DNA of 64,000 nucleotides, taken from the NCBI GenBank assembly GCA_947626435.1, contig CANQSB010000018.1:1-64000 (forward strand). Reading direction: 5' to 3'. This document shows positions 1 through 64,000 of the stretch, piece by piece. Position numbers and translations under genes: made by a program. This DNA is from an uncultured Lachnospiraceae bacterium. GTDB lineage: Bacteria; Bacillota; Clostridia; Lachnospirales; Lachnospiraceae. The number at the start of each line of letters is the position of its first letter. The stretch's first letter is position 1. Under the pieces are notes generated by a model. That model had not been told where the DNA came from. It did no database searches and was given only the letters and a program-made list of their open reading frames with translations.

Positions 1-21
1 GAGAAACAGAAAGGAGTTGTT

Positions 22-1032
22 ATGTTGGCTAACAACGCATACGGTATTGATTTAGGTACCAGGACAATCAAAATCTACAATTCGCACAGTGATAACGTTA
101 CAGTAGAAAAAAATATGATAGCTATCGAGGACAAGAAAAATCTTTTTGCATACGGTGATTCAGCATTTGATATGTTTGAAAAAGCGCCGTCAAATATCGA
201 AATTTCCTATCCGCTCTGTAATGGAGTAATAGCGGATATAAAAAATATGCAGATGCTTTTGAGGAACTTTATTCTTGACAGCTGCAAGGGGGCGCTTAAG
301 CCTGCCGAGTTTTACATCGCGGTGCCCTCGGATGTCACAGCCGTTGAAAAGAGGGCGTTTTCAGACCTGGTAAAGGACGCCAATATAAAGGCGAAAAAGA
401 TAATGCGCGTCGAAAAAGCGGTAGCCGACGGCCTTGGCCTTGACATAGACGTCAAAAACGCGCAGGGCATTCTGGTGGTAAATGTAGGCTTCCACACTAC
501 AGAAATATCAATCCTTTCGCTTGGAGGCATAGTGCTTAGCAGGCTCATAAAGGTAGGCGGGCAGAAATTTGACGAGTCAATCAAAAATGCTATCCGCAAG
601 GAGTTCAGCCTTATAGTAGGCAGCAAGACGGCGGAAGCGGTAAAAATATCGCTGCGCGAGCTCGAGGAGGAGAACAAGGGCGCTATCGTATACGGCCGCG
701 ACATCGTGACAGGGCTTCCCATGGAAAAGGAAATACCTACTGATTTAGTCAGCGAATGTATGCTTGAAAACTTTAACGTAATCATAGACAATATCCGCGT
801 TATCCTGGAGAGGACTCCGCCTGAGCTTTCAGCCGACATATTCAGGCGCGGAGTGTACCTTACGGGAGGCGCGTCGCAGGTGGCGCATCTTGCGGAGCTT
901 ATCGCAAAGGGCACAGGCTTGAGGGTGAATGTCAGCGAAAATCCCGTATCGGGCGTAGCATTGGGACTTGCCAAGATAATCAAAGATGACAATTACAAAT
1001 CAGTCGCTTATTTAGAAGGAACGGGGCGCTGA
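22..1032 (+). CDS. mreB: MreB, actin-like rod-shape protein
   Basis: Bacterial actin homologue that forms membrane-associated filaments directing lateral wall synthesis. The 336-residue protein has the actin-fold phosphate-1 motif GIDLGTRTIK near residues 8-17, a second phosphate loop in the middle (VVNVGFHTTEIS), and the adenosine-loop motif YLTGGASQ near residue 280. Length fits MreB/MreBH. The start is set by AAGGAG about 8 nt upstream. It is followed by mreC after 5 nt and then mreD, PBP2 and rodA, the classical elongasome order. Upstream control lies outside the window. Confidence 0.93.
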   Translation: MLANNAYGIDLGTRTIKIYNSHSDNVTVEKNMIAIEDKKNLFAYGDSAFDMFEKAPSNIEISYPLCNGVIADIKNMQMLLRNFILDSCKGALKPAEFYIAVPSDVTAVEKRAFSDLVKDANIKAKKIMRVEKAVADGLGLDIDVKNAQGILVVNVGFHTTEISILSLGGIVLSRLIKVGGQKFDESIKNAIRKEFSLIVGSKTAEAVKISLRELEEENKGAIVYGRDIVTGLPMEKEIPTDLVSECMLENFNVIIDNIRVILERTPPELSADIFRRGVYLTGGASQVAHLAELIAKGTGLRVNVSENPVSGVALGLAKIIKDDNYKSVAYLEGTGR

Positions 1033-1037
1033 TACAG

Positions 1038-1910
1038 ATGAGTCCGGTAGTAAAAAGAAAGAGAAAGAAATTCTCTATACCAAGCAAATATCTGCTTTTG
1101 ATTTTGACCTGCGTGTGCGTATCACTTATGGCAATAACTTTTTTTACAGAATATTCGCCGTCAACCGTCAACAGGCTGGCAGGCTATATCATCGTACCGT
1201 TTCAGGAAGGCGTAAGCCGCGTCGGTACTTGGATTTCTGTAAGAGTGGACGAGCTTGGCGAGCTGAGGGTGGTGCTTCAGGAAAATCAAGAGCTCAAACA
1301 GCAGATAGCAGACCTTACAGTGGAGAACACGCAGCTTCAGCAGGATAAGTACGAGCTTAACAATCTCCGCGAGCTGTACCAGCTTGATACGCAATACAGC
1401 GGCTATGACAAGGTGGGTGCGCGTGTGATAGCGCGTGACAGCGGCAACTGGTTTCATGCCTTTACAATAGACAAGGGCACTGACGATGGACTGGCAATAG
1501 ATATGAATGTCATTGCGGGCGGCGGCCTCGTCGGCAGGATTGTTGACATAGGACCAAATTGGGCAAAGGTAAACGCTGTTATAAACGACGACTCAAACGT
1601 CAGCGGCATGGTGCTTGCAAGCTCGGATATACTTATGGTGACAGGTTCGCTGGAGCTTATGCAGAACGGCGTTATAGGCTTTGAGCAGCTTATAGATTCA
1701 AAGGAGCAGGTGGAGCTTGGCGACAAGGTGGTGACGTCAAACATCAGCGACAAATATCTGCCAAGTATTCTGATAGGCTATATCAGCGAAATAAACCGGG
1801 ACGCGAACAACATTACAAAATCGGGGACGATTACCCCAGCAGTTGATTTTGAGCATATAGAGGAGGTCTTGGTAATCCTCAAAACCAAGCAACAGGCTGG
1901 TAAGGAATAA
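1038..1910 (+). CDS. mreC: MreC, rod-shape scaffold protein
   Basis: Bitopic membrane protein that links MreB to the wall-synthesis enzymes. Seen here: a short basic cytoplasmic tail, one transmembrane helix at about residues 18-38 (LLLILTCVCVSLMAITFF), a heptad-rich coiled coil at about 75-115 (QENQELKQQIADL), then a beta-rich extracellular domain containing GLVGRIVDIGPNWAKV, typical of MreC. The length of 290 residues is normal. It lies 5 nt after mreB and 6 nt before mreD, so it is almost certainly cotranscribed. Confidence 0.92.
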   Translation: MSPVVKRKRKKFSIPSKYLLLILTCVCVSLMAITFFTEYSPSTVNRLAGYIIVPFQEGVSRVGTWISVRVDELGELRVVLQENQELKQQIADLTVENTQLQQDKYELNNLRELYQLDTQYSGYDKVGARVIARDSGNWFHAFTIDKGTDDGLAIDMNVIAGGGLVGRIVDIGPNWAKVNAVINDDSNVSGMVLASSDILMVTGSLELMQNGVIGFEQLIDSKEQVELGDKVVTSNISDKYLPSILIGYISEINRDANNITKSGTITPAVDFEHIEEVLVILKTKQQAGKE

Positions 1911-1916
1911 TAGTCA

Positions 1917-2444
1917 ATGAAAAGGAATATTATACTGTTTTTCGTTATATTTATAAGCTTTATCCTGCAGACCACTGTATTTCAGACCTTCAGCTTTGGC
2001 GGAATATCACCTAATCTGTTGATAATCGTTACCGCTTCATACGGCTTTATGTTTGACAAAAAATATGGCATGGTAGTAGGCTTTATATGCGGTTTTCTGA
2101 TGGATATATTTTACGGCAGCGGGGTGCTCGGTTTTTATGCGCTTATATATCTATACATAGGGGCGGCGAACGGCGCGTTTCATCAGATATTTTACCAGGA
2201 CGACATTAAGCTTCCGCTTGCGCTTATTACTGCAAGCGACTTTGTATATTCCTTTGTATGTTATGTGCTGCTTTTCCTGCTCAGGGGCAGGTTTTCGATA
2301 GGCTATTATTTCAGGAGTGTAATACTTCCTGAGATTGTATACACGATTTTAGTTACGGTATTTTTATATCCATGTATTCTGTTTTTGAACAGAAATGTGG
2401 AGGACATTGAGAGAGGTGACAACAGCATTGGTAAAAAGATTTAG
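1917..2444 (+). CDS. mreD: MreD, rod-shape membrane protein
   Basis: Small polytopic membrane protein of the elongasome. The 175-residue sequence is almost entirely hydrophobic, with about five predicted helices starting at FFVIFISFILQTTVFQ, plus the family-like segment GFICGFLMDIFYGSGVLGFYAL in the middle. The assignment rests on hydrophobic pattern, length and its place directly after mreC. Its 3' end overlaps the start of the PBP2 gene by about 17 nt if that gene starts at the TTG chosen below, which suggests translational coupling. Confidence 0.87.
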   Translation: MKRNIILFFVIFISFILQTTVFQTFSFGGISPNLLIIVTASYGFMFDKKYGMVVGFICGFLMDIFYGSGVLGFYALIYLYIGAANGAFHQIFYQDDIKLPLALITASDFVYSFVCYVLLFLLRGRFSIGYYFRSVILPEIVYTILVTVFLYPCILFLNRNVEDIERGDNSIGKKI

Positions 2445-5313
2445 GGAGGGTTTGCTCAATCTCATCACGTCAAGGCTTTTGCTGCTGTTTATCATCTTTA
2501 TCGCCATGGCGGTGGTTTTAGTCTACAGGCTCTTTGACCTGCAGATAGTCCATGGTCAGGAGTATCTTGACAATTTTGAGCTGATGATAGAAAAAGAGCG
2601 CGTCATATCGGGTACGAGAGGCAATATTTTTGACCGCAACGGTAATCTTCTGGCATACAATGAGCTTGCCTATTCAGTCACTATAGAAGACGTATTTGAG
2701 ACGACGACGGGGAGAAATGAAAAAATAAACACCACGCTCAAGCGCATTATCAAGATAATAGAGGACAGCGGCGACAATATTGACAGCTCCTTTAATATAA
2801 TAATCAATGAGGACGGCGATTATGCGTTCAATGTCGAGGGCACGAGGCTTCTGCGTTTCAAGGCGGACATCTACGGCAGGGCGACGATAGACAAGCTTCT
2901 GGTATCGGAAAAAATGGCGTCAGCCCAAGAAATCATAGATTATCTGTGCGGTACAAAGCGGTTTGAGATAGGCGAGTATGAGGTGCTTCCAAACGGCAAA
3001 AAGGGCGAAGAATTTTATCCGGCAAAGGGATATACCAAAAAGGAGGCTCTACAGGTTGCGTCCATACGCTACCAGATGAGCCTGAACGGCTACCAGAAAT
3101 ATATCCCTACCACGATAGCGACGGACGTATCGCTTGAAACAGTCGCCGTCATCATGGAAAACGCCAGTGAGCTTACGGGCATTTCCATAAAGGAGGATAC
3201 CATAAGGCGGTATAATTACCCTTATTATTTTTCGCATATACTTGGTTATACGGGCAGGATAGACACAAACGAGCTTGCTACGCTTTCAGAGCAGAGTGAC
3301 AGCTATACGTCAAACGACATAGTGGGAAAAAGCGGCATAGAGCAGGTGATGGAGCTTGAACTTCAGGGAAAAAAGGGTTCCGAGACAATATATGTAAACA
3401 ATCTTGGAAAAGTGATAGAAGCTACGGATTATGTCGAACCGCAGGCGGGCAATGACCTTTACCTTACGATAGATAAAAATCTTCAGGTGGCGATTTACAA
3501 CATACTTGAGCAGAAAATCGCGGGCATTGTGGTTTCCAAAATCCAAAACATATACAACTATGACCCGGCAACGGCGTCGTCCCGAAGCAATATCATCATA
3601 CCGATTGACGACGTATATTTTGCCCTGTTCAACAATAACATAATAGATTTCAACCATTTTTCAAGCGAGGACGCATACGATACCGAAAAAGAGGTGTACC
3701 TGACATACATTGCCAAGCGTGAAGAGGTGCTTGCAAAGCTGAGAAGCGAGCTTTCGACAGAAAAGACTCCATATGACAAGCTCACAAAGGAATACCAGAA
3801 TTATGAAAGCTACATCGTGTCAATGCTTACGGATAAGGGAGTGCTGTTAAGCTCGGAGATAAATCAGGAGGACGCGGCATATATAGCATGGACGCAGGAC
3901 AAAAGCATAAGCCTCAATGAATATTTGACTTATGCGATTTCACAAAACTGGATTGACATTACGAAGCTCACTGTCAATTCGCAGTATTCTGACTCGACGG
4001 AGGTCCTTGACAGCATAATCAACTTCATAATAGAAAATCTGCAGGACAATACGCAGTTTACGAAGCGTCTTTATAAGTATATGATAAGCTCGCAGACTGT
4101 CACAGGCAGGCAGGTATGCCTCATACTCTGGGAGCAGGACTTGGTAAGCGTCGATGAGAGTAGAATTGACATACTTAAAAACAACAGCAATAATTTAAAC
4201 GCATATAATTTTATGCTGGATATGATTAAAAATCTGCAGATAACGCCCGCGCAGCTTGCGCTTGACCCATGCCGCGGCTCGTGCGTCGTCACTGACGTAA
4301 ATACGGGCGAGGTGCTTGCGCTTGTGTCATATCCGGGGTATGACATAAATAAGATGGCAAACGGGGCAGATTCAGAGTACCTTTCGAGGATTTATAACGA
4401 TTTGTCCACACCGATATGGTGTGCCGCCACGCAGGAGAGGACAGCCCCCGGCTCTACGTTTAAGATTGTTTCGGCGGTGGCTGCGATAGAGGAAGGCGTA
4501 GTGTCCTCCTTGGGAGAAACTATCATGTGTACGGGCGTATTTGACAAGCTTGCGCCGACAATACAAAGATGCTGGATAGCGCCGGGCGCTCATGGCAGAA
4601 TGAATCTGTCAAACGCGATAGCGAATTCGTGCAATATGTATTTTTACGAGGTTGGCTACAGGCTCAGTCAGGACGGCACAGGCTACAACAGCAGCTACGG
4701 ACTTTCAAGGCTTAAAAAATATGCGGATATGTTTGGACTGACGGAGCATTCCGGGGTAGAGATAACAGAGTCAGATTCACAATTTTCTACGGAGTTGCCG
4801 GTTTCTTCTGCTATCGGTCAGGGTACAAACTCGTACACGACTGTGGCGCTTGCAAGATATGTCACAGCCGTCGCAAACAGCGGGACAGTATATGAGCTGA
4901 GTATTTTGGACAAGCTTACAGATTCGCAGGGAAATGTAATAGAGGATTTTACGCCGGATATCAGAAATGAGATACAGCTTGACAGCAGCCTGTGGAATGC
5001 CATACACACAGGCATGCGCAATGTAGTGGAAGCAAAGGCTTCATATAACAACCTCGGCGTGAACGTCGCGGGCAAGACAGGGACGGCTCAGGAGAGTCAG
5101 CTGCGCCCCAACCACGCGCTCTTTATCAGCTATGCACCCTATGAAAATCCGGATATATCAGTGACCGTCCGCATCATGTTCGGTTACAATTCGGATTATG
5201 CGGCACAGACTGCAAGGGATGTATATAAATATTATTACAATTTGGAAGCGGAGGAGGATCTTCTCACAGGTACAGCAGAGATGCCCGAAGCCGTAAGTGC
5301 GGCGGGAGATTAA
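2428..5313 (+). CDS. mrdA: Class B penicillin-binding protein 2 with large insertion
   Basis: Monofunctional D,D-transpeptidase that cross-links peptidoglycan during elongation. Visible parts: N-terminal membrane helix (LLLLFIIFIAMAVVLVYRLF), dimerisation domain with RGNIFDRNGNLLAYNE, and transpeptidase motifs STFK (about S676), SCN (about S734) and KTGT (about K882). I chose the TTG at 2428 because GAGAGGTGA lies about 8 nt upstream; an in-frame ATG at 2395 is the alternative. At about 961 residues it is far longer than the usual 600-720. The excess is one helical block of about 240 residues between LYLTIDKNLQ and GEVLALVSYPGYD. It sits after mreD and before minC and is probably the partner of the downstream rodA. 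Confidence 0.9.
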   Translation: MVKRFREGLLNLITSRLLLLFIIFIAMAVVLVYRLFDLQIVHGQEYLDNFELMIEKERVISGTRGNIFDRNGNLLAYNELAYSVTIEDVFETTTGRNEKINTTLKRIIKIIEDSGDNIDSSFNIIINEDGDYAFNVEGTRLLRFKADIYGRATIDKLLVSEKMASAQEIIDYLCGTKRFEIGEYEVLPNGKKGEEFYPAKGYTKKEALQVASIRYQMSLNGYQKYIPTTIATDVSLETVAVIMENASELTGISIKEDTIRRYNYPYYFSHILGYTGRIDTNELATLSEQSDSYTSNDIVGKSGIEQVMELELQGKKGSETIYVNNLGKVIEATDYVEPQAGNDLYLTIDKNLQVAIYNILEQKIAGIVVSKIQNIYNYDPATASSRSNIIIPIDDVYFALFNNNIIDFNHFSSEDAYDTEKEVYLTYIAKREEVLAKLRSELSTEKTPYDKLTKEYQNYESYIVSMLTDKGVLLSSEINQEDAAYIAWTQDKSISLNEYLTYAISQNWIDITKLTVNSQYSDSTEVLDSIINFIIENLQDNTQFTKRLYKYMISSQTVTGRQVCLILWEQDLVSVDESRIDILKNNSNNLNAYNFMLDMIKNLQITPAQLALDPCRGSCVVTDVNTGEVLALVSYPGYDINKMANGADSEYLSRIYNDLSTPIWCAATQERTAPGSTFKIVSAVAAIEEGVVSSLGETIMCTGVFDKLAPTIQRCWIAPGAHGRMNLSNAIANSCNMYFYEVGYRLSQDGTGYNSSYGLSRLKKYADMFGLTEHSGVEITESDSQFSTELPVSSAIGQGTNSYTTVALARYVTAVANSGTVYELSILDKLTDSQGNVIEDFTPDIRNEIQLDSSLWNAIHTGMRNVVEAKASYNNLGVNVAGKTGTAQESQLRPNHALFISYAPYENPDISVTVRIMFGYNSDYAAQTARDVYKYYYNLEAEEDLLTGTAEMPEAVSAAGD

Positions 5314-5336
5314 ATCAGCACAAAAAAGGAGCAAAT

Positions 5337-6017
5337 GTGAAAAATCCGGTTATTTTAAAGCGTTTTGAGAGCGGCATAGCCGTAGTGATGGATGACACAA
5401 TTCCATATGAGGACTTGCTTGCGGCAGTTGCGGGCAAATTCAGCGCATCGGCGGATTTCTTTAAGGATGCGTCCGTAGCAATCTCGCTGGAGGGGCGCGA
5501 GCTGTCTGAAAAGCAGGAGCGAGAGATACTGGATGTCATTACACAGAACTCGCATTTAAAGGTACTATGCCTTATGAGCAGGGATGAGGAAAGGAACGTC
5601 AAGTTCCTTGGCATACAGAACAATCTGACAACTCAGTTTCAGAAGGATGAAAACTGTGGACAATTTTATAAGGGTACTTTAAAAAACGGTCAAAGCATTG
5701 AGACGGACAGCAGCATCACAATTATAGGAGATGTATATGAAGGGTGCGGTGTATACTCGACAAAGGACATAGTTATTATAGGTACTCTTGCGGGAGAGGC
5801 TTATGCCGGAGTAGGAGGCGACAGAAATCACATTATAGCGGCGCTTGAAATGTGTCCAAGCTCGCTGCGCATAGGCGATTGTACATATAAGCCCGAACGC
5901 GTGCGTCATTCGGTTTGGAAACCAAAGCCAAAGCCTGTGCCCATGCTTGCGTATGAGGACGGCATGAGGATACTGGTAAAGCCCATTACAAAAGAATTGC
6001 TTAACAGCATTTTATAA
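5337..6017 (+). CDS. minC: MinC, septum-site inhibitor
   Basis: FtsZ-polymerisation antagonist that blocks polar division when brought to the membrane by MinD. The 226-residue protein has an N-terminal domain (about 1-95) and a C-terminal beta-helix domain (about 105-205) with the repeated strand pattern of MinC (GDVYEGCGVYSTKDIVIIGTL, AYAGVGGDRNHII). Start is GTG at 5337 with AAAAGGAG 6 nt upstream; the nearby ATG at 5335 runs straight into a stop. It is followed by minD after 20 nt. Confidence 0.9.
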   Translation: MKNPVILKRFESGIAVVMDDTIPYEDLLAAVAGKFSASADFFKDASVAISLEGRELSEKQEREILDVITQNSHLKVLCLMSRDEERNVKFLGIQNNLTTQFQKDENCGQFYKGTLKNGQSIETDSSITIIGDVYEGCGVYSTKDIVIIGTLAGEAYAGVGGDRNHIIAALEMCPSSLRIGDCTYKPERVRHSVWKPKPKPVPMLAYEDGMRILVKPITKELLNSIL

Positions 6018-6037
6018 AAAAGTAATGGAGGGTTCCT

Positions 6038-6850
6038 ATGAGTGAAGTAATTGTTGTTACGTCAGGTAAAGGCGGTGTAGGCAAGACCACTACATCAGCA
6101 AACGTAGGAACAGGTCTGGCACAGATGGGCAAAAGCGTGGTTTTGATTGACGCGGATATAGGGCTTAGAAACCTTGACGTGGTTATGGGACTTGAAAACA
6201 GGATTGTATACAATCTCGTGGACGTCATCGAGGGAAACTGCCGTCTGAAACAAGCGTTAATCAAGGATAAACGCCATACAGGGCTTTATCTTATGCCCGC
6301 GGCTCAGACAAGAGATAAAAACTGCATTACGCCACAGCAGATGGTGAAGCTTATAGAAAGCCTAAGGACGCAGTTTGACTACATAATACTGGACTGTCCC
6401 GCAGGCATAGAGCAGGGCTTCCAAAACGCGATAGCGGGCGCAGACCATGCCATAGTGGTGACTACCCCCGAAGTGTCCGCGATACGCGATGCAGACAGGA
6501 TTATAGGGCTTTTGGAGGCAAACGAGATAAAGAAGGTCGACTTGGTCGTAAACAGGCTGCGTCAGGATTTGGTACGGCGCGGAGAGATGATGACGGTCGA
6601 GGACGTGCTTGACATACTGGGGCTGCCGCTCCTCGGCGTCGTGCCCGATGATGAAAACGTAGTGATTGCCACCAATCAGGGAGAGCCGCTGGTTGGCAAG
6701 GATAATATGGCGGGACAGGCGTTTTATAACATATGCCGTCGTCTTGAGGGTAAGGAGGTTCCTTTTATGGAGCTTGGAAAGCCGGCATCCATCTGGACGC
6801 GCTTTGCAGGCTTATTTAGAAAAAACAGTCTACAGGAGGAGCGGGCATGA
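6038..6850 (+). CDS. minD: MinD, septum-site ATPase
   Basis: Membrane-cycling ParA/MinD-type ATPase that recruits MinC and is stimulated by MinE. The deviant Walker A GKGGVGKTT is at residues 10-18, the switch motif VLIDADIGLRNLD follows, and Walker B-like IILDCPAG lies near residue 115. The C-terminus (WTRFAGLFRKNS) has the amphipathic, basic character of a MinD membrane-targeting helix. Length 270 is typical. The stop overlaps the minE start by 4 nt (ATGA). Confidence 0.95.
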   Translation: MSEVIVVTSGKGGVGKTTTSANVGTGLAQMGKSVVLIDADIGLRNLDVVMGLENRIVYNLVDVIEGNCRLKQALIKDKRHTGLYLMPAAQTRDKNCITPQQMVKLIESLRTQFDYIILDCPAGIEQGFQNAIAGADHAIVVTTPEVSAIRDADRIIGLLEANEIKKVDLVVNRLRQDLVRRGEMMTVEDVLDILGLPLLGVVPDDENVVIATNQGEPLVGKDNMAGQAFYNICRRLEGKEVPFMELGKPASIWTRFAGLFRKNSLQEERA

Positions 6851-7116
6851 AACTATTTTCGGTATTTAAACGCAAGAGTTCAAGGCAGGTTGCAAAGGAC
6901 AGGCTCAAAATTCTGCTTATCTCGGACAGGGTTAACTGCTCGCCCGAGATGATGGAGCTTATCAAAAACGATATTGCGCAGGTCATTTCAAAATACATGA
7001 AGATAGACGCGTCCAGCATGGAGATACAAATTTCAAAATCGGGAAATTCAGGCAGAAACGGCAAGATAATGCCGACGCTGTACGCGAATATTCCGATATT
7101 GGACTTAAAAAGTTAA
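6847..7116 (+). CDS. minE: MinE, topological specificity factor
   Basis: Activator of MinD ATPase that keeps the Min inhibitor away from midcell. The 89-residue product begins with a short basic segment (FSVFKRKSSRQVAKDRLKIL), resembling the MinE anti-MinCD and membrane-binding N-terminus, and continues with a small domain ending in ANIPILDLK. It overlaps minD by 4 nt, with GGAG just upstream inside minD. Position and length make the call firm. Confidence 0.93.
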   Translation: MKLFSVFKRKSSRQVAKDRLKILLISDRVNCSPEMMELIKNDIAQVISKYMKIDASSMEIQISKSGNSGRNGKIMPTLYANIPILDLKS

Positions 7117-7148
7117 ATAAACGGTAACAGGGACGGGAAAAAGGATTA

Positions 7149-8264
7149 ATGTTTAGAAATTACAGAGTCAGGGATTACGATTTCAAATTAATAATTATGA
7201 TGATTGCGATTACTGTCATAGGCGTTTTGGCTGTCGGCAGCGCGCGGGAGGACTTGCAGAATAAGCAGCTTCTCGGCTTTATAATGGGCTTGTTCATTAT
7301 GATTGTCATATCGTTCTTTGACTATTCCTTTTTCCTGCGCTTTTACTGGGTAATATATTTCTTTAATCTGTTTCTGCTGCTGATGGTAAGCATTTTCGGT
7401 GAAGTCGTAAACAATGCCCGGAGATGGCTTGAGGTCGGCGGCATCCAGTTCCAGCCGTCAGAGCTTACAAAGATTATGCTGATTTTGTTTTACGCGCAGT
7501 TTTTCCAGAAACGGAAAGAGAAGATAAACAGCTTTAAAAACATAGCGCTTACGCTGCTGCTACTTGTCCCGTCCATATATTTTATATACAATCAGCCCGA
7601 TATGTCCACAAGTATAGTAATAATGATAATATTTTGCGTGGTATGGTATGTAGGGGGGCTCAGTTACAAGATTATCCTGGGGACGCTCGCGGTGGCAGTT
7701 CCGACGATAATAATCCTCTTTGTAATGATACTGCAGCCAAACCAGACGTTGATAGGCGAATATCAGCAGGGACGAATACTTGCGTGGCTCTATCCCGACA
7801 GATACGCGCAGACTACGGCGTATCAGCAGACAAACGCCATCATGGCGATAGGCTCGGGACAGCTTTGGGGCAAAGGACTGAACAACAACATGATAAGCTC
7901 GGTAAAAAACGGCAATTTTATTTCCGAGCCGCAGACGGACTTCATATTTACGGTAGTCGGAGAGGAGCTTGGATTTGCGGGTGGCTGTGCCGTCGTGATA
8001 CTCCTGTTTCTTATCGCGCTTGAATGTCTTAGCGTCGCGCGTAAGGCGAAGGATTTGGCAGGTACGTGTATAGCGTCGGGCATGGCGGCGCTTGTAGGTT
8101 TTCAGGGTTTTGTAAATATAGCCGTAGCGACAGGCGTATTCCCCAATACTGGCGTGCCGCTTCCGTTTGTGAGCTATGGCTTGACTTCATTAGTCAGTCT
8201 GTATATCGGAATGGGATTTGTGCTTAATGTGCGTTTACAATGTGTGCGAAAGTATAACAATTAG
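7149..8264 (+). CDS. rodA: RodA/FtsW-type SEDS glycosyltransferase
   Basis: Polytopic SEDS protein, the peptidoglycan polymerase that works with a class B PBP. The 371-residue sequence has about ten hydrophobic helices and the family signatures ARRWLEVGGIQFQPSELTK (about residues 92-110) and FPNTGVPLPFVSYGLTSL near residue 335. Because the PBP2 gene and mreBCD lie in the same cluster, RodA is more likely than FtsW. It lies 32 nt after minE. An AT-rich self-complementary stretch follows the stop but has no clear terminator. Confidence 0.88.
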   Translation: MFRNYRVRDYDFKLIIMMIAITVIGVLAVGSAREDLQNKQLLGFIMGLFIMIVISFFDYSFFLRFYWVIYFFNLFLLLMVSIFGEVVNNARRWLEVGGIQFQPSELTKIMLILFYAQFFQKRKEKINSFKNIALTLLLLVPSIYFIYNQPDMSTSIVIMIIFCVVWYVGGLSYKIILGTLAVAVPTIIILFVMILQPNQTLIGEYQQGRILAWLYPDRYAQTTAYQQTNAIMAIGSGQLWGKGLNNNMISSVKNGNFISEPQTDFIFTVVGEELGFAGGCAVVILLFLIALECLSVARKAKDLAGTCIASGMAALVGFQGFVNIAVATGVFPNTGVPLPFVSYGLTSLVSLYIGMGFVLNVRLQCVRKYNN

Positions 8265-8412
8265 CAAAATTTAAGAATTTTGTGAAATTTTAACATTTTT
8301 TTATAGCTTTTTTCGCCCAAATAAGTTAAAATACATAATATATGATTGAAACGATATGGGAAGTGCAAAATTAAGCTATTTAATTATGCATAAAGAAATG
8401 GGGGAGTTTACA

Positions 8413-8805
8413 ATGAATATTGCTTTAATCGCACACGACGGCAAAAAAAAGCTTATGCAGAATTTTTGCATTGCGTACAGGGGAATTCTGAGCAAAAACG
8501 ATTTGTACGCCACAGGCACTACGGGACGGCTCATAGAGGAGGTTACAAACCTGAATATACACAAGTACCTCGCCGGGCATTTGGGCGGCGAACAGCAGAT
8601 ATGCGCGCAGATTGAGCACAATCAGATAGATTTGCTCATATTTTTGCGCGATCCTAATTCAAAGTCGCATGAGCCAGACATAAACAACGCGGTCAAGCTC
8701 TGCGATATACACAATATCCCCTTGGCAACAAACCTTGCCTCGGCGGAGCTTTTGATTAGGTCGCTTGACAGAGGAGATATGGATTGGCGTGAGATGTACA
8801 AATAA
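8413..8805 (+). CDS. mgsA: Methylglyoxal synthase
   Basis: Converts dihydroxyacetone phosphate to methylglyoxal and phosphate, a phosphate-recovering bypass of lower glycolysis. The 131-residue product starts NIALIAHDGKK and has the family motifs GTTGRLIEE, GHLGGEQQ and FLRDPNSKSHEPD, whose Asp and His are the expected catalytic residues. I start it at the ATG at 8413 with GGGGAG about 6 nt upstream; the open frame extends back to 8356 without a ribosome site. It is embedded between rodA and a D-Ala-D-Ala carboxypeptidase, an unexpected setting for a metabolic enzyme. Confidence 0.92.
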   Translation: MNIALIAHDGKKKLMQNFCIAYRGILSKNDLYATGTTGRLIEEVTNLNIHKYLAGHLGGEQQICAQIEHNQIDLLIFLRDPNSKSHEPDINNAVKLCDIHNIPLATNLASAELLIRSLDRGDMDWREMYK

Positions 8806-9775
8806 ATTTATCAGTAGACTGCTTGCTGCGGCGGTCGTGGCAAGTATGGCGTTGAGCCTTACGGCGTGCGGTGCGAAAGAGTTTTCATTTGCATATGACA
8901 GAAACAGGAACAATTCAAGCTATTCTACGGCATCACGTGCGCGTGGAGAGACACTGGACGCGTTCTCGGCGGAGCTTTGTGTCACCACAGGCGATGTGAC
9001 GGAGGGGACGCAGGCGGACATGTCACAGGCGACGGCAGCGGGGCTTTTTGACATTTCCTCGCATAAGGTCATTTATGCCAAAAATATTCATGAAAAATTA
9101 AATCCCGCAAGCCTGACTAAGATTATGACGGCGCTGTGCGCGCTTAAATACGGCAATCTCGATGATGTGCTGACAGCATCGGCAAATGTCAATATTACCG
9201 AATCGGGCGCCGTAAAGCTGGGACTTAAAGAGGGCGACACCATGACGATGGATCAGGCGCTTCACGCGCTTTTGCTCAAATCGGCAAACGATGTAGCCGT
9301 TATGATAGCGGAGCATATTGGCGGCAGCGTAGAGGGCTTTGCGGAGATAATGAATAAAGAGGCAAATCTTCTCGGGGCTACGAACAGCCATTTTGTCAAT
9401 CCGCATGGCCTGACGGATCCCAATCACTATACGACGGCGTATGACCTGTACCTTATATGCAACGCGGCGGTCAAGTATGACAAATTTGTAGAGACGATAC
9501 ACACATCAACTTACGCGTCAATATACCACGACAAGGATGGCAACGAAAAAACCATTGATTTATCGACGACGAACGCATATTTAAAAGGGGAAGCGTTTGC
9601 CCCGGACAATGTTACGGTCATAGGCGGCAAGACAGGCACTACAAACGCGGCGGGGAGCTGTCTTTTGATTTACAGCAAGAATACAGACGGTAACCCATAT
9701 ATTTCGATTGTGCTTCAGGCGGCTGACAGGACTGTCATGTATCAGGAGATGACTGCGCTTTTAGATGAAATTTAA
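8789..9775 (+). CDS. D-alanyl-D-alanine carboxypeptidase, lipoprotein-like (peptidase S11)
   Basis: Low-molecular-weight PBP of the DacA/DacF family that trims the terminal D-Ala of wall stem peptides. Active-site motifs are visible in order: SLTK, SAN (KSANDVAVMIAEHIGG), and KTGT (GGKTGTT). Starting at GTG 8789, with GAGGAGAT 10 nt upstream inside mgsA, gives a signal peptide ending in the lipobox LTAC, so it is probably lipid-anchored rather than held by a C-terminal helix. It overlaps mgsA by 17 nt, suggesting coupling. It ends directly after the catalytic domain; the C-terminal beta domain of DacA is missing. Confidence 0.88.
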   Translation: MRCTNKFISRLLAAAVVASMALSLTACGAKEFSFAYDRNRNNSSYSTASRARGETLDAFSAELCVTTGDVTEGTQADMSQATAAGLFDISSHKVIYAKNIHEKLNPASLTKIMTALCALKYGNLDDVLTASANVNITESGAVKLGLKEGDTMTMDQALHALLLKSANDVAVMIAEHIGGSVEGFAEIMNKEANLLGATNSHFVNPHGLTDPNHYTTAYDLYLICNAAVKYDKFVETIHTSTYASIYHDKDGNEKTIDLSTTNAYLKGEAFAPDNVTVIGGKTGTTNAAGSCLLIYSKNTDGNPYISIVLQAADRTVMYQEMTALLDEI

Positions 9776-9783
9776 AATTTAAG

Positions 9784-9812
9784 TTGTTTTTTATGGCGTA
9801 TTCTACTATAAT
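9784..9812 (+). promoter_or_regulatory. Sigma-A promoter for 9874 gene
   Basis: TTGTTT at 9784-9789 and TATAAT at 9807-9812 are separated by 17 nt. The predicted transcript would start about 9820 and run into the P-loop gene at 9874. The cell-wall operon ends just upstream. Confidence 0.6.
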
Positions 9813-9873
9813 TATATTGTGGACAAACACATTATAATAAAATTGTGCAAAATTCATTTAGGAGGTATTACTT

Positions 9874-10296
9874 ATGGTACAACTTGTAGTCGGGAGAAAG
9901 GGCAAGGGCAAGACGAAAATAATTTTGGACATGGTTAATAAAGAGATTGTTAATGCATCGGGCAATATCGTATACCTTGACAAAAGCATAGGGCATATGT
10001 ATGAGCTAAACAACAAGGTAAGGCTTATCAACGTATGTGATTACGGAGTATCCAATGCTGATGAGTTTGTAGGCTTTATCCGCGGCATAGTATCACAGGA
10101 TCATGACCTTGAGCAGATTTATTTTGACGGCTTTTTAAAGATAGCGTGCCTTGATGGCTCTGACAGGTTGGAGGAGATTATTGAGAAGCTTGACAAGGTA
10201 AGCGATACATATGGTTTCAAAATTGTTATCAGTCTTTCACTTGATGAAGCCGAGCTTCCGGAAGCATTGAAATCAAAGGTAGTCGTATCACTTTAA
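9874..10296 (+). CDS. Small P-loop NTPase-like protein, function unknown
   Basis: I do not recognise a characterised homologue. The 140-residue soluble protein has a Walker A motif GRKGKGKTK at residues 7-15 and a Walker B-like strand QIYFDGFLK (hydrophobic run ending in Asp) near residue 85, so nucleotide binding is likely. It lacks the size for a full ATPase with extra domains. It has its own promoter and AGGAGG site and is closed by a terminator at 10319-10346, so it is a single-gene unit between the cell-wall operon and the yggS-sepF group. Confidence 0.75.
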   Translation: MVQLVVGRKGKGKTKIILDMVNKEIVNASGNIVYLDKSIGHMYELNNKVRLINVCDYGVSNADEFVGFIRGIVSQDHDLEQIYFDGFLKIACLDGSDRLEEIIEKLDKVSDTYGFKIVISLSLDEAELPEALKSKVVVSL

Positions 10297-10318
10297 GCTA
10301 TTAAAATAATATTTTTTG

Positions 10319-10346
10319 AAGCCTCGGATTAGTTTTCCGGGGCTTT
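10319..10346 (+). terminator. Rho-independent terminator after 9874 gene
   Basis: AAGCCTCGG and CCGGGGCTT form a 9-bp stem with one G-U pair around a 10-nt loop, followed by TTTT. It separates the P-loop gene from the next unit. Confidence 0.7.
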
Positions 10347-10374
10347 TGAGTATGGATTATCGGAGGGCGTTAGG

Positions 10375-11775
10375 TTGGCGGACAGAAACAGGCAGCGCGC
10401 GCGGCAGGAACGCAACAGGTCGGGAAAGACAATGAATAAAATAGAGTTTGCCATTTTCGGCGCAATAACTGTCTACATTATTGCACTTATTGTGATGTAC
10501 CTGAATTCTACCCCGATAAAGGGTTATGAAATACAGATGGGCTCGCTGTCAGTCGCAAAGACTTATACGGGCATTGCCATACGCGAAGAGGAGCTTATCA
10601 CGACGCCGTATACAGGATATATAAATTATTATGTAAGGGAAGGCTCGCGCGTGTCGACGAGAGATACCGTTTTTTCGATAGATGAAAGCGGGAGGCTTGC
10701 GACGATGCTTGAAGCGGACAGCACAGGGACAGCCAATTATACTGATGATGAGCTTGACGAATTTCGTACCGAGGTTATCCAGTATGACAGGACCTTTGAC
10801 CCGCACAATTTCAATGACGTATACGATTTTAAATATGACATACAGGGAGCTGTGATAAAGCTTGTAAACATAGATATGTACGAGAGCCTGGAGACGCTGA
10901 ATAAGTCAAATCTTGGCGGCATGGTGTCGCTTTGCACAGCGGGCAAGACAGGCTATGTGGTATACAGTACGGACGGCTATGAAACGCTTACGCCCGATAC
11001 GATTACGGAGGCCGTCTTTGACCGCACCGAATACGCAAAGACGCGCGTGAACAATAATGACTTAGTTGAAGCCAATACTGTAGTGGGAAAGCTTGTGACA
11101 GATGAAAACTGGTCGCTTGTGATACCTGTGGACGAACAGACAGCCAATGAGCTTGAAGAGAAGGAATATGTCGAGGTAAAATTCATCAAGACTCAGGAAA
11201 CCTCGTGGGGCAAGGTCACGATATACAGGCTTCCGGACGGGGTTTATGCGCAGCTTTCCTTCAGTAACTCCTGTATGACGTTTTGCACTGACAGGTATGT
11301 TGATATAGAGCTTGTGGTTGACAACCAAAAGGGATTGAAGGTGCCAAAGTCGGCCATAGCGGAAAAGACATTTTTCATAATACCCGCGGAATACATGACT
11401 AAGGGCGGACAAAACGGCAATTACGGAGTGCTTAAGGAGAGCTATACTGAAAACGGCGTGACATATGAGTTTGTGGAAACGACGGTTTACAGCTCGAATG
11501 AAGACGAGTTTTATGTCGATAACGACAGCCTTGAGATAGGCACATACATATGTAAGCCTGAGTCGGACGAAAAAATGGCAGTCAGTAAATCGGGCACGCT
11601 TATAGGCGTGTACAACATGAATAAGGGTTATGCTGATTTCAAGCAGATAACGATTTTGGCGGAGAATGACGAATACGCGATAGTAAGCTCGAATACGCAG
11701 TACGGTCTTACGGTGTATGACAGGATAGTGCTTGACGCATCAAGTGTAAACAATGACGATTTTACATACAATTAA
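10375..11775 (+). CDS. Membrane-anchored HlyD-like (biotinyl-lipoyl hairpin) protein
   Basis: A 466-residue protein with a basic N-terminus, one membrane helix at about 22-44 (IEFAIFGAITVYIIALIVMYL), then an extracytoplasmic part. The segment TTPYTGYINYYVREGSRVST resembles the first half of a lipoyl-like hairpin found in HlyD/membrane-fusion proteins, and a matching beta-rich half (GLKVPKSAIAEKTFFIIP) follows near residue 325. No exporter partner is adjacent. Start is TTG at 10375 with GGAGGG about 8 nt upstream. It precedes yggS and sepF, so a link to the division cluster is inferred; its biochemical role is unknown. Confidence 0.65.
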   Translation: MADRNRQRARQERNRSGKTMNKIEFAIFGAITVYIIALIVMYLNSTPIKGYEIQMGSLSVAKTYTGIAIREEELITTPYTGYINYYVREGSRVSTRDTVFSIDESGRLATMLEADSTGTANYTDDELDEFRTEVIQYDRTFDPHNFNDVYDFKYDIQGAVIKLVNIDMYESLETLNKSNLGGMVSLCTAGKTGYVVYSTDGYETLTPDTITEAVFDRTEYAKTRVNNNDLVEANTVVGKLVTDENWSLVIPVDEQTANELEEKEYVEVKFIKTQETSWGKVTIYRLPDGVYAQLSFSNSCMTFCTDRYVDIELVVDNQKGLKVPKSAIAEKTFFIIPAEYMTKGGQNGNYGVLKESYTENGVTYEFVETTVYSSNEDEFYVDNDSLEIGTYICKPESDEKMAVSKSGTLIGVYNMNKGYADFKQITILAENDEYAIVSSNTQYGLTVYDRIVLDASSVNNDDFTYN

Positions 11776-11798
11776 TTATTAAAAATGGAGAGATGCTT

Positions 11799-12491
11799 AT
11801 GGCTCAATATGAAATTAAAGAAAACCTGGAAAAGGTACAGAATATTATAAACGAAGAATGTATAAAGGCGGGCAGGAACAGCACCGAGGTAACTCTGATA
11901 GCCGTCAGCAAGACTAAGCCGGTGGAAATGCTCAATGAAGCTTACGAATGTGGATGCCGCGACTTCGGTGAAAACAAGGTACAGGAGCTTCTTGACAAAT
12001 ATGAGGCAATGCCAAAGGATATAAGATGGCACATGATAGGACATCTGCAGCGCAACAAGGTAAAGTATATCGTGGACAAGGTCTATATGATTCACAGCGT
12101 AGATTCTCTAAGGCTTGCGCAGGAGATAAGCAAGGAGGCTGTAAAAAAATCTGTTACGGTTAATATTTTGATTGAAGTTAATGTTGCGAATGAGGAAACG
12201 AAGTTTGGAGTTAAGGTTGAAGATACGCTTGAACTTGTGCGCGAAATCGCTAAATTGCCCAATATTTCCGTCAAAGGCTTGATGACTATTGCCCCTTATG
12301 TCGAAGATGGCGAAAAAAACAGGGAAATTTTTAACAAATTACGAAAATTAGCTGTTGACATTATGAGTAAAAACATTGATAATATATGTATGGATTTTTT
12401 ATCTATGGGTATGTCGGGAGATTACCCTGTAGCTGTTTCTGAAGGAGCTACATATGTCAGGGTAGGGACAAGCATATTTGGAAGCAGGTAA
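11799..12491 (+). CDS. YggS/YlmE-family PLP homeostasis protein
   Basis: Single-domain fold-type III PLP-binding protein that helps maintain vitamin B6 and amino-acid balance; it is not a known enzyme. Motifs: VTLIAVSKTKP with the PLP-binding lysine near residue 35, FGENKVQELLDK, WHMIGHLQRNKVK, and the C-terminal LSMGMSGDYPVAVSEGATYVRVG. The ATG at 11799 is preferred over that at 11793 because GGAG is 8 nt upstream of it. It sits immediately before sepF, the same order as ylmE-sepF in Firmicutes division clusters. Confidence 0.93.
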   Translation: MAQYEIKENLEKVQNIINEECIKAGRNSTEVTLIAVSKTKPVEMLNEAYECGCRDFGENKVQELLDKYEAMPKDIRWHMIGHLQRNKVKYIVDKVYMIHSVDSLRLAQEISKEAVKKSVTVNILIEVNVANEETKFGVKVEDTLELVREIAKLPNISVKGLMTIAPYVEDGEKNREIFNKLRKLAVDIMSKNIDNICMDFLSMGMSGDYPVAVSEGATYVRVGTSIFGSR

Positions 12492-12518
12492 GCAGATTTC
12501 GAAGGGAGAGGATTTAAA

Positions 12519-13034
12519 ATGGGATTAATGAATAAGATTCTTGATACGATGAGTTTAGGAAATACAGAGGATGATTATGACGATTATTATTATGATGATG
12601 ATATAGTTGAGAACACAGTCAGAAAACCGTCATTTGCTCAAAATGATGATTATGATGACGATTATGAGACAAAACCTCAACCTAAGAGACATTATCAGAA
12701 GGTTACGCCTATAAGGCAGGTAAAGAAGGCTGGCGGCAGCGGTATGGAGGTTTGCGTGATTAAGCCTACTACTGTTGAGGATGCAAGGGAGATTACTGAG
12801 ACGCTTTTAGCTAACCGCACAGTAGTTCTCAACTTAGAGGGACTTAATGTTGAGATTGCGCAGCGCATAATCGATTTTGCGTGTGGCTCTACATATGCAA
12901 TCAGCGGCAATCTTCAAAAGATTTCCAACTATATTTTCATTATTACGCCTGCAAGTGTTGATATTTCAGGTGATTTTCAGGAGATTGTTTCGGGCGCGTT
13001 TGACGTACCCCCAATCTCACGCAACATTAAGTAA
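12519..13034 (+). CDS. sepF: SepF, FtsZ membrane anchor
   Basis: Cell-division protein that bundles FtsZ and ties it to the membrane. The 171-residue sequence begins with a short amphipathic helix (MGLMNKILDTM), has a long acidic Asp/Tyr-rich linker (about 22-50), and ends in the compact SepF core (VCVIKPTTVEDAREITETLL, then CGSTYAISGNLQKISNYIFI). It is 27 nt after yggS and is closed by a strong terminator at 13057-13094. Confidence 0.93.
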   Translation: MGLMNKILDTMSLGNTEDDYDDYYYDDDIVENTVRKPSFAQNDDYDDDYETKPQPKRHYQKVTPIRQVKKAGGSGMEVCVIKPTTVEDAREITETLLANRTVVLNLEGLNVEIAQRIIDFACGSTYAISGNLQKISNYIFIITPASVDISGDFQEIVSGAFDVPPISRNIK

Positions 13035-13056
13035 GCTTTTTGGGATAAAATTAGTG

Positions 13057-13094
13057 AACTTCCCGCTTTTGAATGTAAGTGGGAAGTTTTTCTT
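13057..13094 (+). terminator. Rho-independent terminator after sepF
   Basis: A 12-bp stem AACTTCCCGCTT / AAGTGGGAAGTT with one G-U pair and an 8-nt loop is followed by a T-rich run. It ends the 10375-sepF transcript before aroB. Confidence 0.85.
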
Positions 13095-13126
13095 TTAATT
13101 ATTGATTATTATTATTGGAGGTATGT

Positions 13127-14236
13127 ATGTCACAGAGATTGACTATAAATATGAACGGCAAGCCTGCATATGACATTGCTTATGAAAAGAATTTCAATGC
13201 GCTTGCAGGAGAACTTGAGGCTTTTGGAATAAGCGAAAAGAAGCTTTGCATAATCACTGATTCAAAAGTAAAGGGATTTTATGCCGATGATGTATGCGAA
13301 TGTTTAAAGAGTAAATGCAAGGAGATTGCGGTATATGATTTCCCGATGGGCGAAAAGAGCAAAAATCTTGATACGGTTAAAGGAATATATGAGTTCCTCA
13401 TTCAGAAAAAATTTGACCGCAAGGATATGCTTATCGCGCTTGGCGGTGGCGTAGTCGGGGATACCACCGGTTTTGTGGCGGCAACATATCTCAGGGGCGT
13501 TGACTTTATACAGATACCGACGACTTTGCTTGCGCAGGTGGACAGCAGCATAGGCGGCAAGACGGGCGTTGATTTTGATCGGTACAAAAATATGGTGGGT
13601 GCATTTTATATGCCTAAGCTTGTGTATATGAATATTTCCACGCTTAAGACGCTTGATGACAGGCAGTATTATTCGGGCATGGCGGAGGTTATGAAGCATG
13701 GGCTTATCAAGGACGCGGGCTTTTATGAGTGGATTATAGACAGCATGTATGAAATACAGGACAGGGAATTGGACACACTTGAGGAGATGGTATATAAGAG
13801 CTGCACTATCAAAAAAATGGTGGTGGAAAAAGACCCTACGGAAAAAGGCGACAGGGCGCTTTTAAACTTCGGACATACTATCGGCCACGCTATAGAGAAG
13901 GCGAAGAACTTTGAGATGCTTCATGGCGAATGTGTTGCGCTTGGGTGCGTCGCGGCGGCGTTTATATCGTGGAAAAGGAATTACCTTTCATCGGATGAAT
14001 ACTATGAGATAAGGGATATGTTCGTGCCGTTTAACCTGCCTATATCGGTTGACAATATTGATGAGGAGAAGATATTGGAGTTGACCGCGTCAGACAAAAA
14101 GGTGGAGGGCGACCATATCAAATTTATAGTATTAAAGAAACTTGGCAAAGCTATGATTGATATTTCTATTACGAATAAGGAGATATTGGACGGCATTAAA
14201 GAGATTTCTTTTTCGGAAGAAGATTGGAACGATTGA
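13127..14236 (+). CDS. aroB: 3-dehydroquinate synthase
   Basis: Second step of the shikimate pathway: NAD- and metal-dependent cyclisation of DAHP to 3-dehydroquinate. The 369-residue protein has the NAD-binding loop ALGGGVVGDTTGFVAATYLRG, PTTLLAQVDSSIGGKTGVD, and the metal-ligand segments GMAEVMKHGLIKD, NFGHTIGHAIE and HGECVALG. Start ATG 13127 is preceded by GGAGG. It is followed by lspA after 6 nt and rluD, so aroB probably heads a three-gene unit. The other shikimate gene here, aroC, is 36 kb away. Confidence 0.95.
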   Translation: MSQRLTINMNGKPAYDIAYEKNFNALAGELEAFGISEKKLCIITDSKVKGFYADDVCECLKSKCKEIAVYDFPMGEKSKNLDTVKGIYEFLIQKKFDRKDMLIALGGGVVGDTTGFVAATYLRGVDFIQIPTTLLAQVDSSIGGKTGVDFDRYKNMVGAFYMPKLVYMNISTLKTLDDRQYYSGMAEVMKHGLIKDAGFYEWIIDSMYEIQDRELDTLEEMVYKSCTIKKMVVEKDPTEKGDRALLNFGHTIGHAIEKAKNFEMLHGECVALGCVAAAFISWKRNYLSSDEYYEIRDMFVPFNLPISVDNIDEEKILELTASDKKVEGDHIKFIVLKKLGKAMIDISITNKEILDGIKEISFSEEDWND

Positions 14237-14242
14237 TAGGTT

Positions 14243-14770
14243 ATGAACAGAAAAAAGACGATACTATTGGTGATTGATGTAATTTTAATGGGGCTGTTTG
14301 TGTTTTTGGACCAGCTCAGCAAGTATTATGCCGCACTGAGACTTAAAGGGAATAAGCCGTTTGTGATTGTGGACGGCGTATTTGAGCTTCACTATCTTGA
14401 AAATAACGGGGCGGCGTTTGGCATGCTGCAGGGACAGAAAGCGTTTTTTATATTTATTGCGGCTGTTGTGCTTGCAATCATTCTCTATGTAATTTTGCGG
14501 ACGCCGTACCAGAGAATATTTATTAAGCTGAATATTACGCTTGTACTTATCGCAAGCGGGGCGATAGGCAACTTGATTGACAGGATAAGGTATAATTACG
14601 TCATTGACTTTTTATATTTCAGCCTTATTAATTTCCCGATATTTAACGTGGCGGATATATATGTGACACTGGCGTCATTTTATCTTATCATTTTGTTGTT
14701 GTTTGTTTACAAGGAAACGGATTTGGGATTTCTAACCTTTAGGGCGAAAAAATTCCGTGATGTCAAGTAA
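14243..14770 (+). CDS. lspA: Prolipoprotein signal peptidase (signal peptidase II)
   Basis: Membrane aspartyl protease that cleaves lipoprotein signal peptides after lipidation. The 175-residue protein has four hydrophobic helices, the LENNGAAFGML motif, and the two catalytic aspartates in GNLIDR and FNVADIYV. It lies between aroB and rluD; the lspA-rluD pairing is widespread in Firmicutes. A substrate candidate in this window is the DacF-like lipoprotein at 8789. Confidence 0.95.
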   Translation: MNRKKTILLVIDVILMGLFVFLDQLSKYYAALRLKGNKPFVIVDGVFELHYLENNGAAFGMLQGQKAFFIFIAAVVLAIILYVILRTPYQRIFIKLNITLVLIASGAIGNLIDRIRYNYVIDFLYFSLINFPIFNVADIYVTLASFYLIILLLFVYKETDLGFLTFRAKKFRDVK

Positions 14771-14778
14771 TAATTGGT

Positions 14779-15690
14779 ATGAAAGAAATTGTTTTTGAGG
14801 TTTCCCCTGAGATGGAGGGTGAGAGGCTTGACAAGTGCATAAGCGGTTTTTTGAGCGAGCTGACGCGAAGTTATATCCAAAAGCTAATAAAGGATGGCAG
14901 CGTGTTTGTAAATGACGCGCCCGCAAAGGCAAATTACAGGGTGAAAACTGACGATAGTGTCAGGTTCATCATACCTGATGCGGCGGAGCCTGACATACGC
15001 GCGCAGAATATACCGCTTGACGTTTTGTATGAGGATGATGACATACTTATCATAAATAAGCCGAAAGGGATGGTAGTGCATCCCGCCGCGGGACATTATG
15101 AGGGGACAGTGGTAAATGCGGTAATGTATCATTGCAAGGGGGAACTGTCGGGCATAAACGGCGTTATGCGTCCGGGCATAGTGCATAGGATAGACAAGGA
15201 CACGACAGGATCACTGATTATCTGCAAAAATGATGAAACCCACAATAAGGTTGCCGAACTGCTAAAAAAGCATGATATTACGCGCAGATACAGAGCGATA
15301 GTGTGCGGGCGGATAAATGATGACGGCGGCACTGTAGATGCGCCGATTGGTAGGCATCCTACAGACCGCAAAAAAATGGCAATCAAGGCGGACGGGAAAC
15401 ATGCAGTGACGCATTACAGGGTGCTTGAGCGCTTTGACAAGTACACATATGTTGAGTGTGAGCTTGAGACGGGCAGGACACATCAGATAAGGGTGCATAT
15501 GGCAAGCATAGGCCATCCGCTTTTGGGCGATACCGTATATTCAAATCACAAATCGCCGTACAAACTTGAAGGACAGGCGCTTCATGCCATGACGATAGGC
15601 TTGAAGCATCCAAGAAGCGGCGAATATATAGAAGTAAACGCGCCGCTGCCAGAGTATTTCGAGGAACTGCTTAGGAAGCTTAGAATGTAG
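14779..15690 (+). CDS. rluD: RluD-type 23S rRNA pseudouridine synthase
   Basis: RluA-family enzyme making pseudouridines in 23S rRNA. It has an N-terminal S4 RNA-binding domain (GERLDKCISGFLSELTRSYI at about 16-35) and the catalytic motif HRIDKDTTG with the conserved Asp near residue 139, followed by GRTHQIRVHMASIGHPLLGD. Length 303 is normal. It follows lspA by 8 nt. The exact target uridines cannot be told from sequence; the symbol follows the genomic pairing with lspA. Confidence 0.9.
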   Translation: MKEIVFEVSPEMEGERLDKCISGFLSELTRSYIQKLIKDGSVFVNDAPAKANYRVKTDDSVRFIIPDAAEPDIRAQNIPLDVLYEDDDILIINKPKGMVVHPAAGHYEGTVVNAVMYHCKGELSGINGVMRPGIVHRIDKDTTGSLIICKNDETHNKVAELLKKHDITRRYRAIVCGRINDDGGTVDAPIGRHPTDRKKMAIKADGKHAVTHYRVLERFDKYTYVECELETGRTHQIRVHMASIGHPLLGDTVYSNHKSPYKLEGQALHAMTIGLKHPRSGEYIEVNAPLPEYFEELLRKLRM

Positions 15691-15717
15691 GTAAAGTCAG
15701 GGAAAAGCATTAAACTG

Positions 15718-15746
15718 TTGAAATTTTGCACATGGTCTAGTATAAT
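15718..15746 (+). promoter_or_regulatory. Sigma-A promoter for cytidylate-kinase-like gene
   Basis: TTGAAA at 15718-15723 and TATAAT at 15741-15746 have a 17-nt spacer. The start site would be near 15753, giving a leader of about 128 nt before the ATG at 15881. Confidence 0.75.
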
Positions 15747-15880
15747 ATACATATAATCAAATGTTGATATGGATGACATGATTAGGCGCGGTTATTTCAG
15801 TGCCTGACTGTGCGGCGAGATTTTGACAGCTTGCTTTGCGTATTATGCATTTGCGGGTTTATCAGGAATGGAGGATTTAT

Positions 15881-16510
15881 ATGAATACGATAATTACTAT
15901 AGGAAGACAGTTTGGTTCAGGCGGACATGAGATAGGTGAGAAGCTTGCGGCGCATTATGGTATCAAATACTTTGACAAGGAGCTTTTGACACGCGCGGCA
16001 AAGGAGAGCGGATTTTGCGAGGAGATGCTAAGAAACCACGATGAAAGACCGACGAACTCTTTCCTTTACAACTTGGTTATGGATACATATACTTTCGGCT
16101 ATAACTCATCATCGTTTGTCGATATGCCGATAAGCCACAAGGTATTTATGGCGCAGTTTGACACTATCAAGAAGATTGCGGAGGAGGAACCATGTGTTAT
16201 AGTAGGCCGTTGTGCCGACTATGCGCTTCAGGAGTATAAGAATTGCCTGCATATCTTTATCCACGCGAATGAGGAGAGCAAGGTTAAGCGCATCATGGAA
16301 AAGTATGACATCAGTGAGGATAAGGCTAAGGAAATGATGGTAAAAAAGGACAGACAGAGACAGAGCTATTACAATTACTATTCGACAAAGAAGTGGGGAC
16401 GCGCTGAGAGCTATGACTTGTCAATCAATAGCAGCATATTAGGCATTGACGGCACTGTAAAGCTTATCGTGCAGTATATAGAAGATTTTGAAGCAAAGGG
16501 TTCAAAATAG
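15881..16510 (+). CDS. Cytidylate kinase-like family protein
   Basis: P-loop kinase of the cytidylate-kinase-like (AAA_26) family common in Clostridia. The 209-residue protein starts NTIITIGRQFGSGGHEIGEK, a Walker A-like GRQFGSGG loop, and carries CVIVGRCADYAL in the middle and an Arg-rich lid segment with KKDRQRQSYYNYY. It is related to but distinct from Cmk, so the substrate is uncertain. Start ATG 15881 follows GGAGG. It is a single-gene unit bounded by the promoter at 15718 and the convergent terminator at 16538. Confidence 0.85.
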   Translation: MNTIITIGRQFGSGGHEIGEKLAAHYGIKYFDKELLTRAAKESGFCEEMLRNHDERPTNSFLYNLVMDTYTFGYNSSSFVDMPISHKVFMAQFDTIKKIAEEEPCVIVGRCADYALQEYKNCLHIFIHANEESKVKRIMEKYDISEDKAKEMMVKKDRQRQSYYNYYSTKKWGRAESYDLSINSSILGIDGTVKLIVQYIEDFEAKGSK

Positions 16511-16537
16511 GCTTTGATTTAATGAAAAACATAAATA

Positions 16538-16567
16538 AAACCACAGGCTTTTGACAACCTGTGGTTT
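16538..16567. terminator. Bidirectional terminator between cytidylate-kinase-like gene and pta
   Basis: AAACCACAGG and CCTGTGGTTT form a perfect 10-bp stem with a 10-nt loop. A-rich sequence precedes it and T-rich sequence follows, so it can stop both converging transcripts. Confidence 0.85.
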
Positions 16568-16586
16568 TGATTTGTTATCTATAAAA

Positions 16587-17570
16587 TTACACCAAAGCCG
16601 CCGTAATGATAGCCATTGAATAAACTTCGATAGCGTTGCAGCCGCGTGAAAGGTCGTTAATCGGAGCGTTCAGGCCAAGAAGGATGGGACCATATGCCTC
16701 GAAATTACCCATTCTCTGCGCAATCTTGTAGCCAAGGTTTCCTGAATTGATGTCAGGGAAGATGAATGTATTGGCATGTCCTGCAACCTCTGAGCCAGGG
16801 CATTTTGTACGCGCTACACGAGGAGAAACCGCCGCGTCAAACTGCAATTCGCCCTCGATAGGCACGCCGGGAATCTGAGCCTTTGCCTTGTTTGCGGCAT
16901 TTCTCATCTTCTCAACCTCGGGACCTTTGCCTGAGCCAAGAGTAGAATAGCTAAGGAATGCAACCTTGGGGTCTACTCCGAAAATCTTAGCGCACTCAAT
17001 TGTTTCCGCCGCAATCTCAACAAGCTCGTCCTCAGAAGGGTTGATATTGATAGCGCAGTCACCCATTGCAAGCACTTCGTTTTCGCCTGTAGCGCTGGGG
17101 CGTACAAGGATAAAGCAAGAAGATACAATGCTGTGGCCGGGTTTCGTCTTTATAATCTGTAATGCAGGACGGACAGTGTCGGCAGTAGAGTATGTAGCGC
17201 CGCCAAGAAGCGAATCCGCAACACCCATCTGGACAAGCATAGTGCCAAAGTAGTTTGGCTGCGCAAGGATTTTGCGGGCTTCTTCGGGCTGCATGCCTTT
17301 GCTTTTCCTAAGCTCGCAGAATTTGTCAACCATCTCGTCAAATCGGTCATAGTGATTGCTGTCGATAACCTGCGCGCCGCGGATATTGTAGCCCGCGTCC
17401 TCTGCTGCCTTTAATACATCTTCCTCGTTGCCAACGAGGATAGGCTTCAAGAAGTTACCTGCAAGGAGACGCGAAGCTGCCTCAAGAATACGGGGGTCGG
17501 TACCCTCTGTAAATACGATTGTCTTGGGGTTTTTCTTTAGCTGTTCAATCATTGTACCAAATCCATACAT
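16587..17570 (-). CDS. pta: Phosphate acetyltransferase
   Basis: Interconverts acetyl-CoA and acetyl phosphate, the first step of acetate formation from fermentation. The 327-residue short-form Pta has the motifs ILVGNEEDV, LLGGATYSTADTVRPALQII, GDCAININPSEDELVEIA and FPDINSGNLGYKIAQRMG. On the minus strand AAGGAAGG precedes the ATG by 9 nt. Acetate kinase, the usual neighbour, is not in this window. The upstream region carries a promoter and a perfect CcpA cre match, suggesting carbon control. Confidence 0.95.
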   Translation of the reverse strand: MYGFGTMIEQLKKNPKTIVFTEGTDPRILEAASRLLAGNFLKPILVGNEEDVLKAAEDAGYNIRGAQVIDSNHYDRFDEMVDKFCELRKSKGMQPEEARKILAQPNYFGTMLVQMGVADSLLGGATYSTADTVRPALQIIKTKPGHSIVSSCFILVRPSATGENEVLAMGDCAININPSEDELVEIAAETIECAKIFGVDPKVAFLSYSTLGSGKGPEVEKMRNAANKAKAQIPGVPIEGELQFDAAVSPRVARTKCPGSEVAGHANTFIFPDINSGNLGYKIAQRMGNFEAYGPILLGLNAPINDLSRGCNAIEVYSMAIITAALV

Positions 17571-17629
17571 AGTTAAAATCCTTCCTTTTCTTTAAGATAG
17601 TTTCAATGTTTTACAATGAAGCTGATATC

Positions 17630-17644
17630 ATGAAAGCGTTTACA
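17630..17644. promoter_or_regulatory. CcpA catabolite-responsive element (cre) upstream of pta
   Basis: ATGAAAGCGTTTACA matches the cre consensus WTGNNARCGNWWWCA at every position. It lies 60-75 bp upstream of the pta start and just downstream of the predicted pta -10 box. CcpA control of pta is known in Bacillus; whether this site activates or represses cannot be told here. Confidence 0.75.
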
Positions 17645-17656
17645 TTGTCTAATACT

Positions 17657-17685
17657 ATTGTATACAAACTTTTTTTTATTTGCAA
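17657..17685 (-). promoter_or_regulatory. Sigma-A promoter for pta
   Basis: On the minus strand, TTGCAA (17685-17680) and TACAAT (17662-17657) are separated by 17 nt. The start site would be near 17650, putting the cre at about +6 to +20. Confidence 0.6.
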
Positions 17686-17771
17686 TGGCTGTACTAAAAT
17701 AAATGCATAAAAACGAATATTTTATACAAACTGCACAAAAAACATATGTTTGATAATTTTATGAAAAGTGT

Positions 17772-17799
17772 TTGCAATGTTGAAAACTTGTGCTATAAT
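17772..17799 (+). promoter_or_regulatory. Promoter for the topoisomerase operon
   Basis: TTGCAA at 17772-17777 and a perfect TATAAT at 17794-17799 with a 16-nt spacer; TG one base before the -10 box makes it an extended -10 promoter. The roughly 300-bp intergenic stretch 17571-17875 holds this, the divergent pta promoter and the cre, and nothing else recognised. Confidence 0.7.
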
Positions 17800-17875
17800 A
17801 TGATAGATTTATATTGACTGCTTATATGGATTTAAGCGGATTATTTTAAAAGTTTTAGAAAGGTATGGTAATTTA

Positions 17876-19807
17876 ATGGCTGATAAGGCGGAAAAAAATA
17901 TATATGACGCGTCGAGCATTACGGTTTTGGAGGGGCTTGAGGCGGTCAGAAAAAGACCGGGCATGTATATAGGGAGTGTATCCACAAAGGGCTTGAACCA
18001 TCTGATATATGAGATAGTGGACAATTCGGTTGACGAGCATTTGGCGGGAGCGTGCACGCAGATTTGTGTCACTCTTGAGGCGGATGGCTCGGCTACGGTA
18101 TCTGACAATGGGCGCGGTATTCCTGTCGGAATGCATGAAAAGGGCGTCAGCGCCGAAAGAATAGTTTTCACGACGCTTCACGCGGGTGGTAAATTTGACA
18201 ACAATGCCTACAAGACAAGCGGAGGACTTCATGGTGTGGGTTCATCAGTGGTAAATGCGCTTTCCACGCAGATGACTGTTACGGTCAAGAGTGGCGGCTT
18301 CATTCATCAGGACAAGTATGAATACGGCAATCCTGTGATAGAGCTTATTGACGGTCTTCTTCCTGTGATAGGCAAGACAAAGGAGACCGGCACGACGATA
18401 AATTTTACGCCCGACCCGACTATCTTTGACAAGACTTGGTTTAAGGCTGACGAGGTAAAAAGCAGGCTCCACGAGACGGCGTACCTAAATCCCAAGCTTA
18501 CAATTATATTTGAGGATAAGCGCGGCAACATTCCTGAAAAAATCACATATACGGAGCCTGACGGCATTGTAGGCTACATAAAGGATTTAAACAAAAACAA
18601 AGAGGCAGTGCATGATATCATTTACTTTACAGGGGAAAGCGAGGGCATAACTATAGAGTGTGCTTTTCAGTATGTAAATGAGTTCCATGAAAATGTGCTG
18701 GGCTTTTGCAACAACATATACAACGCCGAGGGAGGTACGCATCTTACGGGCTTTAAGACGATGTTTACGAATATCATCAACAATTATGCCCGCGAGCTTA
18801 ATATTTTAAAGGAAAAAGATGTAAACTTCACAGGAGCGGATGTCAGAAACGGAATGACGGCTGTGGTGTCGATAAAGCACCCGGAGCCGCGTTTTGAGGG
18901 GCAGACAAAGACAAAGCTTGACAATCAGGACGCAGCGAAAGCCGTAAGCAAGGTTACGGGGGATGAACTGCCGAGATACTTTGACAGAAATGTTGAGGTG
19001 CTTAAAAATGTGATAGCCTGTGCCGAAAAAGCGGCAAAAATCCGCAAGACCGAGGAAAAAGCCAAGACAAATATGCTCTCAAAGCAGAAGTTTTCATTTG
19101 ATTCAAACGGTAAGCTTGCAAATTGCGAATCTAAGGATTACGGCAAGTGTGAGATATTTATAGTCGAGGGAGATTCGGCGGGCGGCAGCGCGAAGATGGC
19201 GCGTGACAGGAATTATCAGGCGATTTTGCCTATCAGGGGCAAGATTTTAAATGTGGAGAAAGCGAGCATAGACAAGGTGCTTGCCAATGCCGAGATAAAG
19301 ACTATGATTAATGCTTTTGGATGCGGATTTTCCGAAGGATACGGCAATGATTTTGACATTACGAAGCTTAGGTATGACAAGATAGTGATTATGACTGATG
19401 CCGATGTTGACGGCTCTCATATCAGTAATCTGTTGCTTACTCTGTTTTATCGATTTATGCCCGAGCTTATATATGAAGGGCATATTTATCTCGCCATGCC
19501 GCCTCTCTATAAGGCTATGCCGTCAAAGGGCAAGGAAGAATACCTCTATGATGACAAGGCTTTGGAGAAGTACCGCAAAAAGCATAAGGGGGCGTTTACT
19601 CTGCAGCGCTACAAGGGACTTGGCGAGATGGACGCGGAGCAGCTCTGGGAGACTACGCTGAATCCCGCGACGAGAATTTTAAAGCAGATTGAGATAGAAG
19701 ATGCAAGAATGGCGTCGGAGATTACAGAAATGCTTATGGGTACGGATGTAGCGCCGCGAAAGGATTTTATCTATGAGCACGCTACGGACGCGGAGCTTGA
19801 TGTATGA
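17876..19807 (+). CDS. parE: Type II topoisomerase subunit B (ParE/GyrB family)
   Basis: ATPase subunit of a type II topoisomerase. The 643-residue protein has the GHKL ATP site (EIVDNSVDEHLAG, VSDNGRGIPVGMH, GGLHGVGSSVVNALS), then the TOPRIM motifs EGDSAGGSA and DADVDGSHI, and the GyrB C-terminal QRYKGLGEMDAEQLWETT. GyrB and ParE are hard to separate by eye. I favour ParE because the neighbouring A subunit lacks a visible GyrA box and the pair is not beside dnaA/recF. AAAGG lies upstream of the ATG. Confidence 0.88.
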   Translation: MADKAEKNIYDASSITVLEGLEAVRKRPGMYIGSVSTKGLNHLIYEIVDNSVDEHLAGACTQICVTLEADGSATVSDNGRGIPVGMHEKGVSAERIVFTTLHAGGKFDNNAYKTSGGLHGVGSSVVNALSTQMTVTVKSGGFIHQDKYEYGNPVIELIDGLLPVIGKTKETGTTINFTPDPTIFDKTWFKADEVKSRLHETAYLNPKLTIIFEDKRGNIPEKITYTEPDGIVGYIKDLNKNKEAVHDIIYFTGESEGITIECAFQYVNEFHENVLGFCNNIYNAEGGTHLTGFKTMFTNIINNYARELNILKEKDVNFTGADVRNGMTAVVSIKHPEPRFEGQTKTKLDNQDAAKAVSKVTGDELPRYFDRNVEVLKNVIACAEKAAKIRKTEEKAKTNMLSKQKFSFDSNGKLANCESKDYGKCEIFIVEGDSAGGSAKMARDRNYQAILPIRGKILNVEKASIDKVLANAEIKTMINAFGCGFSEGYGNDFDITKLRYDKIVIMTDADVDGSHISNLLLTLFYRFMPELIYEGHIYLAMPPLYKAMPSKGKEEYLYDDKALEKYRKKHKGAFTLQRYKGLGEMDAEQLWETTLNPATRILKQIEIEDARMASEITEMLMGTDVAPRKDFIYEHATDAELDV

Positions 19808-19908
19808 TACGGAATAAGTGCATTAAAACACACAAAATGCGGTATATAACGCATACAAGCAGAAGCAGGTTTGAAATGTAGATTGTGACAAGGAGCAATA
19901 TTCTGATT

Positions 19909-22146
19909 ATGGAAGAAAAGATTATTAAGACCGAGTATTCGGACACTATGCAGAAGTCGTTTATCGACTATGCTATGAGTGTCATTATAGCGAGGGCGCT
20001 GCCTGACGTAAGGGACGGCTTAAAGCCAGTGCAGAGGCGTACTCTTTATGATATGCACGAGCTTGGAATCAGGTACGACAGACCGTACAGAAAGAGCGCG
20101 CGTATAGTGGGTGACACTATGGGTAAATATCACCCTCACGGCGACAGTTCTATCTATGAGGCGCTTGTCGTGCTTACGCAGGATTTTAAGAAAGGAATAC
20201 CGCTTATAGACGGTCACGGCAATTTTGGCAATATCGAGGGCGATGGCGCGGCGGCAATGCGTTATACGGAGGCGCGTCTGCAAAAAATCACGCAGGAAGC
20301 GATGCTTGCCGATTTGGACAAGGACGTGGTTGACTTTCAGCCAAACTTTGACGAGACCGAAACAGAGCCTACAGTTTTGCCGAGCCGTTTTCCGAATTTA
20401 CTTGTAAACGGTTCTGAGGGCATAGCCGTAGGTATGGCGACGAGCATACCGCCTCACAATCTCGGCGAGGTGATTGAGGCTACAAAGGCATACATAATGA
20501 ATGAAAACATCACTACAAAGGAGCTTATGCGGTATGTCAAGGGCCCTGATTTCCCGACGGGCGGCATTGTCTGCAATAAGGACGAGCTTTTGTCCATATA
20601 TGAGACGGGTATCGGCAAATTAAAGCTTCGCGGTAAGGTCGAGGTCGAAAAGACAAAGGGCGGCAAGCTTAATCTTGTAATAAGTGAAATCCCGTACACT
20701 ATGATTGGCGCAAATATCGGTAAGTTCCTGCAGGACGTGGCGGCGCTCTATGAACAGAAAAAAGCGCCCGAGATAATAGACATTTCCAACCAGTCCTCAA
20801 AGGAGGGCATACGCATTGTCATAGAGCTGAAAAAAGATACGGACATAGAAAATTTCAAAAACCTTTTATTTAAAAAGACGCGTCTTGAAGATACTTTTGG
20901 CGTAAATATGATTGCGATTTCCGATGGACGTCCCGAGACGCTAAGCTTAAAGGATATTATCGCTAAAAATGTGGCTTTTCAGTATGAGGTCGCTACGCGG
21001 AAGTACACCACGCTTCTAAACAAGGAGTTGGAAAAGCGGGAAATTCAGGAGGGATTGATACGCGCGTGTAATATCATTGACCTGATTATTGAGATAATCC
21101 GCGGCTCGAAGGACAGGGAAATGGTAAAGAAATGCCTTGTGGGGGGCGATACGGAGGGAATTAAGTTCCGCTCAAAGGAATCTTCGATAATGGCGGCTCA
21201 GCTTAACTTTACAGAGCGTCAGGCAAATGCTATACTGGATATGAGGCTGTACAAGCTTATCGGATTGGAAATAGACGCTCTCATAAAGGAGAATGAGCAG
21301 ACAAACGCGAATATATATAAATATGAAGATATCCTTGACAGACGCGATTCCATGGCGCAAGTGCTTATTCAGGATTTGGACGCGCTCAAAAAGGAATATT
21401 CACGCAAGAGGCGCACTGTGATAGAAAATTCGCAGGAGGCTGTGTATGAGGAGAAAAAGCCTGAAGATATGGACGTCATATTCCTCATGGACAGATTCGG
21501 ATACTGCAAGACGATAGATATGACTACTTATGAGCGCAATAAAGAAGCGGCGGACGCGGAATTTAAATACGTGGTGAAGTGCCGCAGCATGGGCAGGATA
21601 TGCGTCTTTACGAATACGGGACAGCTTCATACTGTGAAGGTGTCTGATGTTCCGTTTGGCAAATTCAGGGACAAGGGGCTGCCGATAGACAATATCAGCA
21701 ATTACAATTCCGCCAATGAAGATATTGTGGCGATAGCAAGCCAGTCTGAGATGAATCTTTACAGACTTTTGTTTGTCACAAAGCAGTCAATGTGCAAGAT
21801 AGTAAGCGGCGGAGAATTTGATGTTGCCAAGCGCACTGTAGCGGCGACAAAGCTTAATGACGGTGATGAGGTAATAAGCATTGAGGTACTGAATGAGCAG
21901 CAGCATATTATCTTGCGCAGCAGGGACGGATACTTTCTGCGCTTTGGCATAGACGAGATTTCGGAGCTGAAAAAGACGGCGGCAGGCGTGCGCGGGATGA
22001 AGCTTGGTAAGGGTGACTTTGTCGAGGAAGCATACTACTGTAAACCGTCGGATGAAGGCTTGATAAGCTATCATGATAAAAAAATTGAAATAAATAAAAT
22101 AAAAGTTACAAAAAGAGATACAAAAGGTACAAAAATTAGAGTATAA
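19909..22146 (+). CDS. parC: Type II topoisomerase subunit A (ParC/GyrA family)
   Basis: DNA cleavage and rejoining subunit. Motifs: [33 protein letters not shown], and the catalytic tyrosine in [10 protein letters not shown] near residue 119; then a coiled-coil arm and a C-terminal beta-pinwheel. The QRRGGKG GyrA box needed for negative supercoiling is not seen, which favours topoisomerase IV. Start ATG 19909 is about 13 nt after AGGAG, longer than usual; an in-frame GTG at 19885 is the alternative. It follows parE by about 100 nt. Confidence 0.87.
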
Positions 22147-22174
22147 TAAATGATATGTAAAAAGGAGACGCAGA

Positions 22175-22759
22175 ATGAGAGTAATCGCAGGAACGGCGCG
22201 CAGGCTTTTGCTTAAAACACCCGAAGGGCTTGAAACGCGCCCGACATCGGATAAGATTAAGGAAACGTTGTTTAATATGCTTATGCCATATTTGCCGGGA
22301 GCGGTATTTGTTGATTTGTTTGCGGGAAGCGGCGGCATAGGTATAGAGGCGCTTAGTCGGGGAGCGGAAAAGGCATATTTTGTCGAAAACAGCAATAAGG
22401 CGTTTGAATGCATTGTGCAAAACCTTGAGCATACGCATTTACGGGATAAGGCTGTGGCATTAAAGCAGGACGTGTTTTCGGCAATCAGGGGCAGCATAAG
22501 GGATGTGGCGGATATAGTTTTCCTTGACCCACCGTACAATCAGGGATATGAAAAACGCGTGTTAGAGCTGTTTAGGGAAGCGCCGTTCATAAATGAGGAT
22601 ACTCTTATTATTGTTGAAGTACCGCTCAAAAACGATATGGAGTACGCGCCTGATTTTGGATTTGAAATCATAAAGCAAAAAAAATACAAGACAAATAAGC
22701 ATGTTTTCATTAAGAAAAGCACAGACAACGAAGAGGCCTCTCAAAATAATATGAAATAA
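22175..22759 (+). CDS. rsmD: 16S rRNA (guanine966-N2)-methyltransferase
   Basis: SAM-dependent methyltransferase of the small subunit rRNA. The 194-residue protein has the RsmD start RVIAGTARRLLL, the TSDKIKETLFNML segment, the SAM loop DLFAGSGGIGIEALSRGA and the catalytic FLDPPYNQGY. AAAGGAG precedes the ATG. It forms the common Firmicutes pair with coaD, 21 nt downstream. Confidence 0.94.
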   Translation: MRVIAGTARRLLLKTPEGLETRPTSDKIKETLFNMLMPYLPGAVFVDLFAGSGGIGIEALSRGAEKAYFVENSNKAFECIVQNLEHTHLRDKAVALKQDVFSAIRGSIRDVADIVFLDPPYNQGYEKRVLELFREAPFINEDTLIIVEVPLKNDMEYAPDFGFEIIKQKKYKTNKHVFIKKSTDNEEASQNNMK

Positions 22760-22780
22760 ATAAGAGAAATGAGGGTATTT

Positions 22781-23272
22781 ATGAATAAAGCCGCAATCTA
22801 TCCCGGAAGCTTTGACCCTATGACGCTTGGACACCTCGATGTCATCAAGAGGGCATCAAAAATGTTTGACAGGCTTATTGTGAGCGTTTTGAATAATAAA
22901 GCCAAGAATTCATTGTTTTCTGTTGAAGAACGTGTTAGTATATTAAAAGAAGCCACGCGTGATTTGCCGAATGTGACGGTTGATTCATTTAATGGTCTGC
23001 TGATTGATTATGCGAGGGAGAAAGATATTCATATTTCTGTGAGGGGGCTGAGGGCTATTACAGATTTTGAGTATGAGCTTCAGATTGCACAGACGAACAG
23101 AAAGCTTTCGCATGGCACGCTTGATACTGTATTTTTGACTACAAGCCTTGAATATGCTTATTTAAGCTCATCAAGCGTGAAGGAAATAGCCGCGTTTAAT
23201 GGCGATATTTCCCAGTGCGTGCCTGATTTTGTGGTAAAGCTTGTCTATGAGAAGTTTAAAAATATGAATTGA
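22781..23272 (+). CDS. coaD: Phosphopantetheine adenylyltransferase
   Basis: Fourth step of coenzyme A synthesis, joining 4'-phosphopantetheine and ATP. The 163-residue protein begins [20 protein letters not shown] with the T/HxGH nucleotidyltransferase motif, and has [23 protein letters not shown] and the terminal SSSVKEIA. The ATG at 22781 is chosen because the earlier ATG at 22769 overlaps the ribosome site GAGGG. Confidence 0.96.
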
Positions 23273-23289
23273 AGGAGTAAGGGGTATAA

Positions 23290-23883
23290 ATGAGCAACAA
23301 AATTGAACAGGTAATTGACGAAATCGAGGAATACATAAACAGTTGCAAATACAAGTTTCGTTCCGAAGAAATTATCATGGTAAGAAAAGAAGAACTTATC
23401 GAGATGCTCAATGAATTAAGGGATAAGATACCGGAGGAAGTCACGCGGTGTGAGAAAATGGTTCAAAACAGAGAGGCTATTCTCAATGACGCGAGGCAGA
23501 AGGCGCAAAAGCTTCTGGACAACGTCGCCGAGCAGACGACCGAGCTTGTAAACGAGCATCAGATTATGCAGCAGGCATACACACAGGCAAATGAGATAGT
23601 TGAGCTTGCCACTAAACAGGCTCAGGAAATCCTTGACAGCGCCACGATTCAATCAAACGACGTCAAAGCTTCGGCGATACAGTATACCGACAATATGCTT
23701 GAAAGCTTTGAGCGCTTAATCAATCAGACGATTGAATTGACGACAAGGGATTATAATGACATTATAAGTCATCTTAAGGATATCGACAATGTAGTATCGG
23801 CAAACAGAGCCGAGCTTGCACCAGCCGTTATGGATGAGGCTTCGGCAGACGGCAGCGGCGCCGGCAATTTGGATGTTATTTAA
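23290..23883 (+). CDS. Coiled-coil protein of unknown function, conserved after coaD
   Basis: Not recognised as a characterised family. The 197 residues are nearly all helical, without membrane segments or Cys/His clusters. Acidic and Ala/Gln-rich heptads run from about 45 to 160 (for example EAILNDARQKAQKLLDNVAE), resembling the stalk subunits of ATP synthases or DivIVA-like rods at a superficial level. It is 17 nt after coaD with GAAGGAG upstream and is the last gene before a hairpin at 23896-23923. Any functional call would be a guess. Confidence 0.75.
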   Translation: MSNKIEQVIDEIEEYINSCKYKFRSEEIIMVRKEELIEMLNELRDKIPEEVTRCEKMVQNREAILNDARQKAQKLLDNVAEQTTELVNEHQIMQQAYTQANEIVELATKQAQEILDSATIQSNDVKASAIQYTDNMLESFERLINQTIELTTRDYNDIISHLKDIDNVVSANRAELAPAVMDEASADGSGAGNLDVI

Positions 23884-23895
23884 AGATTATTATTA

Positions 23896-23923
23896 ATAAC
23901 CCACAGCTTATCCTGTGGGTTAT
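23896..23923. terminator. Hairpin, probable terminator after 23290 gene
   Basis: ATAACCCACAG and CTGTGGGTTAT form a perfect 11-bp stem with a 6-nt loop. The following T-run is short, so termination efficiency is uncertain. Confidence 0.6.
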
Positions 23924-24006
23924 CTTGACATTTATACAAAAACATTAAAAGAGCTTAAGGCGGCAGGGGATTTAGGCGTTTGGTGCGGCAAGAATGGAGG
24001 GTTAGC

Positions 24007-25023
24007 ATGAAGAGATTAATATTAGTCGTTGCTATGTTTCTGGCTGTTTTTGTTGGTGCGGGAAATATTGACGCATATGCGGCTGAGCCTGTAGTGGTTG
24101 TGATAGATCCGGGGCATGGCGGCTCCAATCTGGGGACGAATTATCTGCCAATACCCGAGAAAGCATACACTATGGTAGTCGCGCTTCATATGAAGGAGCA
24201 GCTTGAAAAGTATGACGGCGTGAAAGTGTACATGACGCACACCGAGGATGTTGATATGTCGCTTACGGAGAGGGCTAAATTTGCCGAGAGCGTTGGTGCG
24301 GATTTTTTGTTTTCGCTTCATTTCAATATGTCGCTGCCGCATAACCTCTATGGGAGTGAGGTATGGATTCCGTCTTTGGGTATGCTTTATAGCCAGGGCT
24401 ACAGCGTCGCGAACGAGTTTCTCATACAGTTTGAGGAAATGGGGCTATTTAACAGGGGCATAAAGACGAGAATAGGACAATATGGCACAGATTATTATGG
24501 GATTATAAATCAATGTGCCATTAGAAACATTCCTGCGGTAATAGTCGAGCATTGTCATGTTGACAATACAAATGATATTGCAAATATTCAGTCGGAGAAT
24601 AAGCTAAAGGAATTTGGAGTGCGCGATGCGGAGGCGGTAGCGAGATATTTTGGACTGGTTTCAAAGGATAAGACTGTGGATTACAGCAGTTATGCGCCGC
24701 TTGCAGTGCCTGTTCCGGCGCAGCGCGTATGTAATGATACAAGCGCGCCGCTGTATTTGGACGCGAAGCTTGTGGACTATGATAAGGCGGGAAGATATCT
24801 CACAGTGACCTTGACGTCGCAGGATGATGAGTCTCCATTGCAGTATTACGCGTATTCTATTGATAATGGTGCTACTTGGTCGCCTTATCAGCCATGGTTG
24901 GGGAACGGGAATGTCATGACCGTGACGGTCAATATGGGGTTCGGCAAAAAGTCAGGCATAATTTTCAAGGTTTCAAATAAGTATGATTTGACGACGGTAT
25001 CAAACGGCATAAAGCTGCGGTAA
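24007..25023 (+). CDS. Secreted N-acetylmuramoyl-L-alanine amidase (Amidase_3)
   Basis: Zinc amidase cutting between muramic acid and the stem peptide. From the ATG at 24007 (GGAGG upstream) there is a signal peptide of about 26 residues (LILVVAMFLAVFVGAG ... AYA), then the catalytic domain with DPGHGG, the second metal ligand in FSLHFN, and the catalytic Glu/His segment VIVEHCHVD. A C-terminal beta-rich part of about 100 residues (PLQYYAYSIDNGATWSPYQP) resembles an Ig-like or OmpL47-like module. It ends 17 nt from the convergent ylbJ-like gene. Confidence 0.88.
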   Translation: MKRLILVVAMFLAVFVGAGNIDAYAAEPVVVVIDPGHGGSNLGTNYLPIPEKAYTMVVALHMKEQLEKYDGVKVYMTHTEDVDMSLTERAKFAESVGADFLFSLHFNMSLPHNLYGSEVWIPSLGMLYSQGYSVANEFLIQFEEMGLFNRGIKTRIGQYGTDYYGIINQCAIRNIPAVIVEHCHVDNTNDIANIQSENKLKEFGVRDAEAVARYFGLVSKDKTVDYSSYAPLAVPVPAQRVCNDTSAPLYLDAKLVDYDKAGRYLTVTLTSQDDESPLQYYAYSIDNGATWSPYQPWLGNGNVMTVTVNMGFGKKSGIIFKVSNKYDLTTVSNGIKLR

Positions 25024-25040
25024 TTAAACAAATAGTACGG

Positions 25041-25997
25041 CTATAGCGCGGCAGGCAGGTATATGCAGCAGGCATAATAAGCGGCGGATATGATGGTGAT
25101 TATTACCTTATGCTTTAAATAATTTGCGATAGAAAGCTTTGCGCTTTCCAAAAAGCAGCTCGTTTGCAGAAAGCAGGAGATTCCGCTAAAGCAAAGAGCC
25201 GTCATTATGCATAATACCTTGACTTCGTTGGTCAGTGATGTGGTAAAGACTGCCTGAACCCCGCCGATGATTTCTATAAAGCTTGATATGACGGCTTTGG
25301 TGTTTGAAGAAATGGGCACAAAGTCAAGTGATACGCGGAACGTGTTTGCGAAGGTGATATATCCGCCCAGCAGTATCAGCGATTGTGTATTTTCCAAGCA
25401 CGCTCTTTTTAAGACTGCTGGCAGGGATGGGGTGGGCGAGGTGGTGTTTTGGGTGTGATTAAGTCTGTCGGTGTTGGCGGTTTTCTTTTTCTTAAAATAA
25501 ATGTGGCTTAGGATGATGCCGTAAACTGCGGGTATGCCGTACATTCCAAAAATGAAGGGAAGCTTGTCATTGAAGCCACATTCACTGAGCAGGGGCAGTA
25601 TTATACCCAGGAAATAGGCGGGGCCTATATTGTTGCAGAAGCCAAGCAGCGATTGAGCCTCGGATTTTGATATTTTGCCGTTTTCGTACAGCTCGCTCAC
25701 AGCCTTTGCGCCCATGGGAAAGCCGCAGAGAAAGCCTATAAATATTGCGTAAAGACCGTATTCACTGTAATGGTATAGGCGTTTTAGCGCAAGGCCTGCC
25801 ATTCGACCGAGTTCGATGTCTATGCCGCTGTAAAGCATTATGGAGCTTATCATCATAAAGGGAAAAAGCGTGGGCACCATTTTTACTGCCCATTGGTAAA
25901 GCCCGCTGTAGGCATATTGAAACGTAGAGCCTGGGCGGCTTAGTACCAGGATTAGCAAAAAAAGGTAAGCTATGGTTTTTATGCGGATTTTTTTCAT
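25041..25997 (-). CDS. YlbJ-like integral membrane protein (nucleoside-recognition domain)
   Basis: A 318-residue polytopic membrane protein with about seven to eight helices. The segments MVPTLFPFMMISSIM, FLCGFPMGAKAVSELYENGKIS and LLGFCNNIGPAYFLGIILP match my memory of the sporulation membrane protein YlbJ and related gate-domain proteins. If so it acts in spore formation, but no other sporulation gene is in the window. It is convergent with the amidase gene and its start is followed by no obvious operon partner on the minus strand. Confidence 0.7.
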   Translation of the reverse strand: MKKIRIKTIAYLFLLILVLSRPGSTFQYAYSGLYQWAVKMVPTLFPFMMISSIMLYSGIDIELGRMAGLALKRLYHYSEYGLYAIFIGFLCGFPMGAKAVSELYENGKISKSEAQSLLGFCNNIGPAYFLGIILPLLSECGFNDKLPFIFGMYGIPAVYGIILSHIYFKKKKTANTDRLNHTQNTTSPTPSLPAVLKRACLENTQSLILLGGYITFANTFRVSLDFVPISSNTKAVISSFIEIIGGVQAVFTTSLTNEVKVLCIMTALCFSGISCFLQTSCFLESAKLSIANYLKHKVIITIISAAYYACCIYLPAAL

Positions 25998-26143
25998 TTA
26001 TTTGACCTAAAGAGATTGGCTTTTAATTAATCCTATTAGGGAAAAATAAAATTTATTCAAGCATATGGTTCGTTTGGAATGTGATTTGCAGACTTGAAGC
26101 TGATTGACGGCTTTAGGATTTTTATTTGTGGAATGGGAATTTT

Positions 26144-26857
26144 ATGAGATTAGACAAATATTTGGCGAATGCTCGGATTGGCACGAGAAGCGAGGTAAAA
26201 AAATATATATGGCGTGGGCAGGTTGCTGTGAACGGCGAGATTGTCAAAAAGCCTGAACAGCATATATGCGAAAGCACAGACATAGTAGAGTTTGATGGGG
26301 AACGGATTGAGTATAGTCAATATCAATATTATATGTTGAACAAGCCTGCAGGTGTTATAACGGCGGTAAGCGATGCGTCGGAGCGGACTGTTATGGACTT
26401 GCTGCCTGAAAATATAGGCAAGGGGTTGTCCCCGGTCGGGCGTTTGGATAAGGATGCCGAGGGGCTTTTGCTCATTACGAATGACGGTGGGCTTGCGCAC
26501 AAGCTATTATCGCCGAAGAAGCGCATATTTAAGACATATTATGTGGAGTGTGCAGGGGCTGTAGATGATGCGGACATCGAAATGCTTGAGAGAGGCGTTG
26601 ACATAGGGGATGACAAGCCGACTGCGCCCGCGAGGGTGAAGCTGGTGGAGAGGACGGCGGAAAGTTGTATTATGGAGATGTCGATATCGGAGGGAAGGTT
26701 TCATCAGGTCAAGCGGATGGTTGAAGCCGTCGGAGGCAGGGTAACTTATTTGAAACGGATTTCAATAGGAGCTTTGGAGCTTGACGGGACGCTTGCAAAG
26801 GGGGATTTTCGCAAGTTACATGATGCGGAAATAATGGCGTTGAAGGAGATGAAATAA
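26144..26857 (+). CDS. RsuA/RluB-type rRNA pseudouridine synthase
   Basis: Pseudouridine synthase of the RsuA/RluB/RluE group. The 237-residue protein has an N-terminal S4 domain (MRLDKYLANARIGTRSEVKK) and the catalytic motif PVGRLDKDAEGLLLITNDG with the conserved Asp near residue 99, then EGRFHQVKRMVEAVG. Start ATG 26144 is preferred over the in-frame TTG at 26126; the ribosome site GGGAA is weak. Its target (16S or 23S) is not decided by sequence alone. A palindromic repeat follows at 26874. Confidence 0.88.
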   Translation: MRLDKYLANARIGTRSEVKKYIWRGQVAVNGEIVKKPEQHICESTDIVEFDGERIEYSQYQYYMLNKPAGVITAVSDASERTVMDLLPENIGKGLSPVGRLDKDAEGLLLITNDGGLAHKLLSPKKRIFKTYYVECAGAVDDADIEMLERGVDIGDDKPTAPARVKLVERTAESCIMEMSISEGRFHQVKRMVEAVGGRVTYLKRISIGALELDGTLAKGDFRKLHDAEIMALKEMK

Positions 26858-26873
26858 TAATTGTGAAGTATAA

Positions 26874-26990
26874 TCTAAACTGTCCGAATTTAGTCAAAAT
26901 ATATAAAAACGCGGCTAGGTGCTTCGCAAGACACCGCTTATTTTGTATATTTTTCCTAAATTCTATGTTGTCGAATAGAGTTTTGCAAAC
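26874..26990. repeat. Palindromic MITE-like repeat, copy 1
   Basis: Begins CTAAACTGTCCGAATTTAG and ends GTCGAATAGAGTTTTGC. The arms GAATTTAGTCAAAATATA... and ...TATATTTTTCCTAAATTC pair imperfectly around a central GC-rich CGCGGC/GCCGC-like core with GGTGCTTCGCAAGACACC. The same sequence recurs at 29056 and 40044. It has no coding capacity. Confidence 0.8.
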
Positions 26991-27029
26991 GCATAAAAAC
27001 ATTAAGAATTTAAGAGGAGGCAACGAATT

Positions 27030-29006
27030 TTGTCGCTTGCGAATGGTTTTCTTCCCATAAATAAGGCTGAGATAGAGGAGCTTGGACTTGAACAACTGGA
27101 TTTTGTGTATGTTACGGGGGACGCGTATGTGGATCATCCTTCGTTTGGATGCGCTATAATCACGCGTATTTTGCAGTCGCGTGGTTACAGCGTGGGCATT
27201 ATCTCGCAGCCTGATTGGAAGGATGACGACAGCATAAAGGCGTTGGGGGAGCCGCGTCTTGCTTTCCTTGTTTCATCCGGAAATATGGATTCAATGGTAA
27301 ACCATTATTATGTGTCAAAGAAGCACAGGGAGAGTGACGCATATACAGCGGGAGGCGTGCCATATAAACGGCCGGATCATGCCACTGTCGTATATAGCAA
27401 TCTAATCAGGAAAAGCTACAGAAACATACCGATTATAATAGGCGGCATAGAGGCAAGCCTGCGGCGTATGGCGCATTACGATTACTGGGCGGATTCCTTC
27501 AAGCGTTCCATTCTGCTTGACAGCCAGGCGGACATTATTTCTTACGGGATGGGGGAGAAATCCATCATAGAGCTTGCGGACGCATTAAACAGCGGCATTG
27601 ACGTCAAGGATATATCGTTTGTGGCAGGGACTGTCTACAAGACGAAGGACATATCGGGACTGTATGATTATGAGCTGCTGCCATCATATGACGACATGGC
27701 GGCTGATAAGCGGCTTTATGCCAAGAGCTTTAAAATACAGTATGACAATACCGATTCCTTTAGCGGCAAAACGCTGGTTGAGCCGTACCCAAACGGTATT
27801 TATGTAGTCCAAAATGTGCCGCAGCCGCCGCTCACCACGCAGGAGATGGACGACATTTATGCGCTTTCGTATCAGCGCACATATCATCCGTCATATGAAA
27901 AAGACGGGGGAGTGCCTGCCATTTCAGAGATAAAATTTTCACTGATAAGCAATCGCGGCTGCTTTGGCGGGTGTAATTTCTGCGCGCTTACCTTTCATCA
28001 GGGGCGCACAGTGCAGGTAAGGAGCCACGAGTCGATTTTGGACGAAGCGAAGCTTATAATACGGGACAAGGACTTTAAAGGGTATATCCATGATGTCGGT
28101 GGACCGACGGCAAATTTCAGGCATCCGTCATGCCGGAAGCAATTAAAATCGGGAGTATGCAAACACAGACAATGCCTGTGTCCTAAGCCTTGTCCTAATC
28201 TTGAGGTGGATCATTCGGATTATCTGGAGCTTTTGAGAAAATTAAGAAAGCTTCCTAACGTAAAAAAGGTATTTGTGCGTTCGGGAATACGCTTTGACTA
28301 TCTGATGCTTGACAAGGATGACACGTTTTTTAAGGAGCTTGTGGAGCACCATATCAGTGGGCAGCTAAAGGTCGCGCCTGAGCATATCAGCGACGCGGTG
28401 CTTTCAAAGATGGGAAAGCCCGAAAACTCAGTATACGAGGCATTTACGGAAAAGTATAAACGGCTAAACCAAAAATTGGGGAAAAACCAGTATTTGGTGC
28501 CTTATCTTATGTCTTCGCATCCCGGATCAACGCTTAAAGAAGCGATAGAGCTTGCCGAGTATCTGCGTGATACGGGCTATATGCCTGAGCAGGTGCAGGA
28601 CTTTTATCCTACGCCGTCAACTATGTCGACGGTGATGTATTACACGGGCATAAATCCTGTCGACATGAAGCCCGTATATGTATGCAGGAACCCGCACGAA
28701 AAGGCTATGCAGCGTGCGCTTATACAATACCGCAATCCAAAAAATTATGAGCTTGTGTATGAAGCGCTGAAGGCGGCGCATAGGGAGGATTTGATTGGAT
28801 TTGACAAAAAATGCCTTATACGCCCGAGGAGGATTACGAGGGAAAACGAAAAGGATAGGGCTGGAATAAAGTATGGGCGTGATATGCAAGTGAGAGAAAA
28901 AGAGAAGGTGAAAGTGAAAAAGAGCGGTGGAGAGCGTGTAAACCAAGTCAGCGTTAAGAAAAAGAAGAAGACTATACGAAATACGCATAAGCCTAAAGTG
29001 AAGTAA
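27030..29006 (+). CDS. YgiQ-family radical SAM protein
   Basis: Large radical SAM protein of the YgiQ (UPF0313) family, biochemical role not established. The 658-residue protein has an N-terminal B12-binding-like region (about 1-280), the cluster motif CFGGCNFC near residue 313 and the family's additional Cys-rich segment [14 protein letters not shown] near 375. The C-terminus is a long Lys/Arg tail. The start is TTG at 27030, fixed by GAGGAGG nine nt upstream. The gene is bracketed by copies 1 and 2 of the palindromic repeat. Confidence 0.88.
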
Positions 29007-29055
29007 ATTTGAGAGTATAGACATTGTATCGTAATGCAGGTAGTTACGAATTGTG

Positions 29056-29285
29056 TTCTAAACTGTCCGAATTTAGTCAAAATATATAAAAACGCGGCTA
29101 GTGTACTGTACCATTCATACTTAGCATGATATAAAAACGAACAAAGCTTTACCTTATCATTATTATAAGTATTCAAATTATGCTAAATATCAACAGTACA
29201 GCATACTAGAGGCAGCTAGCTGCAAGATGCCGCTTATTTTATATATTTTGCCTAAATTCTACGTTGTCGAATAGAGTTTCGCAAA
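29056..29285. repeat. Palindromic MITE-like repeat, copy 2, interrupted
   Basis: Left part TTCTAAACTGTCCGAATTTAG through CGCGGCTAG and right part GCAGCTAGCTGCAAGATGCCGC through GTCGAATAGAGTTTCGC match copies 1 and 3, but a segment of about 104 bp is inserted in the centre. It fills most of the 322-bp gap 29007-29328 between the ygiQ-like gene and the SDR gene. Confidence 0.8.
29102..29205. mobile_element. Second MITE nested in palindromic repeat copy 2
   Basis: A 104-bp AT-rich insert flanked on both sides by CTAG (29098-29101 and 29206-29209). Its ends are imperfect terminal inverted repeats: the first 26 nt and the reverse complement of the last 26 nt agree at 20 positions (TGTACTGTACC... 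against TATGCTGTACT..., both ending TTAGCAT). Copies 1 and 3 lack it. It has no ORF. Because CTAG is palindromic, a TA, TAG or CTAG duplication cannot be told apart. Confidence 0.7.
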
Positions 29286-29328
29286 CGCCTAATGCATAAT
29301 ATCATGAGGAAAGGATTAGTAAAATCGT

Positions 29329-30087
29329 ATGAACGTTATAATTATCACAGGCGCGTCATCAGGCATGGGTGCGGAATTTGCGTTTCAGCTGGATTATTCT
29401 GTCGGCAATATTGATGAAATCTGGCTGGTTGCGCGGCGCAGGGAGGCTATGCTCGAAGTCGCGCAGAATATGGAGCATACGACAAGAGTGATTGACATGG
29501 ACATCACAAACGCCGCCTATATCGCGAGATTTAAAAATGTACTGGAAAAAGACAAGCCTGTAATCAGAATGCTTGTAAATTGTGCAGGCTACGGCGTGAT
29601 GGGACAGTTTACAAAGCTTGATATGAACGAACAGCTTGGAATGATAGACGTAAACTGCAGGGCATTGACGCAGCTTACCTATATGTGCATACCGTATATG
29701 CGGAAAAACAGCCGCATCATACAGCTTGCGTCAAGCGCGGCATTTATGCCGCAGCCGGGATTTGCGGTTTACGCGGCATCAAAGGCTTATGTCTACAGTT
29801 TTTCACGCGCCTTGGGCAGAGAGCTTAAGGCAAGGAAAATATATGTTACTGTAGTATGTCCCGGTCCTGTAAACACGCCGTTTTTTGACACAGCGGAGAA
29901 GAACGGCAAAATACTTGCAATCAAAAAGCTTGCCATGGCGCAGGCGGACAAAGTAGTGGAAAGGGCAATATCAGACTCTTTCCGCAGACAAGAAAAATCA
30001 GTTTACGGTGGCTGGATAAACGCGTTTGGCATAGCGGCAAAGCTTATTCCGCACAAGCTTATTCTTGCGTTCCTTCCAAATAAATAA
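29329..30087 (+). CDS. Short-chain dehydrogenase/reductase
   Basis: NAD(P)-dependent oxidoreductase of the classical SDR fold, substrate unknown. The 252-residue protein has the cofactor loop TGASSGMGAEF (residues 7-17), NCAGYG, and the catalytic triad S (QLASSAAFMP), Y and K in YAASKAYVYS. The C-terminal KLIPHKLILAFLP is hydrophobic. AGGAAAGG precedes the ATG. The next gene follows after 15 nt. Confidence 0.9.
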   Translation: MNVIIITGASSGMGAEFAFQLDYSVGNIDEIWLVARRREAMLEVAQNMEHTTRVIDMDITNAAYIARFKNVLEKDKPVIRMLVNCAGYGVMGQFTKLDMNEQLGMIDVNCRALTQLTYMCIPYMRKNSRIIQLASSAAFMPQPGFAVYAASKAYVYSFSRALGRELKARKIYVTVVCPGPVNTPFFDTAEKNGKILAIKKLAMAQADKVVERAISDSFRRQEKSVYGGWINAFGIAAKLIPHKLILAFLPNK

Positions 30088-30102
30088 GGGGTATTTTTTG
30101 AA

Positions 30103-30669
30103 ATGAATAAAAAACAAAAAGGAGAGTACGACTATCCCGCATATCAGACAAAGTTTGTAATAGCGCGGACTGTCTGCTATTTTGCGCTTGCCATTGCGAT
30201 ATTTATATTGGGCTATGTTTCCACAGGGACAAAGGAAAATCTGCTTACAGTAGTGTCTGTGCTTGGACTTTTGCCTGCAAGCAAGAGCCTTGTTTCAGTA
30301 ATAATGTATCTGCGTATGCCCAAATTTGACAGGGTTGTGTACGACAGGCTTTCGGAGGCGGCGGAGGGAATGTCCGCGCTGTACAGTATGTACCTGACCT
30401 CGTACAAAAAGAATTTTCCAGTCAGTTGTTTTTGCGTGGCGGGCGGAAATATTATTGGCTACTCTGAATTTAAGGAGTGCGATACCGCGGCGTGTGAGGA
30501 GCATATCAGAGGGCTTTTAAAGCAGAATGGATTCAAAAATATCACAGTGAAGATATTCAGCGCAAACGAGCAGAGAAATTTTGAAGACAGGCTTACACAG
30601 CTCCGCCGATTTGATGAGCAGGGCAGGGAGAGTGAGATTTTAGAGCTGTTGTGTAATATTTCATTGTGA
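30103..30669 (+). CDS. Small membrane protein of unknown function
   Basis: Not recognised. The 188-residue product has two adjacent hydrophobic helices near residues 20-65 (TVCYFALAIAIFILGYVSTG and VVSVLGLLPASKSLVSVIMYL) and a soluble C-terminal domain of about 115 residues with mixed charge, ending LRRFDEQGRESEILELLCN. No catalytic motif or metal cluster is seen. It follows the SDR gene by 15 nt and is probably in the same transcript. Confidence 0.7.
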   Translation: MNKKQKGEYDYPAYQTKFVIARTVCYFALAIAIFILGYVSTGTKENLLTVVSVLGLLPASKSLVSVIMYLRMPKFDRVVYDRLSEAAEGMSALYSMYLTSYKKNFPVSCFCVAGGNIIGYSEFKECDTAACEEHIRGLLKQNGFKNITVKIFSANEQRNFEDRLTQLRRFDEQGRESEILELLCNISL

Positions 30670-30809
30670 TTTTGGCTGTTAATACGAAACAATGGCAGAT
30701 TGAAAGGAAATTTTAATCATTTGCAGCAATGGCTGCTTTGCAAAGAATTTCTAAATCTTACGCAGAAAAATGTAAGAACAGGCGCATCAGGAATGGGGGA
30801 TTAGTATTA

Positions 30810-31829
30810 TTGATTTTATTACAGGTTGACGAAAAAAACGCTCAGCAGAGGTTTGACAAGTATTTAAGGAGAATTTTGCCAAACGCTCCCGCAAGCCTTA
30901 TTTATAAGCAGCTTCGTAAGAAAAATATAGTCTTAAACGGCAAAAGGGCGGACGGAGGTGAGAAACTTCAGGCAGGAGATGAAGTCAGGCTTTTTTTGGC
31001 AGACGAGACATACCAGAAGTTTACAGCCGTTCAAGACGAGCAGGGCAAAGACAGTGTTTGTGGGCAGTATATTGACGCATATGTAAAGCTAGAGGACAGA
31101 GTATCAATAGTTTTTGAAAATGAGCATATTTTAGCCGCTGATAAGCAGGAGGGCGTACTGTCGCAGAAGTCAAAGGCCGACGATATAAGCGTGAACGAAT
31201 GGCTTATAGGGTATCTTTTGGAAAGTGGCAGCATATCCTCGCAGACGCTTGCCGCTTTTAAGCCTTCAATCTGCAACCGCTTAGACAGAAACACATCCGG
31301 GATGATAATATGCGGAAAAACGCTTGCGGGAAGCCAGTACATAAACGACATCATAAAAAACAAGACACTTGAAAAATACTATTACTGTCTTGTAAACGGT
31401 AAAGCGATGCTGAATGAGCGTATCACCGGTTGGCTCTATAAAGATAATGCGTCAAACATGGTGCGCGTTTACGGAGATATAAATGAAATTCCTGAGAAGA
31501 TTCGGGCAGATGCGGACTTTATAGATACGTCGTTTATGTCGGAGCGTTTCGGCTTAAATGTCACGCTTGTCGAAGCGCGTCTGTTTACGGGCAAAACTCA
31601 CCAGATAAGGGCGCAGCTTTCGGCGATGGGATATCCGATAATAGGCGATGCAAAATATGGGGATGAGAAAATAAATCAGCGGTACCGCGCATTGGGCGTA
31701 AAAAGCCAACTGCTCCATTCGCATAAGCTTACTTTTCCGCTCGTAGATGACAAGCGTTTTGCGGACATTTCGGGTTTAACGCTTGAAGCTAAGCTGCCAG
31801 CCATATTTGAGAGTGTTATGTCTTATTAA
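30810..31829 (+). CDS. RluA/RluC-type pseudouridine synthase
   Basis: RNA pseudouridine synthase with an N-terminal S4 domain (RFDKYLRRILPNAPASLIYKQL) and a catalytic domain. The motif NRLDRNTSGMIICGKTL carries the catalytic Asp near residue 155, followed by ARLFTGKTHQIRAQLSAMGYPIIGD. I set the start at TTG 30810 because GGGGGAT lies about 9 nt upstream; the frame is open back to 30729. It is the third such synthase in the window. Its target site is unknown; recU follows. Confidence 0.87.
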   Translation: MILLQVDEKNAQQRFDKYLRRILPNAPASLIYKQLRKKNIVLNGKRADGGEKLQAGDEVRLFLADETYQKFTAVQDEQGKDSVCGQYIDAYVKLEDRVSIVFENEHILAADKQEGVLSQKSKADDISVNEWLIGYLLESGSISSQTLAAFKPSICNRLDRNTSGMIICGKTLAGSQYINDIIKNKTLEKYYYCLVNGKAMLNERITGWLYKDNASNMVRVYGDINEIPEKIRADADFIDTSFMSERFGLNVTLVEARLFTGKTHQIRAQLSAMGYPIIGDAKYGDEKINQRYRALGVKSQLLHSHKLTFPLVDDKRFADISGLTLEAKLPAIFESVMSY

Positions 31830-31903
31830 GTTTCAAAATGAAAAATACAATGGTGGCGTTTTCATTATTAATTTTGAGCCGTAAAAGCGGTCTGGAGGAT
31901 AAA

Positions 31904-32437
31904 ATGGCAACTTGGAACTCAAGGGGGCTTAGAGGCTCGCTTTTGGAGGAGATGATAAACCTCACAAATGAAAAATACCGAGACGGCGGGCTTGCGCTTA
32001 TCCAGAAAGTGCCAACGCCGATTACGCCGATTACGATAGACAAGGAAACGCGCCATATTACGCTGGCATACTTTGACCAGAAAAGTACAGTTGACTATAT
32101 AGGCGCGGTGCAGGGAATACCTGTGTGCTTTGATGCGAAGGAATGTGCGGCGGACACCTTTTCGCTGCAGAACATACACGAGCATCAGGTGCAGTTTATG
32201 CGCGACTTTGAAAGGCAGGAGGGCGTCGCCTTTTTCCTGATTTACTATACGTCTAAGGAGCTGATGTACTATATGCGGCTTAGGGAAATGAACATATACT
32301 GGGACAGAATGGAAAACGGCGGCAGAAAAAGCTTTCGGTTTGAGGAGCTTGACAAGCGCTTTTTTATGAAGCCGAGAGTGGGGCAGATGGTGCCTTATCT
32401 GGATATGATACAGACTGATTTAGACGATAGAGGTTGA
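31904..32437 (+). CDS. recU: RecU, Holliday-junction resolvase
   Basis: Firmicutes junction-cutting endonuclease used in recombination and chromosome segregation. The 177-residue protein starts ATWNSRGLRGSLLEEMINLTN and has the nuclease core STVDYIGAVQGIPVCFDAKE with the metal-binding Asp and Glu, then HQVQFMRDFERQEGVAFFLI. Start ATG 31904 follows CTGGAGG; the frame is open to 31838. RecU is usually beside a PBP1 gene; here it lies between a pseudouridine synthase and the his promoter. Confidence 0.9.
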   Translation: MATWNSRGLRGSLLEEMINLTNEKYRDGGLALIQKVPTPITPITIDKETRHITLAYFDQKSTVDYIGAVQGIPVCFDAKECAADTFSLQNIHEHQVQFMRDFERQEGVAFFLIYYTSKELMYYMRLREMNIYWDRMENGGRKSFRFEELDKRFFMKPRVGQMVPYLDMIQTDLDDRG

Positions 32438-32462
32438 CACGCCTGACATAACAGTGTATACT
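32434..32462 (+). promoter_or_regulatory. Near-consensus promoter of the his operon
   Basis: TTGACA at 32434-32439 and TATACT at 32457-32462 with an exact 17-nt spacer. The -35 box overlaps the end of recU. The start site would be about 32469, giving a leader of roughly 110 nt before hisZ. Confidence 0.85.
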
Positions 32463-32478
32463 ACGAATAATACACTGT
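32451..32478. promoter_or_regulatory. Operator-like inverted repeat over the his -10 box
   Basis: ACAGTGTAT (32451-32459) and ATACACTGT (32470-32478) are perfect 9-bp arms separated by 10 bp; the left arm covers the first half of the -10 box. This geometry fits a repressor site. The regulator is not in the window. Confidence 0.6.
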
Positions 32479-32563
32479 GCTAATCTGGTAACGAATTAGC
32501 ACTTTAAAGCAATAAAGTAAAGCGCCTGTTTGGATTTAAGCAAAACACAAGGCAGACAGGCGC
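32477..32563 (+). promoter_or_regulatory. Two leader hairpins before hisZ
   Basis: Hairpin one pairs GTGCTAAT (32477-32484) with ATTAGCAC (32495-32502). Hairpin two pairs GCGCCTGTTTG (32522-32532) with CAGACAGGCGC (32553-32563), 11 bp with one G-U, ending 7 nt before the GAGG ribosome site. No His-codon leader peptide and no T-box motif are seen. Confidence 0.5.
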
Positions 32564-32578
32564 GGAAATGAGGTAGAA

Positions 32579-33751
32579 ATGAATAAACGTCTTGTTCATA
32601 CCCCCGAGGGGGTACGTGACATATACGGCGCGGAATACGCCTGCAGGCAGAATGTTGAGCGGCTTTTTAACGACAAGCTGCACAGCTTTGGCTATCAGGA
32701 CATACAGACGCCGACATTTGAATTTTTTGACGTGTTCAGCCGCGAGGTAGGCACTACGCCGTCAAAGGAGCTGTACAAATTTTTTGACAAGGAGGGCAAT
32801 ACGCTTGTCTTAAGACCTGATTTTACGCCGTCGATAGCGCGGTGCGCGGCGAAATATTTTATGGACGAAACAATCCCGCTGAGATTTTGCTATACGGGCA
32901 ACAACTTCATAAACACAAGCGACCTGCAGGGCAAATTGAAGGAGACGACGCAGACGGGCGCGGAGCTTATCGGTGACGTATCGCCCGAGGCTGACGCCGA
33001 GATGATAGCGATGCTTGTCGAGGCGCTGATAAACTGCGGTTTGAAGGAGTTTCAGGTGTCAATCGGGCAGATAGATTTTTTCAAGGGCTTATGCGAGCAG
33101 GCAAGGCTTGATGAGGACACTGAGCTTGAACTTAGAGAGTTTATTTCCAACAGGAACGACTTTGGTGCGCAGGAGCTTTTGACGCAGAAAGGCGTATCGG
33201 AAAAATCAGTAAATTCCCTGCTCAGCGTCAGCAGCCTTTTTGGAGGTTATGACATACTTGACAGGGCGCTTGAATGTGCCGACAACGAGCGTTCCATAAA
33301 GGCGGTGGACAGGCTTCGCAGGGTATATGAGCTGCTAAAGCTTTATGGCGTTGAGGAATATATTTCCTTTGATTTAGCGATGGTTAGCAAGTATAATTAT
33401 TATACGGGAGTGATTTTTAAGGCATATACATATCAGACAGGAAGCGCGATTGCAAAGGGCGGCAGGTATGACAGGCTGCTTGAGCATTTTGGCAAGGCGG
33501 CGCCTGCTACGGGCTTTGTGGTAATCATAGACGACCTGATGACCGCGCTCACGCGTCAGAATATATGTCCCGAGCCTGAAAATAAAAACTTTCTGCTTGT
33601 CTATTCGTGCGGTACGGCAGAGGCTGTCAGTGAGGCAAAAAGGCTGCGTTCAGATGGCTTTAATACAGTTATGCTCAAAAAGGAGAAGTCTGAGGATGAG
33701 TATAGGGAATTTGCGCGGAGGAACAATTTTCTGCAGGTTTCTTTTATATAA
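32579..33751 (+). CDS. hisZ: HisZ, ATP phosphoribosyltransferase regulatory subunit
   Basis: Histidyl-tRNA-synthetase paralogue that activates short-form HisG and gives it histidine feedback inhibition. The 390-residue protein has class II synthetase motifs (PTFEFFDVFSRE, RPDFTPSIARCAAKYF, FCYTGNNF) and the motif AIAKGGRYDRLLEHFGKAAPATGF. It lacks the anticodon-binding domain of HisS. It heads the his cluster here, with GAGG upstream of ATG 32579. Confidence 0.93.
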   Translation: MNKRLVHTPEGVRDIYGAEYACRQNVERLFNDKLHSFGYQDIQTPTFEFFDVFSREVGTTPSKELYKFFDKEGNTLVLRPDFTPSIARCAAKYFMDETIPLRFCYTGNNFINTSDLQGKLKETTQTGAELIGDVSPEADAEMIAMLVEALINCGLKEFQVSIGQIDFFKGLCEQARLDEDTELELREFISNRNDFGAQELLTQKGVSEKSVNSLLSVSSLFGGYDILDRALECADNERSIKAVDRLRRVYELLKLYGVEEYISFDLAMVSKYNYYTGVIFKAYTYQTGSAIAKGGRYDRLLEHFGKAAPATGFVVIIDDLMTALTRQNICPEPENKNFLLVYSCGTAEAVSEAKRLRSDGFNTVMLKKEKSEDEYREFARRNNFLQVSFI

Positions 33752-33955
33752 CCAAATAACCATAACTTCACAAGGCATAGGTTTACGGGCATAAATTTAT
33801 TACAGCGTGCTGAAGCGGCGCAACGCTAATATTTTTAATAAAATCACGCCTGCATATTCGTAATAGGTAAACGCAAAGAGTTATTTGAGTATTAGAACAG
33901 ATGATAGCAAATCACAAAATTACTTAATATGTGGCTGCGTGGAAATGAGGTAATA

Positions 33956-34591
33956 ATGAGGTATCTTACATTTGCGCTCGGCAAGGGAAGGCTTGCCAAT
34001 AAAACCTTGGAGCTGCTTGAAAAAATAGGCATCACCTGCGAGGAGATGAAGGACAAGGACTCGAGAAAGCTTATCTTCGTAAATGAGGACTTAAAGCTGA
34101 AATTTTTCCTTGCGAAAGGTCCTGATGTTCCTACATATGTAGAGTACGGCGCTGCCGATATAGGCGTCGTCGGCAAGGACACGATAATGGAGGAAAACAG
34201 AAGGGCATACGAGGTGCTTGACTTAGGCTTTGGCAAGTGCCGTATGTGCGTCTGCGGTCCCGCCTCTGCGAAGGAGCTTTTGCAGCACCACGATATGATC
34301 CGCGTGGCGACGAAATACCCCAAAATCGCAAAGGACTATTTTTACAACCAAAAGCACCAGACAGTGGACATCATAAAGCTTAACGGTTCGGTGGAGCTTG
34401 GTCCGATTGTGGGGCTAAGCGACGTTATAGTGGATATCGTGGAGACAGGCTCGACGCTGCGTGAAAACGGGCTTGACGTGCTGGAGGAGATATGCCCGCT
34501 TTCCGCGCGCATGATTGTCAATCAGGTGAGCATGAAAATGGAAGCTGAGCGGATAAAGAATATTCTTCAAAGATTAAAGGAGGAGCTATGA
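33956..34591 (+). CDS. hisG: HisG, ATP phosphoribosyltransferase (short form)
   Basis: First step of histidine synthesis: ATP plus PRPP to phosphoribosyl-ATP. The 211-residue short form has [32 protein letters not shown] and the PRPP-binding [15 protein letters not shown]. It lacks the C-terminal regulatory domain, which agrees with hisZ being present. Start ATG 33956 follows GAGGTAAT. A 204-nt gap from hisZ holds no recognised signal. It overlaps hisD by 4 nt. Confidence 0.95.
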
Positions 34592-35883
34592 GAATTATCA
34601 GTTTAAATAATGAGTCTAAGAAAGATTTGCTCGAAAATCTGTTAAAAAGAAGCACGAATGATTATGGCGAATATGAAGAAACAGTGGCTGAAATCATTGA
34701 AAACGTAAAACAGAGAAAAGAGGAGGCGCTGTTTGAATATTCCCTGAAATTTGACAAGTGTGTCATTACAAAAGAAAATTTCAGGGTGACAAGGGATGAA
34801 ATAGACGAGGCGTATAAATCGCTTGATGAGCATTTTATACAGGTTATGAAAAATTCCGCCGCCAACATACGCGAGTATCACGAAAAGCAAAAGCGCAACA
34901 GCTGGTTTGACGCGGAAGCGGACGGCACGATACTCGGTCAGAAGATAACGCCCATGCAGACTGTAGGCGTGTATGTCCCTGGCGGAAAGGCGGCTTATCC
35001 GTCTACTACGCTTATGAATGTGGTCCCTGCTAAGGTAGCGGGTGTGCCAAACATCGTGATGACCACGCCCGCGGGCGCGGACGGCAGGGTAAATCCAGCG
35101 ACGCTTGCGGCGGCTGACATTGCGGGGGTTGACACTATTTTTAAGGTCGGAGGCGCGCAGGCGATAGCAGCTATGGCATACGGCACGGAGATGATACCAA
35201 AGGTTGACAAGATTGTAGGGCCTGGCAATATTTTTGTCGCGCTCGCGAAGCGTGCGGTGTACGGTCATGTCAGCATTGACTCCATTGCGGGACCGTCGGA
35301 GATACTCGTGCTTGCGGACGAGAGTGCAAATCCGAGGTATGTCGCGGCTGATTTGCTTTCGCAGGCAGAGCATGACGAGCTTGCCTCCGCGATATTGATA
35401 ACCACAAGCATGGAGCTTGCAAAAAAGGTTGAGGAGGAAATAAATCAATTTGTAAACGTGCTGGAGCGCAGAGAAATCATACGCAAGTCGCTTGACAATT
35501 ACGGATATATTCTGGTAGCGCCAGATATGGATATGGCTATTGACACTGCAAATGATATTGCGTCAGAGCACCTTGAAATATTGACGAAAAATCCGTTTGA
35601 CACTATGACGAGAATAAGGAACGCGGGGGCGATTTTCCTTGGGGAGTATTCGTCCGAGCCGCTTGGCGACTATTACGCGGGACCTAATCATGTGCTTCCG
35701 ACAAACGGTACGGCGAAGTTCTTCTCGCCTCTCAATGTTGACGACTATGTTAAAAAGTCGAGCATTATTTCGTATTCAAGGGAGGCGCTTGAAAAAGTGC
35801 ATGAAGATATAGAGCTTTTTGCCGAGCAGGAGGGTCTTACGGCACACGCAAATTCAATACGCGTGCGGTTTGACGGGAAGTAA
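34588..35883 (+). CDS. hisD: HisD, histidinol dehydrogenase
   Basis: Last two steps of histidine synthesis: NAD-dependent oxidation of histidinol to histidine. The 431-residue protein has [34 protein letters not shown], the zinc and catalytic segment [11 protein letters not shown] and [13 protein letters not shown], and [14 protein letters not shown]. It overlaps hisG by 4 nt (ATGA), with GGAGG inside hisG. Confidence 0.96.
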
Positions 35884-35971
35884 CTTTTGTGTGGACTTAC
35901 TTTAATATATAATTAGATAGGCTTACAGCATGTTTCGCAGTCGCCTATCAAACAGAGGGGAAAGTGATGGA

Positions 35972-36559
35972 ATGAGCAGAAAGGCAGACATAAAGCGCGT
36001 TACAAAGGAAACAAACATAAAGCTGTTGCTTGAACTTGACGGCGAGGGAAAGTCGAGCGTTGATACAGGCATAGGTTTTTTTAATCATATGCTTGAAGGC
36101 TTTGCCAAGCATGGTTTTTTTGACATGGATATTCTGGTTGAGGGCGACCTCTATGTGGACGGGCATCATACTGTGGAGGATGCGGGCATTGTGCTTGGAA
36201 GCGCCATAAGGGAGGCTGTGGGAGATAAAATAGGAATTAAACGTTATGGATATTTTATTCTGCCGATGGACGATGCCCTTGCGCTGTGCGCGGTGGATTT
36301 GTGCGGCAGACCGTATCTGGTGTTTGAGGCGGATTTCCCCAATGCTATAGTTGGGGATTTGGATACATCACTTATAAAAGAGTTTTTTTACGCGGTGTCA
36401 TACAGCGCGGGCATGAACATTCATATCAAGCTTTTAAGCGGTGAAAACAGCCACCATATGATAGAAGCTATTTTTAAGGCATTCGCGAAGGCGCTTGATG
36501 AGGCGGTTTCTTATGATGAGCGTATAAAGGACGTGCTTTCCACGAAGGGAAGCCTGTAG
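35972..36559 (+). CDS. hisB: HisB, imidazoleglycerol-phosphate dehydratase
   Basis: Manganese enzyme converting imidazole-glycerol phosphate to imidazole-acetol phosphate. The 195-residue monofunctional protein has the metal ligands in GFFNHMLEGFAKHG, DGHHTVEDAGIVLG and GENSHHMIEAIFKAFAKAL. Start ATG 35972 follows GAGGGG; the frame is open to 35930. hisH, hisA, hisF and hisI are absent here. A lysozyme gene follows after only 11 nt. Confidence 0.95.
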   Translation: MSRKADIKRVTKETNIKLLLELDGEGKSSVDTGIGFFNHMLEGFAKHGFFDMDILVEGDLYVDGHHTVEDAGIVLGSAIREAVGDKIGIKRYGYFILPMDDALALCAVDLCGRPYLVFEADFPNAIVGDLDTSLIKEFFYAVSYSAGMNIHIKLLSGENSHHMIEAIFKAFAKALDEAVSYDERIKDVLSTKGSL

Positions 36560-36570
36560 GGGGAGTATTA

Positions 36571-38103
36571 ATGAACTTAAAGAGAATAACTAAAGGCTGC
36601 GCAAGGCTTATTTGTATGCTGCTCGCGGTATGTATGCTTTCGGGTCTGCCTGCCGCAAAGGCAAATGCGGCCGTCGGGGACCAGGGCATTGACGTATCAA
36701 AGTGGCAGGGAGCCATCAACTGGGCGGCTGTGGCGCAGAGCGGGGTTAAATTCGCTTTTATAAAGGTTGGAAGCCTGAAAAGCGGGATTGACGATTTTTT
36801 CTATTACAATATGATGGCGGCGCAGGCTGTCGGGATAAAGACGGGAGTATACATATACTCATACGCAAGGAGCGTTGAGGAAGCGGCGCAGGAGGCGCAG
36901 TTTGTTTTAAACGCCATTCAAAACGTACAGGTTTCTTATCCGGTAGTCTGGGATGTGGAGGACGACACTCAAGATAAGCTTTCGCCCGATATGCTTGGGC
37001 TTATGGCGAATACTTTTTGCGCGATGATAGAGGCGGAGGGGTATTATCCTATGGTTTATGCTAATAAATATTGGCATACACAGAAAATAGGATCTCTTTT
37101 TTATGACAAATGGGTAGCGCAGTGGGGACCTACATGCGAAGTTCCTGACGCCGCAATATGGCAGTATAGCTGTACCGGCGTTGTTCCCGGGATTTTGGGA
37201 GACGTCGATATGGATATCGCGTTCAGGGATTATTCAACAAGCATTGTAAATACGGGCTGGGTGCCAAGAAAGGGATTTTTGTACTATTATATAAATTACA
37301 AAATGCAGCGCGGATGGCTTGATTTAGGGGTGGCGAAATACTACCTTGACGCGCAGGGGCACATGATAGTAGGGTGGCTGCCGCTTGAGGACGGCATTTA
37401 TTATATGCAGCCTGACGGCGTTATGTCTGTAGGCTTTACCCCGATAGGTTCCGGAATTTATTATTTTGGTTTGGACGGCAAAATGCAGGTAGGACTGCAG
37501 GCGATTAACGGCTTGTACTATTATTTTGCGCCTGACGGCGTTATGTATGCGGGCTTTCTTGACTTGCCTGACGGAAGACGCTTTTTTGCTGCGGACGGGC
37601 ATATGATTACGGGACTTAGCCCGATAGGCGATAAGCTCTATTACTTTGACGCAAACGGAATTATGCAGACCGGATTTCAGAATATCGGCGGGCTCACATA
37701 TTTGTTTGGCGTGGACGGTGCTATGGCGCAGGGCTGGTTTAGCGACGGCGTATACAGCTATTACTTTGTGCCTGAGGATGGACATATGGCTGTCGGGCTG
37801 CAAATTATCAATGGAAATACATATATGTTTGACGCAAATGGACATATGATAACGGGCGTGTTTAATATGAACGGTCTTTCGTACCTGTTTGGAGCGGACG
37901 GCGCTATGTATACAGGCTGGCTGAACGACGGTATTACGGCGAAATATTACGAAGCGGACGGACATATGGCTGTTGGGCTTACGACAATCGGTACGGATGT
38001 ATACTATTTTGACATAAACGGAAATATGCAGACCGGGCTCGTTGACATAGGTGGAGTGCCTTATCTGTTCGGAGCCGATGGAAAGATGACGGTCGTACAG
38101 TAA
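36571..38103 (+). CDS. Secreted GH25 lysozyme with 13 cell-wall-binding repeats
   Basis: Muramidase of glycoside hydrolase family 25 with a signal peptide (about residues 1-34, LICMLLAVCMLSGLPAAKANA). The catalytic domain (about 38-225) shows GIDVSKWQG, FAFIKVG, WDVEDDTQD with the expected catalytic Asp and Glu, and WQYSCTG. The C-terminal 265 residues are about 13 tandem modules of roughly 20 residues of type YYFDANGIMQTGF, like choline-binding or glucan-binding repeats. GGGGAG precedes the ATG. It follows hisB by 11 nt, though a wall hydrolase has no obvious link to histidine. Confidence 0.9.
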   Translation: MNLKRITKGCARLICMLLAVCMLSGLPAAKANAAVGDQGIDVSKWQGAINWAAVAQSGVKFAFIKVGSLKSGIDDFFYYNMMAAQAVGIKTGVYIYSYARSVEEAAQEAQFVLNAIQNVQVSYPVVWDVEDDTQDKLSPDMLGLMANTFCAMIEAEGYYPMVYANKYWHTQKIGSLFYDKWVAQWGPTCEVPDAAIWQYSCTGVVPGILGDVDMDIAFRDYSTSIVNTGWVPRKGFLYYYINYKMQRGWLDLGVAKYYLDAQGHMIVGWLPLEDGIYYMQPDGVMSVGFTPIGSGIYYFGLDGKMQVGLQAINGLYYYFAPDGVMYAGFLDLPDGRRFFAADGHMITGLSPIGDKLYYFDANGIMQTGFQNIGGLTYLFGVDGAMAQGWFSDGVYSYYFVPEDGHMAVGLQIINGNTYMFDANGHMITGVFNMNGLSYLFGADGAMYTGWLNDGITAKYYEADGHMAVGLTTIGTDVYYFDINGNMQTGLVDIGGVPYLFGADGKMTVVQ

Positions 38104-38135
38104 AGCTATATGGCGGCATGGGGGATATAGATTAT

Positions 38136-40010
38136 ATGAGGAAATTGGCTTTAAGCGATGATATTCTGCTGCAGGTTGAAAAGCCTGCGCGGTATATAGG
38201 CAATGAAGTAAACAGTGTTATGAAAGATAAGGAAAGCATAGCGGTAAGATTTGCCATGTGCTTTCCCGATGTGTACGAGATAGGCATGTCGCATCTCGGT
38301 ATACAGATTATATATGATATGCTGAATCGGTTTGACGATGTGTGGTGCGAGCGCGTATATTCGCCATGGCCTGATTTGGACGCTGTTTTGCGTGAAAGAC
38401 GCATACCGCTGTTTGCCCTTGAGTCGCAGGAGCCGATTAAGGATTTTGACTTCCTCGGCATCACGATACAGTACGAAATGTGCTACACAAATATTCTTCA
38501 AGTGCTTGATTTGTCAGGTATACCGCTTATTGCGCAGGAGAGGACATGGGCGCATCCGATTGTGATAGGAGGAGGTCCCTGTGCCTATAATCCTGAGCCG
38601 ATTGCCGACTTTTTTGACCTTTTCTATATAGGCGAGGGGGAAACGCAGTACCGTTCTTTGATTGACTTATATAGGCAATGTCGTGAGAGCAATGTATCAA
38701 GGGAGGAGTTTATTGTGCGCGCGGCAAGGCTGCCGGGCATATATGCGCCGCAGCTTTATGAGGTTTCGTACAATGAGGACGGCACAATAAAGGCTTTTAC
38801 GCCAAAGAGAGATGACATTCCGGCGACTGTTACCAAGGAGATTGTCAAGGATTTGACGCACACCTATTATCCTGAAAAGCCTGTTGTGCCGTTTATCAAA
38901 TGCACTCAGGACAGAGTGGTATTGGAGATACAGAGGGGCTGCATAAGGGGCTGTCGTTTTTGTCAGGCGGGGCAGCTTTACCGCCCTGTGCGTGAGCGCA
39001 GCGTTGATATGCTGAAAGACTATGCCATAAAAATGCTTGACAATACGGGCTATGAGGAGATTACATTGAGCTCGTTAAGCTCGAGCGACTACTCAAAGCT
39101 TGAGGAGCTTGTAGGATTTTTGATTGACAACTGTCGTGAAAAAAAGGTAAACATTTCCCTGCCGTCGCTTAGAATAGACGCATTTTCGCTTGACGTGATG
39201 GAGAAAGTGCAGGATGTCAAAAAGAGCAGTCTTACCTTTGCGCCGGAGGCGGGAAGCCAGCGGTTGAGGAATGTCATCAACAAGGGTTTGACTGAAGAAG
39301 TCATACTGAATGGAGCAGCCATGGCGTTTCAAGGGGGTTGGAACAGGGTAAAGCTTTATTTTATGCTCGGACTTCCGACTGAAACGGACAATGATATCAG
39401 AGGGATTGCTGAGCTTTCAAATAAAATCGCGGCTGTGTACTATGAGACTGTTCCGAAAGAAAAGAGAAATGGAAAGGTGCAGATTGTGGCGAGCACTTCA
39501 TTTTTTGTGCCCAAGCCGTTTACGCCGTTTCAGTGGGCGGCTCAGTGTACTAAGGAGGAGTTCCTTGATAAAGCGTACAAGACAAGAAAGGCAATAATGG
39601 AGCAGCTAAATCAAAAAAGTATAAAGTATAATTGGCATGAGGCTGACGCGAGCGTGATGGAGGGAATTTTTGCCAGAGGCGACAGGCGGCTTTGCGAGCC
39701 TATTATGGAGGCGTATAAAAAGGGGTGTATTTTTGATGCGTGGGGGGAGTATTATAGGCATGATGTGTGGATTGAAACTTTTGAGGAATGTGGTATAGAT
39801 ATTGCGTTTTATACGACTAGGGAGCGTGGGATTGATGAGGTGTTTCCTTGGGATTTTATTGATTGTGGGGTGAGTAAGGAATTTTTAAAGCGTGAGTGGC
39901 AGAGGGCGCTCGATGAACAGGTGACGGAAAACTGCAGGGAAAAATGCAGTGCCTGCGGGGCGGCGAGATTTGGGTGTGGTATATGCTGCATGGAAAGAGA
40001 TTATGGCTAG
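38136..40010 (+). CDS. TIGR03960-family radical SAM protein
   Basis: B12-domain radical SAM protein of unknown reaction, conserved in Firmicutes next to DUF2344 and RNase G. The 624-residue form starts at ATG 38136 (GGGGGAT about 10 nt upstream; ATG 38118 overlaps that site). Visible: B12-binding-like N-terminus (about 35-190), the cluster motif CIRGCRFCQAGQLYRPVRERS near residue 275, and a Cys-rich C-terminus CREKCSACGAARFGCGICC. A palindromic repeat copy lies between it and the DUF2344 gene. Confidence 0.87.
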   Translation: MRKLALSDDILLQVEKPARYIGNEVNSVMKDKESIAVRFAMCFPDVYEIGMSHLGIQIIYDMLNRFDDVWCERVYSPWPDLDAVLRERRIPLFALESQEPIKDFDFLGITIQYEMCYTNILQVLDLSGIPLIAQERTWAHPIVIGGGPCAYNPEPIADFFDLFYIGEGETQYRSLIDLYRQCRESNVSREEFIVRAARLPGIYAPQLYEVSYNEDGTIKAFTPKRDDIPATVTKEIVKDLTHTYYPEKPVVPFIKCTQDRVVLEIQRGCIRGCRFCQAGQLYRPVRERSVDMLKDYAIKMLDNTGYEEITLSSLSSSDYSKLEELVGFLIDNCREKKVNISLPSLRIDAFSLDVMEKVQDVKKSSLTFAPEAGSQRLRNVINKGLTEEVILNGAAMAFQGGWNRVKLYFMLGLPTETDNDIRGIAELSNKIAAVYYETVPKEKRNGKVQIVASTSFFVPKPFTPFQWAAQCTKEEFLDKAYKTRKAIMEQLNQKSIKYNWHEADASVMEGIFARGDRRLCEPIMEAYKKGCIFDAWGEYYRHDVWIETFEECGIDIAFYTTRERGIDEVFPWDFIDCGVSKEFLKREWQRALDEQVTENCREKCSACGAARFGCGICCMERDYG

Positions 40011-40043
40011 AAACAAACAGGTAATGCTGAATGTTTTCTCAAC

Positions 40044-40150
40044 CGGCCGAATTTAGTCAAAATATATAAAAATGCTGCTAGGTGCAGCAAGCTGCAAGAC
40101 GCTGCATTTTTATATATTTTGACTAAATTCTACATTATCGAATAGGGTTT
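40044..40150. repeat. Palindromic MITE-like repeat, copy 3
   Basis: The best-preserved copy: 27-nt arms at 40049-40075 and 40104-40130 are perfectly complementary (GAATTTAGTCAAAATA... / ...TATTTTGACTAAATTC). The loop contains its own TGCAG-CAAG-CTGCA hairpin. It would form a very stable stem in the transcript between the radical SAM and DUF2344 genes. Confidence 0.85.
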
Positions 40151-40180
40151 GAATTGAATAAAAGTAGATTTGGAGGTTTT

Positions 40181-40888
40181 ATGAGGTTGCGTGTTAAATT
40201 TTCTAAGCATGGGGCTTTGAGGTTTATAGGGCATCTTGATGTGATGCGTTATTTCCAGAAAGCTATACGGCGTGCGAATATTGATATTGCTTATTCTGAG
40301 GGGTTTAGCCCGCACCAGATAATGACGTTTGCTGCGCCGCTTGGGGTGGGGCTTGAAAGCAATGGCGAATATATGGATATAGAGGTAAATTCTCTTACAG
40401 GCTCAGGGCAGATTATGGATGCGCTTAATGGTCAGATGGTTGACGGTATTGAGGTGATTGAGGTGAAGCTTTTGCCTGACGATGCCGGCAATGCTATGGC
40501 GAGTGTGTTTGCGGCGTCGTATTCAATTCGTTTTCGGGAGGGATTTAGGCCGGTATTTTTAAGTGTGCGGAGTTTGGATGACTTTTATGGTCAACGAGAG
40601 ATTGAGGTGACGAAAAAGACTAAGCGGAGTGAAGTGACGTTTGACATGAAGCCATATATATATGAGTTGGGGCTTGACGATGACGGCGAGGTGGTTAGGC
40701 TTACGGTTGACGCGAGCAGTGCGGGTAATTTAAAGCCTGCGCTTGTCATGCGGGCGTATTATGAGATGAATGGCAGCGAGCTTGACGAGTATGCGCTTTT
40801 GATTACGAGAGAGGAAACTTACTTAAACGCGGGTAATGCGGAGCAGCCAAGACTTATGCCGCTTGGGTTTATAGGGAGTGATTTTTGA
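40181..40888 (+). CDS. DUF2344/TIGR03936 protein
   Basis: Conserved protein of unknown function that accompanies the TIGR03960 radical SAM protein and RNase E/G; fused to it in some genomes. The 235-residue sequence has the family start RVKFSKHGALRFIGHLDVMRYFQKAIRRA and SEGFSPHQIMTFAAPLGVGLES. Start ATG 40181 follows GGAGG. Its stop overlaps the next start (TGATG). Confidence 0.9.
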   Translation: MRLRVKFSKHGALRFIGHLDVMRYFQKAIRRANIDIAYSEGFSPHQIMTFAAPLGVGLESNGEYMDIEVNSLTGSGQIMDALNGQMVDGIEVIEVKLLPDDAGNAMASVFAASYSIRFREGFRPVFLSVRSLDDFYGQREIEVTKKTKRSEVTFDMKPYIYELGLDDDGEVVRLTVDASSAGNLKPALVMRAYYEMNGSELDEYALLITREETYLNAGNAEQPRLMPLGFIGSDF

Positions 40889-42111
40889 TGCTTGAATATA
40901 AGTATGTATTGACAAAATATGGCGATGGTGTTTTGTCGTTTACGATTGACACTAGAGAGAACCGTTTGACCTCGATAGCTTATGCGGACGGTTCGGCTGA
41001 CGGCGGCGATATAAGCATTGGGGATATTTTTGTGGCTAAGGTAAAGAATGTTGTTAAAAATATAAATGCTGTGTTTGTGGAATATGCGCCTGACAAAATG
41101 GGGTATGTTTCGCTTGAAAATAAATATAGGCCGATAGTGACGAACCGAGCCTATGACGGCAGGATTATCGCGGGCGACGAGGTGATTGTGCAGCTTGAAA
41201 AGGAGGCTGTGCGCACAAAGGAGCCTGTATTTACGACTAATTTGTCTATCGCTGGGAAATACTGTGTGGTGTCAAATGCAAAGCTTGAAAAGGGTGTTTC
41301 AAATAAATGCACAAGAGCCGAAAAGGAGCAGCTTATTACGGCTATTCCGGAGGATATAAGTTATGGTGTGGTAGTGCGCACAAACGCGGCATCACTTTTG
41401 GGAGCATCGCTTAAGCCTGTGACGGATGAGTGCGTAAGGCTTTGCGCCCAGATGGATAAATTGCTTAGTGACGGGATGCATAGGACATGCTTTAGCAGGA
41501 TATTTAAAGTGCCGAAGCCGTATTTTACGGCATTGCGCGATGACGGCAGACTTGCGCAAAATAGCGACGAATGCCAGATTATCACTGACGACAAGGAGCT
41601 TTTTGATGAGCTTGTCGATTATATGGAGATGAACATGCCTGAGCTTGTGTCCGGAGCGGCGCTTTATGAGGATGCCTCGTATCCGCTTAAAAAGCTTTAC
41701 AGTGTGGAAACGAAAATTAAGGAGCTGCTTTCGCCAAAGGTATGGCTGCGGTCGGGAGCTTATCTTGTGATTGAAAAGACAGAGGCTATGTATGTCATTG
41801 ATGTCAATTCGGGGAAGAACATTGGCAAAAAGGAGAGCGCAGAGTTTGTTTACAATATAAATTGTGAGGCGGCTGAGGAGATAATACGGCAGATACGGCT
41901 TAGGAATTTGTCGGGGATTATAATGGTTGATTTTATAAATATGGATGCCGGGTATGAGGATATGCTTATGCAGCGGATTAGGGAGCTTGCGGCTAGTGAG
42001 AGGGTGCTGACTAGTGTGGTGGATATTACGCCGCTTGGGATTGTGGAAATCACGCGTAAAAAGACGACTAAGGCTTTGGCGGAACAGCTGAAGGGAGTGT
42101 GGGGGGCTTAG
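40888..42111 (+). CDS. rng: Ribonuclease E/G family protein
   Basis: Endoribonuclease of RNA processing. The 407-residue protein has an S1-like domain (IFVAKVKNVVKNINAVFVEY, about 45-65), the catalytic Mg-binding motifs YVIDVNSGKNIGKKES and IMVDFINMD, and VVDITPLGIVEITRKK. It stops at ALAEQLKGVWGA, so the CPxCxG zinc-link that usually follows the catalytic domain is missing. It overlaps the DUF2344 gene by 1 nt. In related genomes rplU follows; here accessory genes follow. Confidence 0.9.
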   Translation: MLEYKYVLTKYGDGVLSFTIDTRENRLTSIAYADGSADGGDISIGDIFVAKVKNVVKNINAVFVEYAPDKMGYVSLENKYRPIVTNRAYDGRIIAGDEVIVQLEKEAVRTKEPVFTTNLSIAGKYCVVSNAKLEKGVSNKCTRAEKEQLITAIPEDISYGVVVRTNAASLLGASLKPVTDECVRLCAQMDKLLSDGMHRTCFSRIFKVPKPYFTALRDDGRLAQNSDECQIITDDKELFDELVDYMEMNMPELVSGAALYEDASYPLKKLYSVETKIKELLSPKVWLRSGAYLVIEKTEAMYVIDVNSGKNIGKKESAEFVYNINCEAAEEIIRQIRLRNLSGIIMVDFINMDAGYEDMLMQRIRELAASERVLTSVVDITPLGIVEITRKKTTKALAEQLKGVWGA

Positions 42112-42206
42112 GAAATATAATTTTTTGAGTTCCTGGTAAGTGTAAGCTTTACCTTATTTACACCTCTATTTTGGAATACAATTGATTTATAAGAGGAAAC
42201 TAGTTT

Positions 42207-42599
42207 ATGGATAAACTAAGAATAATGAATAAAAATATATTTGAGAAAAACTTGGTTGCATCTTTAATTGAGTTATTAAAATGTTCATATGAGGAGGTTG
42301 TTACATATAAATTTATGATAACTCCTATCTTTGAAGCAAATAAAAATTATAACTCAAAAGATGATTTTATGCGTCTCACATATTTTAGTGAAAAAAATAT
42401 AAAAGATAGGGTATTTAATATAGGAGATGTTGTAAATTTATTTTCAGCATTAAGTCCGTTATATCCAATGTGGATAAAGGTTTCTATCTATGACAATAGA
42501 GGCAAGGTTATTGAACTAAGACATAGCTTAAGATTTAGGAAACCGAGTCAAATACAAAATGTAGATACGGGACATCCACCATTTATAGTTGTAACATAA
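42207..42599 (+). CDS. AT-rich unknown protein, possible immunity or orphan gene
   Basis: Not assigned. The 130-residue protein is soluble, Lys/Asn/Ile-rich and clearly more AT-rich in its codons than the flanking rng gene, which suggests transfer. Its C-terminus (YPMWIKVSIYDNRGKVIEL, RHSLRFRKPSQIQN, TGHPPF) has a conserved look that I recall from small stand-alone Firmicutes hypotheticals, so it may be complete. GAGG lies about 10 nt upstream. The next reading frame begins at the codon directly after its stop, in the same frame. Confidence 0.6.
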   Translation: MDKLRIMNKNIFEKNLVASLIELLKCSYEEVVTYKFMITPIFEANKNYNSKDDFMRLTYFSEKNIKDRVFNIGDVVNLFSALSPLYPMWIKVSIYDNRGKVIELRHSLRFRKPSQIQNVDTGHPPFIVVT

Positions 42600-42962
42600 G
42601 TGCTATTGATAGGCGTTGACAGGGAATTTTTAGTAAAGATATGTGAGGCATTAAGAAGATATTATGAGGATTATACCAGAATTGTACCAGACTTATGCGA
42701 AGATATCTCTCAGGATATCATAAAAGATTTTGAAAAAAATCCAATATCTATTTTGAACTATATAGATTTAGGAACGTGTGAATTTGATAATTATAGCACA
42801 ACTGATGAAAACATTCCTGTTATTAATTTAAGCGGTGATTGCGCATGGTCAGGAGATGATGGGGTAACAATTGCAGCCAAGAATAATTACCTGCTGTATG
42901 TGGGACCATGGACGGAATTTAATGTTTGGACAAGCACATCTAACGAGATGTTTATTGATTGA
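42600..42962 (+). pseudogene. AT-rich unknown frame, probably 5'-truncated or nonsense-split
   Basis: An open frame of 120 codons that starts (GTG) at the codon immediately after the stop of 42207-42599, in the same frame, with no ribosome site and no internal Met until near the end. The sequence CAWSGDDGVTIAAKNNYLLYVG recalls the C-terminal part of DUF6985-type proteins (from memory, weak). Either the two frames are one gene broken by a TAA, or this is a gene remnant. The stop is inside the palindrome 42961-42980. Confidence 0.4.
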
Positions 42963-42980
42963 ATTGAAATTTTTCAATTC
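42961..42980. terminator. AT-rich palindrome at end of the unknown pair
   Basis: GAATTGAAA and TTTCAATTC are perfect 9-bp arms with a 2-nt spacer, overlapping the stop codon of 42600-42962. It is a possible weak terminator for the accessory pair. Confidence 0.4.
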
Positions 42981-43019
42981 TATTGTTAAAAAGTAATTTA
43001 TCCGAAGGAGGTATATAAT

Positions 43020-43085
43020 ATGTTGTGTCATAGAATAATTGATTTGAGTGTTTTACTCTGCGCAAGGTCTGGTGAGGGGCGATAG
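43020..43085 (+). CDS. Possible 21-codon leader peptide before the MFS gene
   Basis: ATG at 43020 follows GAAGGAGG at an ideal spacing and opens 21 codons (starts MLCHRIIDLS, ends ARSGEGR) before TAG at 43083. The strong ribosome site in front of such a short frame is the main evidence. The 3' half of the frame contains one arm of each of two interleaved hairpins. It may instead be a decayed gene start. Confidence 0.45.
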   Translation: MLCHRIIDLSVLLCARSGEGR

Positions 43086-43112
43086 CTGCGCAGAGGTGGT
43101 TTGATATCGCCC
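43056..43112 (+). promoter_or_regulatory. Interleaved hairpins: possible attenuator or pseudoknot before MFS gene
   Basis: Arm A1 CTCTGCGCA (43056-43064) pairs with A2 TGCGCAGAG (43087-43095), 9 bp perfect. Arm B1 GGGCGATA (43077-43084) pairs with B2 TATCGCCC (43105-43112), 8 bp perfect. The order A1-B1-A2-B2 means the stems are either alternative or form a pseudoknot. The leader ORF stop lies across the end of B1. A TATAAT at 43151 without a good -35 box is a possible separate promoter. Confidence 0.5.
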
Positions 43113-43199
43113 GCATTGGATTTTGCGCTTATGGAATAATTTTGTGGCTGTATAATTTGGCTTTAAAAAGTAAATTTTTCATAAGGGAGATAAAATTCA

Positions 43200-44480
43200 A
43201 TGAACAAAAATTTTAGGAAATATATTGTTTTTTGGCTGAGTCAGTCAATATCTCAGCTTGGCAGCTCTATGACGAGTTTTGCGCTTATTTTGTGGATATT
43301 CGGGCTAAACGGATCGGCAATGACGGTGTCGCTTTTGACGTTTTTCTGGTATGTGCCAAATATCGTGTTTGGCTTGTTTTCGGGCGCTGTGGTGGACAGG
43401 TTCAGTAAAAAGAAGCTTATGCTCATAACGGACAGCGTATCGGCGGCATGCTCCGTGGCTGTGCTTGCTTTAAACGCGCTTGGAGGCTTGGAAATATGGC
43501 ACATTTATTTTGTCAATTTTATTATCGGCGCGATGAATGCCTTTCAGGCGCCCGCGTCTTCGGTGGCGACGGGTCAGCTCGTGCCAAAGGAGAGGCTTGC
43601 CCAAGTGAGCGGAATGAATTCGTTTGCCGGCAACCTCAATACGGTCGTTTCACCTGTGCTTGCGGCGGCGCTTTTTGCCTTTGGCGGGCTTAGGCTGATT
43701 CTGGCGGTCGATTTGGCAAGTTTTGTTTTTGCGTTTGTTGTGCTTGCTACGCTGATAAAAATTCCTGAAAGCCGTGCGGATGTAGGGAAGGGACAATCCA
43801 TATTCAGCGACTGTGCCGAGGGTTTTCGGTTTTTAAGGCGGAATGACGGCATTTTTATGATTATTGTCACTTTGGCTGTGCTTAATTTCTTTTCCGCGCT
43901 TACGTATGAAAATATTCTCTCGCCGATGATACTTTCGAGGAGTGGCGGCAACAGCGCTGTGCTTGGCATTGTCAATGCGGCGACGGGGATGGGCGGTATT
44001 TTGGGCGGTATCATTGTCGCGGGCGGCAGGTTTTCCAAGGACAATATCAAGATGATTTATGTTTCGGCGGGGCTTTCGTTCCTTCTTGGTGATATTTTTA
44101 TGGGACTTGGAAGAAATGCTTTGCTCTGGGCTGTCGCGGGGGTGGCGGCGAGTCTGCCCATACCGTTTATAAATGCGGGACAGAATGTGATTTTATACAA
44201 AAATGTCCCCGAAGAAATGCAGGGGCGCGTATTTGCTGTGAGAAATTCGCTGCAGTTTTTTACTATACCTATAGGCATTCTGCTTGGCGGATTTTTGGCG
44301 GACTATGTGTTTGAGCCGTTTATGAGGACGGAAGGCGGCGCGGCTGAAATGTTTCGGCGCATTGTCGGCGGTGGCGCGGGCAGCGGAATGGCTTTGATGT
44401 TTCTGTGTACGGGAACGTTCGGTAGTATTTTCAGCTTTGTGCTGTATCATCAGAAAAGTATTCAGAAATTTAAGCAGTGA
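43200..44480 (+). CDS. MFS efflux transporter (Mef/MFS_3-like)
   Basis: Twelve-helix major facilitator, probably a proton-driven drug or small-molecule exporter. The 426-residue protein has FWLSQSISQLGSSMTSFAL at the start, the MFS loop GAVVDRFSKKKLMLITD (about 60-76), FVNFIIGAMNAFQAPASSV, and the later NVILYKNVPEEMQGRVFAVRN, a pattern of the macrolide-efflux and enterobactin-exporter branch. The substrate is unknown. GGGAGA lies upstream of ATG 43200. Upstream are the leader ORF and hairpins described separately. Confidence 0.85.
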   Translation: MNKNFRKYIVFWLSQSISQLGSSMTSFALILWIFGLNGSAMTVSLLTFFWYVPNIVFGLFSGAVVDRFSKKKLMLITDSVSAACSVAVLALNALGGLEIWHIYFVNFIIGAMNAFQAPASSVATGQLVPKERLAQVSGMNSFAGNLNTVVSPVLAAALFAFGGLRLILAVDLASFVFAFVVLATLIKIPESRADVGKGQSIFSDCAEGFRFLRRNDGIFMIIVTLAVLNFFSALTYENILSPMILSRSGGNSAVLGIVNAATGMGGILGGIIVAGGRFSKDNIKMIYVSAGLSFLLGDIFMGLGRNALLWAVAGVAASLPIPFINAGQNVILYKNVPEEMQGRVFAVRNSLQFFTIPIGILLGGFLADYVFEPFMRTEGGAAEMFRRIVGGGAGSGMALMFLCTGTFGSIFSFVLYHQKSIQKFKQ

Positions 44481-44493
44481 GTAAAGCGGACAG

Positions 44494-44544
44494 TGGCAGC
44501 CGCCGCAAGCTATTGGCAGATTGCGCGGCTTTGGCTGCCGCTGC
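44494..44544 (+). terminator. GC-rich hairpin after the MFS gene
   Basis: GGCAGCCGCCGCAA and TTGCGCGGCTTTGGCTGCC pair almost completely around a short loop, about 15 bp with small bulges. No T-run follows, so it is a stem at the 3' end rather than a standard terminator. Confidence 0.45.
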
Positions 44545-44575
44545 GTAGCTTAAAGCTATGAAGCGAGGTGTTTGA

Positions 44576-44989
44576 ATGGTTAAATCATTTAGGGAATTAG
44601 AAGAAGAAAAGGTAAGGCATTTTATAGTTCCTTATCAATATGTTAAAGAAGTGCCGAATATTAATTCTATTCACCCGTTAAAGCAGCGAAAGGTTTATAA
44701 TCTATATAAGAACATATTAAATGACCAATTTGCCCAAAATGTAGTTAAGTCTGTATGGATTTTTGGCTCGTCTGTCAATAACTGTTGCAATATAGACAGC
44801 GATATAGATATTATGATTTCCTTAAAGCGGGAGCTGACGGAGGAAGAAACCTGCCTGCTTAATCATATTGTATCCAAGTCGGTTGGCTCAAATTTTGATT
44901 TGGTTATTTTAGAGGAGTTAGACACGAATAAACAGTTATATAAAAATATTATGAAAAATAGGAGATTGATATATGAGTGCGATGCTTGA
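44576..44989 (+). CDS. MNT-type nucleotidyltransferase (antitoxin-like)
   Basis: Minimal nucleotidyltransferase of the pol-beta superfamily. The 137-residue protein has the catalytic pattern FGSSVNNCCNIDSDIDIMI, that is GS followed by DxD, with a third acidic position in NFDLVIL. Such proteins pair with HEPN proteins as MntA-HepT-like toxin-antitoxin modules or as small-molecule modifiers. It overlaps the downstream HEPN gene by 17 nt. AT-rich codons suggest acquisition. Confidence 0.82.
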   Translation: MVKSFRELEEEKVRHFIVPYQYVKEVPNINSIHPLKQRKVYNLYKNILNDQFAQNVVKSVWIFGSSVNNCCNIDSDIDIMISLKRELTEEETCLLNHIVSKSVGSNFDLVILEELDTNKQLYKNIMKNRRLIYECDA

Positions 44990-45407
44990 AAACGCTGTTA
45001 CATGGCTGGAAATGGCAAATGATGCCTTAGATAAATTCAAACAGAATAATACAGATGTAAGGTGGGTTAGAGCCGCCTGCAATCATTATCAGCAGTCTGC
45101 GAAATTTTTTGTTAAAGGGCTTTTGGAAATATTGGGTGAAGAATATGAAAAAGGTCATGACTTGGAGAATAATGCGGAAAAACTTATAAGCTTAATAAAC
45201 GCAAATGATGGCGAAACATGGGATTCATTAAAGCATATAGTTGATGATTTACAGTATTTATCAGATAAATCAGGCATAATAATAAAATGGGAACAAAGAC
45301 CAAGGTATAATGGTGAAAATTTTACATTTAAGGAGAAAACAATATTAGAAACAAAAGAACATATAGATAATATAGATTTCGTTGTAAAGAAATTGAAAAT
45401 ATTATAA
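44973..45407 (+). CDS. HEPN domain protein, partner of the MNT gene
   Basis: All-helical HEPN protein of 144 residues. The segment ACNHYQQSAKFFVKGLLEILGEEYEKGHDL matches the common HEPN helix pair (QQ..K..K..L ... HDL). The sequence RAACNH gives an R-x4-H spacing, but at a helix position where non-nuclease HEPN proteins of the COG2250 type have AxxxQQ, so RNase activity is uncertain. GGAGA lies upstream and the start overlaps the MNT stop by 17 nt, so the two are coupled. Confidence 0.78.
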   Translation: MSAMLENAVTWLEMANDALDKFKQNNTDVRWVRAACNHYQQSAKFFVKGLLEILGEEYEKGHDLENNAEKLISLINANDGETWDSLKHIVDDLQYLSDKSGIIIKWEQRPRYNGENFTFKEKTILETKEHIDNIDFVVKKLKIL

Positions 45408-45434
45408 ACTACATTAGAAAAAATATTATAGGTA

Positions 45435-45463
45435 TTGACATACTTGCATAATTGGTGTATAAG
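45435..45463 (+). promoter_or_regulatory. Promoter upstream of gntR operon
   Basis: TTGACA at 45435-45440 and TATAAG at 45458-45463 with a 17-nt spacer. A hairpin only about 35-60 nt downstream (45503-45528) lies between this promoter and the regulator gene, so the first transcript may be short. Confidence 0.7.
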
Positions 45464-45502
45464 TTAATCATATAGTTTGAGGTGGGACAATGTTTTTTAT
45501 GC

Positions 45503-45528
45503 AATGGCTGTGAACATGCACAGCCATT
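45503..45528 (+). terminator. Hairpin between promoter and gntR
   Basis: AATGGCTGTG and CACAGCCATT form a perfect 10-bp stem with a 6-nt loop, followed by AGTTTTA. It may be a weak terminator or attenuator, or the 3' end of a short RNA. Confidence 0.55.
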
Positions 45529-45540
45529 AGTTTTATCCAT

Positions 45541-45565
45541 ACTGTATTAAATGTATTAATACAGT
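45541..45565. promoter_or_regulatory. Perfect inverted-repeat operator candidate for GntR/YtrA regulator
   Basis: ACTGTATTAA (45541-45550) and TTAATACAGT (45556-45565) are perfect 10-bp arms with a 5-bp spacer. It lies 76 bp before the gntR start, as expected for an autoregulating YtrA-type repressor. Confidence 0.65.
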
Positions 45566-45641
45566 TAAACAACATTCAAAACATATGGCATATAAAAATG
45601 ATGCCACCGGTATTACAGAAGGCAGGGAGGTGACAAACGGC

Positions 45642-46022
45642 ATGATTTTAATAGACTACAAGGACAGACGACCGATTTACGAGCAGGTGATAGAGAAGCT
45701 GCAGCAGATGATACTGTGCGGGGCGTTGGAGCCGCATTCGCCGATGCCCTCAGTCAGGAATCTTGCAATGGAGCTGTCGCTCAATCCAAACACTATACAG
45801 CGGGCGTATCAGGCTTTGGAACATACGGGTTATATATATACGATAAAAGGCAAGGGGAGTTTCGTGAGCGAGCTGTCCGCCGCAGCCGACAACAAGCGGC
45901 GCGAGATAGAGGGCGAGTTGCAAAAAAGCATAGACAAGGCAATGCTTTCAGGTATCACGGCTGACGAGCTGCGACAGATGGTGGAAAGATGCATAACGGC
46001 ATCGGAAAGGGAAAAATTATGA
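45642..46022 (+). CDS. GntR-family regulator, YtrA subfamily
   Basis: Transcriptional repressor with an N-terminal winged helix (IYEQVIEKLQQMILCGALEP, SVRNLAMELSLNPNTIQRAYQALEHTG, IKGKGSFVSE) and a short C-terminal dimerisation tail, the YtrA layout. Start ATG 45642 follows GGGAGGTG, giving 126 residues, the subfamily's usual size; the frame is open to 45585. It overlaps the ABC ATPase start by 4 nt, so it probably controls the ABC operon in response to a wall-active or other small ligand. Confidence 0.9.
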   Translation: MILIDYKDRRPIYEQVIEKLQQMILCGALEPHSPMPSVRNLAMELSLNPNTIQRAYQALEHTGYIYTIKGKGSFVSELSAAADNKRREIEGELQKSIDKAMLSGITADELRQMVERCITASEREKL

Positions 46023-46921
46023 TAACGGCAACAAATATAAATAAATCTTTTGGCAGCATAGAGGCTGTCAGAGACATTTCGGTAAATATAAAAAATGGGG
46101 AGGTCTTTGGACTGATTGGCACGAACGGCGCGGGAAAAAGCACGTTTCTGCGTATGTTGAGCGGCGTGTTAAAGCCCGACAGCGGCACTATCACGATAGA
46201 CGATAAGCCTGTATATGAAAATCCTGCTGCCAAGAGCGAAGTGTTTTACATTTCGGACGACCAGTATTTTCTGCCAAACGCCACACCTGCGGACATGGCG
46301 AAGTTTTACAGCGATTATTATGTGGGTTTTGATATGGTGCGATTTTATGATATGCTTGCCAAATTCAGTCTTGATAAAAGGCGAAAAATAAATACATTTT
46401 CAAAGGGTATGAAAAAGCAGCTTTCGGTAATCCTCGGCATATGCGCAAACACTAAGTATATGCTTTGCGACGAAACATTTGATGGTCTTGACCCTGTGAT
46501 GCGCCAGGCGGTAAAGAGTATATTTGCGGGAGAGCTTACGAGCCGCGACTTTACGCCTGTCATAGCCTCGCACAATTTAAGAGAGCTTGAAGACATCTGC
46601 GACTGCGTGGGCATACTTCATCAGGGCGGAGTGCTTATGCAGAAAGACTTGGAGGAGATGAAACTCAATATCCATACAGTACAATGCGTGCTCAAAAACC
46701 CTGATGACGAAAAGCAGCTTGTACAGCTTTTAAATATAGTAAAATCAGAAAAGCGAGGGTCGTTAAATCTTATTACGGTAAGAGGCAAAAGGGACGAGAT
46801 AATGCAGATGGTCAATTCATTTGAGCCTGTTTTTGCGGAAATCCTTCCGCTTTCACTAGAGGAAATATTTATAAGCGAAACGGAGGTAGTCGGATATGAC
46901 ATCAAAAAACTTATTTTTTAA
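46019..46921 (+). CDS. ABC transporter ATP-binding protein (YtrB-like)
   Basis: ATPase of an ABC-2-type exporter. The 300-residue protein has Walker A GTNGAGKSTF (about residues 37-46), a signature-like region FSKGMKKQLSVILGI, where the usual LSGG core is replaced by FSKGMKK, Walker B YMLCDETFDGLDP and the switch His in SHNLRELED. Such signature variants are common in this YtrB/BcrA branch. ATGA overlap with gntR; it overlaps the permease start by 26 nt. Confidence 0.9.
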   Translation: MITATNINKSFGSIEAVRDISVNIKNGEVFGLIGTNGAGKSTFLRMLSGVLKPDSGTITIDDKPVYENPAAKSEVFYISDDQYFLPNATPADMAKFYSDYYVGFDMVRFYDMLAKFSLDKRRKINTFSKGMKKQLSVILGICANTKYMLCDETFDGLDPVMRQAVKSIFAGELTSRDFTPVIASHNLRELEDICDCVGILHQGGVLMQKDLEEMKLNIHTVQCVLKNPDDEKQLVQLLNIVKSEKRGSLNLITVRGKRDEIMQMVNSFEPVFAEILPLSLEEIFISETEVVGYDIKKLIF

Positions 46922-49052
46922 TCTTATTAAGCAGGACTGGAAAAAGAGGATATGGTGTCCGATAATCATATTTATAGTGTACTTTATAGCGATGGATGTG
47001 AGCCTGCTTATGCGGCTTGACACGATGAAGCAGTATTCTGACAGGTATTCATATACGCCCGCCATTTTCCTTGAGCATTATTTCTTTGGCAGCAGCGTTG
47101 AGGGAGCGATAGTCGGCGGCTGCCTGACGGCGATATTATGCGCGGTAAGCGGTTTTTGCTGGCTGCACTCAAGGACACAGGTAGATGCGTATAACAGCAT
47201 GCCCGTAAAACGCACAACGATGTTTGCCTCAAGATTTCTATCGGGAATACTGCAGTTTTTAGCGCCGTTCGCGCTTAATATCGCCATATGCCTGCTTATT
47301 GGGGCTGCAAACGGCATTTTTACGGTGCAGGCGCTTGCAAATGCGGTATGTTACGCCTTTTATACGCTGCTTTGCTTTTTGACGGTGTACAGTGTGACAG
47401 TAATGGCGGTGAGCCTTACGGGAAATATAATAATAAGCCTGATTGCCGTTGGCGTGCTGCTTTCCTACAGCGTCATTATATTCATCATCAAGGAGAGCCT
47501 TTTCAATGAATTTTTTATGACATGCATTTCAATGGGCGAGCAAAAAGTGTACAGCTTTTCACCGCTGGGGCTTATCGGGCGGCTTATGAACGCGGTTAAT
47601 GACGCAAAAATTTCATATAGAGCGGTGGAAGTAAGCTATAAGGCATTTAACTATGGCGCGCTTGGCAGTTTTGTACTGCCATTTATCCTACAGGCATTTA
47701 GCTATGGCGCGCTGAGCTTTGTGTTTTATGTGAAAAGACCGTCTGAGGCGGCGGGCAGGGCGATTGCCTTTAGGCGTGCCGAGCCTGTGATTAAGACGCT
47801 TATAGTCATTCCTGCGTCACTGCTGATAGGCTTATGCTTTATGGAGATTATAGAAGGGTCATTTGGCTGGTTTGTGTTTGGCACGGTTTTATGCTTTGTG
47901 ATTATGTCTGCCATAATGGAGATAATTTTCCACTTTGACATAAGGGCAGCGTTTAATAATAAAAAACATATGTTATTCAACGCGGCATGTACGGCGCTTA
48001 TCGTAATAATTTTCAGGTATGACGTGCTGGGCTACGATACCTATGTGCCGCTTGACACACAGCTTGAGGGCTGCGCCGTTTCCATTGACGGGCTTTTAGG
48101 TTATGATTACCGGGACGAAGACGGGCATTATACAAGCGCTCGTGAATACAGGCTGAAAAATGTTGACCTGAAAAATAATGCCGCCGTTATGGAGCTTGCA
48201 AGAAAAGCTGCCGCCCAAAAGCTGCAGGTCAAAGACAGCAGTGATTTTGACACATACGAGATGTATGAGGAGTATGCAAGGGAGAGTGAATTTCATAGCA
48301 TAGTGCTGGGCTATAAGCTTGCGCGCGGAAAGACAATTTACAGGCAGTACATCATAGACTTAAATGATGCCGACACGCACAGGCTTTTGAGTGAGGTATT
48401 TGCGGACGAGGAGTATAAGCTTGGCATTACGCCGATTTTCAATGAAGATATTTCAAACGTGGATAGAGTGACATATTTATCAAATTTATTTTACAATATT
48501 GAGATGGATCTGGACGAGGAGCATCGCAGGCAGCTTATTGAAGCATACAGGCAGGACTATATGCAGCTTACGCTTGACGACATAATGAACACAATGCCGA
48601 TAGGGAAGTTGGGCTTTGGAATTGGGACGGAACACCTTGTAGATGTAGAATACAGTTGGATGACACCATATTACGAAGATGAATATAGGCAAAACTATCC
48701 TGTATATCCTCAGTTTACCAATACGATATCGCTTGCAAAATCATACGGCTTTGATTACAACAAAGAGCTTGATGTGGAAAATGTGGAATATATTGAGGTG
48801 TCGGGCTATAAATCTACAACTCAGGGTGATGGCGCAGACGCTCAGACGGATAGTCTCACGATTACGTACACTGACAAGGAACAGATCAGGCAGATTTCCG
48901 AAGCGCTGACGGACAGCTCGCTTGCCCATTGGTCTTATGAGTATAATTCATATATTTATAATGACAAATGTTCGGCAGTGATACCGAATTATAATTCATA
49001 CTACTTTATAAAAGACGAAACGCCTGAGTTTGTCGTGGAGGATTTTAAATAA
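46896..49052 (+). CDS. ABC transporter permease with large soluble C-terminal domain
   Basis: Integral membrane partner of the ATPase. The 718-residue protein has about eight to ten helices in residues 18-390 (for example IIIFIVYFIAMDVSLLM, FLAPFALNIAICLLIGAAN, LIVIIFRYDVLGYD), then about 310 hydrophilic residues rich in Tyr, Asp and Glu (DYRDEDGHYTSAREYRLKN, YTDKEQIRQISEALTD). The large C-terminal part is likely extracytoplasmic. GGAGG precedes ATG 46896 inside the ATPase gene. Substrate unknown. Confidence 0.82.
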   Translation: MTSKNLFFNLIKQDWKKRIWCPIIIFIVYFIAMDVSLLMRLDTMKQYSDRYSYTPAIFLEHYFFGSSVEGAIVGGCLTAILCAVSGFCWLHSRTQVDAYNSMPVKRTTMFASRFLSGILQFLAPFALNIAICLLIGAANGIFTVQALANAVCYAFYTLLCFLTVYSVTVMAVSLTGNIIISLIAVGVLLSYSVIIFIIKESLFNEFFMTCISMGEQKVYSFSPLGLIGRLMNAVNDAKISYRAVEVSYKAFNYGALGSFVLPFILQAFSYGALSFVFYVKRPSEAAGRAIAFRRAEPVIKTLIVIPASLLIGLCFMEIIEGSFGWFVFGTVLCFVIMSAIMEIIFHFDIRAAFNNKKHMLFNAACTALIVIIFRYDVLGYDTYVPLDTQLEGCAVSIDGLLGYDYRDEDGHYTSAREYRLKNVDLKNNAAVMELARKAAAQKLQVKDSSDFDTYEMYEEYARESEFHSIVLGYKLARGKTIYRQYIIDLNDADTHRLLSEVFADEEYKLGITPIFNEDISNVDRVTYLSNLFYNIEMDLDEEHRRQLIEAYRQDYMQLTLDDIMNTMPIGKLGFGIGTEHLVDVEYSWMTPYYEDEYRQNYPVYPQFTNTISLAKSYGFDYNKELDVENVEYIEVSGYKSTTQGDGADAQTDSLTITYTDKEQIRQISEALTDSSLAHWSYEYNSYIYNDKCSAVIPNYNSYYFIKDETPEFVVEDFK

Positions 49053-49072
49053 AAAATAATATTGAAAAAATA

Positions 49073-49101
49073 TTAACAAATAGATTTTGTTGTGATAAAA
49101 T
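49073..49101 (+). promoter_or_regulatory. Promoter for lactonase gene
   Basis: TTAACA at 49073-49078 and TAAAAT at 49096-49101 with a 17-nt spacer; start site near 49108, about 40 nt before the ATG, with AGGAGG between. Confidence 0.6.
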
Positions 49102-49147
49102 TACAGGTATAAGTTTAAGCTATCTATTTTTTAGGAGGAAATGTATC

Positions 49148-50200
49148 ATGGCAAAGTCAAAGTGTGTCGCTTATGTGTCGACTTACACAATGGGCGACAA
49201 TCATGGGATAAGAATATATGACGTTGATGTTGAGAAAGGCAGGCTTTCAGAAAAATCAAAGGTAGAGATAACCAATTCATCATATGTCACAATCACGCAC
49301 AACGGCAGATTTTTGTACTCGATTACAGATTTTGGAGTAGAAAGCTTTAAGATTCTTCCTGACGGCAATCTGGAGCTTGTAAACGCCGCTTCAATCAACG
49401 GCATGAGGGGCTGTTATTTATCTACGGACTACAGCGACAAATACTTGTTCTGCGCGGGCTATCATGACGGCAAAATTACGGTACTCAGGCTTGATTCAGA
49501 AACAGGTGCGGTAGGCGCCATCACTGACGAACTGTTTCACAGGGGGCTTGGCAGCGTGGCGGAGAGGAGTTTCCGCCCGCATATAAGCTGCGTAAAGATG
49601 ACGCGCGACAACAAATATCTGTGCGCGGCAGACCTCGGGATAGATTATGTCAATGTGTACCGCTTAGACCACACGCGCGGCACATTGAAGCAGGTGGACA
49701 TTATCCGATGTGATTTGGAATCCGCGCCGAGACATTTGAAATTTTCCGAGGACGGGCGCTTTATGTATGTCATAAGCGAGCTGAAAAACTGCATAGATGT
49801 TTACCATTACCATGAAGAGAACAATATGCCGTTTTTTGACCTGATACAGACAGTCCCTACGACAGAGAAATACGAGGAGCAGGGCGTGGCGGCGAGCGCG
49901 CTCAATATATCTAATGACGGCAAATATATTCTTGCGTCAAATGCGGGTGAAAACAGTGTCGCTCTGTTTGAAATAAATGAGGAGAGCGGTGAGCTTACAA
50001 AGCTGTTTTGTCTGCCTGTAAGCGGAGAGTACCCCAAGGATGCGACGCTGTTTCCGGATAATAAACATATAGTATCGTTAAACCACGAAACAAATACAAT
50101 GACTTTCTTTACTGTGGATTATGAAAACAAGTGCATGGTTATGAACGGAAAAGAAATGAAAATAATGCAGGCAAACTGTATTATCTTCCACGAGTTATAA
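49148..50200 (+). CDS. Lactonase-family beta-propeller protein (6-phosphogluconolactonase-like)
   Basis: Seven-bladed beta-propeller of the lactonase (Pgl/YkgB) family, which hydrolyses 6-phosphogluconolactone in characterised members. The 350-residue sequence shows the repeated blade pattern (YVSTYTMGDNHGIRIYDVD, FRPHISCVKMTRDNKYLCAADLG, APRHLKFSEDGRFMYVISEL, NISNDGKYILASNAGENSV, YPKDATLFPDNKHIVSLNHE). Start ATG 49148 follows AGGAGGAAA. Single-gene unit with its own promoter, ending at a long hairpin at 50260. Real substrate not proven. Confidence 0.85.
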   Translation: MAKSKCVAYVSTYTMGDNHGIRIYDVDVEKGRLSEKSKVEITNSSYVTITHNGRFLYSITDFGVESFKILPDGNLELVNAASINGMRGCYLSTDYSDKYLFCAGYHDGKITVLRLDSETGAVGAITDELFHRGLGSVAERSFRPHISCVKMTRDNKYLCAADLGIDYVNVYRLDHTRGTLKQVDIIRCDLESAPRHLKFSEDGRFMYVISELKNCIDVYHYHEENNMPFFDLIQTVPTTEKYEEQGVAASALNISNDGKYILASNAGENSVALFEINEESGELTKLFCLPVSGEYPKDATLFPDNKHIVSLNHETNTMTFFTVDYENKCMVMNGKEMKIMQANCIIFHEL

Positions 50201-50259
50201 TTATAATGAAACAATGCTCATTATATGTTACGGTTTTATATTGTCATAAAATGAAAAAT

Positions 50260-50361
50260 GGGACTGTCGCAATAAGGATTAAGCATACAAGATATAGTAT
50301 GATATTTAAGCTAATGATACTATATTTCGCTTTTATGTTCCTTGGTGCGACAGCCCTTTTT
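50260..50361. repeat. MITE-like long imperfect hairpin between lactonase gene and aroC
   Basis: Ends are GGGACTGTCGCAATAAGG and, in reverse complement, GGGCTGTCGCACCAAGG; the centre pairs GATATAGTATGAT with ATGATACTATAT. The whole roughly 100 bp folds back on itself and ends in a T-run on the plus strand, so it can terminate both converging transcripts. The terminal motif looks like transposon ends, but no transposase is near. Confidence 0.65.
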
Positions 50362-50385
50362 TGTTTTAATATTTTTGCACTGGGC

Positions 50386-51483
50386 TTATGAGTAAAATTC
50401 TTTGATTCTGTCCATGCGTGATGTCATATTTTGAAGAAGCAAGTCAAGTACTGTGACAGCCGTCATAGCTTCTACGACGACAACAGCTCTCGGAACAATA
50501 ATTGGGTCATGCCGTCCTTTAATCTGCACAGTTATATTTTCCCCTGCGCGGTTTACAGTTTCCTGCTGCTGAAAGATAGAGGGTGTTGGCTTAAAATACG
50601 CCCGCAAAATAATATCTGAGCCGTCGCTAATGCCTCCAAGAATGCCTCCCGCATGATTCGTTGCCTTGACTATTTGATTATCCTTCATTCTGAAAGCGTC
50701 GTTATTTTCGGAGCCGTTCATGCGTGATGCCGCACACCCGTCGCCTATTTCAAATGCTTTTACGGCGCCTATCGACATTATGGCTTTTCCGAGATTGGCA
50801 TCCAGTTTTTCAAATACAGGTTCGCCTATGCCCGCGGGAAGTCCCTTTACTATGCATGAAACAACTCCGCCTGCTGAGTCGAGCTTTTCCATGCAGGCTT
50901 TAAGGTAAGCTTCCGCCTTTTCGTTGGCTTCACTGTCAGGCATTCCGGTTTGGTTTCGGCGTGCCTCCGCGATATCAAAATTTTTCATGGATATGCTTAT
51001 GTCGCCTATCGCTTCGGTATAAGCGGTGACGGTAATGCCGAGCTCCGCAAGCAGCTTTTCGGCAATCGCGCCCGCCGCCACGCGCCCTATGGTTTCGCGC
51101 CCTGACGAACGACCGCCTCCTCTATAATCGCGGAAGCCATATTTTTGGTCAAATGTATAATCAGCATGTCCCGGACGGTAATAAGAAGCTATTTCACTGT
51201 AGTCGGCTGAACGCTGTGAAGTATTTCTCACAAGCATTGCGATAGGGGTGCCGGTCGTGCGTCCTTCAAAAATGCCTGATAAAATTTCAACGCTGTCTGA
51301 TTCCCTGCGCTGTGTGGCAAATTGTGAAGTTCCCGGTTTTCTTCTGTCGAGGAGTTTCTGTATATCGCTTTCGTCAAGCTCCAAACCCGCAGGGCATCCG
51401 TCAACCACGACGCCAATCGCTTCGCCATGAGATTCTCCCCAGGTGGTTATTTTAAAAATATTGCCAAATGTTGAACCTGCCAT
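50386..51483 (-). CDS. aroC: Chorismate synthase
   Basis: Final shikimate-pathway step, flavin-dependent removal of phosphate from EPSP to give chorismate. The 365-residue protein begins AGSTFGNIFKITTWGESHGEAIG and has RPGHADYTFDQKYGFRDYRGGGRSSGRET, NHAGGILGGISDGSDI and GRHDPIIVPRAVVVVEAM. AGGAAGG precedes the ATG on the minus strand. Its own promoter lies upstream at 51520-51548. Confidence 0.96.
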   Translation of the reverse strand: MAGSTFGNIFKITTWGESHGEAIGVVVDGCPAGLELDESDIQKLLDRRKPGTSQFATQRRESDSVEILSGIFEGRTTGTPIAMLVRNTSQRSADYSEIASYYRPGHADYTFDQKYGFRDYRGGGRSSGRETIGRVAAGAIAEKLLAELGITVTAYTEAIGDISISMKNFDIAEARRNQTGMPDSEANEKAEAYLKACMEKLDSAGGVVSCIVKGLPAGIGEPVFEKLDANLGKAIMSIGAVKAFEIGDGCAASRMNGSENNDAFRMKDNQIVKATNHAGGILGGISDGSDIILRAYFKPTPSIFQQQETVNRAGENITVQIKGRHDPIIVPRAVVVVEAMTAVTVLDLLLQNMTSRMDRIKEFYS

Positions 51484-51519
51484 AATTAAAAATGCCTTCC
51501 TTTCAATTTATATTAAGCT

Positions 51520-51548
51520 ATACTATCAAAATAACTCTTAAAAATCAA
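51520..51548 (-). promoter_or_regulatory. Promoter for aroC
   Basis: On the minus strand TTGATT (51548-51543) and TAGTAT (51525-51520) are separated by 17 nt, about 37 nt before the aroC start. The rest of the 270-bp divergent gap 51484-51753 is AT-rich; I found no convincing promoter for the plus-strand VanY gene. Confidence 0.55.
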
Positions 51549-51753
51549 GCTTTTTGAAATTTTTTGCATTTTTTTTGCGTTTTATAGTGCAAAACGGAAA
51601 ATGTTGTGTTATATTATATAGGGAGTGGGTTTATTTTATATTTTTTTAATATTTCATATAACTATACTTTTTAATATTTAGGCTGTTAAGTTAGGGTAGA
51701 TTTTTTCCGATATTAATATAATCCGGGCTATATGGCATGGGGGTTTTTGTAAT

Positions 51754-52791
51754 ATGAGAAATACATGGAAGGATAAGCTCGTACATAAAATGCATATGCA
51801 GATTAAGCGGCATAGATTTTTAAAGCTGCCACTGCTTGTATGCATTATATTTATTACGATATTTTATAATATAATCAGTTATTTTGCCGGCAATACCAAG
51901 CGTTTCGCAAGCATTATGGCAATCGTATTGTTTTTCTTTGCAAGCAGCAGCTTTGCGTATTTATCACCGGAAGCTCAGGAGCTTGCGCTTATGACGGAGG
52001 ATTGGGCGGATATCCGGGAAAGCTATGAATATGTGCCGACTGTATTCAATATTCCCGCGACGGAGGTTATTGACGATGATGATGTGATTGCGGGGTATGA
52101 CAACCGCGAGCTTGATGTTTCCGCGGACGAGATAGACAAATATTCGCTTGATGATATTGTCGCGGCGAATGAGGCAATTAAAGAAACCGGCGTTTCATAT
52201 CAGACCTCCACATCAAAGCTTTCAAAGGACGACTGGCAGCTTGTACTTGTCAATAAGCAGCATCCTGTACCGGATGACTATACATTTACGCTTGGCACAA
52301 TCAAGGGTAGCATGAAATGCGATGTGAGGATTATAGACGACCTTACAAAGATGATGCAGGCGGCAAAGAGCGACGGCATCGATTTAAAAATCTGCTCGCC
52401 ATACAGGGATTACAACAGGCAGACGGTATTGTTCAACCGCAAAATTGACTATTATATGGAGAAAGGCTATTCATATCTTGACGCATACAAAATCGCGTCC
52501 ATGACAGTCACTGTGCCTGGCGCGAGTGAGCATCAGATTGGGCTTGCGCTTGATATAGTAAGCTCTAAATACTCGGCGCTTGAGATAGGTTTCGGCGAAA
52601 CCGAGGCGGGCATATGGCTCAGAGAACATTGTGATGAATACGGTTTCATTCTTCGCTATCCTTTGGGCAAGGAATATATTACGGGTATCCAGTATGAGCC
52701 GTGGCATTTCAGGTATGTGGGCAGGGAAGCGGCGCATAGCATCATAGAAAACGACATTACACTGGAGGAATTTTTGGATAACTTAGATTGA
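51754..52791 (+). CDS. VanY-type D-alanyl-D-alanine carboxypeptidase (peptidase M15B)
   Basis: Zinc peptidase acting on peptidoglycan stem termini. The 345-residue protein has two hydrophobic segments near the N-terminus (LKLPLLVCIIFITIFYNIISYFAG at about 28-51 is split over two lines of helix; the second is FASIMAIVLFFFASSSFAYL), then a linker and the catalytic domain with zinc ligands in GASEHQIGLALDI and the catalytic and ligand segment EPWHFRYVG. It lies 13 nt before tgt. It need not imply vancomycin resistance; no other van gene is present. Confidence 0.87.
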   Translation: MRNTWKDKLVHKMHMQIKRHRFLKLPLLVCIIFITIFYNIISYFAGNTKRFASIMAIVLFFFASSSFAYLSPEAQELALMTEDWADIRESYEYVPTVFNIPATEVIDDDDVIAGYDNRELDVSADEIDKYSLDDIVAANEAIKETGVSYQTSTSKLSKDDWQLVLVNKQHPVPDDYTFTLGTIKGSMKCDVRIIDDLTKMMQAAKSDGIDLKICSPYRDYNRQTVLFNRKIDYYMEKGYSYLDAYKIASMTVTVPGASEHQIGLALDIVSSKYSALEIGFGETEAGIWLREHCDEYGFILRYPLGKEYITGIQYEPWHFRYVGREAAHSIIENDITLEEFLDNLD

Positions 52792-52804
52792 GAAAGAAAA
52801 GCTT

Positions 52805-53935
52805 ATGGAATATAAATTATTAAAGCAGGAAGGACGTGCTAAACGCGCGCAGGTCACTACTGTGCATGGCACGATACAGACGCCTGTATTTATGAACGTG
52901 GGTACGGTTGCGGCTATAAAGGGCGCGGTATCTACGGCTGATTTGGAGGAGATAGGCACCCAGGTAGAGCTTTCAAACACTTATCATCTTCATGTCAGGA
53001 CGGGTGACGAGACGATTAAAAAACTTGGTGGACTTCATCGGTTTATGGCTTGGAATAAGCCAATCCTTACGGATTCAGGCGGATTTCAGGTCTTTTCTTT
53101 GGCAGGACTTCGCCGCATAAAGGAAGAGGGCGTTTACTTTAATTCTCACATAGATGGCAGGAAGATTTTTATGGGACCGGAAGAAAGTATGCGTATCCAG
53201 TCAAACCTTGCGTCTACTATAGCGATGGCATTTGACGAGTGCCCGCCAAGTAAGGCGGAGCGTGATTATGTCCAAAAGTCCGTAGAGCGCACGACACGTT
53301 GGCTTGAGCGCTGCAAAAATGAGATGAAGCGCCTCAATACGCTTGACGACACTATAAATAAAGAACAATTGCTTTTTGGCATTAATCAGGGGGCAGTATA
53401 TTCTGACATAAGGATAGAACATGCAAAGCGCATATCAGAAATGGATTTGGATGGTTATGCTGTAGGCGGGCTGGCTGTCGGAGAGACTCATGAGGAGATG
53501 TACCATATCCTTGACGAGACAGTGCCGTATCTACCAAAGGATAAGCCTACATATCTTATGGGAGTAGGTACGCCTGCAAATATTCTTGAAGCTGTGGAAA
53601 GAGGCGTTGACTTTTTTGACTGCGTATATCCTTCAAGAAATGGGCGGCATGGACATCTTTACACTAATCATGGCAAGATAAATCTGTTTAATTCGAAATA
53701 TGAGCTGGACGACCGTCCGATAGAAGAGGGCTGCCAGTGTCCTACCTGTAAAAGATATTCGCGCGCTTATATACGCCATCTTTTGAAAGCGAAGGAAATG
53801 CTCGGCATGAGGCTTTGCGTACTTCACAATCTCTATTTTTACAATACGATGATGACGGAAATACGGGATGCTTTGGATGCGGGAGAATTTGCCGCATACA
53901 AAAAGCGAAAGCTTGACTGCATGAGCGGAGAATAA
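52805..53935 (+). CDS. tgt: Queuine tRNA-ribosyltransferase
   Basis: Exchanges guanine 34 for preQ1 in tRNAs with GUN anticodons. The 376-residue protein has the active-site segments LTDSGGFQVFSL (catalytic Asp), FDECPPSKAERDY, GGLAVGETHEEMYHIL, the second Asp in FDCVYPSRNGRHG, and the zinc ligands CQCPTCKRYSRAYIRHL with a later His. It follows VanY by 13 nt and precedes yajC, the usual tgt-yajC order. Confidence 0.96.
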   Translation: MEYKLLKQEGRAKRAQVTTVHGTIQTPVFMNVGTVAAIKGAVSTADLEEIGTQVELSNTYHLHVRTGDETIKKLGGLHRFMAWNKPILTDSGGFQVFSLAGLRRIKEEGVYFNSHIDGRKIFMGPEESMRIQSNLASTIAMAFDECPPSKAERDYVQKSVERTTRWLERCKNEMKRLNTLDDTINKEQLLFGINQGAVYSDIRIEHAKRISEMDLDGYAVGGLAVGETHEEMYHILDETVPYLPKDKPTYLMGVGTPANILEAVERGVDFFDCVYPSRNGRHGHLYTNHGKINLFNSKYELDDRPIEEGCQCPTCKRYSRAYIRHLLKAKEMLGMRLCVLHNLYFYNTMMTEIRDALDAGEFAAYKKRKLDCMSGE

Positions 53936-53975
53936 CGCTTTTAGCGATATTTTGCAGTATTTAGAAATATTTTAC

Positions 53976-54004
53976 TTGATGTATTGGGCTTTATTGTGTA
54001 AGAT
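53976..54004 (+). promoter_or_regulatory. Promoter for yajC
   Basis: TTGATG at 53976-53981 and TAAGAT at 53999-54004 with a 17-nt spacer. The ATG at 54064 follows GGAGG. Confidence 0.5.
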
Positions 54005-54063
54005 ATATTTATGTGTTTTTGGCAGATTTTTAAAGATTTTCACAGAATGGAGGATTTTATCTT

Positions 54064-54390
54064 ATGAATTTATTATTGGCGGCGGCAGATGCTAACGCTC
54101 AGGGCGGCGCGGCAGCGGCAAGCACGTTATCTTTGGTTTTAATGATTGTTGTTTGGGGAGCTGTGATTTATTTCCTTATTTTCCGTCCGCAAAAGAAGGA
54201 GCAAAAAAGGAAGCAGGCGACAATCAACTCTCTTGAAGTAGGTGCAAGTGTGCTTACGACAAGCGGATTTTATGGGGTTGTCATTGATGTTACTGATGAG
54301 GATGTTATCGTAGAGTTTGGCAACAACAAAAACTGCCGTATTCCTATGAAAAAGGCGGCGATAGAACAGGTAGAGCTGCCCGAAAAATAA
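54064..54390 (+). CDS. yajC: YajC, preprotein translocase accessory subunit
   Basis: Small subunit associated with SecDF. The 108-residue protein has a single N-terminal membrane helix (TLSLVLMIVVWGAVIYFLIF), the family motif FRPQKKEQKRKQATINSLEVGASVLTTSGFYG across about residues 40-70, and a short beta domain. The secD/secF genes usually found after it are not here; leuB follows after a hairpin at 54403-54430. Confidence 0.92.
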   Translation: MNLLLAAADANAQGGAAAASTLSLVLMIVVWGAVIYFLIFRPQKKEQKRKQATINSLEVGASVLTTSGFYGVVIDVTDEDVIVEFGNNKNCRIPMKKAAIEQVELPEK

Positions 54391-54402
54391 ACAGATGCAC
54401 TT

Positions 54403-54430
54403 AAAAGTGTCGCCAATGTGCGGCACTTTT
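54403..54430 (+). terminator. Terminator-like hairpin after yajC
   Basis: AAAAGTGTCGC and GCGGCACTTTT form an 11-bp stem with one G-U pair and a 6-nt loop; the T-run is within the stem end (CTTTT). The rest of the gap to leuB is AT-rich with no riboswitch or T-box motif seen. Confidence 0.65.
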
Positions 54431-54578
54431 GAATTATATACAGCCATATATAGGTTAAAGAGGCAAAAAATAAATAATAAATAAGGTTGAAATTTCTTGT
54501 CGAATGTAATATTATTTAATATGTGTAAATTTATTTAGTGGTTTAGCGTATTAAAAACATAAAAGGAGATAGTCGATA

Positions 54579-55679
54579 ATGAACTTAAATATTGTATGTA
54601 TACCGGGCGATGGCATTGGTCCAGAAATAGTAGCGGAAGCAAAAAAGGTTTTGGATAAAGTGGCAGGTAAGTTCGGTCATAGCATTTCATACAAGGATAT
54701 TTTGATGGGAGGCGCGTCCATTGATGCTTGCGGAGTGCCGCTCACTGACGAGGCAATTGCGGATGCAAAGGCGGCGGATGCTGTGCTTATGGGTTCCATC
54801 GGTGGCAATACATCAACGTCGCCTTGGTATAAGCTGCCCCCTGAATTAAGACCGGAGGCAGGACTTCTCAAACTTAGGAAATCGCTCAATCTTTTTGCGA
54901 ATTTGAGACCCGCATATTTATATAAGGAACTTAAAGAAGCTTGTCCGCTCAGGGATGATATTATCGGCAGCGGTTTTGATATGATGATTATGCGTGAGCT
55001 TACTGGCGGGCTTTATTTCGGTGAGCGCAGCACAAAAGAAATTGACGGCGTGGTTACGGCAGTAGATACACTTACATATAATGAAAATGAGATAAGGCGC
55101 ATTGCAGTAAAGGGCTTTGATATAGCCATGAAACGCCGCAAAAAGGTGACAAGCGTGGACAAGGCGAATGTCCTTGATTCATCAAGGCTATGGCGTAAGG
55201 TTGTCGAGGAAGTCGCAAAGGATTATCCCGAGGTGACATTGGAGTATATGCTTGTGGATAATTGTGCCATGCAGCTTGTAAAAGACCCGAAGCAGTTTGA
55301 TGTTATTCTCACTGAAAATATGTTTGGCGACATTTTGTCAGATGAAGCGAGTATGGTGACAGGCTCAATCGGCATGCTTTCATCCGCCAGCTTAAATGAT
55401 ACAAAATTCGGTCTGTACGAACCAAGCGGCGGTTCAGCTCCCGATATAGCGGGCAAAGGCATAGCAAATCCGATAGCTACTATATTAAGTGCAGCCATGA
55501 TGCTAAGATATTCATTTGATTTGGACAAGGAGGCGGACGCAATCGAAAGCGCCGTTAAAAAAGTTCTTGAGGAGGGCTACCGGACGATTGACATTATGCC
55601 TCAGGAGAAGAGCAAACGCGCGGGAGTACAGCAGGTCGGCACTGTCAAAATGGGTGACTTAATAGCAGAACGCATTTAA
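54579..55679 (+). CDS. leuB: 3-isopropylmalate dehydrogenase
   Basis: NAD-dependent oxidative decarboxylation step of leucine synthesis. The 366-residue protein has [46 protein letters not shown], the substrate-binding [36 protein letters not shown] and [25 protein letters not shown] precedes ATG 54579. It heads leuB-ilvD-ilvB; leuA, leuC and leuD are not in this window. Confidence 0.96.
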
Positions 55680-55725
55680 TAACTAGACAAATAATATTTG
55701 ATTAGATAGAATGGAGGACTTTACA

Positions 55726-57399
55726 ATGAAAAGTGATAATGTAAAAAAGGGGATGCAGCAGGCTCCGCACAGAAGTCTTTTCAATGCTCTTGGTTTTACC
55801 GAGGAAGAAATGAACAAGCCGATGGTAGGCATTGTAAGTTCATATAATGAGATTGTCCCAGGACACATGAATCTTGACAAAATAGTAAACGCCGTAAAGC
55901 TTGGAGTCGCGGAGGCTGGCGGCGTGCCTGTAGTATTTCCCGCGATTGCCGTATGCGACGGTATCGCTATGGGGCATATTGGCATGAAATATTCTCTTGT
56001 GACAAGGGATTTGATAGCGGATTCTACAGAGTGCATGGCGCTTGCGCACCAGTTTGACGCGCTTGTAATGGTTCCCAACTGTGATAAAAATGTCCCAGGG
56101 CTTTTGATGGCGGCGGCGCGTATCAATGTGCCGACAGTGTTTGTGTCAGGCGGTCCTATGCTTGCAGGCAAGGTTAAGGGACAGAAAAGAAGCCTTTCGT
56201 CAATGTTTGAGGCAGTCGGCGCATATGCGGCAGGCACTATGACTGAGGAAGAAGTATGCGAGTTTGAAAACAAGGTATGTCCTACCTGCGGCTCATGCTC
56301 AGGAATGTATACGGCAAACTCAATGAACTGTCTTACAGAGGCGCTTGGAATGGGACTTAGAGGCAACGGCACAATCCCCGCCGTATATTCAGAAAGAATA
56401 AAGCTTGCAAAGCATGCGGGAATGGCGGTAATGGAGCTTCTCAAAAAGAATATACGCCCGCGCGACATTATGACAAAAGAGGCTATACTGAACGCGCTTA
56501 CTGTTGACATGGCTCTTGGCTGCTCTACAAATTCGATGTTGCATTTGCCGGCGATAGCGCATGAGATAGGCTTTGATTTTGATATTTCATTTGCAAATGA
56601 GATAAGTGAAAAGACGCCTAATCTCTGTCACTTGGCGCCTGCAGGACCTACATATATGGAGGACTTAAACGAGGCGGGCGGCGTATATGCGGTAATGAAT
56701 GAGCTTACAGAGCTTAACCTGATAAATACCGACTGTATGACAGTCACAGGCAAAACAATCGGCGAGAATATCAAAAGTGCCGAAAATAAAGATAAAAATG
56801 TAATAAGACCTCTCGACAATCCTTACAGCAAAACGGGCGGTCTTGCCGTATTGAAAGGCAATCTTGCTCCTGACGGAAGCGTAGTAAAGCGCTCGGCAGT
56901 AGTCGAGGAGATGATGGTTCACGAGGGTCCTGCGCGCGTGTTTGAATGTGAGGAGGATGCTATCGCGGCTATAAAGGGCGGCAAGATTGTTGAAGGTGAT
57001 GTCGTAGTTATACGCTATGAGGGTCCTAAGGGCGGTCCCGGTATGCGCGAGATGTTAAATCCTACATCGGCTATCGCAGGCATGGGGCTTGGTTCAACAG
57101 TGGCGCTTATTACGGACGGGCGTTTTTCGGGCGCGTCGCGTGGGGCGTCTATTGGGCATGTATCTCCGGAGGCTGCTGTCGGCGGACCTATAGCGCTTGT
57201 GCAGGAGGGCGATATAATTGCCATAAATATTCCTGAATGTACTTTAAATCTCAAGGTATCGGATGAGGAGTTGGAAAAACGCCGTCAGAATTGGACACCG
57301 AGAGAGCCCGAAGTTACGACAGGTTATCTTGCAAGGTATCGTGAGATGGTTACAAGCGGCAACAGGGGTGCAATACTGCAAAATCCAAATAATGTTTGA
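55726..57399 (+). CDS. ilvD: Dihydroxy-acid dehydratase
   Basis: Iron-sulfur enzyme of valine, isoleucine and leucine synthesis. The 557-residue protein has the cluster cysteines in [11 protein letters not shown] and [35 protein letters not shown], and the C-terminal [26 protein letters not shown] 55726 is preferred over ATG 55711, which is itself part of the ribosome site ATGGAGGA. It is followed by an IS110-family insertion instead of directly by ilvB. Confidence 0.96.
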
Positions 57400-57423
57400 T
57401 ATAAAAAGGAGGAAAATTCCTCC

Positions 57424-57483
57424 ATGGTTGGCGAAAGGCAGCATCAATTTGAAAAAGGAGCTTCCTGTATAATTCAAGTATAG
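57424..57483 (+). CDS. Possible 19-codon ORF after ilvD
   Basis: ATG 57424 follows AAGGAGG, itself in a GGAGGA/TCCTCC hairpin, and opens 19 codons (MVGERQHQFE... ending CIIQV). It may be a relic of the ancestral ilvD-ilvB junction or a chance frame. It is not rich in branched-chain codons, so a classical attenuator peptide is not supported. Confidence 0.25.
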   Translation: MVGERQHQFEKGASCIIQV

Positions 57484-57512
57484 GGAATTCCAAGAAAGAA
57501 GGTTGAGAGAAA

Positions 57513-57586
57513 AGATACCTCAGAGTAAAATAAGATTACTGACTTTGACCAGGTTAGTAAAAATCTTATTGAACAGAGAGGTATCT
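57513..57586 (+). promoter_or_regulatory. Long hairpin sequestering the transposase ribosome site
   Basis: Three stacked stems: AGATACCTC (57513-57521) with GAGGTATCT (57578-57586); AATAAGATT (57529-57537) with AATCTTATT (57562-57570); ACTGAC (57538-57543) with GTTAGT (57553-57558, one G-U). The GAGG ribosome site of the ATG at 57590 lies in the outer stem, so read-through from ilvD would give poor transposase translation. Confidence 0.7.
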
Positions 57587-57589
57587 AAA

Positions 57590-58876
57590 ATGAATTGTAA
57601 CACACAAAACGCAAAAATTGCATCCATAACTGAAAAAACTTTGATTGTCGGTATTGATGTCGGCAGTGAGACCCATTATGCCAGAGCCTTTGACTGGCGA
57701 AACTATGAGTATTCTAAAAAGCCACTTGAATTCAGCAACACAGAAGCAGGATTTCAGATGTTCAAAGCATGGATGGAGGAATTGGCGGAAAAACATGGCA
57801 AAGACGTTGTACTTCCCGGAATGGAGCCGACCGGTCACTATTGGTTTGCTTTAGGGAAGTTCCTGCAGGATAACGGAATGAGGCCGGTGCATGTAAATCC
57901 CCATCATGTGAAAAAATCAAAAGAGCTTGATGACAACAACCCCAATAAAAATGACCGTAAGGATCCAAAGACGATAGCCGCGCTGGTCAATGAAGGACGT
58001 TTTTCCTACCCATACATACCCACCGGCATTTATGCAGAGATCAGGAGTCTGTCAAACCTCCGGTTTCAGACCCAGGAAGAGCTCACAAGGCTTAAAAACA
58101 GGATAGCCAGATGGTTCTCCATCTATTTCCCTGAATATAAAGACGTTTATGGGGATATGAAGGCGGTCAGCGGGAGGATGGTGCTGAAGACAGCGCCGCT
58201 TCCGGAGGATATCGTAAAATTGGGAGCGGAAGGCGTGAACCGGATTTGGAGAGATGCGAAGCTGAGAGGAGCCGGAATGAAGAGGGCAAAGACCCTGGTA
58301 TCGGCTGCGGAGCACAGCGTCGGAGGCAGGGAAGCGCCGGAAGTGGCAAGGATGGAGCTGAGGAACCTGCTGAAGGATATGGATGTATATGAGGAAAGGA
58401 TGGAAGGACTGCTGGAAAAGCTAGAAGAAAAACTACAGGAAATCCCATACATTGATAAGCTCATGGAGATGAAAGGGATAGGACTTGTGACGGTCAGCGG
58501 CTTTATTGCAGAGGTGGGTGATATTGAACGTTTTGAAAATCCAAAACAGCTGCAGAAACTGGCAGGATATGCAATCGTGGCAAACGATTCCGGAAAACAT
58601 AACGGTGAAAGCAGGATCAGCCGCCGCGGGAGGAAGCGTCTCAGATATACGTTGTATGAAGCAGCCATATCGTTGATTGGGAAGAATGCGGAGTTCAGGG
58701 AGATCTATGAGTATTACCGGACCAGAAAGGATAATCCGTTAAAGAAGATGCAGTCGGTTGTGGCAATAGCCTGCAAGGTGATCAGAGTATTCTATGCAAT
58801 CCTAAAAAAGGGAGTGGACTATGATCCGCAAAAACTGATGAGAGACATCCATAGACCGCAGGAGCGGGCTGCATAA
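57590..58876 (+). CDS. IS110-family transposase (DEDD plus serine recombinase)
   Basis: RNA-guided-type recombinase of the IS110/IS1111 family. The 428-residue protein has the RuvC-like DEDD motifs in IVGIDVGSETHYA, LPGMEPTGHYWF and NPNKNDRKDPKTIAAL (about residues 20-130), a coiled-coil middle (about 255-305), and the C-terminal Tnp domain with a helix-hairpin-helix (MKGIGLVTVSGFIAEVGDIERF) and the putative catalytic Ser in NDSGKHNGESRISRRGRKRL. The frame is open to 57503, but GAGG sets ATG 57590. It looks intact. Confidence 0.92.
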   Translation: MNCNTQNAKIASITEKTLIVGIDVGSETHYARAFDWRNYEYSKKPLEFSNTEAGFQMFKAWMEELAEKHGKDVVLPGMEPTGHYWFALGKFLQDNGMRPVHVNPHHVKKSKELDDNNPNKNDRKDPKTIAALVNEGRFSYPYIPTGIYAEIRSLSNLRFQTQEELTRLKNRIARWFSIYFPEYKDVYGDMKAVSGRMVLKTAPLPEDIVKLGAEGVNRIWRDAKLRGAGMKRAKTLVSAAEHSVGGREAPEVARMELRNLLKDMDVYEERMEGLLEKLEEKLQEIPYIDKLMEMKGIGLVTVSGFIAEVGDIERFENPKQLQKLAGYAIVANDSGKHNGESRISRRGRKRLRYTLYEAAISLIGKNAEFREIYEYYRTRKDNPLKKMQSVVAIACKVIRVFYAILKKGVDYDPQKLMRDIHRPQERAA

Positions 58877-58904
58877 GCGTCAGAATTAGAAGAAACATAA
58901 AAAC

Positions 58905-59280
58905 ACCAGCCGCGGTTGGATTGAGTTTTCAGCAGAGATGGCAGAGGACTGAATCCAGCCGCGGCAGGAAGGCTGGGGACATGAGGAACAGACCGGGAAA
59001 ACGTCCGCCGAAAGGTGCCGGGATAGGAATCATGGAAAAGTCAGTAACACAAAAACAAAGAATGAGCCGGTAGTCGGCAGGAATAATTTCCATAGGGCAA
59101 AGACCCTGAAAAGGAGCTAAGCTGACACCCCGGATATGGACAGGCGGGACGAAGGAAGTTAGGACGCTGCAGGAATGTAGAAGATCCTGGTAGATATGGG
59201 AGGTTCGCTGCCGTAGATGGAGGGGCACACAAAAGGCCATGCAAGATGAAATAGTAAGACGTTTTGCTTTGTGTACCCAA
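58905..59280 (+). ncRNA. Structured 3' region of the IS110 element, bridge-RNA candidate
   Basis: The 528-bp stretch 58877-59404 has no plausible gene. Within it, GCCGCGGTTGGATT (58909-58922) pairs with AATCCAGCCGCGGC (58952-58965), 14 bp with one G-U; CCAGCC may also pair with GGCTGG at 58971. A second stem near the far end pairs GGGCACACAAA (59223-59233) with TTTGTGTACCC (59268-59278) with one mismatch. IS1111-type members carry their guide (bridge) RNA downstream of the transposase, so this is the logical candidate. Its ends and loops are not established. Confidence 0.35.
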
Positions 59281-59404
59281 AACCAGCTATTTTCGTACCA
59301 GATACAAAGAAATGTCCATTATCTTGGCTCGTTCATCTGAGATATAAACTAAAAATTCCTTGAAAAATAAGGAAAAAACACTTGACTAAATAGGGAGGAA
59401 TATT

Positions 59405-61078
59405 ATGCTGTTAAATGGCTCACAAATAGTTATAGAATGTTTGAAGGAGCAAGGGGTAGACACAGTTTTTGGTTATCCTGGCGGAAGTATATTGAATATA
59501 TATGACGAACTGTATAAACATACGGATGAGATTACGCATATCCTGACTTCGCACGAGCAGGGAGCTTCCCATGCGGCTGACGGCTATGCGCGCGCCACCG
59601 GCAAAGTAGGCGTATGCCTCGCGACAAGCGGACCCGGCGCGACCAACCTCGTCACAGGCATCGCTACGGCATATATGGATTCAGTGCCGCTCGTAGCGAT
59701 TACGGCAAATGTTACATTGCCGTTGCTTGGCAAGGATTCGTTTCAGGAAGTTGACATAGCGGGTGTCACGATGCCAATCACGAAGCATGGTTACATCGTA
59801 AAGGATGTTACAAAGCTTGCGGACACGCTGAGAAAAGCGTTTAAAATCGCAAAATCAGGCAGACCGGGACCTGTACTTGTGGATATTACAAAGGATGTTA
59901 CCGCAAATACATGCGAGTTTATACCGGAAAAGCCTGAACCGCCCGAAATCAAGAACTCATATACGGAAAATGACATAAACACAGCGCTTGATTTAATCAG
60001 AAACGCAAAAAAGCCGTTTATATATCTTGGCGGCGGCGCAATTATTTCAGGGGCATCACGCGAGGTAAAGGAATTTGCTGAAAAGATAGACGCGCCCGTA
60101 TGTGACACGCTTATGGCGAAAGGCGCGTTTGACGGTAAAAGTGAGCTTTATACAGGCATGGTAGGAATGCACGGCACAAAGACGTCAAACTTCGGCGTAA
60201 GCCAGTGCGATTTGCTTATAGCACTCGGCGCACGTTTCTCCGACAGAGTAATAGGCAACCCTAAGAAATTTGCTGAAAATGCAAAGATACTTCATATCGA
60301 CATAGATGCCGCGGAGGTAAACAAAAACATAAAGACCGACGCGTCAGTAATAGGCGACTTAAAAACCGTGCTAAAGGAGCTCAATAGCAAGCTTACGCCC
60401 CAAAAGCATGAGGAATGGCACAATACAATAAAGGAATTAAAGGAAAAATATCCGCTTAAATATGAGACGGATAAGCTTACCTGTCCTTATATAATCGAGG
60501 AGCTTGACAGAGTGACTGACGGCAAGGCTATCATCACCACGGACGTAGGACAGCATCAGATGTGGGCTGCGCAGTATTACAAATATACAGAGCCGCGCAC
60601 ATTCCTTTCATCTGGTGGTCTTGGCACTATGGGTTACGGCCTTGGCGCATGCATCGGCGCAAAGGTAGGCAGACCTGACAAAATCTGCGTGAATATCGCG
60701 GGCGACGGCTGTTTTAGAATGAATATGAACGAACTTGCCACGGCGAGCCGTTACAATATACCTATTATACAGATTATTATAAATAACCATGTATTGGGTA
60801 TGGTAAGGCAGTGGCAGACCTTGTTCTATGAAAAGAGATATTCGCAGACAGTGCTTACCGACAAGGTTGACTTTGTAAAGGTTTCCGAGGGCTTGGGCTG
60901 TGAAGCAATCCGCGTCACAAAGAAAGAGGAGGTTGCGCCCGCGCTTGAAAAGGCTGTTGCTTTAAATAAGCCTGTAGTAATTGAGTGCGTAATTGAGGAG
61001 GACGACAAGGTATTTCCTATGGTTCCCGCAGGCGCGCCCATAAGCGATGCGTTTGACGCGGATGATTTGGCAAAATAA
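59405..61078 (+). CDS. ilvB: Acetolactate synthase large subunit
   Basis: ThDP enzyme making acetolactate and acetohydroxybutyrate. The 557-residue protein begins LNGSQIVIECLKEQGVDTVFG with the catalytic Glu in LTSHEQGASHAADGYARATG, and has GPGATNLVTGIATAYMDSVP, and the ThDP-binding GDGCFRMNMNELATASRYNIP with NNHVLGMVRQWQ. AGGGAGG precedes ATG 59405. The small subunit gene ilvN is not nearby. The IS element separates it from ilvD, so its expression may depend on a promoter within or after the IS. Confidence 0.95.
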   Translation: MLLNGSQIVIECLKEQGVDTVFGYPGGSILNIYDELYKHTDEITHILTSHEQGASHAADGYARATGKVGVCLATSGPGATNLVTGIATAYMDSVPLVAITANVTLPLLGKDSFQEVDIAGVTMPITKHGYIVKDVTKLADTLRKAFKIAKSGRPGPVLVDITKDVTANTCEFIPEKPEPPEIKNSYTENDINTALDLIRNAKKPFIYLGGGAIISGASREVKEFAEKIDAPVCDTLMAKGAFDGKSELYTGMVGMHGTKTSNFGVSQCDLLIALGARFSDRVIGNPKKFAENAKILHIDIDAAEVNKNIKTDASVIGDLKTVLKELNSKLTPQKHEEWHNTIKELKEKYPLKYETDKLTCPYIIEELDRVTDGKAIITTDVGQHQMWAAQYYKYTEPRTFLSSGGLGTMGYGLGACIGAKVGRPDKICVNIAGDGCFRMNMNELATASRYNIPIIQIIINNHVLGMVRQWQTLFYEKRYSQTVLTDKVDFVKVSEGLGCEAIRVTKKEEVAPALEKAVALNKPVVIECVIEEDDKVFPMVPAGAPISDAFDADDLAK

Positions 61079-61128
61079 CAAATTATCAAGTAAAATTTAA
61101 AGACTAGCATATACATGTTAATATGTAG

Positions 61129-61231
61129 CTGTCCGGCATAAAAGCATAATAGCAGCAATGCGTCAGACTAATTTTCACTAAGCCTGTTTTGGCGCATATC
61201 TGATGCTTTGCGGCTATACCGCGCAGGACAG
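61129..61231. repeat. Long imperfect inverted repeat before serC
   Basis: CTGTCC at 61129-61134 and GGACAG at 61226-61231 bound about 103 bp whose halves are roughly complementary (TAGCAGCAATGCGTCAGA against the reverse complement TAGCCGCAAAGCATCAGA). It fills most of the ilvB-serC gap. It may be another small palindromic element or a leader stem. Confidence 0.45.
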
Positions 61232-61271
61232 TTATGATGATATAATAAAAAGATTTAGGAGGAGTATTAAG

Positions 61272-62354
61272 TTGGCTAGAGTGTACAATTTTTCAGCAGG
61301 CCCCGCAGTTTTGCCTGAGGAAGTCCTTAAAGAAGCTGCAGATGAGATGTTGGATTACAAGGGAACAGGAATGTCCGTTATGGAGATGAGCCACCGCTCA
61401 AAGGCTTTTGAAACGATTATCAAAGAAGCGGAAGCGGATTTGAGGGAGCTTATGAACATTCCTGACAATTATAAGGTTTTGTTCCTGCAGGGCGGTGCAA
61501 GCCAGCAGTTTGCGATGATTCCCATGAACCTTATGAAGAACGGTGTGGCGGATTATATCGTTACAGGCCAGTGGGCTAAAAAGGCATATCAGGAGGCTTG
61601 CATTTACGGCAAGGCAAACAAGATTGCTTCAAGCGAAGATAAGACCTTTTCGTACATACCTGATTGCTCGGATTTGCCTATTTCCGAGGATGCGGATTAT
61701 GTATATATCTGCGAGAACAACACGATTTACGGCACAAAATTCAAGACGCTTCCCAACACAAAGGGCAAGACGCTTGTAGCGGATGTTTCCTCATGCTTTC
61801 TTTCAGAGCCCGTAGATGTCACAAAGTACGGCGTTATCTATGGCGGAGTGCAGAAAAATATCGGTCCTGCGGGCGTTGTAATCGTTATTATCAGAGAGGA
61901 TTTGATTACGGAGGATGTACTTCCAGGCACGCCTACTATGTTGAAATACAAGACGCATGCTGACAACAATTCGCTTTACAATACGCCGCCTGCATACGGC
62001 ATTTATATCTGCGGCAAAGTATTTAAGTGGATTAAGAAGATGGGCGGACTTCAAAAGATGAAAGAAATTAACGAGAAGAAGGCGAAAATTCTCTATGATT
62101 TTCTTGACGAGAGCAAGCTTTTCAAGGGCACAGTAAGGAAAGAGGACCGCTCGCTTATGAATGTGCCGTTTGTTACGGGCAGCGAGGAGCTTGACGCTAA
62201 ATTTGTCAAGGAGGCAAAGGAGGCAGGCTTTGAAAATCTCAAAGGTCACAGGACGGTAGGCGGTATGCGCGCAAGCATTTACAACGCTATGCCTGTTGAG
62301 GGCGTAGAGGCGCTTGTTGAGTTTATGAAGAAATTTGAGGAGGCAAACGCATAA
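61272..62354 (+). CDS. serC: Phosphoserine aminotransferase
   Basis: PLP enzyme of serine synthesis converting phosphohydroxypyruvate to phosphoserine. The 360-residue protein begins ARVYNFSAGPAVLPEEVLKE and has SHRSKAFETI, LFLQGGASQQFAMIPMN, the PLP lysine segment YGGVQKNIGPAG and the C-terminal GHRTVGGMRASIYNAMP. Start is TTG 61272 with AGGAGGAG 6 nt upstream; the frame is open back to 61203. Its stop overlaps the serA start by one base. Confidence 0.95.
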   Translation: MARVYNFSAGPAVLPEEVLKEAADEMLDYKGTGMSVMEMSHRSKAFETIIKEAEADLRELMNIPDNYKVLFLQGGASQQFAMIPMNLMKNGVADYIVTGQWAKKAYQEACIYGKANKIASSEDKTFSYIPDCSDLPISEDADYVYICENNTIYGTKFKTLPNTKGKTLVADVSSCFLSEPVDVTKYGVIYGGVQKNIGPAGVVIVIIREDLITEDVLPGTPTMLKYKTHADNNSLYNTPPAYGIYICGKVFKWIKKMGGLQKMKEINEKKAKILYDFLDESKLFKGTVRKEDRSLMNVPFVTGSEELDAKFVKEAKEAGFENLKGHRTVGGMRASIYNAMPVEGVEALVEFMKKFEEANA

Positions 62355-63517
62355 TGTATCAGTATAATTGCTTAAATCCCATTTCAAAAATGGGACTGGA
62401 TAAATTTACGGACAGCTATCAGAAAACAGACGATATCACACAGGCTCAGGGCGTGCTTGTAAGAAGCGCGGCCATGCATGACATGGAGCTGCCCGACGGT
62501 CTTCTTGCCGTAGCAAGAGCGGGCGCGGGCGTAAACAATATCCCGCTTGACAAATGCGCGGATAAGGGCATTGTGGTATTCAACACACCCGGCGCAAACG
62601 CAAACGGCGTAAAGGAGCTGGCTATCGCAGGAATGTTACTTGCGTCAAGGGATATTGTAGGCGGCATAAAGTGGGTTGAGAATAATACTGGCGTTGAGAC
62701 TATCGCAAAGGACGCTGAGAAGGAGAAGAAGAAATTTGCAGGCACTGAGATAGCGGGCAAAAAGCTTGGCATTATCGGTCTTGGCGCTATCGGCGGCAGA
62801 ATTGCAAACGCGGCTGTAGCGCTTGGCATGGAGGTTTACGGTTATGATCCGTTCCTTTCTGTAGAAACGGCGCTCAAGCTTACGCGCGAGGTTAAGCATG
62901 TTGTCAATTTGGATGATATTTATGCAAACTGCGATTTTATCACTATACATGTGCCTCTTATGGACAGTACAAAGGGCATGATTAATGCAGAGGCAATTAA
63001 CAAGATGAAGGACGGCGTTATTGTGCTTAACTTTGCAAGGGATTTGCTTGTAAATGAGGCTGATATGATTGCAGCACTTGATTCGGGCAAGGTTAGGAAG
63101 TATGTTTCTGATTTCCCCAACACGACTACAGCAGGACACAAGAACTGTATAGTAATACCTCATCTTGGCGCGTCTACTGAGGAATCGGAAGACAACTGCG
63201 CAATGATGGCTGTTGACGAGCTTATGGATTATCTTGAAAACGGCAACATCAGAAACAGCGTCAATTATCCTGCATGCGATATGGGCGTATGCGTGACAGA
63301 AGGCAGAGTGGCAATCCTGCACAAAAATATTGCAAATATGATTACACAGTTTACAGCCGCATTTGGCGATGCTGGAATAAACATCAGCGATATGACAAAT
63401 AAGTCAAGAGGAGAGTACGCGTATACTCTTATGGATATTGAGAAGGCTGCCGATGACAAGATTATCGAAAAGCTTAACAGCATTGACGGTGTGTTTAGGG
63501 TTAGAGTGGTTAAGTAG
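62354..63517 (+). CDS. serA: 3-phosphoglycerate dehydrogenase family protein with ACT domain
   Basis: D-isomer 2-hydroxyacid dehydrogenase fold, first step of serine synthesis by context. The 387-residue protein has the NAD loop GLGAIGGRIANAAVALGMEVYGYDPF, the catalytic Arg in VLNFARDLLVNE, the catalytic His in IPHLGASTEESEDNCA, and a C-terminal ACT domain (AAFGDAGINISDMTNKSRGEYAYTLMDI). The segment SDFPNTTTAG replaces the usual DVFxxEP carrying the catalytic Glu. It directly follows serC (1-nt overlap), so the function is well supported by context. Confidence 0.9.
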   Translation: MYQYNCLNPISKMGLDKFTDSYQKTDDITQAQGVLVRSAAMHDMELPDGLLAVARAGAGVNNIPLDKCADKGIVVFNTPGANANGVKELAIAGMLLASRDIVGGIKWVENNTGVETIAKDAEKEKKKFAGTEIAGKKLGIIGLGAIGGRIANAAVALGMEVYGYDPFLSVETALKLTREVKHVVNLDDIYANCDFITIHVPLMDSTKGMINAEAINKMKDGVIVLNFARDLLVNEADMIAALDSGKVRKYVSDFPNTTTAGHKNCIVIPHLGASTEESEDNCAMMAVDELMDYLENGNIRNSVNYPACDMGVCVTEGRVAILHKNIANMITQFTAAFGDAGINISDMTNKSRGEYAYTLMDIEKAADDKIIEKLNSIDGVFRVRVVK

Positions 63518-63592
63518 TGTAGTATTAGTGTAAGACATAAATGTAGTGGTTTACGTGGATTTTCATAATTTATAATATGATGTTTAAGTGAA

Positions 63593-63646
63593 ATATACAA
63601 ACTAAGGATTGGTATGTAAATATATATTATCCTTGGTTTTGTATAT
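63593..63646 (+). terminator. Terminator after serC-serA
   Basis: ATATACAAACTAAGGAT and ATCCTTGGTTTTGTATAT form a 17-bp stem with one bulge and one wobble around a loop of about 19 nt, followed by TTTGCTTTG. It ends the ser operon. From 63518 to 63592 I see nothing else. Confidence 0.75.
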
Positions 63647-63727
63647 TTTGCTTTGTATTCGGAGATTTTGCTAATGAAAAATTCTTGAAATTTATTGGAA
63701 AATTATTGGAAAATGAATAATATTTGC

Positions 63728-63756
63728 TTGACTTTTCAAAATATGAATGCTAAACT
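63728..63756 (+). promoter_or_regulatory. Promoter for rplU
   Basis: TTGACT at 63728-63733 and TAAACT at 63751-63756 with an exact 17-nt spacer; the transcript would start near 63763. Confidence 0.8.
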
Positions 63757-63762
63757 ATATGA

Positions 63763-63847
63763 GTATGCCGCATAATGAGGTAAAAGTACGCAGCAATATT
63801 TAGTATGCGTCACCGAAGTTAGCGAGTAATTATTTAGGAGGTGCAAT
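63763..63847 (+). ncRNA. Probable ribosomal protein L21 leader
   Basis: The 85-nt 5' UTR between the promoter and the rplU start lies where the Firmicutes L21 leader RNA (autoregulatory ribosomal-protein leader) is expected. It has short complementary pieces (ACGCA 63790s with TGCGT 63810s), but I could not verify the full consensus by eye. Confidence 0.45.
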
Positions 63848-64000
63848 ATGTACGCAATTATTGCAACAGGTGGAAAGCAGTACAAGGTTTCCGAGGGCGA
63901 TGTCATCAATGTTGAGAAGCTTGATGCAGAGGCAGGAAGCACTGTAACTTTTGACAAGGTTATTGCCGTTAGCAATGATTCTCTTAAAGTAGGCGCGGAT
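63848..64000 (+). CDS. rplU: Ribosomal protein L21, 5' part
   Basis: Large-subunit ribosomal protein binding 23S rRNA. The first 51 residues (starting [20 protein letters not shown]) are present before the window ends; the full protein is about 100 residues. AGGAGGTG precedes the ATG. In related genomes rplU follows rng directly, with a YsxB-like gene and rpmA after it; here rng is about 21.7 kb upstream. Confidence 0.95.

Follow-up and report, generated by a model that had tools for sequence, protein, structure and literature searches.

In the vmlR leader of Bacillus subtilis, a hairpin that contains the upstream open reading frame (uORF), and acts as an anti-antiterminator, is followed by a competing helix and by a hairpin that sequesters the Shine-Dalgarno (SD) sequence, and the stalled ribosome breaks the first of these hairpins (as described in the available sections of PMC9226507). 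For ermBL, arrest has been reported at codon 10 and translation of the C-terminal part is dispensable for induction (accessible part of PMC8274638). The peptide MefL (MTASMRLR, carrying a +x+ motif) acts via a Rho-independent terminator (excerpts of PMC4335068 and PMC10314930). Here we compare with these systems a leader in an uncultured Lachnospiraceae bacterium, located in the 64,000-nucleotide stretch of DNA that was analysed as a whole (the window), where a short ORF and five helices precede a gene for a putative exporter of the major facilitator superfamily (MFS). The original prediction was that a leader-peptide attenuator or a pseudoknot switch controls this transporter, and it is supported by compensatory changes, by a leader conserved as protein and by an order of helix arms that is kept. 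We consider it likely that the element is a cis-acting, ribosome-sensing translational attenuator of the exporter, driven by nascent-chain arrest and probably by a ribosome-targeting drug. Its features are:

43005-43012, plus strand: leader ORF ribosome-binding site AAGGAGGT, read from the sequence
43020-43085, plus strand: leader ORF, 21 codons from ATG to TAG, translation MLCHRIIDLSVLLCARSGEGR*
43044-43049, plus strand: codons 9-10 (Leu-Ser), the putative arrest site, placed by the end of protein conservation at codon 10 and by the mask test
43056-43064, plus strand: A1, 5' arm of helix A (anti-antisequestor), CTCTGCGCA, 9 bp in the window
43060-43074, plus strand: C1, 5' arm of helix C (antisequestor), within the leader ORF, 15-bp helix
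43077-43084, plus strand: B1, 5' arm of helix B, GGGCGATA, a pseudoknot with A or nested in C
43083-43085, plus strand: leader ORF stop TAG
43087-43095, plus strand: A2, 3' arm of helix A, pairs with A1
43105-43112, plus strand: B2, 3' arm of helix B, pairs with B1
43114-43128, plus strand: C2, shared arm, partner of C1 (ON) or of E (OFF)
43128-43136, plus strand: D1, 5' arm of the SD hairpin (fold of 43128-43190)
43177-43185, plus strand: D2, 3' arm of the SD hairpin, reaching into the first bases of the MFS SD sequence
43183-43189, plus strand: MFS SD sequence AAGGGAG, read from the sequence
43192-43202, plus strand: E, AAAATTCAATG, includes the MFS start codon, 11 bp with C2 bases 43114-43124
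43200-44480, plus strand: MFS exporter gene (putative regulated gene), 426 aa, Pfam MFS_1 and MFS_3

The ORF with its upstream ribosome site, the overlap of its stop codon with B1 and the two stems with alternating arms (A1, B1, A2, B2), all of which had been predicted originally, were found exactly where they had been placed. Helices C, D and E were absent from that prediction and tie the switch to the MFS start site; the accompanying claim that neither stem reaches the MFS ribosome site is correct for A and B but does not extend to the element as a whole, where E covers the start codon and D2 overlaps the SD sequence. C1 overlaps A1 by five bases in the window, and helix A is mutually exclusive with C, and C with E, whereas B is compatible with A and with C. 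The loops of the possible A+B pseudoknot measure 12, 2 and 9 nt in the window, and loop lengths would permit an H-type pseudoknot in most loci. The region 43000-43205 folds better than 200/200 dinucleotide shuffles (z = -3.00); decisive over this single-sequence fold, the conservation of the helices in relatives indicates that they have not arisen by chance.

Indeed, all five helices exceed the thresholds in 71/80 loci selected by the MFS protein alone, and the order A1-B1-A2-B2 is kept upstream of orthologous MFS genes. In an alignment of 34 of the 39 listed sequences, 96.8% of cells are paired in helix A, 92.4% in B and 98.2% in C, with both-side changes in 4/11, 5/7 and 5/15 pairs, respectively. 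For D and E, the covariation set comprises 67 loci (66 distinct) in which C2 lies no more than 80 nt from the start codon, excluding the window as well as L087 and L090, two loci removed by the thresholds in which E is not kept in the window's register; here 85.5% of cells are paired in D, with both-side changes in 4/7 pairs, and 97.2% in E. Both-side changes amount to 36 cells for A+B (11.0 in shuffles), 34 for C+B (8.1) and 67 for D+E (16.7), values that 0/500 shuffles reach in each case, although the tally of E/D pairs that changed on both sides is by itself unexceptional, being reached by 52/500 shuffles. The original prediction would have been undermined had orthologous leaders lacked compensatory changes; both-side changes were found in A, B, C, D and E. 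Since C2 must pair with the leader ORF and also with the start codon, even the start codon covaries: its change from AUG to GUG is matched in the partner arm, and coupled E/C2 changes comprise CAUU/AAUG, CAUC/GAUG and CACA/UGUG. The fourth C2 base pair is U-A in 60, C-G in 17 and A-U in 2 of the 79 leaders used for the swap test and base counts, which had been preselected by the helix thresholds, E included. This base changed six times on the MFS tree, from which L012 and L016 (MFS in pieces) were excluded, and the tree test holds only four independent pairs, all concordant (p = 0.125).

The leader is constrained as protein over codons 2-10 (pN/pS 0.23, 76 loci) and free at codons 11-12 (1.03, same loci), with the consensus MLCHMxIDLS for codons 1-10; this set omits identical leaders and those that are atypical, truncated or of the other lineage (L015, L086, L033, L087, L094, L091, L095, L098 and L082). 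The start codon lies exactly 36 nt 5' of A1 in 71/76 leaders, and a 5-base SD core is present 4-20 nt before the leader start in 67/82 loci, compared with 40% in shuffles. Beyond codon 10, length and frame differ among relatives and many leaders stop near codon 26. By eye, we rejected a slippery frameshift site ahead of the pseudoknot, because codon 9 varies among TTA, TTG, CTA and CTG.

The arrest site was proposed from the alignment before the position of a ribosome was mimicked by masking in silico. This test covered 73 loci, namely the energy set of 82 (which omits identical leaders, L015, L086 and L033) without L087, L090 and loci in which A1 and the start codon are 165 nt or more apart. 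Among P-site codons 1-12, the ON fold is clearly favoured only at codon 9 (65/73 loci) and codon 10 (49/73); at codons 1-8 the median lies near zero or on the OFF side if no pseudoknot term is used, and clearly on the OFF side once the term is included. Across mask edges from +12 to +17, tested on every second locus of the set (37 of the 73), the optimum remains at codon 9 or 10. ON is likewise favoured at codon 24, the last tested (50/73), and helix C is not favoured in 10/82 loci when the first 40 bases are masked. With neither ribosome nor pseudoknot term, the OFF and ON folds hardly differ in energy, the median being 0.75 kcal/mol towards ON (82 loci), and in the window ON is the more stable fold at equilibrium (-57.2 versus -47.5 for OFF). 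Thus, an OFF default needs a folding order as well as the pseudoknot bonus that we assume.

Such an order may arise during transcription. With the leader ORF translated unhindered, the local hairpin A would form first and B would then close the A+B pseudoknot; because A1 shares bases with C1, C2 is free to pair with the MFS start (E). This pairing, beside hairpin D on part of the SD sequence, would prevent the pump from being made. Conversely, a ribosome carrying the nascent chain MLCHxxIDLS would stop at codons 9-10, the most likely cause being a drug that occupies its tunnel or peptidyl-transferase centre, and would then cover the first bases of A1 (CUCU) and little or none of C1. Helix A would then be blocked, C1 would capture C2 with B stacked inside C, and the start codon would be freed. 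B, which fits both states, may keep C1 and C2 together for quick exchange. The signal would be an antibiotic, and the pump probably exports drugs.

The element was found in 14/299 genomes drawn across the window's family, with single loci elsewhere in Bacillota, under comparatively strict filters by which weak matches are lost. Cultured carriers include Konateibacter massiliensis and Dorea sp. D27 (L058, L063). The peptide motif occurs in 8/397 genomes and never in the reversed control, and it precedes this MFS gene in 8/8 genomes that have it. Among 17 near-full-length MFS proteins of at least 52% identity in the 299-genome draw, five lack a match to the leader model; by eye, three of these have no leader, one has a remnant before a TGA-containing frame and one a diverged leader. 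Where found, the leader precedes this MFS clade. It gave no match in NCBIfam and no credible match in phages, viral contigs (one exact 19-mer as the probe) or plasmids. A plasmid search at an E limit of 10 listed 36 records that match in short pieces (the best at E 0.01; two from Enterococcus hirae at E 0.5), which we take as chance. MFS relatives below 60% identity occur in 25 plasmid records, two of them at about 39%. Literature searches returned no match to this switch, and a suspected likeness to the tet(M) leader was unsupported by the searches, those of plasmids included.

A second lineage (subfamily 2) carries a different peptide, MKLCIAxAPCRV*, at approximately the same distance from the switch. 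A, C and E were found by script in 15/18 loci, the others (L113, L138 and L139) being read by eye, and the start codon lies 22 nt before A1 in 12 of the 15. The mask test is best at codon 5 (10/12), where conservation ends and two variable codons follow; it is weaker than in the first lineage, with ON favoured in 8/12 loci unmasked and also at codons 2 and 6.

Slowing at hungry codons, by which the leader would sense the supply of an amino acid such as cysteine, or translation speed in general, is an unlikely alternative to drug-dependent arrest. Cys3 is invariant (76/76; TGT in 38 leaders, TGC in 38), as is Cys14 (76/76), and an early Leu-Cys is shared by most members of both lineages. However, a ribosome waiting at Cys3 (P site at codon 2) yields ON in only 31/73 loci without a pseudoknot term and 11/73 with a term of -5, and one waiting at Cys14 (P site at codon 13) excludes C in the model. 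Leu2, Ile7, Asp8, Leu9 and Ser10 are conserved too, as expected of a tunnel-interacting peptide, and an exporter would be an odd target for starvation. Still less probable is a transcription attenuator, in which the C+B hairpin or another would act on RNA polymerase as an intrinsic terminator. The leaders of mef(A/E) and msr(D) do use transcription attenuation (excerpts of PMC4335068 and PMC10314930), and 6/82 loci have at least six T in the 8 nt after C2; the other 76/82 do not, C2 in the window being followed by TTATGGAA. A scan of 42700-43500 placed its one plus-strand terminator-like site within the MFS gene and detected none in the leader. Moreover, helices E and D occupy the start site and SD sequence and show covariation, neither of which termination would need.

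A small-molecule riboswitch with a pseudoknot aptamer and an incidental ORF would account for the interleaved helices and their strong structural conservation, yet we regard it as very improbable: conservation resides in the helix arms and in codons 2-10, the latter with synonymous change, the A2-B2 stretch ranges from 3 to 59 nt across loci, and, among subfamily-2 leaders whose A loop is short, some have no separate B. No Rfam family reaches its gathering score in the whole window, and within 42940-43260 the sole match up to E 10 is SCARNA7 (E 1.6), far under its gathering score. Least credible of all, to the point of being nearly negligible, is the absence of any leader regulation, with the MFS gene transcribed from the TATAAT at 43151-43156 and the hairpins being chance or relics. 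The original prediction allowed that this perfect hexamer, present in the window and in G017, could be the true promoter, and upstream of the leader the window shows no more than a weak promoter-like pair (8/12). A promoter at the hexamer is unlikely in the window: a good -35 box is missing (by eye, TTGACA is matched in 2/6 bases at best, at a spacing of 16-18), the scan of 42700-43500 detected no plus-strand promoter-like site, and the best pair in this stretch scores 7/12. In 15/82 loci the C2-to-SD stretch is too short for such a pair. Promoter-like pairs scoring at least 9 lie upstream of the leader in 38/81 loci, compared with 16% of shuffles, and the element as a whole is deeply conserved and covaries, which argues against chance or relic hairpins.

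Beyond the attenuator itself, we tentatively raise the possibility, somewhat against our own expectation, that the RNA is a plug-in platform, in which one conserved A/C/E switch has been joined to two or more unrelated arrest peptides (10 and approximately 5 residues). Each peptide would end about two free codons before the switch and would represent a new context-specific arrest sequence, possibly for different gut-made inhibitors, while the pseudoknot helix B, common to both states, would poise the switch in many members, the pseudoknot braking the ribosome above it and also clamping the strands for rapid exchange. If the attenuator reading is true, translation of the pump gene in a set of gut bacteria occurs only upon stalling on a particular nascent peptide, which would yield two new candidate arrest peptides, predict the arrest codon clearly and open a route to the natural inducer.

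The exporter itself, assigned as such by homology, resembles Mef at the level of the superfamily, whereas the closer likeness implied by the original term Mef-like does not hold, as the protein scores 135 bits against the NCBIfam Mef(A) model (cut-off 675). It scores 212 bits against TIGR00900, below the cut-off of this second model, and has no match among PDB sequences at E 0.01. The mef(A)/mef(E) and msr(D) systems likewise place a leader peptide before a macrolide exporter of the same superfamily (excerpts of PMC4335068 and PMC10314930). Here, however, the peptide is not MTASMRLR-like, codons 1-10 in the window contain no +x+ motif and the leader holds no Rho-independent terminator; the word 'pseudoknot' occurs in neither paper. 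The leader of vmlR follows the same three-step order as the window switch, but its uORF has three codons (Met-Ile-Asn), it includes an intrinsic terminator and its target is of the ABC-F type (available sections of PMC9226507), in contrast to the 10-residue conserved peptide, the possible A+B pseudoknot and the MFS target observed here, where no terminator was found. Similarly, cplR of Clostridioides difficile shares translational attenuation with an anti-SD element, in Clostridia as here, but differs in its uORF consensus MR[I/M], its ABC-F target and its additional premature transcription termination (accessible part of PMC10201436); the combination of an approximately three-codon uORF, a terminator and an ABC-F target does not describe the window leader. 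The ermB and ermC leaders share translational attenuation with the window switch (for ermB, accessible part of PMC8274638), but differ in their methyltransferase target, and by eye the leader peptide has no likeness to ErmBL or ErmCL. As in erm-type leaders, the ORF has its own ribosome site and is translated, as judged by conservation, exclusive helices (A/C/E, with E and D) hide the SD sequence and start codon of the target and, in silico, a ribosome at codons 9-10 is predicted to flip the fold. The locus would also provide a well-aligned example of a possible pseudoknot helix that both states retain, and it departs from known antibiotic-sensing switches in its leader peptide and in the unusual interlocking of its RNA fold.

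The leader ORF, its ribosome site and stems A and B, whose arms alternate, lie where the original prediction placed them, as judged by sequence check and folding. The 206 nt from 43000 to 43205 fold more stably than 200 of 200 shuffles (z −3.00), and the minimum-energy fold of this region contains a further helix, C, which was unlisted in that prediction and within which B is nested. Two more elements link the leader to the MFS gene, namely hairpin D, which overlaps part of the MFS Shine-Dalgarno sequence (SD), and helix E, in which, by scripted comparison, the first 11 bases of the downstream arm of C (C2) pair ungapped with a segment that includes the MFS start codon.

43020–43085, + strand: leader ORF
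43056–43064 with 43087–43095, + strand: stem A (arms A1 and A2)
43077–43084 with 43105–43112, + strand: stem B (arms B1 and B2)
43060–43074 with 43114–43128, + strand: helix C, 15 bp (arms C1 and C2)
43128–43136 with 43177–43185, + strand: hairpin D
43192–43202, + strand: AAAATTCAATG, partner of C2 in helix E
43200–44480, + strand: MFS protein gene, 426 aa, with Pfam MFS_1 and MFS_3

Helices A and C are mutually exclusive because A1 and C1 have bases in common, as are C and E because C2 is an arm of both, whereas helix B is compatible with A (as a pseudoknot) or with C (nested). Pairing of C2 with E would hide the MFS start (OFF) and pairing with C1 would free it (ON). The pseudoknot loops measure 12, 2 and 9 nt in the window, with medians of 12, 2 and 13 nt over 73 leaders, lengths that would allow an H-type pseudoknot in most loci; the third loop falls below 8 nt in three of the 73 (3, 6 and 7 nt), and in some loci B1 shares one or two bases with A2.

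Beyond the window, a search of 40 genomes yielded 12 loci, whose MFS identities are 56–93% and two of which (L012 and L016) have the MFS in pieces; A, C, E, a B stem and the leader ORF are present in 13/13 leaders. Locus L005 (genome G003) carries a palindromic insertion of ~60 nt between C2 and the SD, within the D loop, with both D arms intact. A wider set had the MFS protein as its sole criterion; genome contigs confirmed 209 relatives, of which the best 80 were kept, a few organisms being shared with the 40-genome search and two loci (L053 and L055) being identical. All five helices reach fixed thresholds (A 8 bp, B 5, C 12/15, D 5, E 8/11, with B and D taken as the best stem in the region) in 71 of the 80. 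Failures are L060 and L079 (D 4 bp), L087 (E 6/11) and L090 (C 11/15); L042, L048, L049 and L080 are without hairpin A and L086 has no credible leader, so that 75/80 loci carry the leader in some form.

The compensatory changes that the original prediction called for in orthologous leaders are found, as both-side changes, in all five helices. Among 34 aligned leaders, A is 96.8% paired with both-side changes in 4/11 pairs, B 92.4% (5/7) and C 98.2% (5/15), giving 36 both-side-change cells for A and B together versus 11.0 in shuffles and 34 versus 8.1 for C and B, each reached by 0/500 shuffles. For E and D, the alignment comprised 66 distinct C2-to-start-codon sequences, in which pairing reaches 97.2% for E (both-side changes in 3/10 pairs) and 85.5% for D (4/7); together they hold 67 such cells versus 16.7 in shuffles (0/500), and the number of both-side-changed pairs, 7, is matched by 52/500 shuffles when taken alone. 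Sliding one partner by 1–3 columns leaves far less pairing in the alignments of all five helices.

Within E, the pair at C2 base 4 is U-A in 60, C-G in 17 and A-U in 2 of 79 leaders already past the helix thresholds, and is unpaired in the below-threshold L087 and L090. The GUG start codons of L091 and L095 are matched by a C2 beginning CACA. When C2 is swapped among the 79 loci, E pairing falls from 10.54/11 to a mean of 10.21 (maximum of 2000 swaps, 10.32). A quick tree of the 80 MFS proteins requires 6 changes to account for the three states at base 4, or 7 when the single G of L090 is counted as well; its well-supported branches yield four independent pairs, each in the expected direction, a number too small for significance by itself (p 0.125).

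Across 76 leaders, pN/pS is 0.23 over codons 2–10 (pS 0.83, pN 0.19), 1.03 over codons 11–12 and 0.68 over the structure-bound codons 13–19, with 0.83 and 1.44 in the two other frames over codons 2–9. Cys3 is invariant with its two codons equally used (38 and 38), Leu9 occurs in 75 and Ile7 in 73, and a start codon (ATG 66, TTG 3, GTG 2) lies exactly 36 nt upstream of A1 in 71. Past codon 10, leader frame and length vary among relatives: the ORF reaches its stop at codon 22 in the window and in genome G017, at codon 19 in L060, L069 and L076, and at codon 11, ahead of A1, in L078 (MLCHLIIDLS*). Thus, selection acts on the peptide up to codon 10, and the sequence beyond seems to be kept by RNA pairing.

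Toeprints show that a ribosome extends 15 bases downstream of the first base in its P site. A mask of this reach, with codon 9 in the P site, hides CUCU of A1 and ends one base before C1. We stepped the mask through codons 1–24 in 73 leaders and, at each position, weighed the fold constrained to contain E (OFF) against the one constrained to contain C (ON). ON is favoured in 65/73 leaders at codon 9 and 49/73 at codon 10; in unmasked leaders, and likewise at codons 1–8, medians range from −1.9 to +0.1 when no pseudoknot is scored and from −4.6 to −6.9 with a pseudoknot term of −5 kcal/mol. Codons 11–12 give OFF, 13–20 make C impossible, 21–23 give OFF and codon 24 gives ON again (50/73). In 37 of the 73 leaders, moving the mask edge between +12 and +17 does not shift the best position away from codon 9 or 10. 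Protein-level selection stops at the mask optimum, so that two separate measures coincide; the arrest site had been guessed from the alignment before either was run. Predicted folding at equilibrium does not by itself fix the default state: without a ribosome the median difference over 82 leaders is 0.75 kcal/mol towards ON, and for the window ON has the lower energy (−57.2 versus −47.5) unless OFF is credited with the B stack (−16.7) as a pseudoknot.

MFS relatives of ~37–43% identity have leaders with another peptide, M-x-L-C-I-x-x-A-P-C-R-V-stop. In this second lineage A and C are found again, C1 overlapping A1 as in the first, and C2 pairs in the SD region, as GACUUUGC with GCAAAGUC immediately behind the SD core in some loci and as CUUUGCUUCU with AGGAGCAAAG over the core in others. 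By eye, some leaders (L144, L145) show a B stem, and those with a short A loop show none. Among 12 leaders starting 22 nt upstream of A1, Leu3 and Ile5 are invariant and Cys4 occurs in 10, codon 7 being free to vary and codon 6 partly so. Without the pseudoknot term, the mask effect peaks at codon 5 (ON in 10/12, median 3.9) and at codons 7–8 no leader favours ON (0/12), with a slight ON preference also unmasked and at codons 2 and 6 (8/12 each). Conservation and mask results in both lineages thus indicate that two peptides, unequal in length, each stop about two codons short of the switch, the second-lineage case being the weaker. A third peptide, MLYTIKYPTAILL..., occurs in L013 (MFS 43% identity), where 12 codons precede hairpin A, a spacing equal to that of the first lineage; this hairpin has a mismatch, was overlooked by the script and was identified by reading.

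A covariance model of the leader (R1) finds it in 2/398 genomes across the phylum and 14/299 in the family, the window's own genome, with its single match, being in both counts. An MFS match is present at 14 of the 15 loci from these searches, and at the remaining one, L113, the leader precedes the first part of a broken MFS; in L132 a leader remnant precedes an MFS frame with an internal TGA, and leader and MFS seem to decay as a pair in these two. In the family draw, an MFS relative at E 1e-60 is present in 53/299 genomes, and 12 of the 17 near-full-length MFS of at least 52% identity (two more lie in fragments) have a model match. A degenerate peptide pattern matches in 8/397 genomes, 8/8 ahead of this MFS, and its reversal in none. 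Limited searches of plasmids, phages and viral contigs gave no credible leader copy. Outside Clostridia, leader and MFS occur in a Bacillaceae genome, Neobacillus dielmonensis (L074), through either horizontal transfer or a contaminant contig.

Upstream of the leader, a promoter-like pair of at least 9/12 occurs in 38/81 loci (16% of shuffles) and of at least 10/12 in 16/81 (1.9%); between C2 and the SD, 8/82 loci reach 9/12, the stretch being too short in 15. The window's upstream candidate is weak (8/12). The window's genome comprises 3.7 Mb in 98 contigs; among named relatives of the MFS, the nearest (93% identity) comes from a MAG labelled uncultured Lachnospiraceae. At 42207–42962, two small ORFs, of which the second carries DUF6985, separate an RNase E/G gene from the leader; in G017 (L002), RNase E/G-like sequence lies close upstream of the leader, so that these close relatives seem to differ by an insertion or deletion. 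Directly behind the MFS gene, at 44576–45407, a nucleotidyltransferase (Polbeta) gene is followed by an overlapping HEPN gene, likely an MNT/HEPN (type VII) toxin-antitoxin pair; the MntA model falls short of its cut-off.

The exporter had been called Mef-like, which is borne out at superfamily level and not as closer kinship, since it scores 135 bits with the Mef(A) model, whose cut-off is 675, and 212 bits with TIGR00900 (cut-off 319.6). From sequence, we suggest that the leader probably controls translation of the MFS protein, a putative pump, through ribosome arrest on the leader peptide, with a drug as the likely signal. No published description of this leader was among the matches listed in a search covering mostly papers outside subscription. 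A mef-type leader was rejected, since an MTASMRLR peptide and a terminator mark that type (PMC4335068, PMC10314930). The leader described here is predicted to act in the manner of the vmlR (PMC9226507), cplR (PMC10201436) and erm (PMC8274638) leaders, as regards their translational part.
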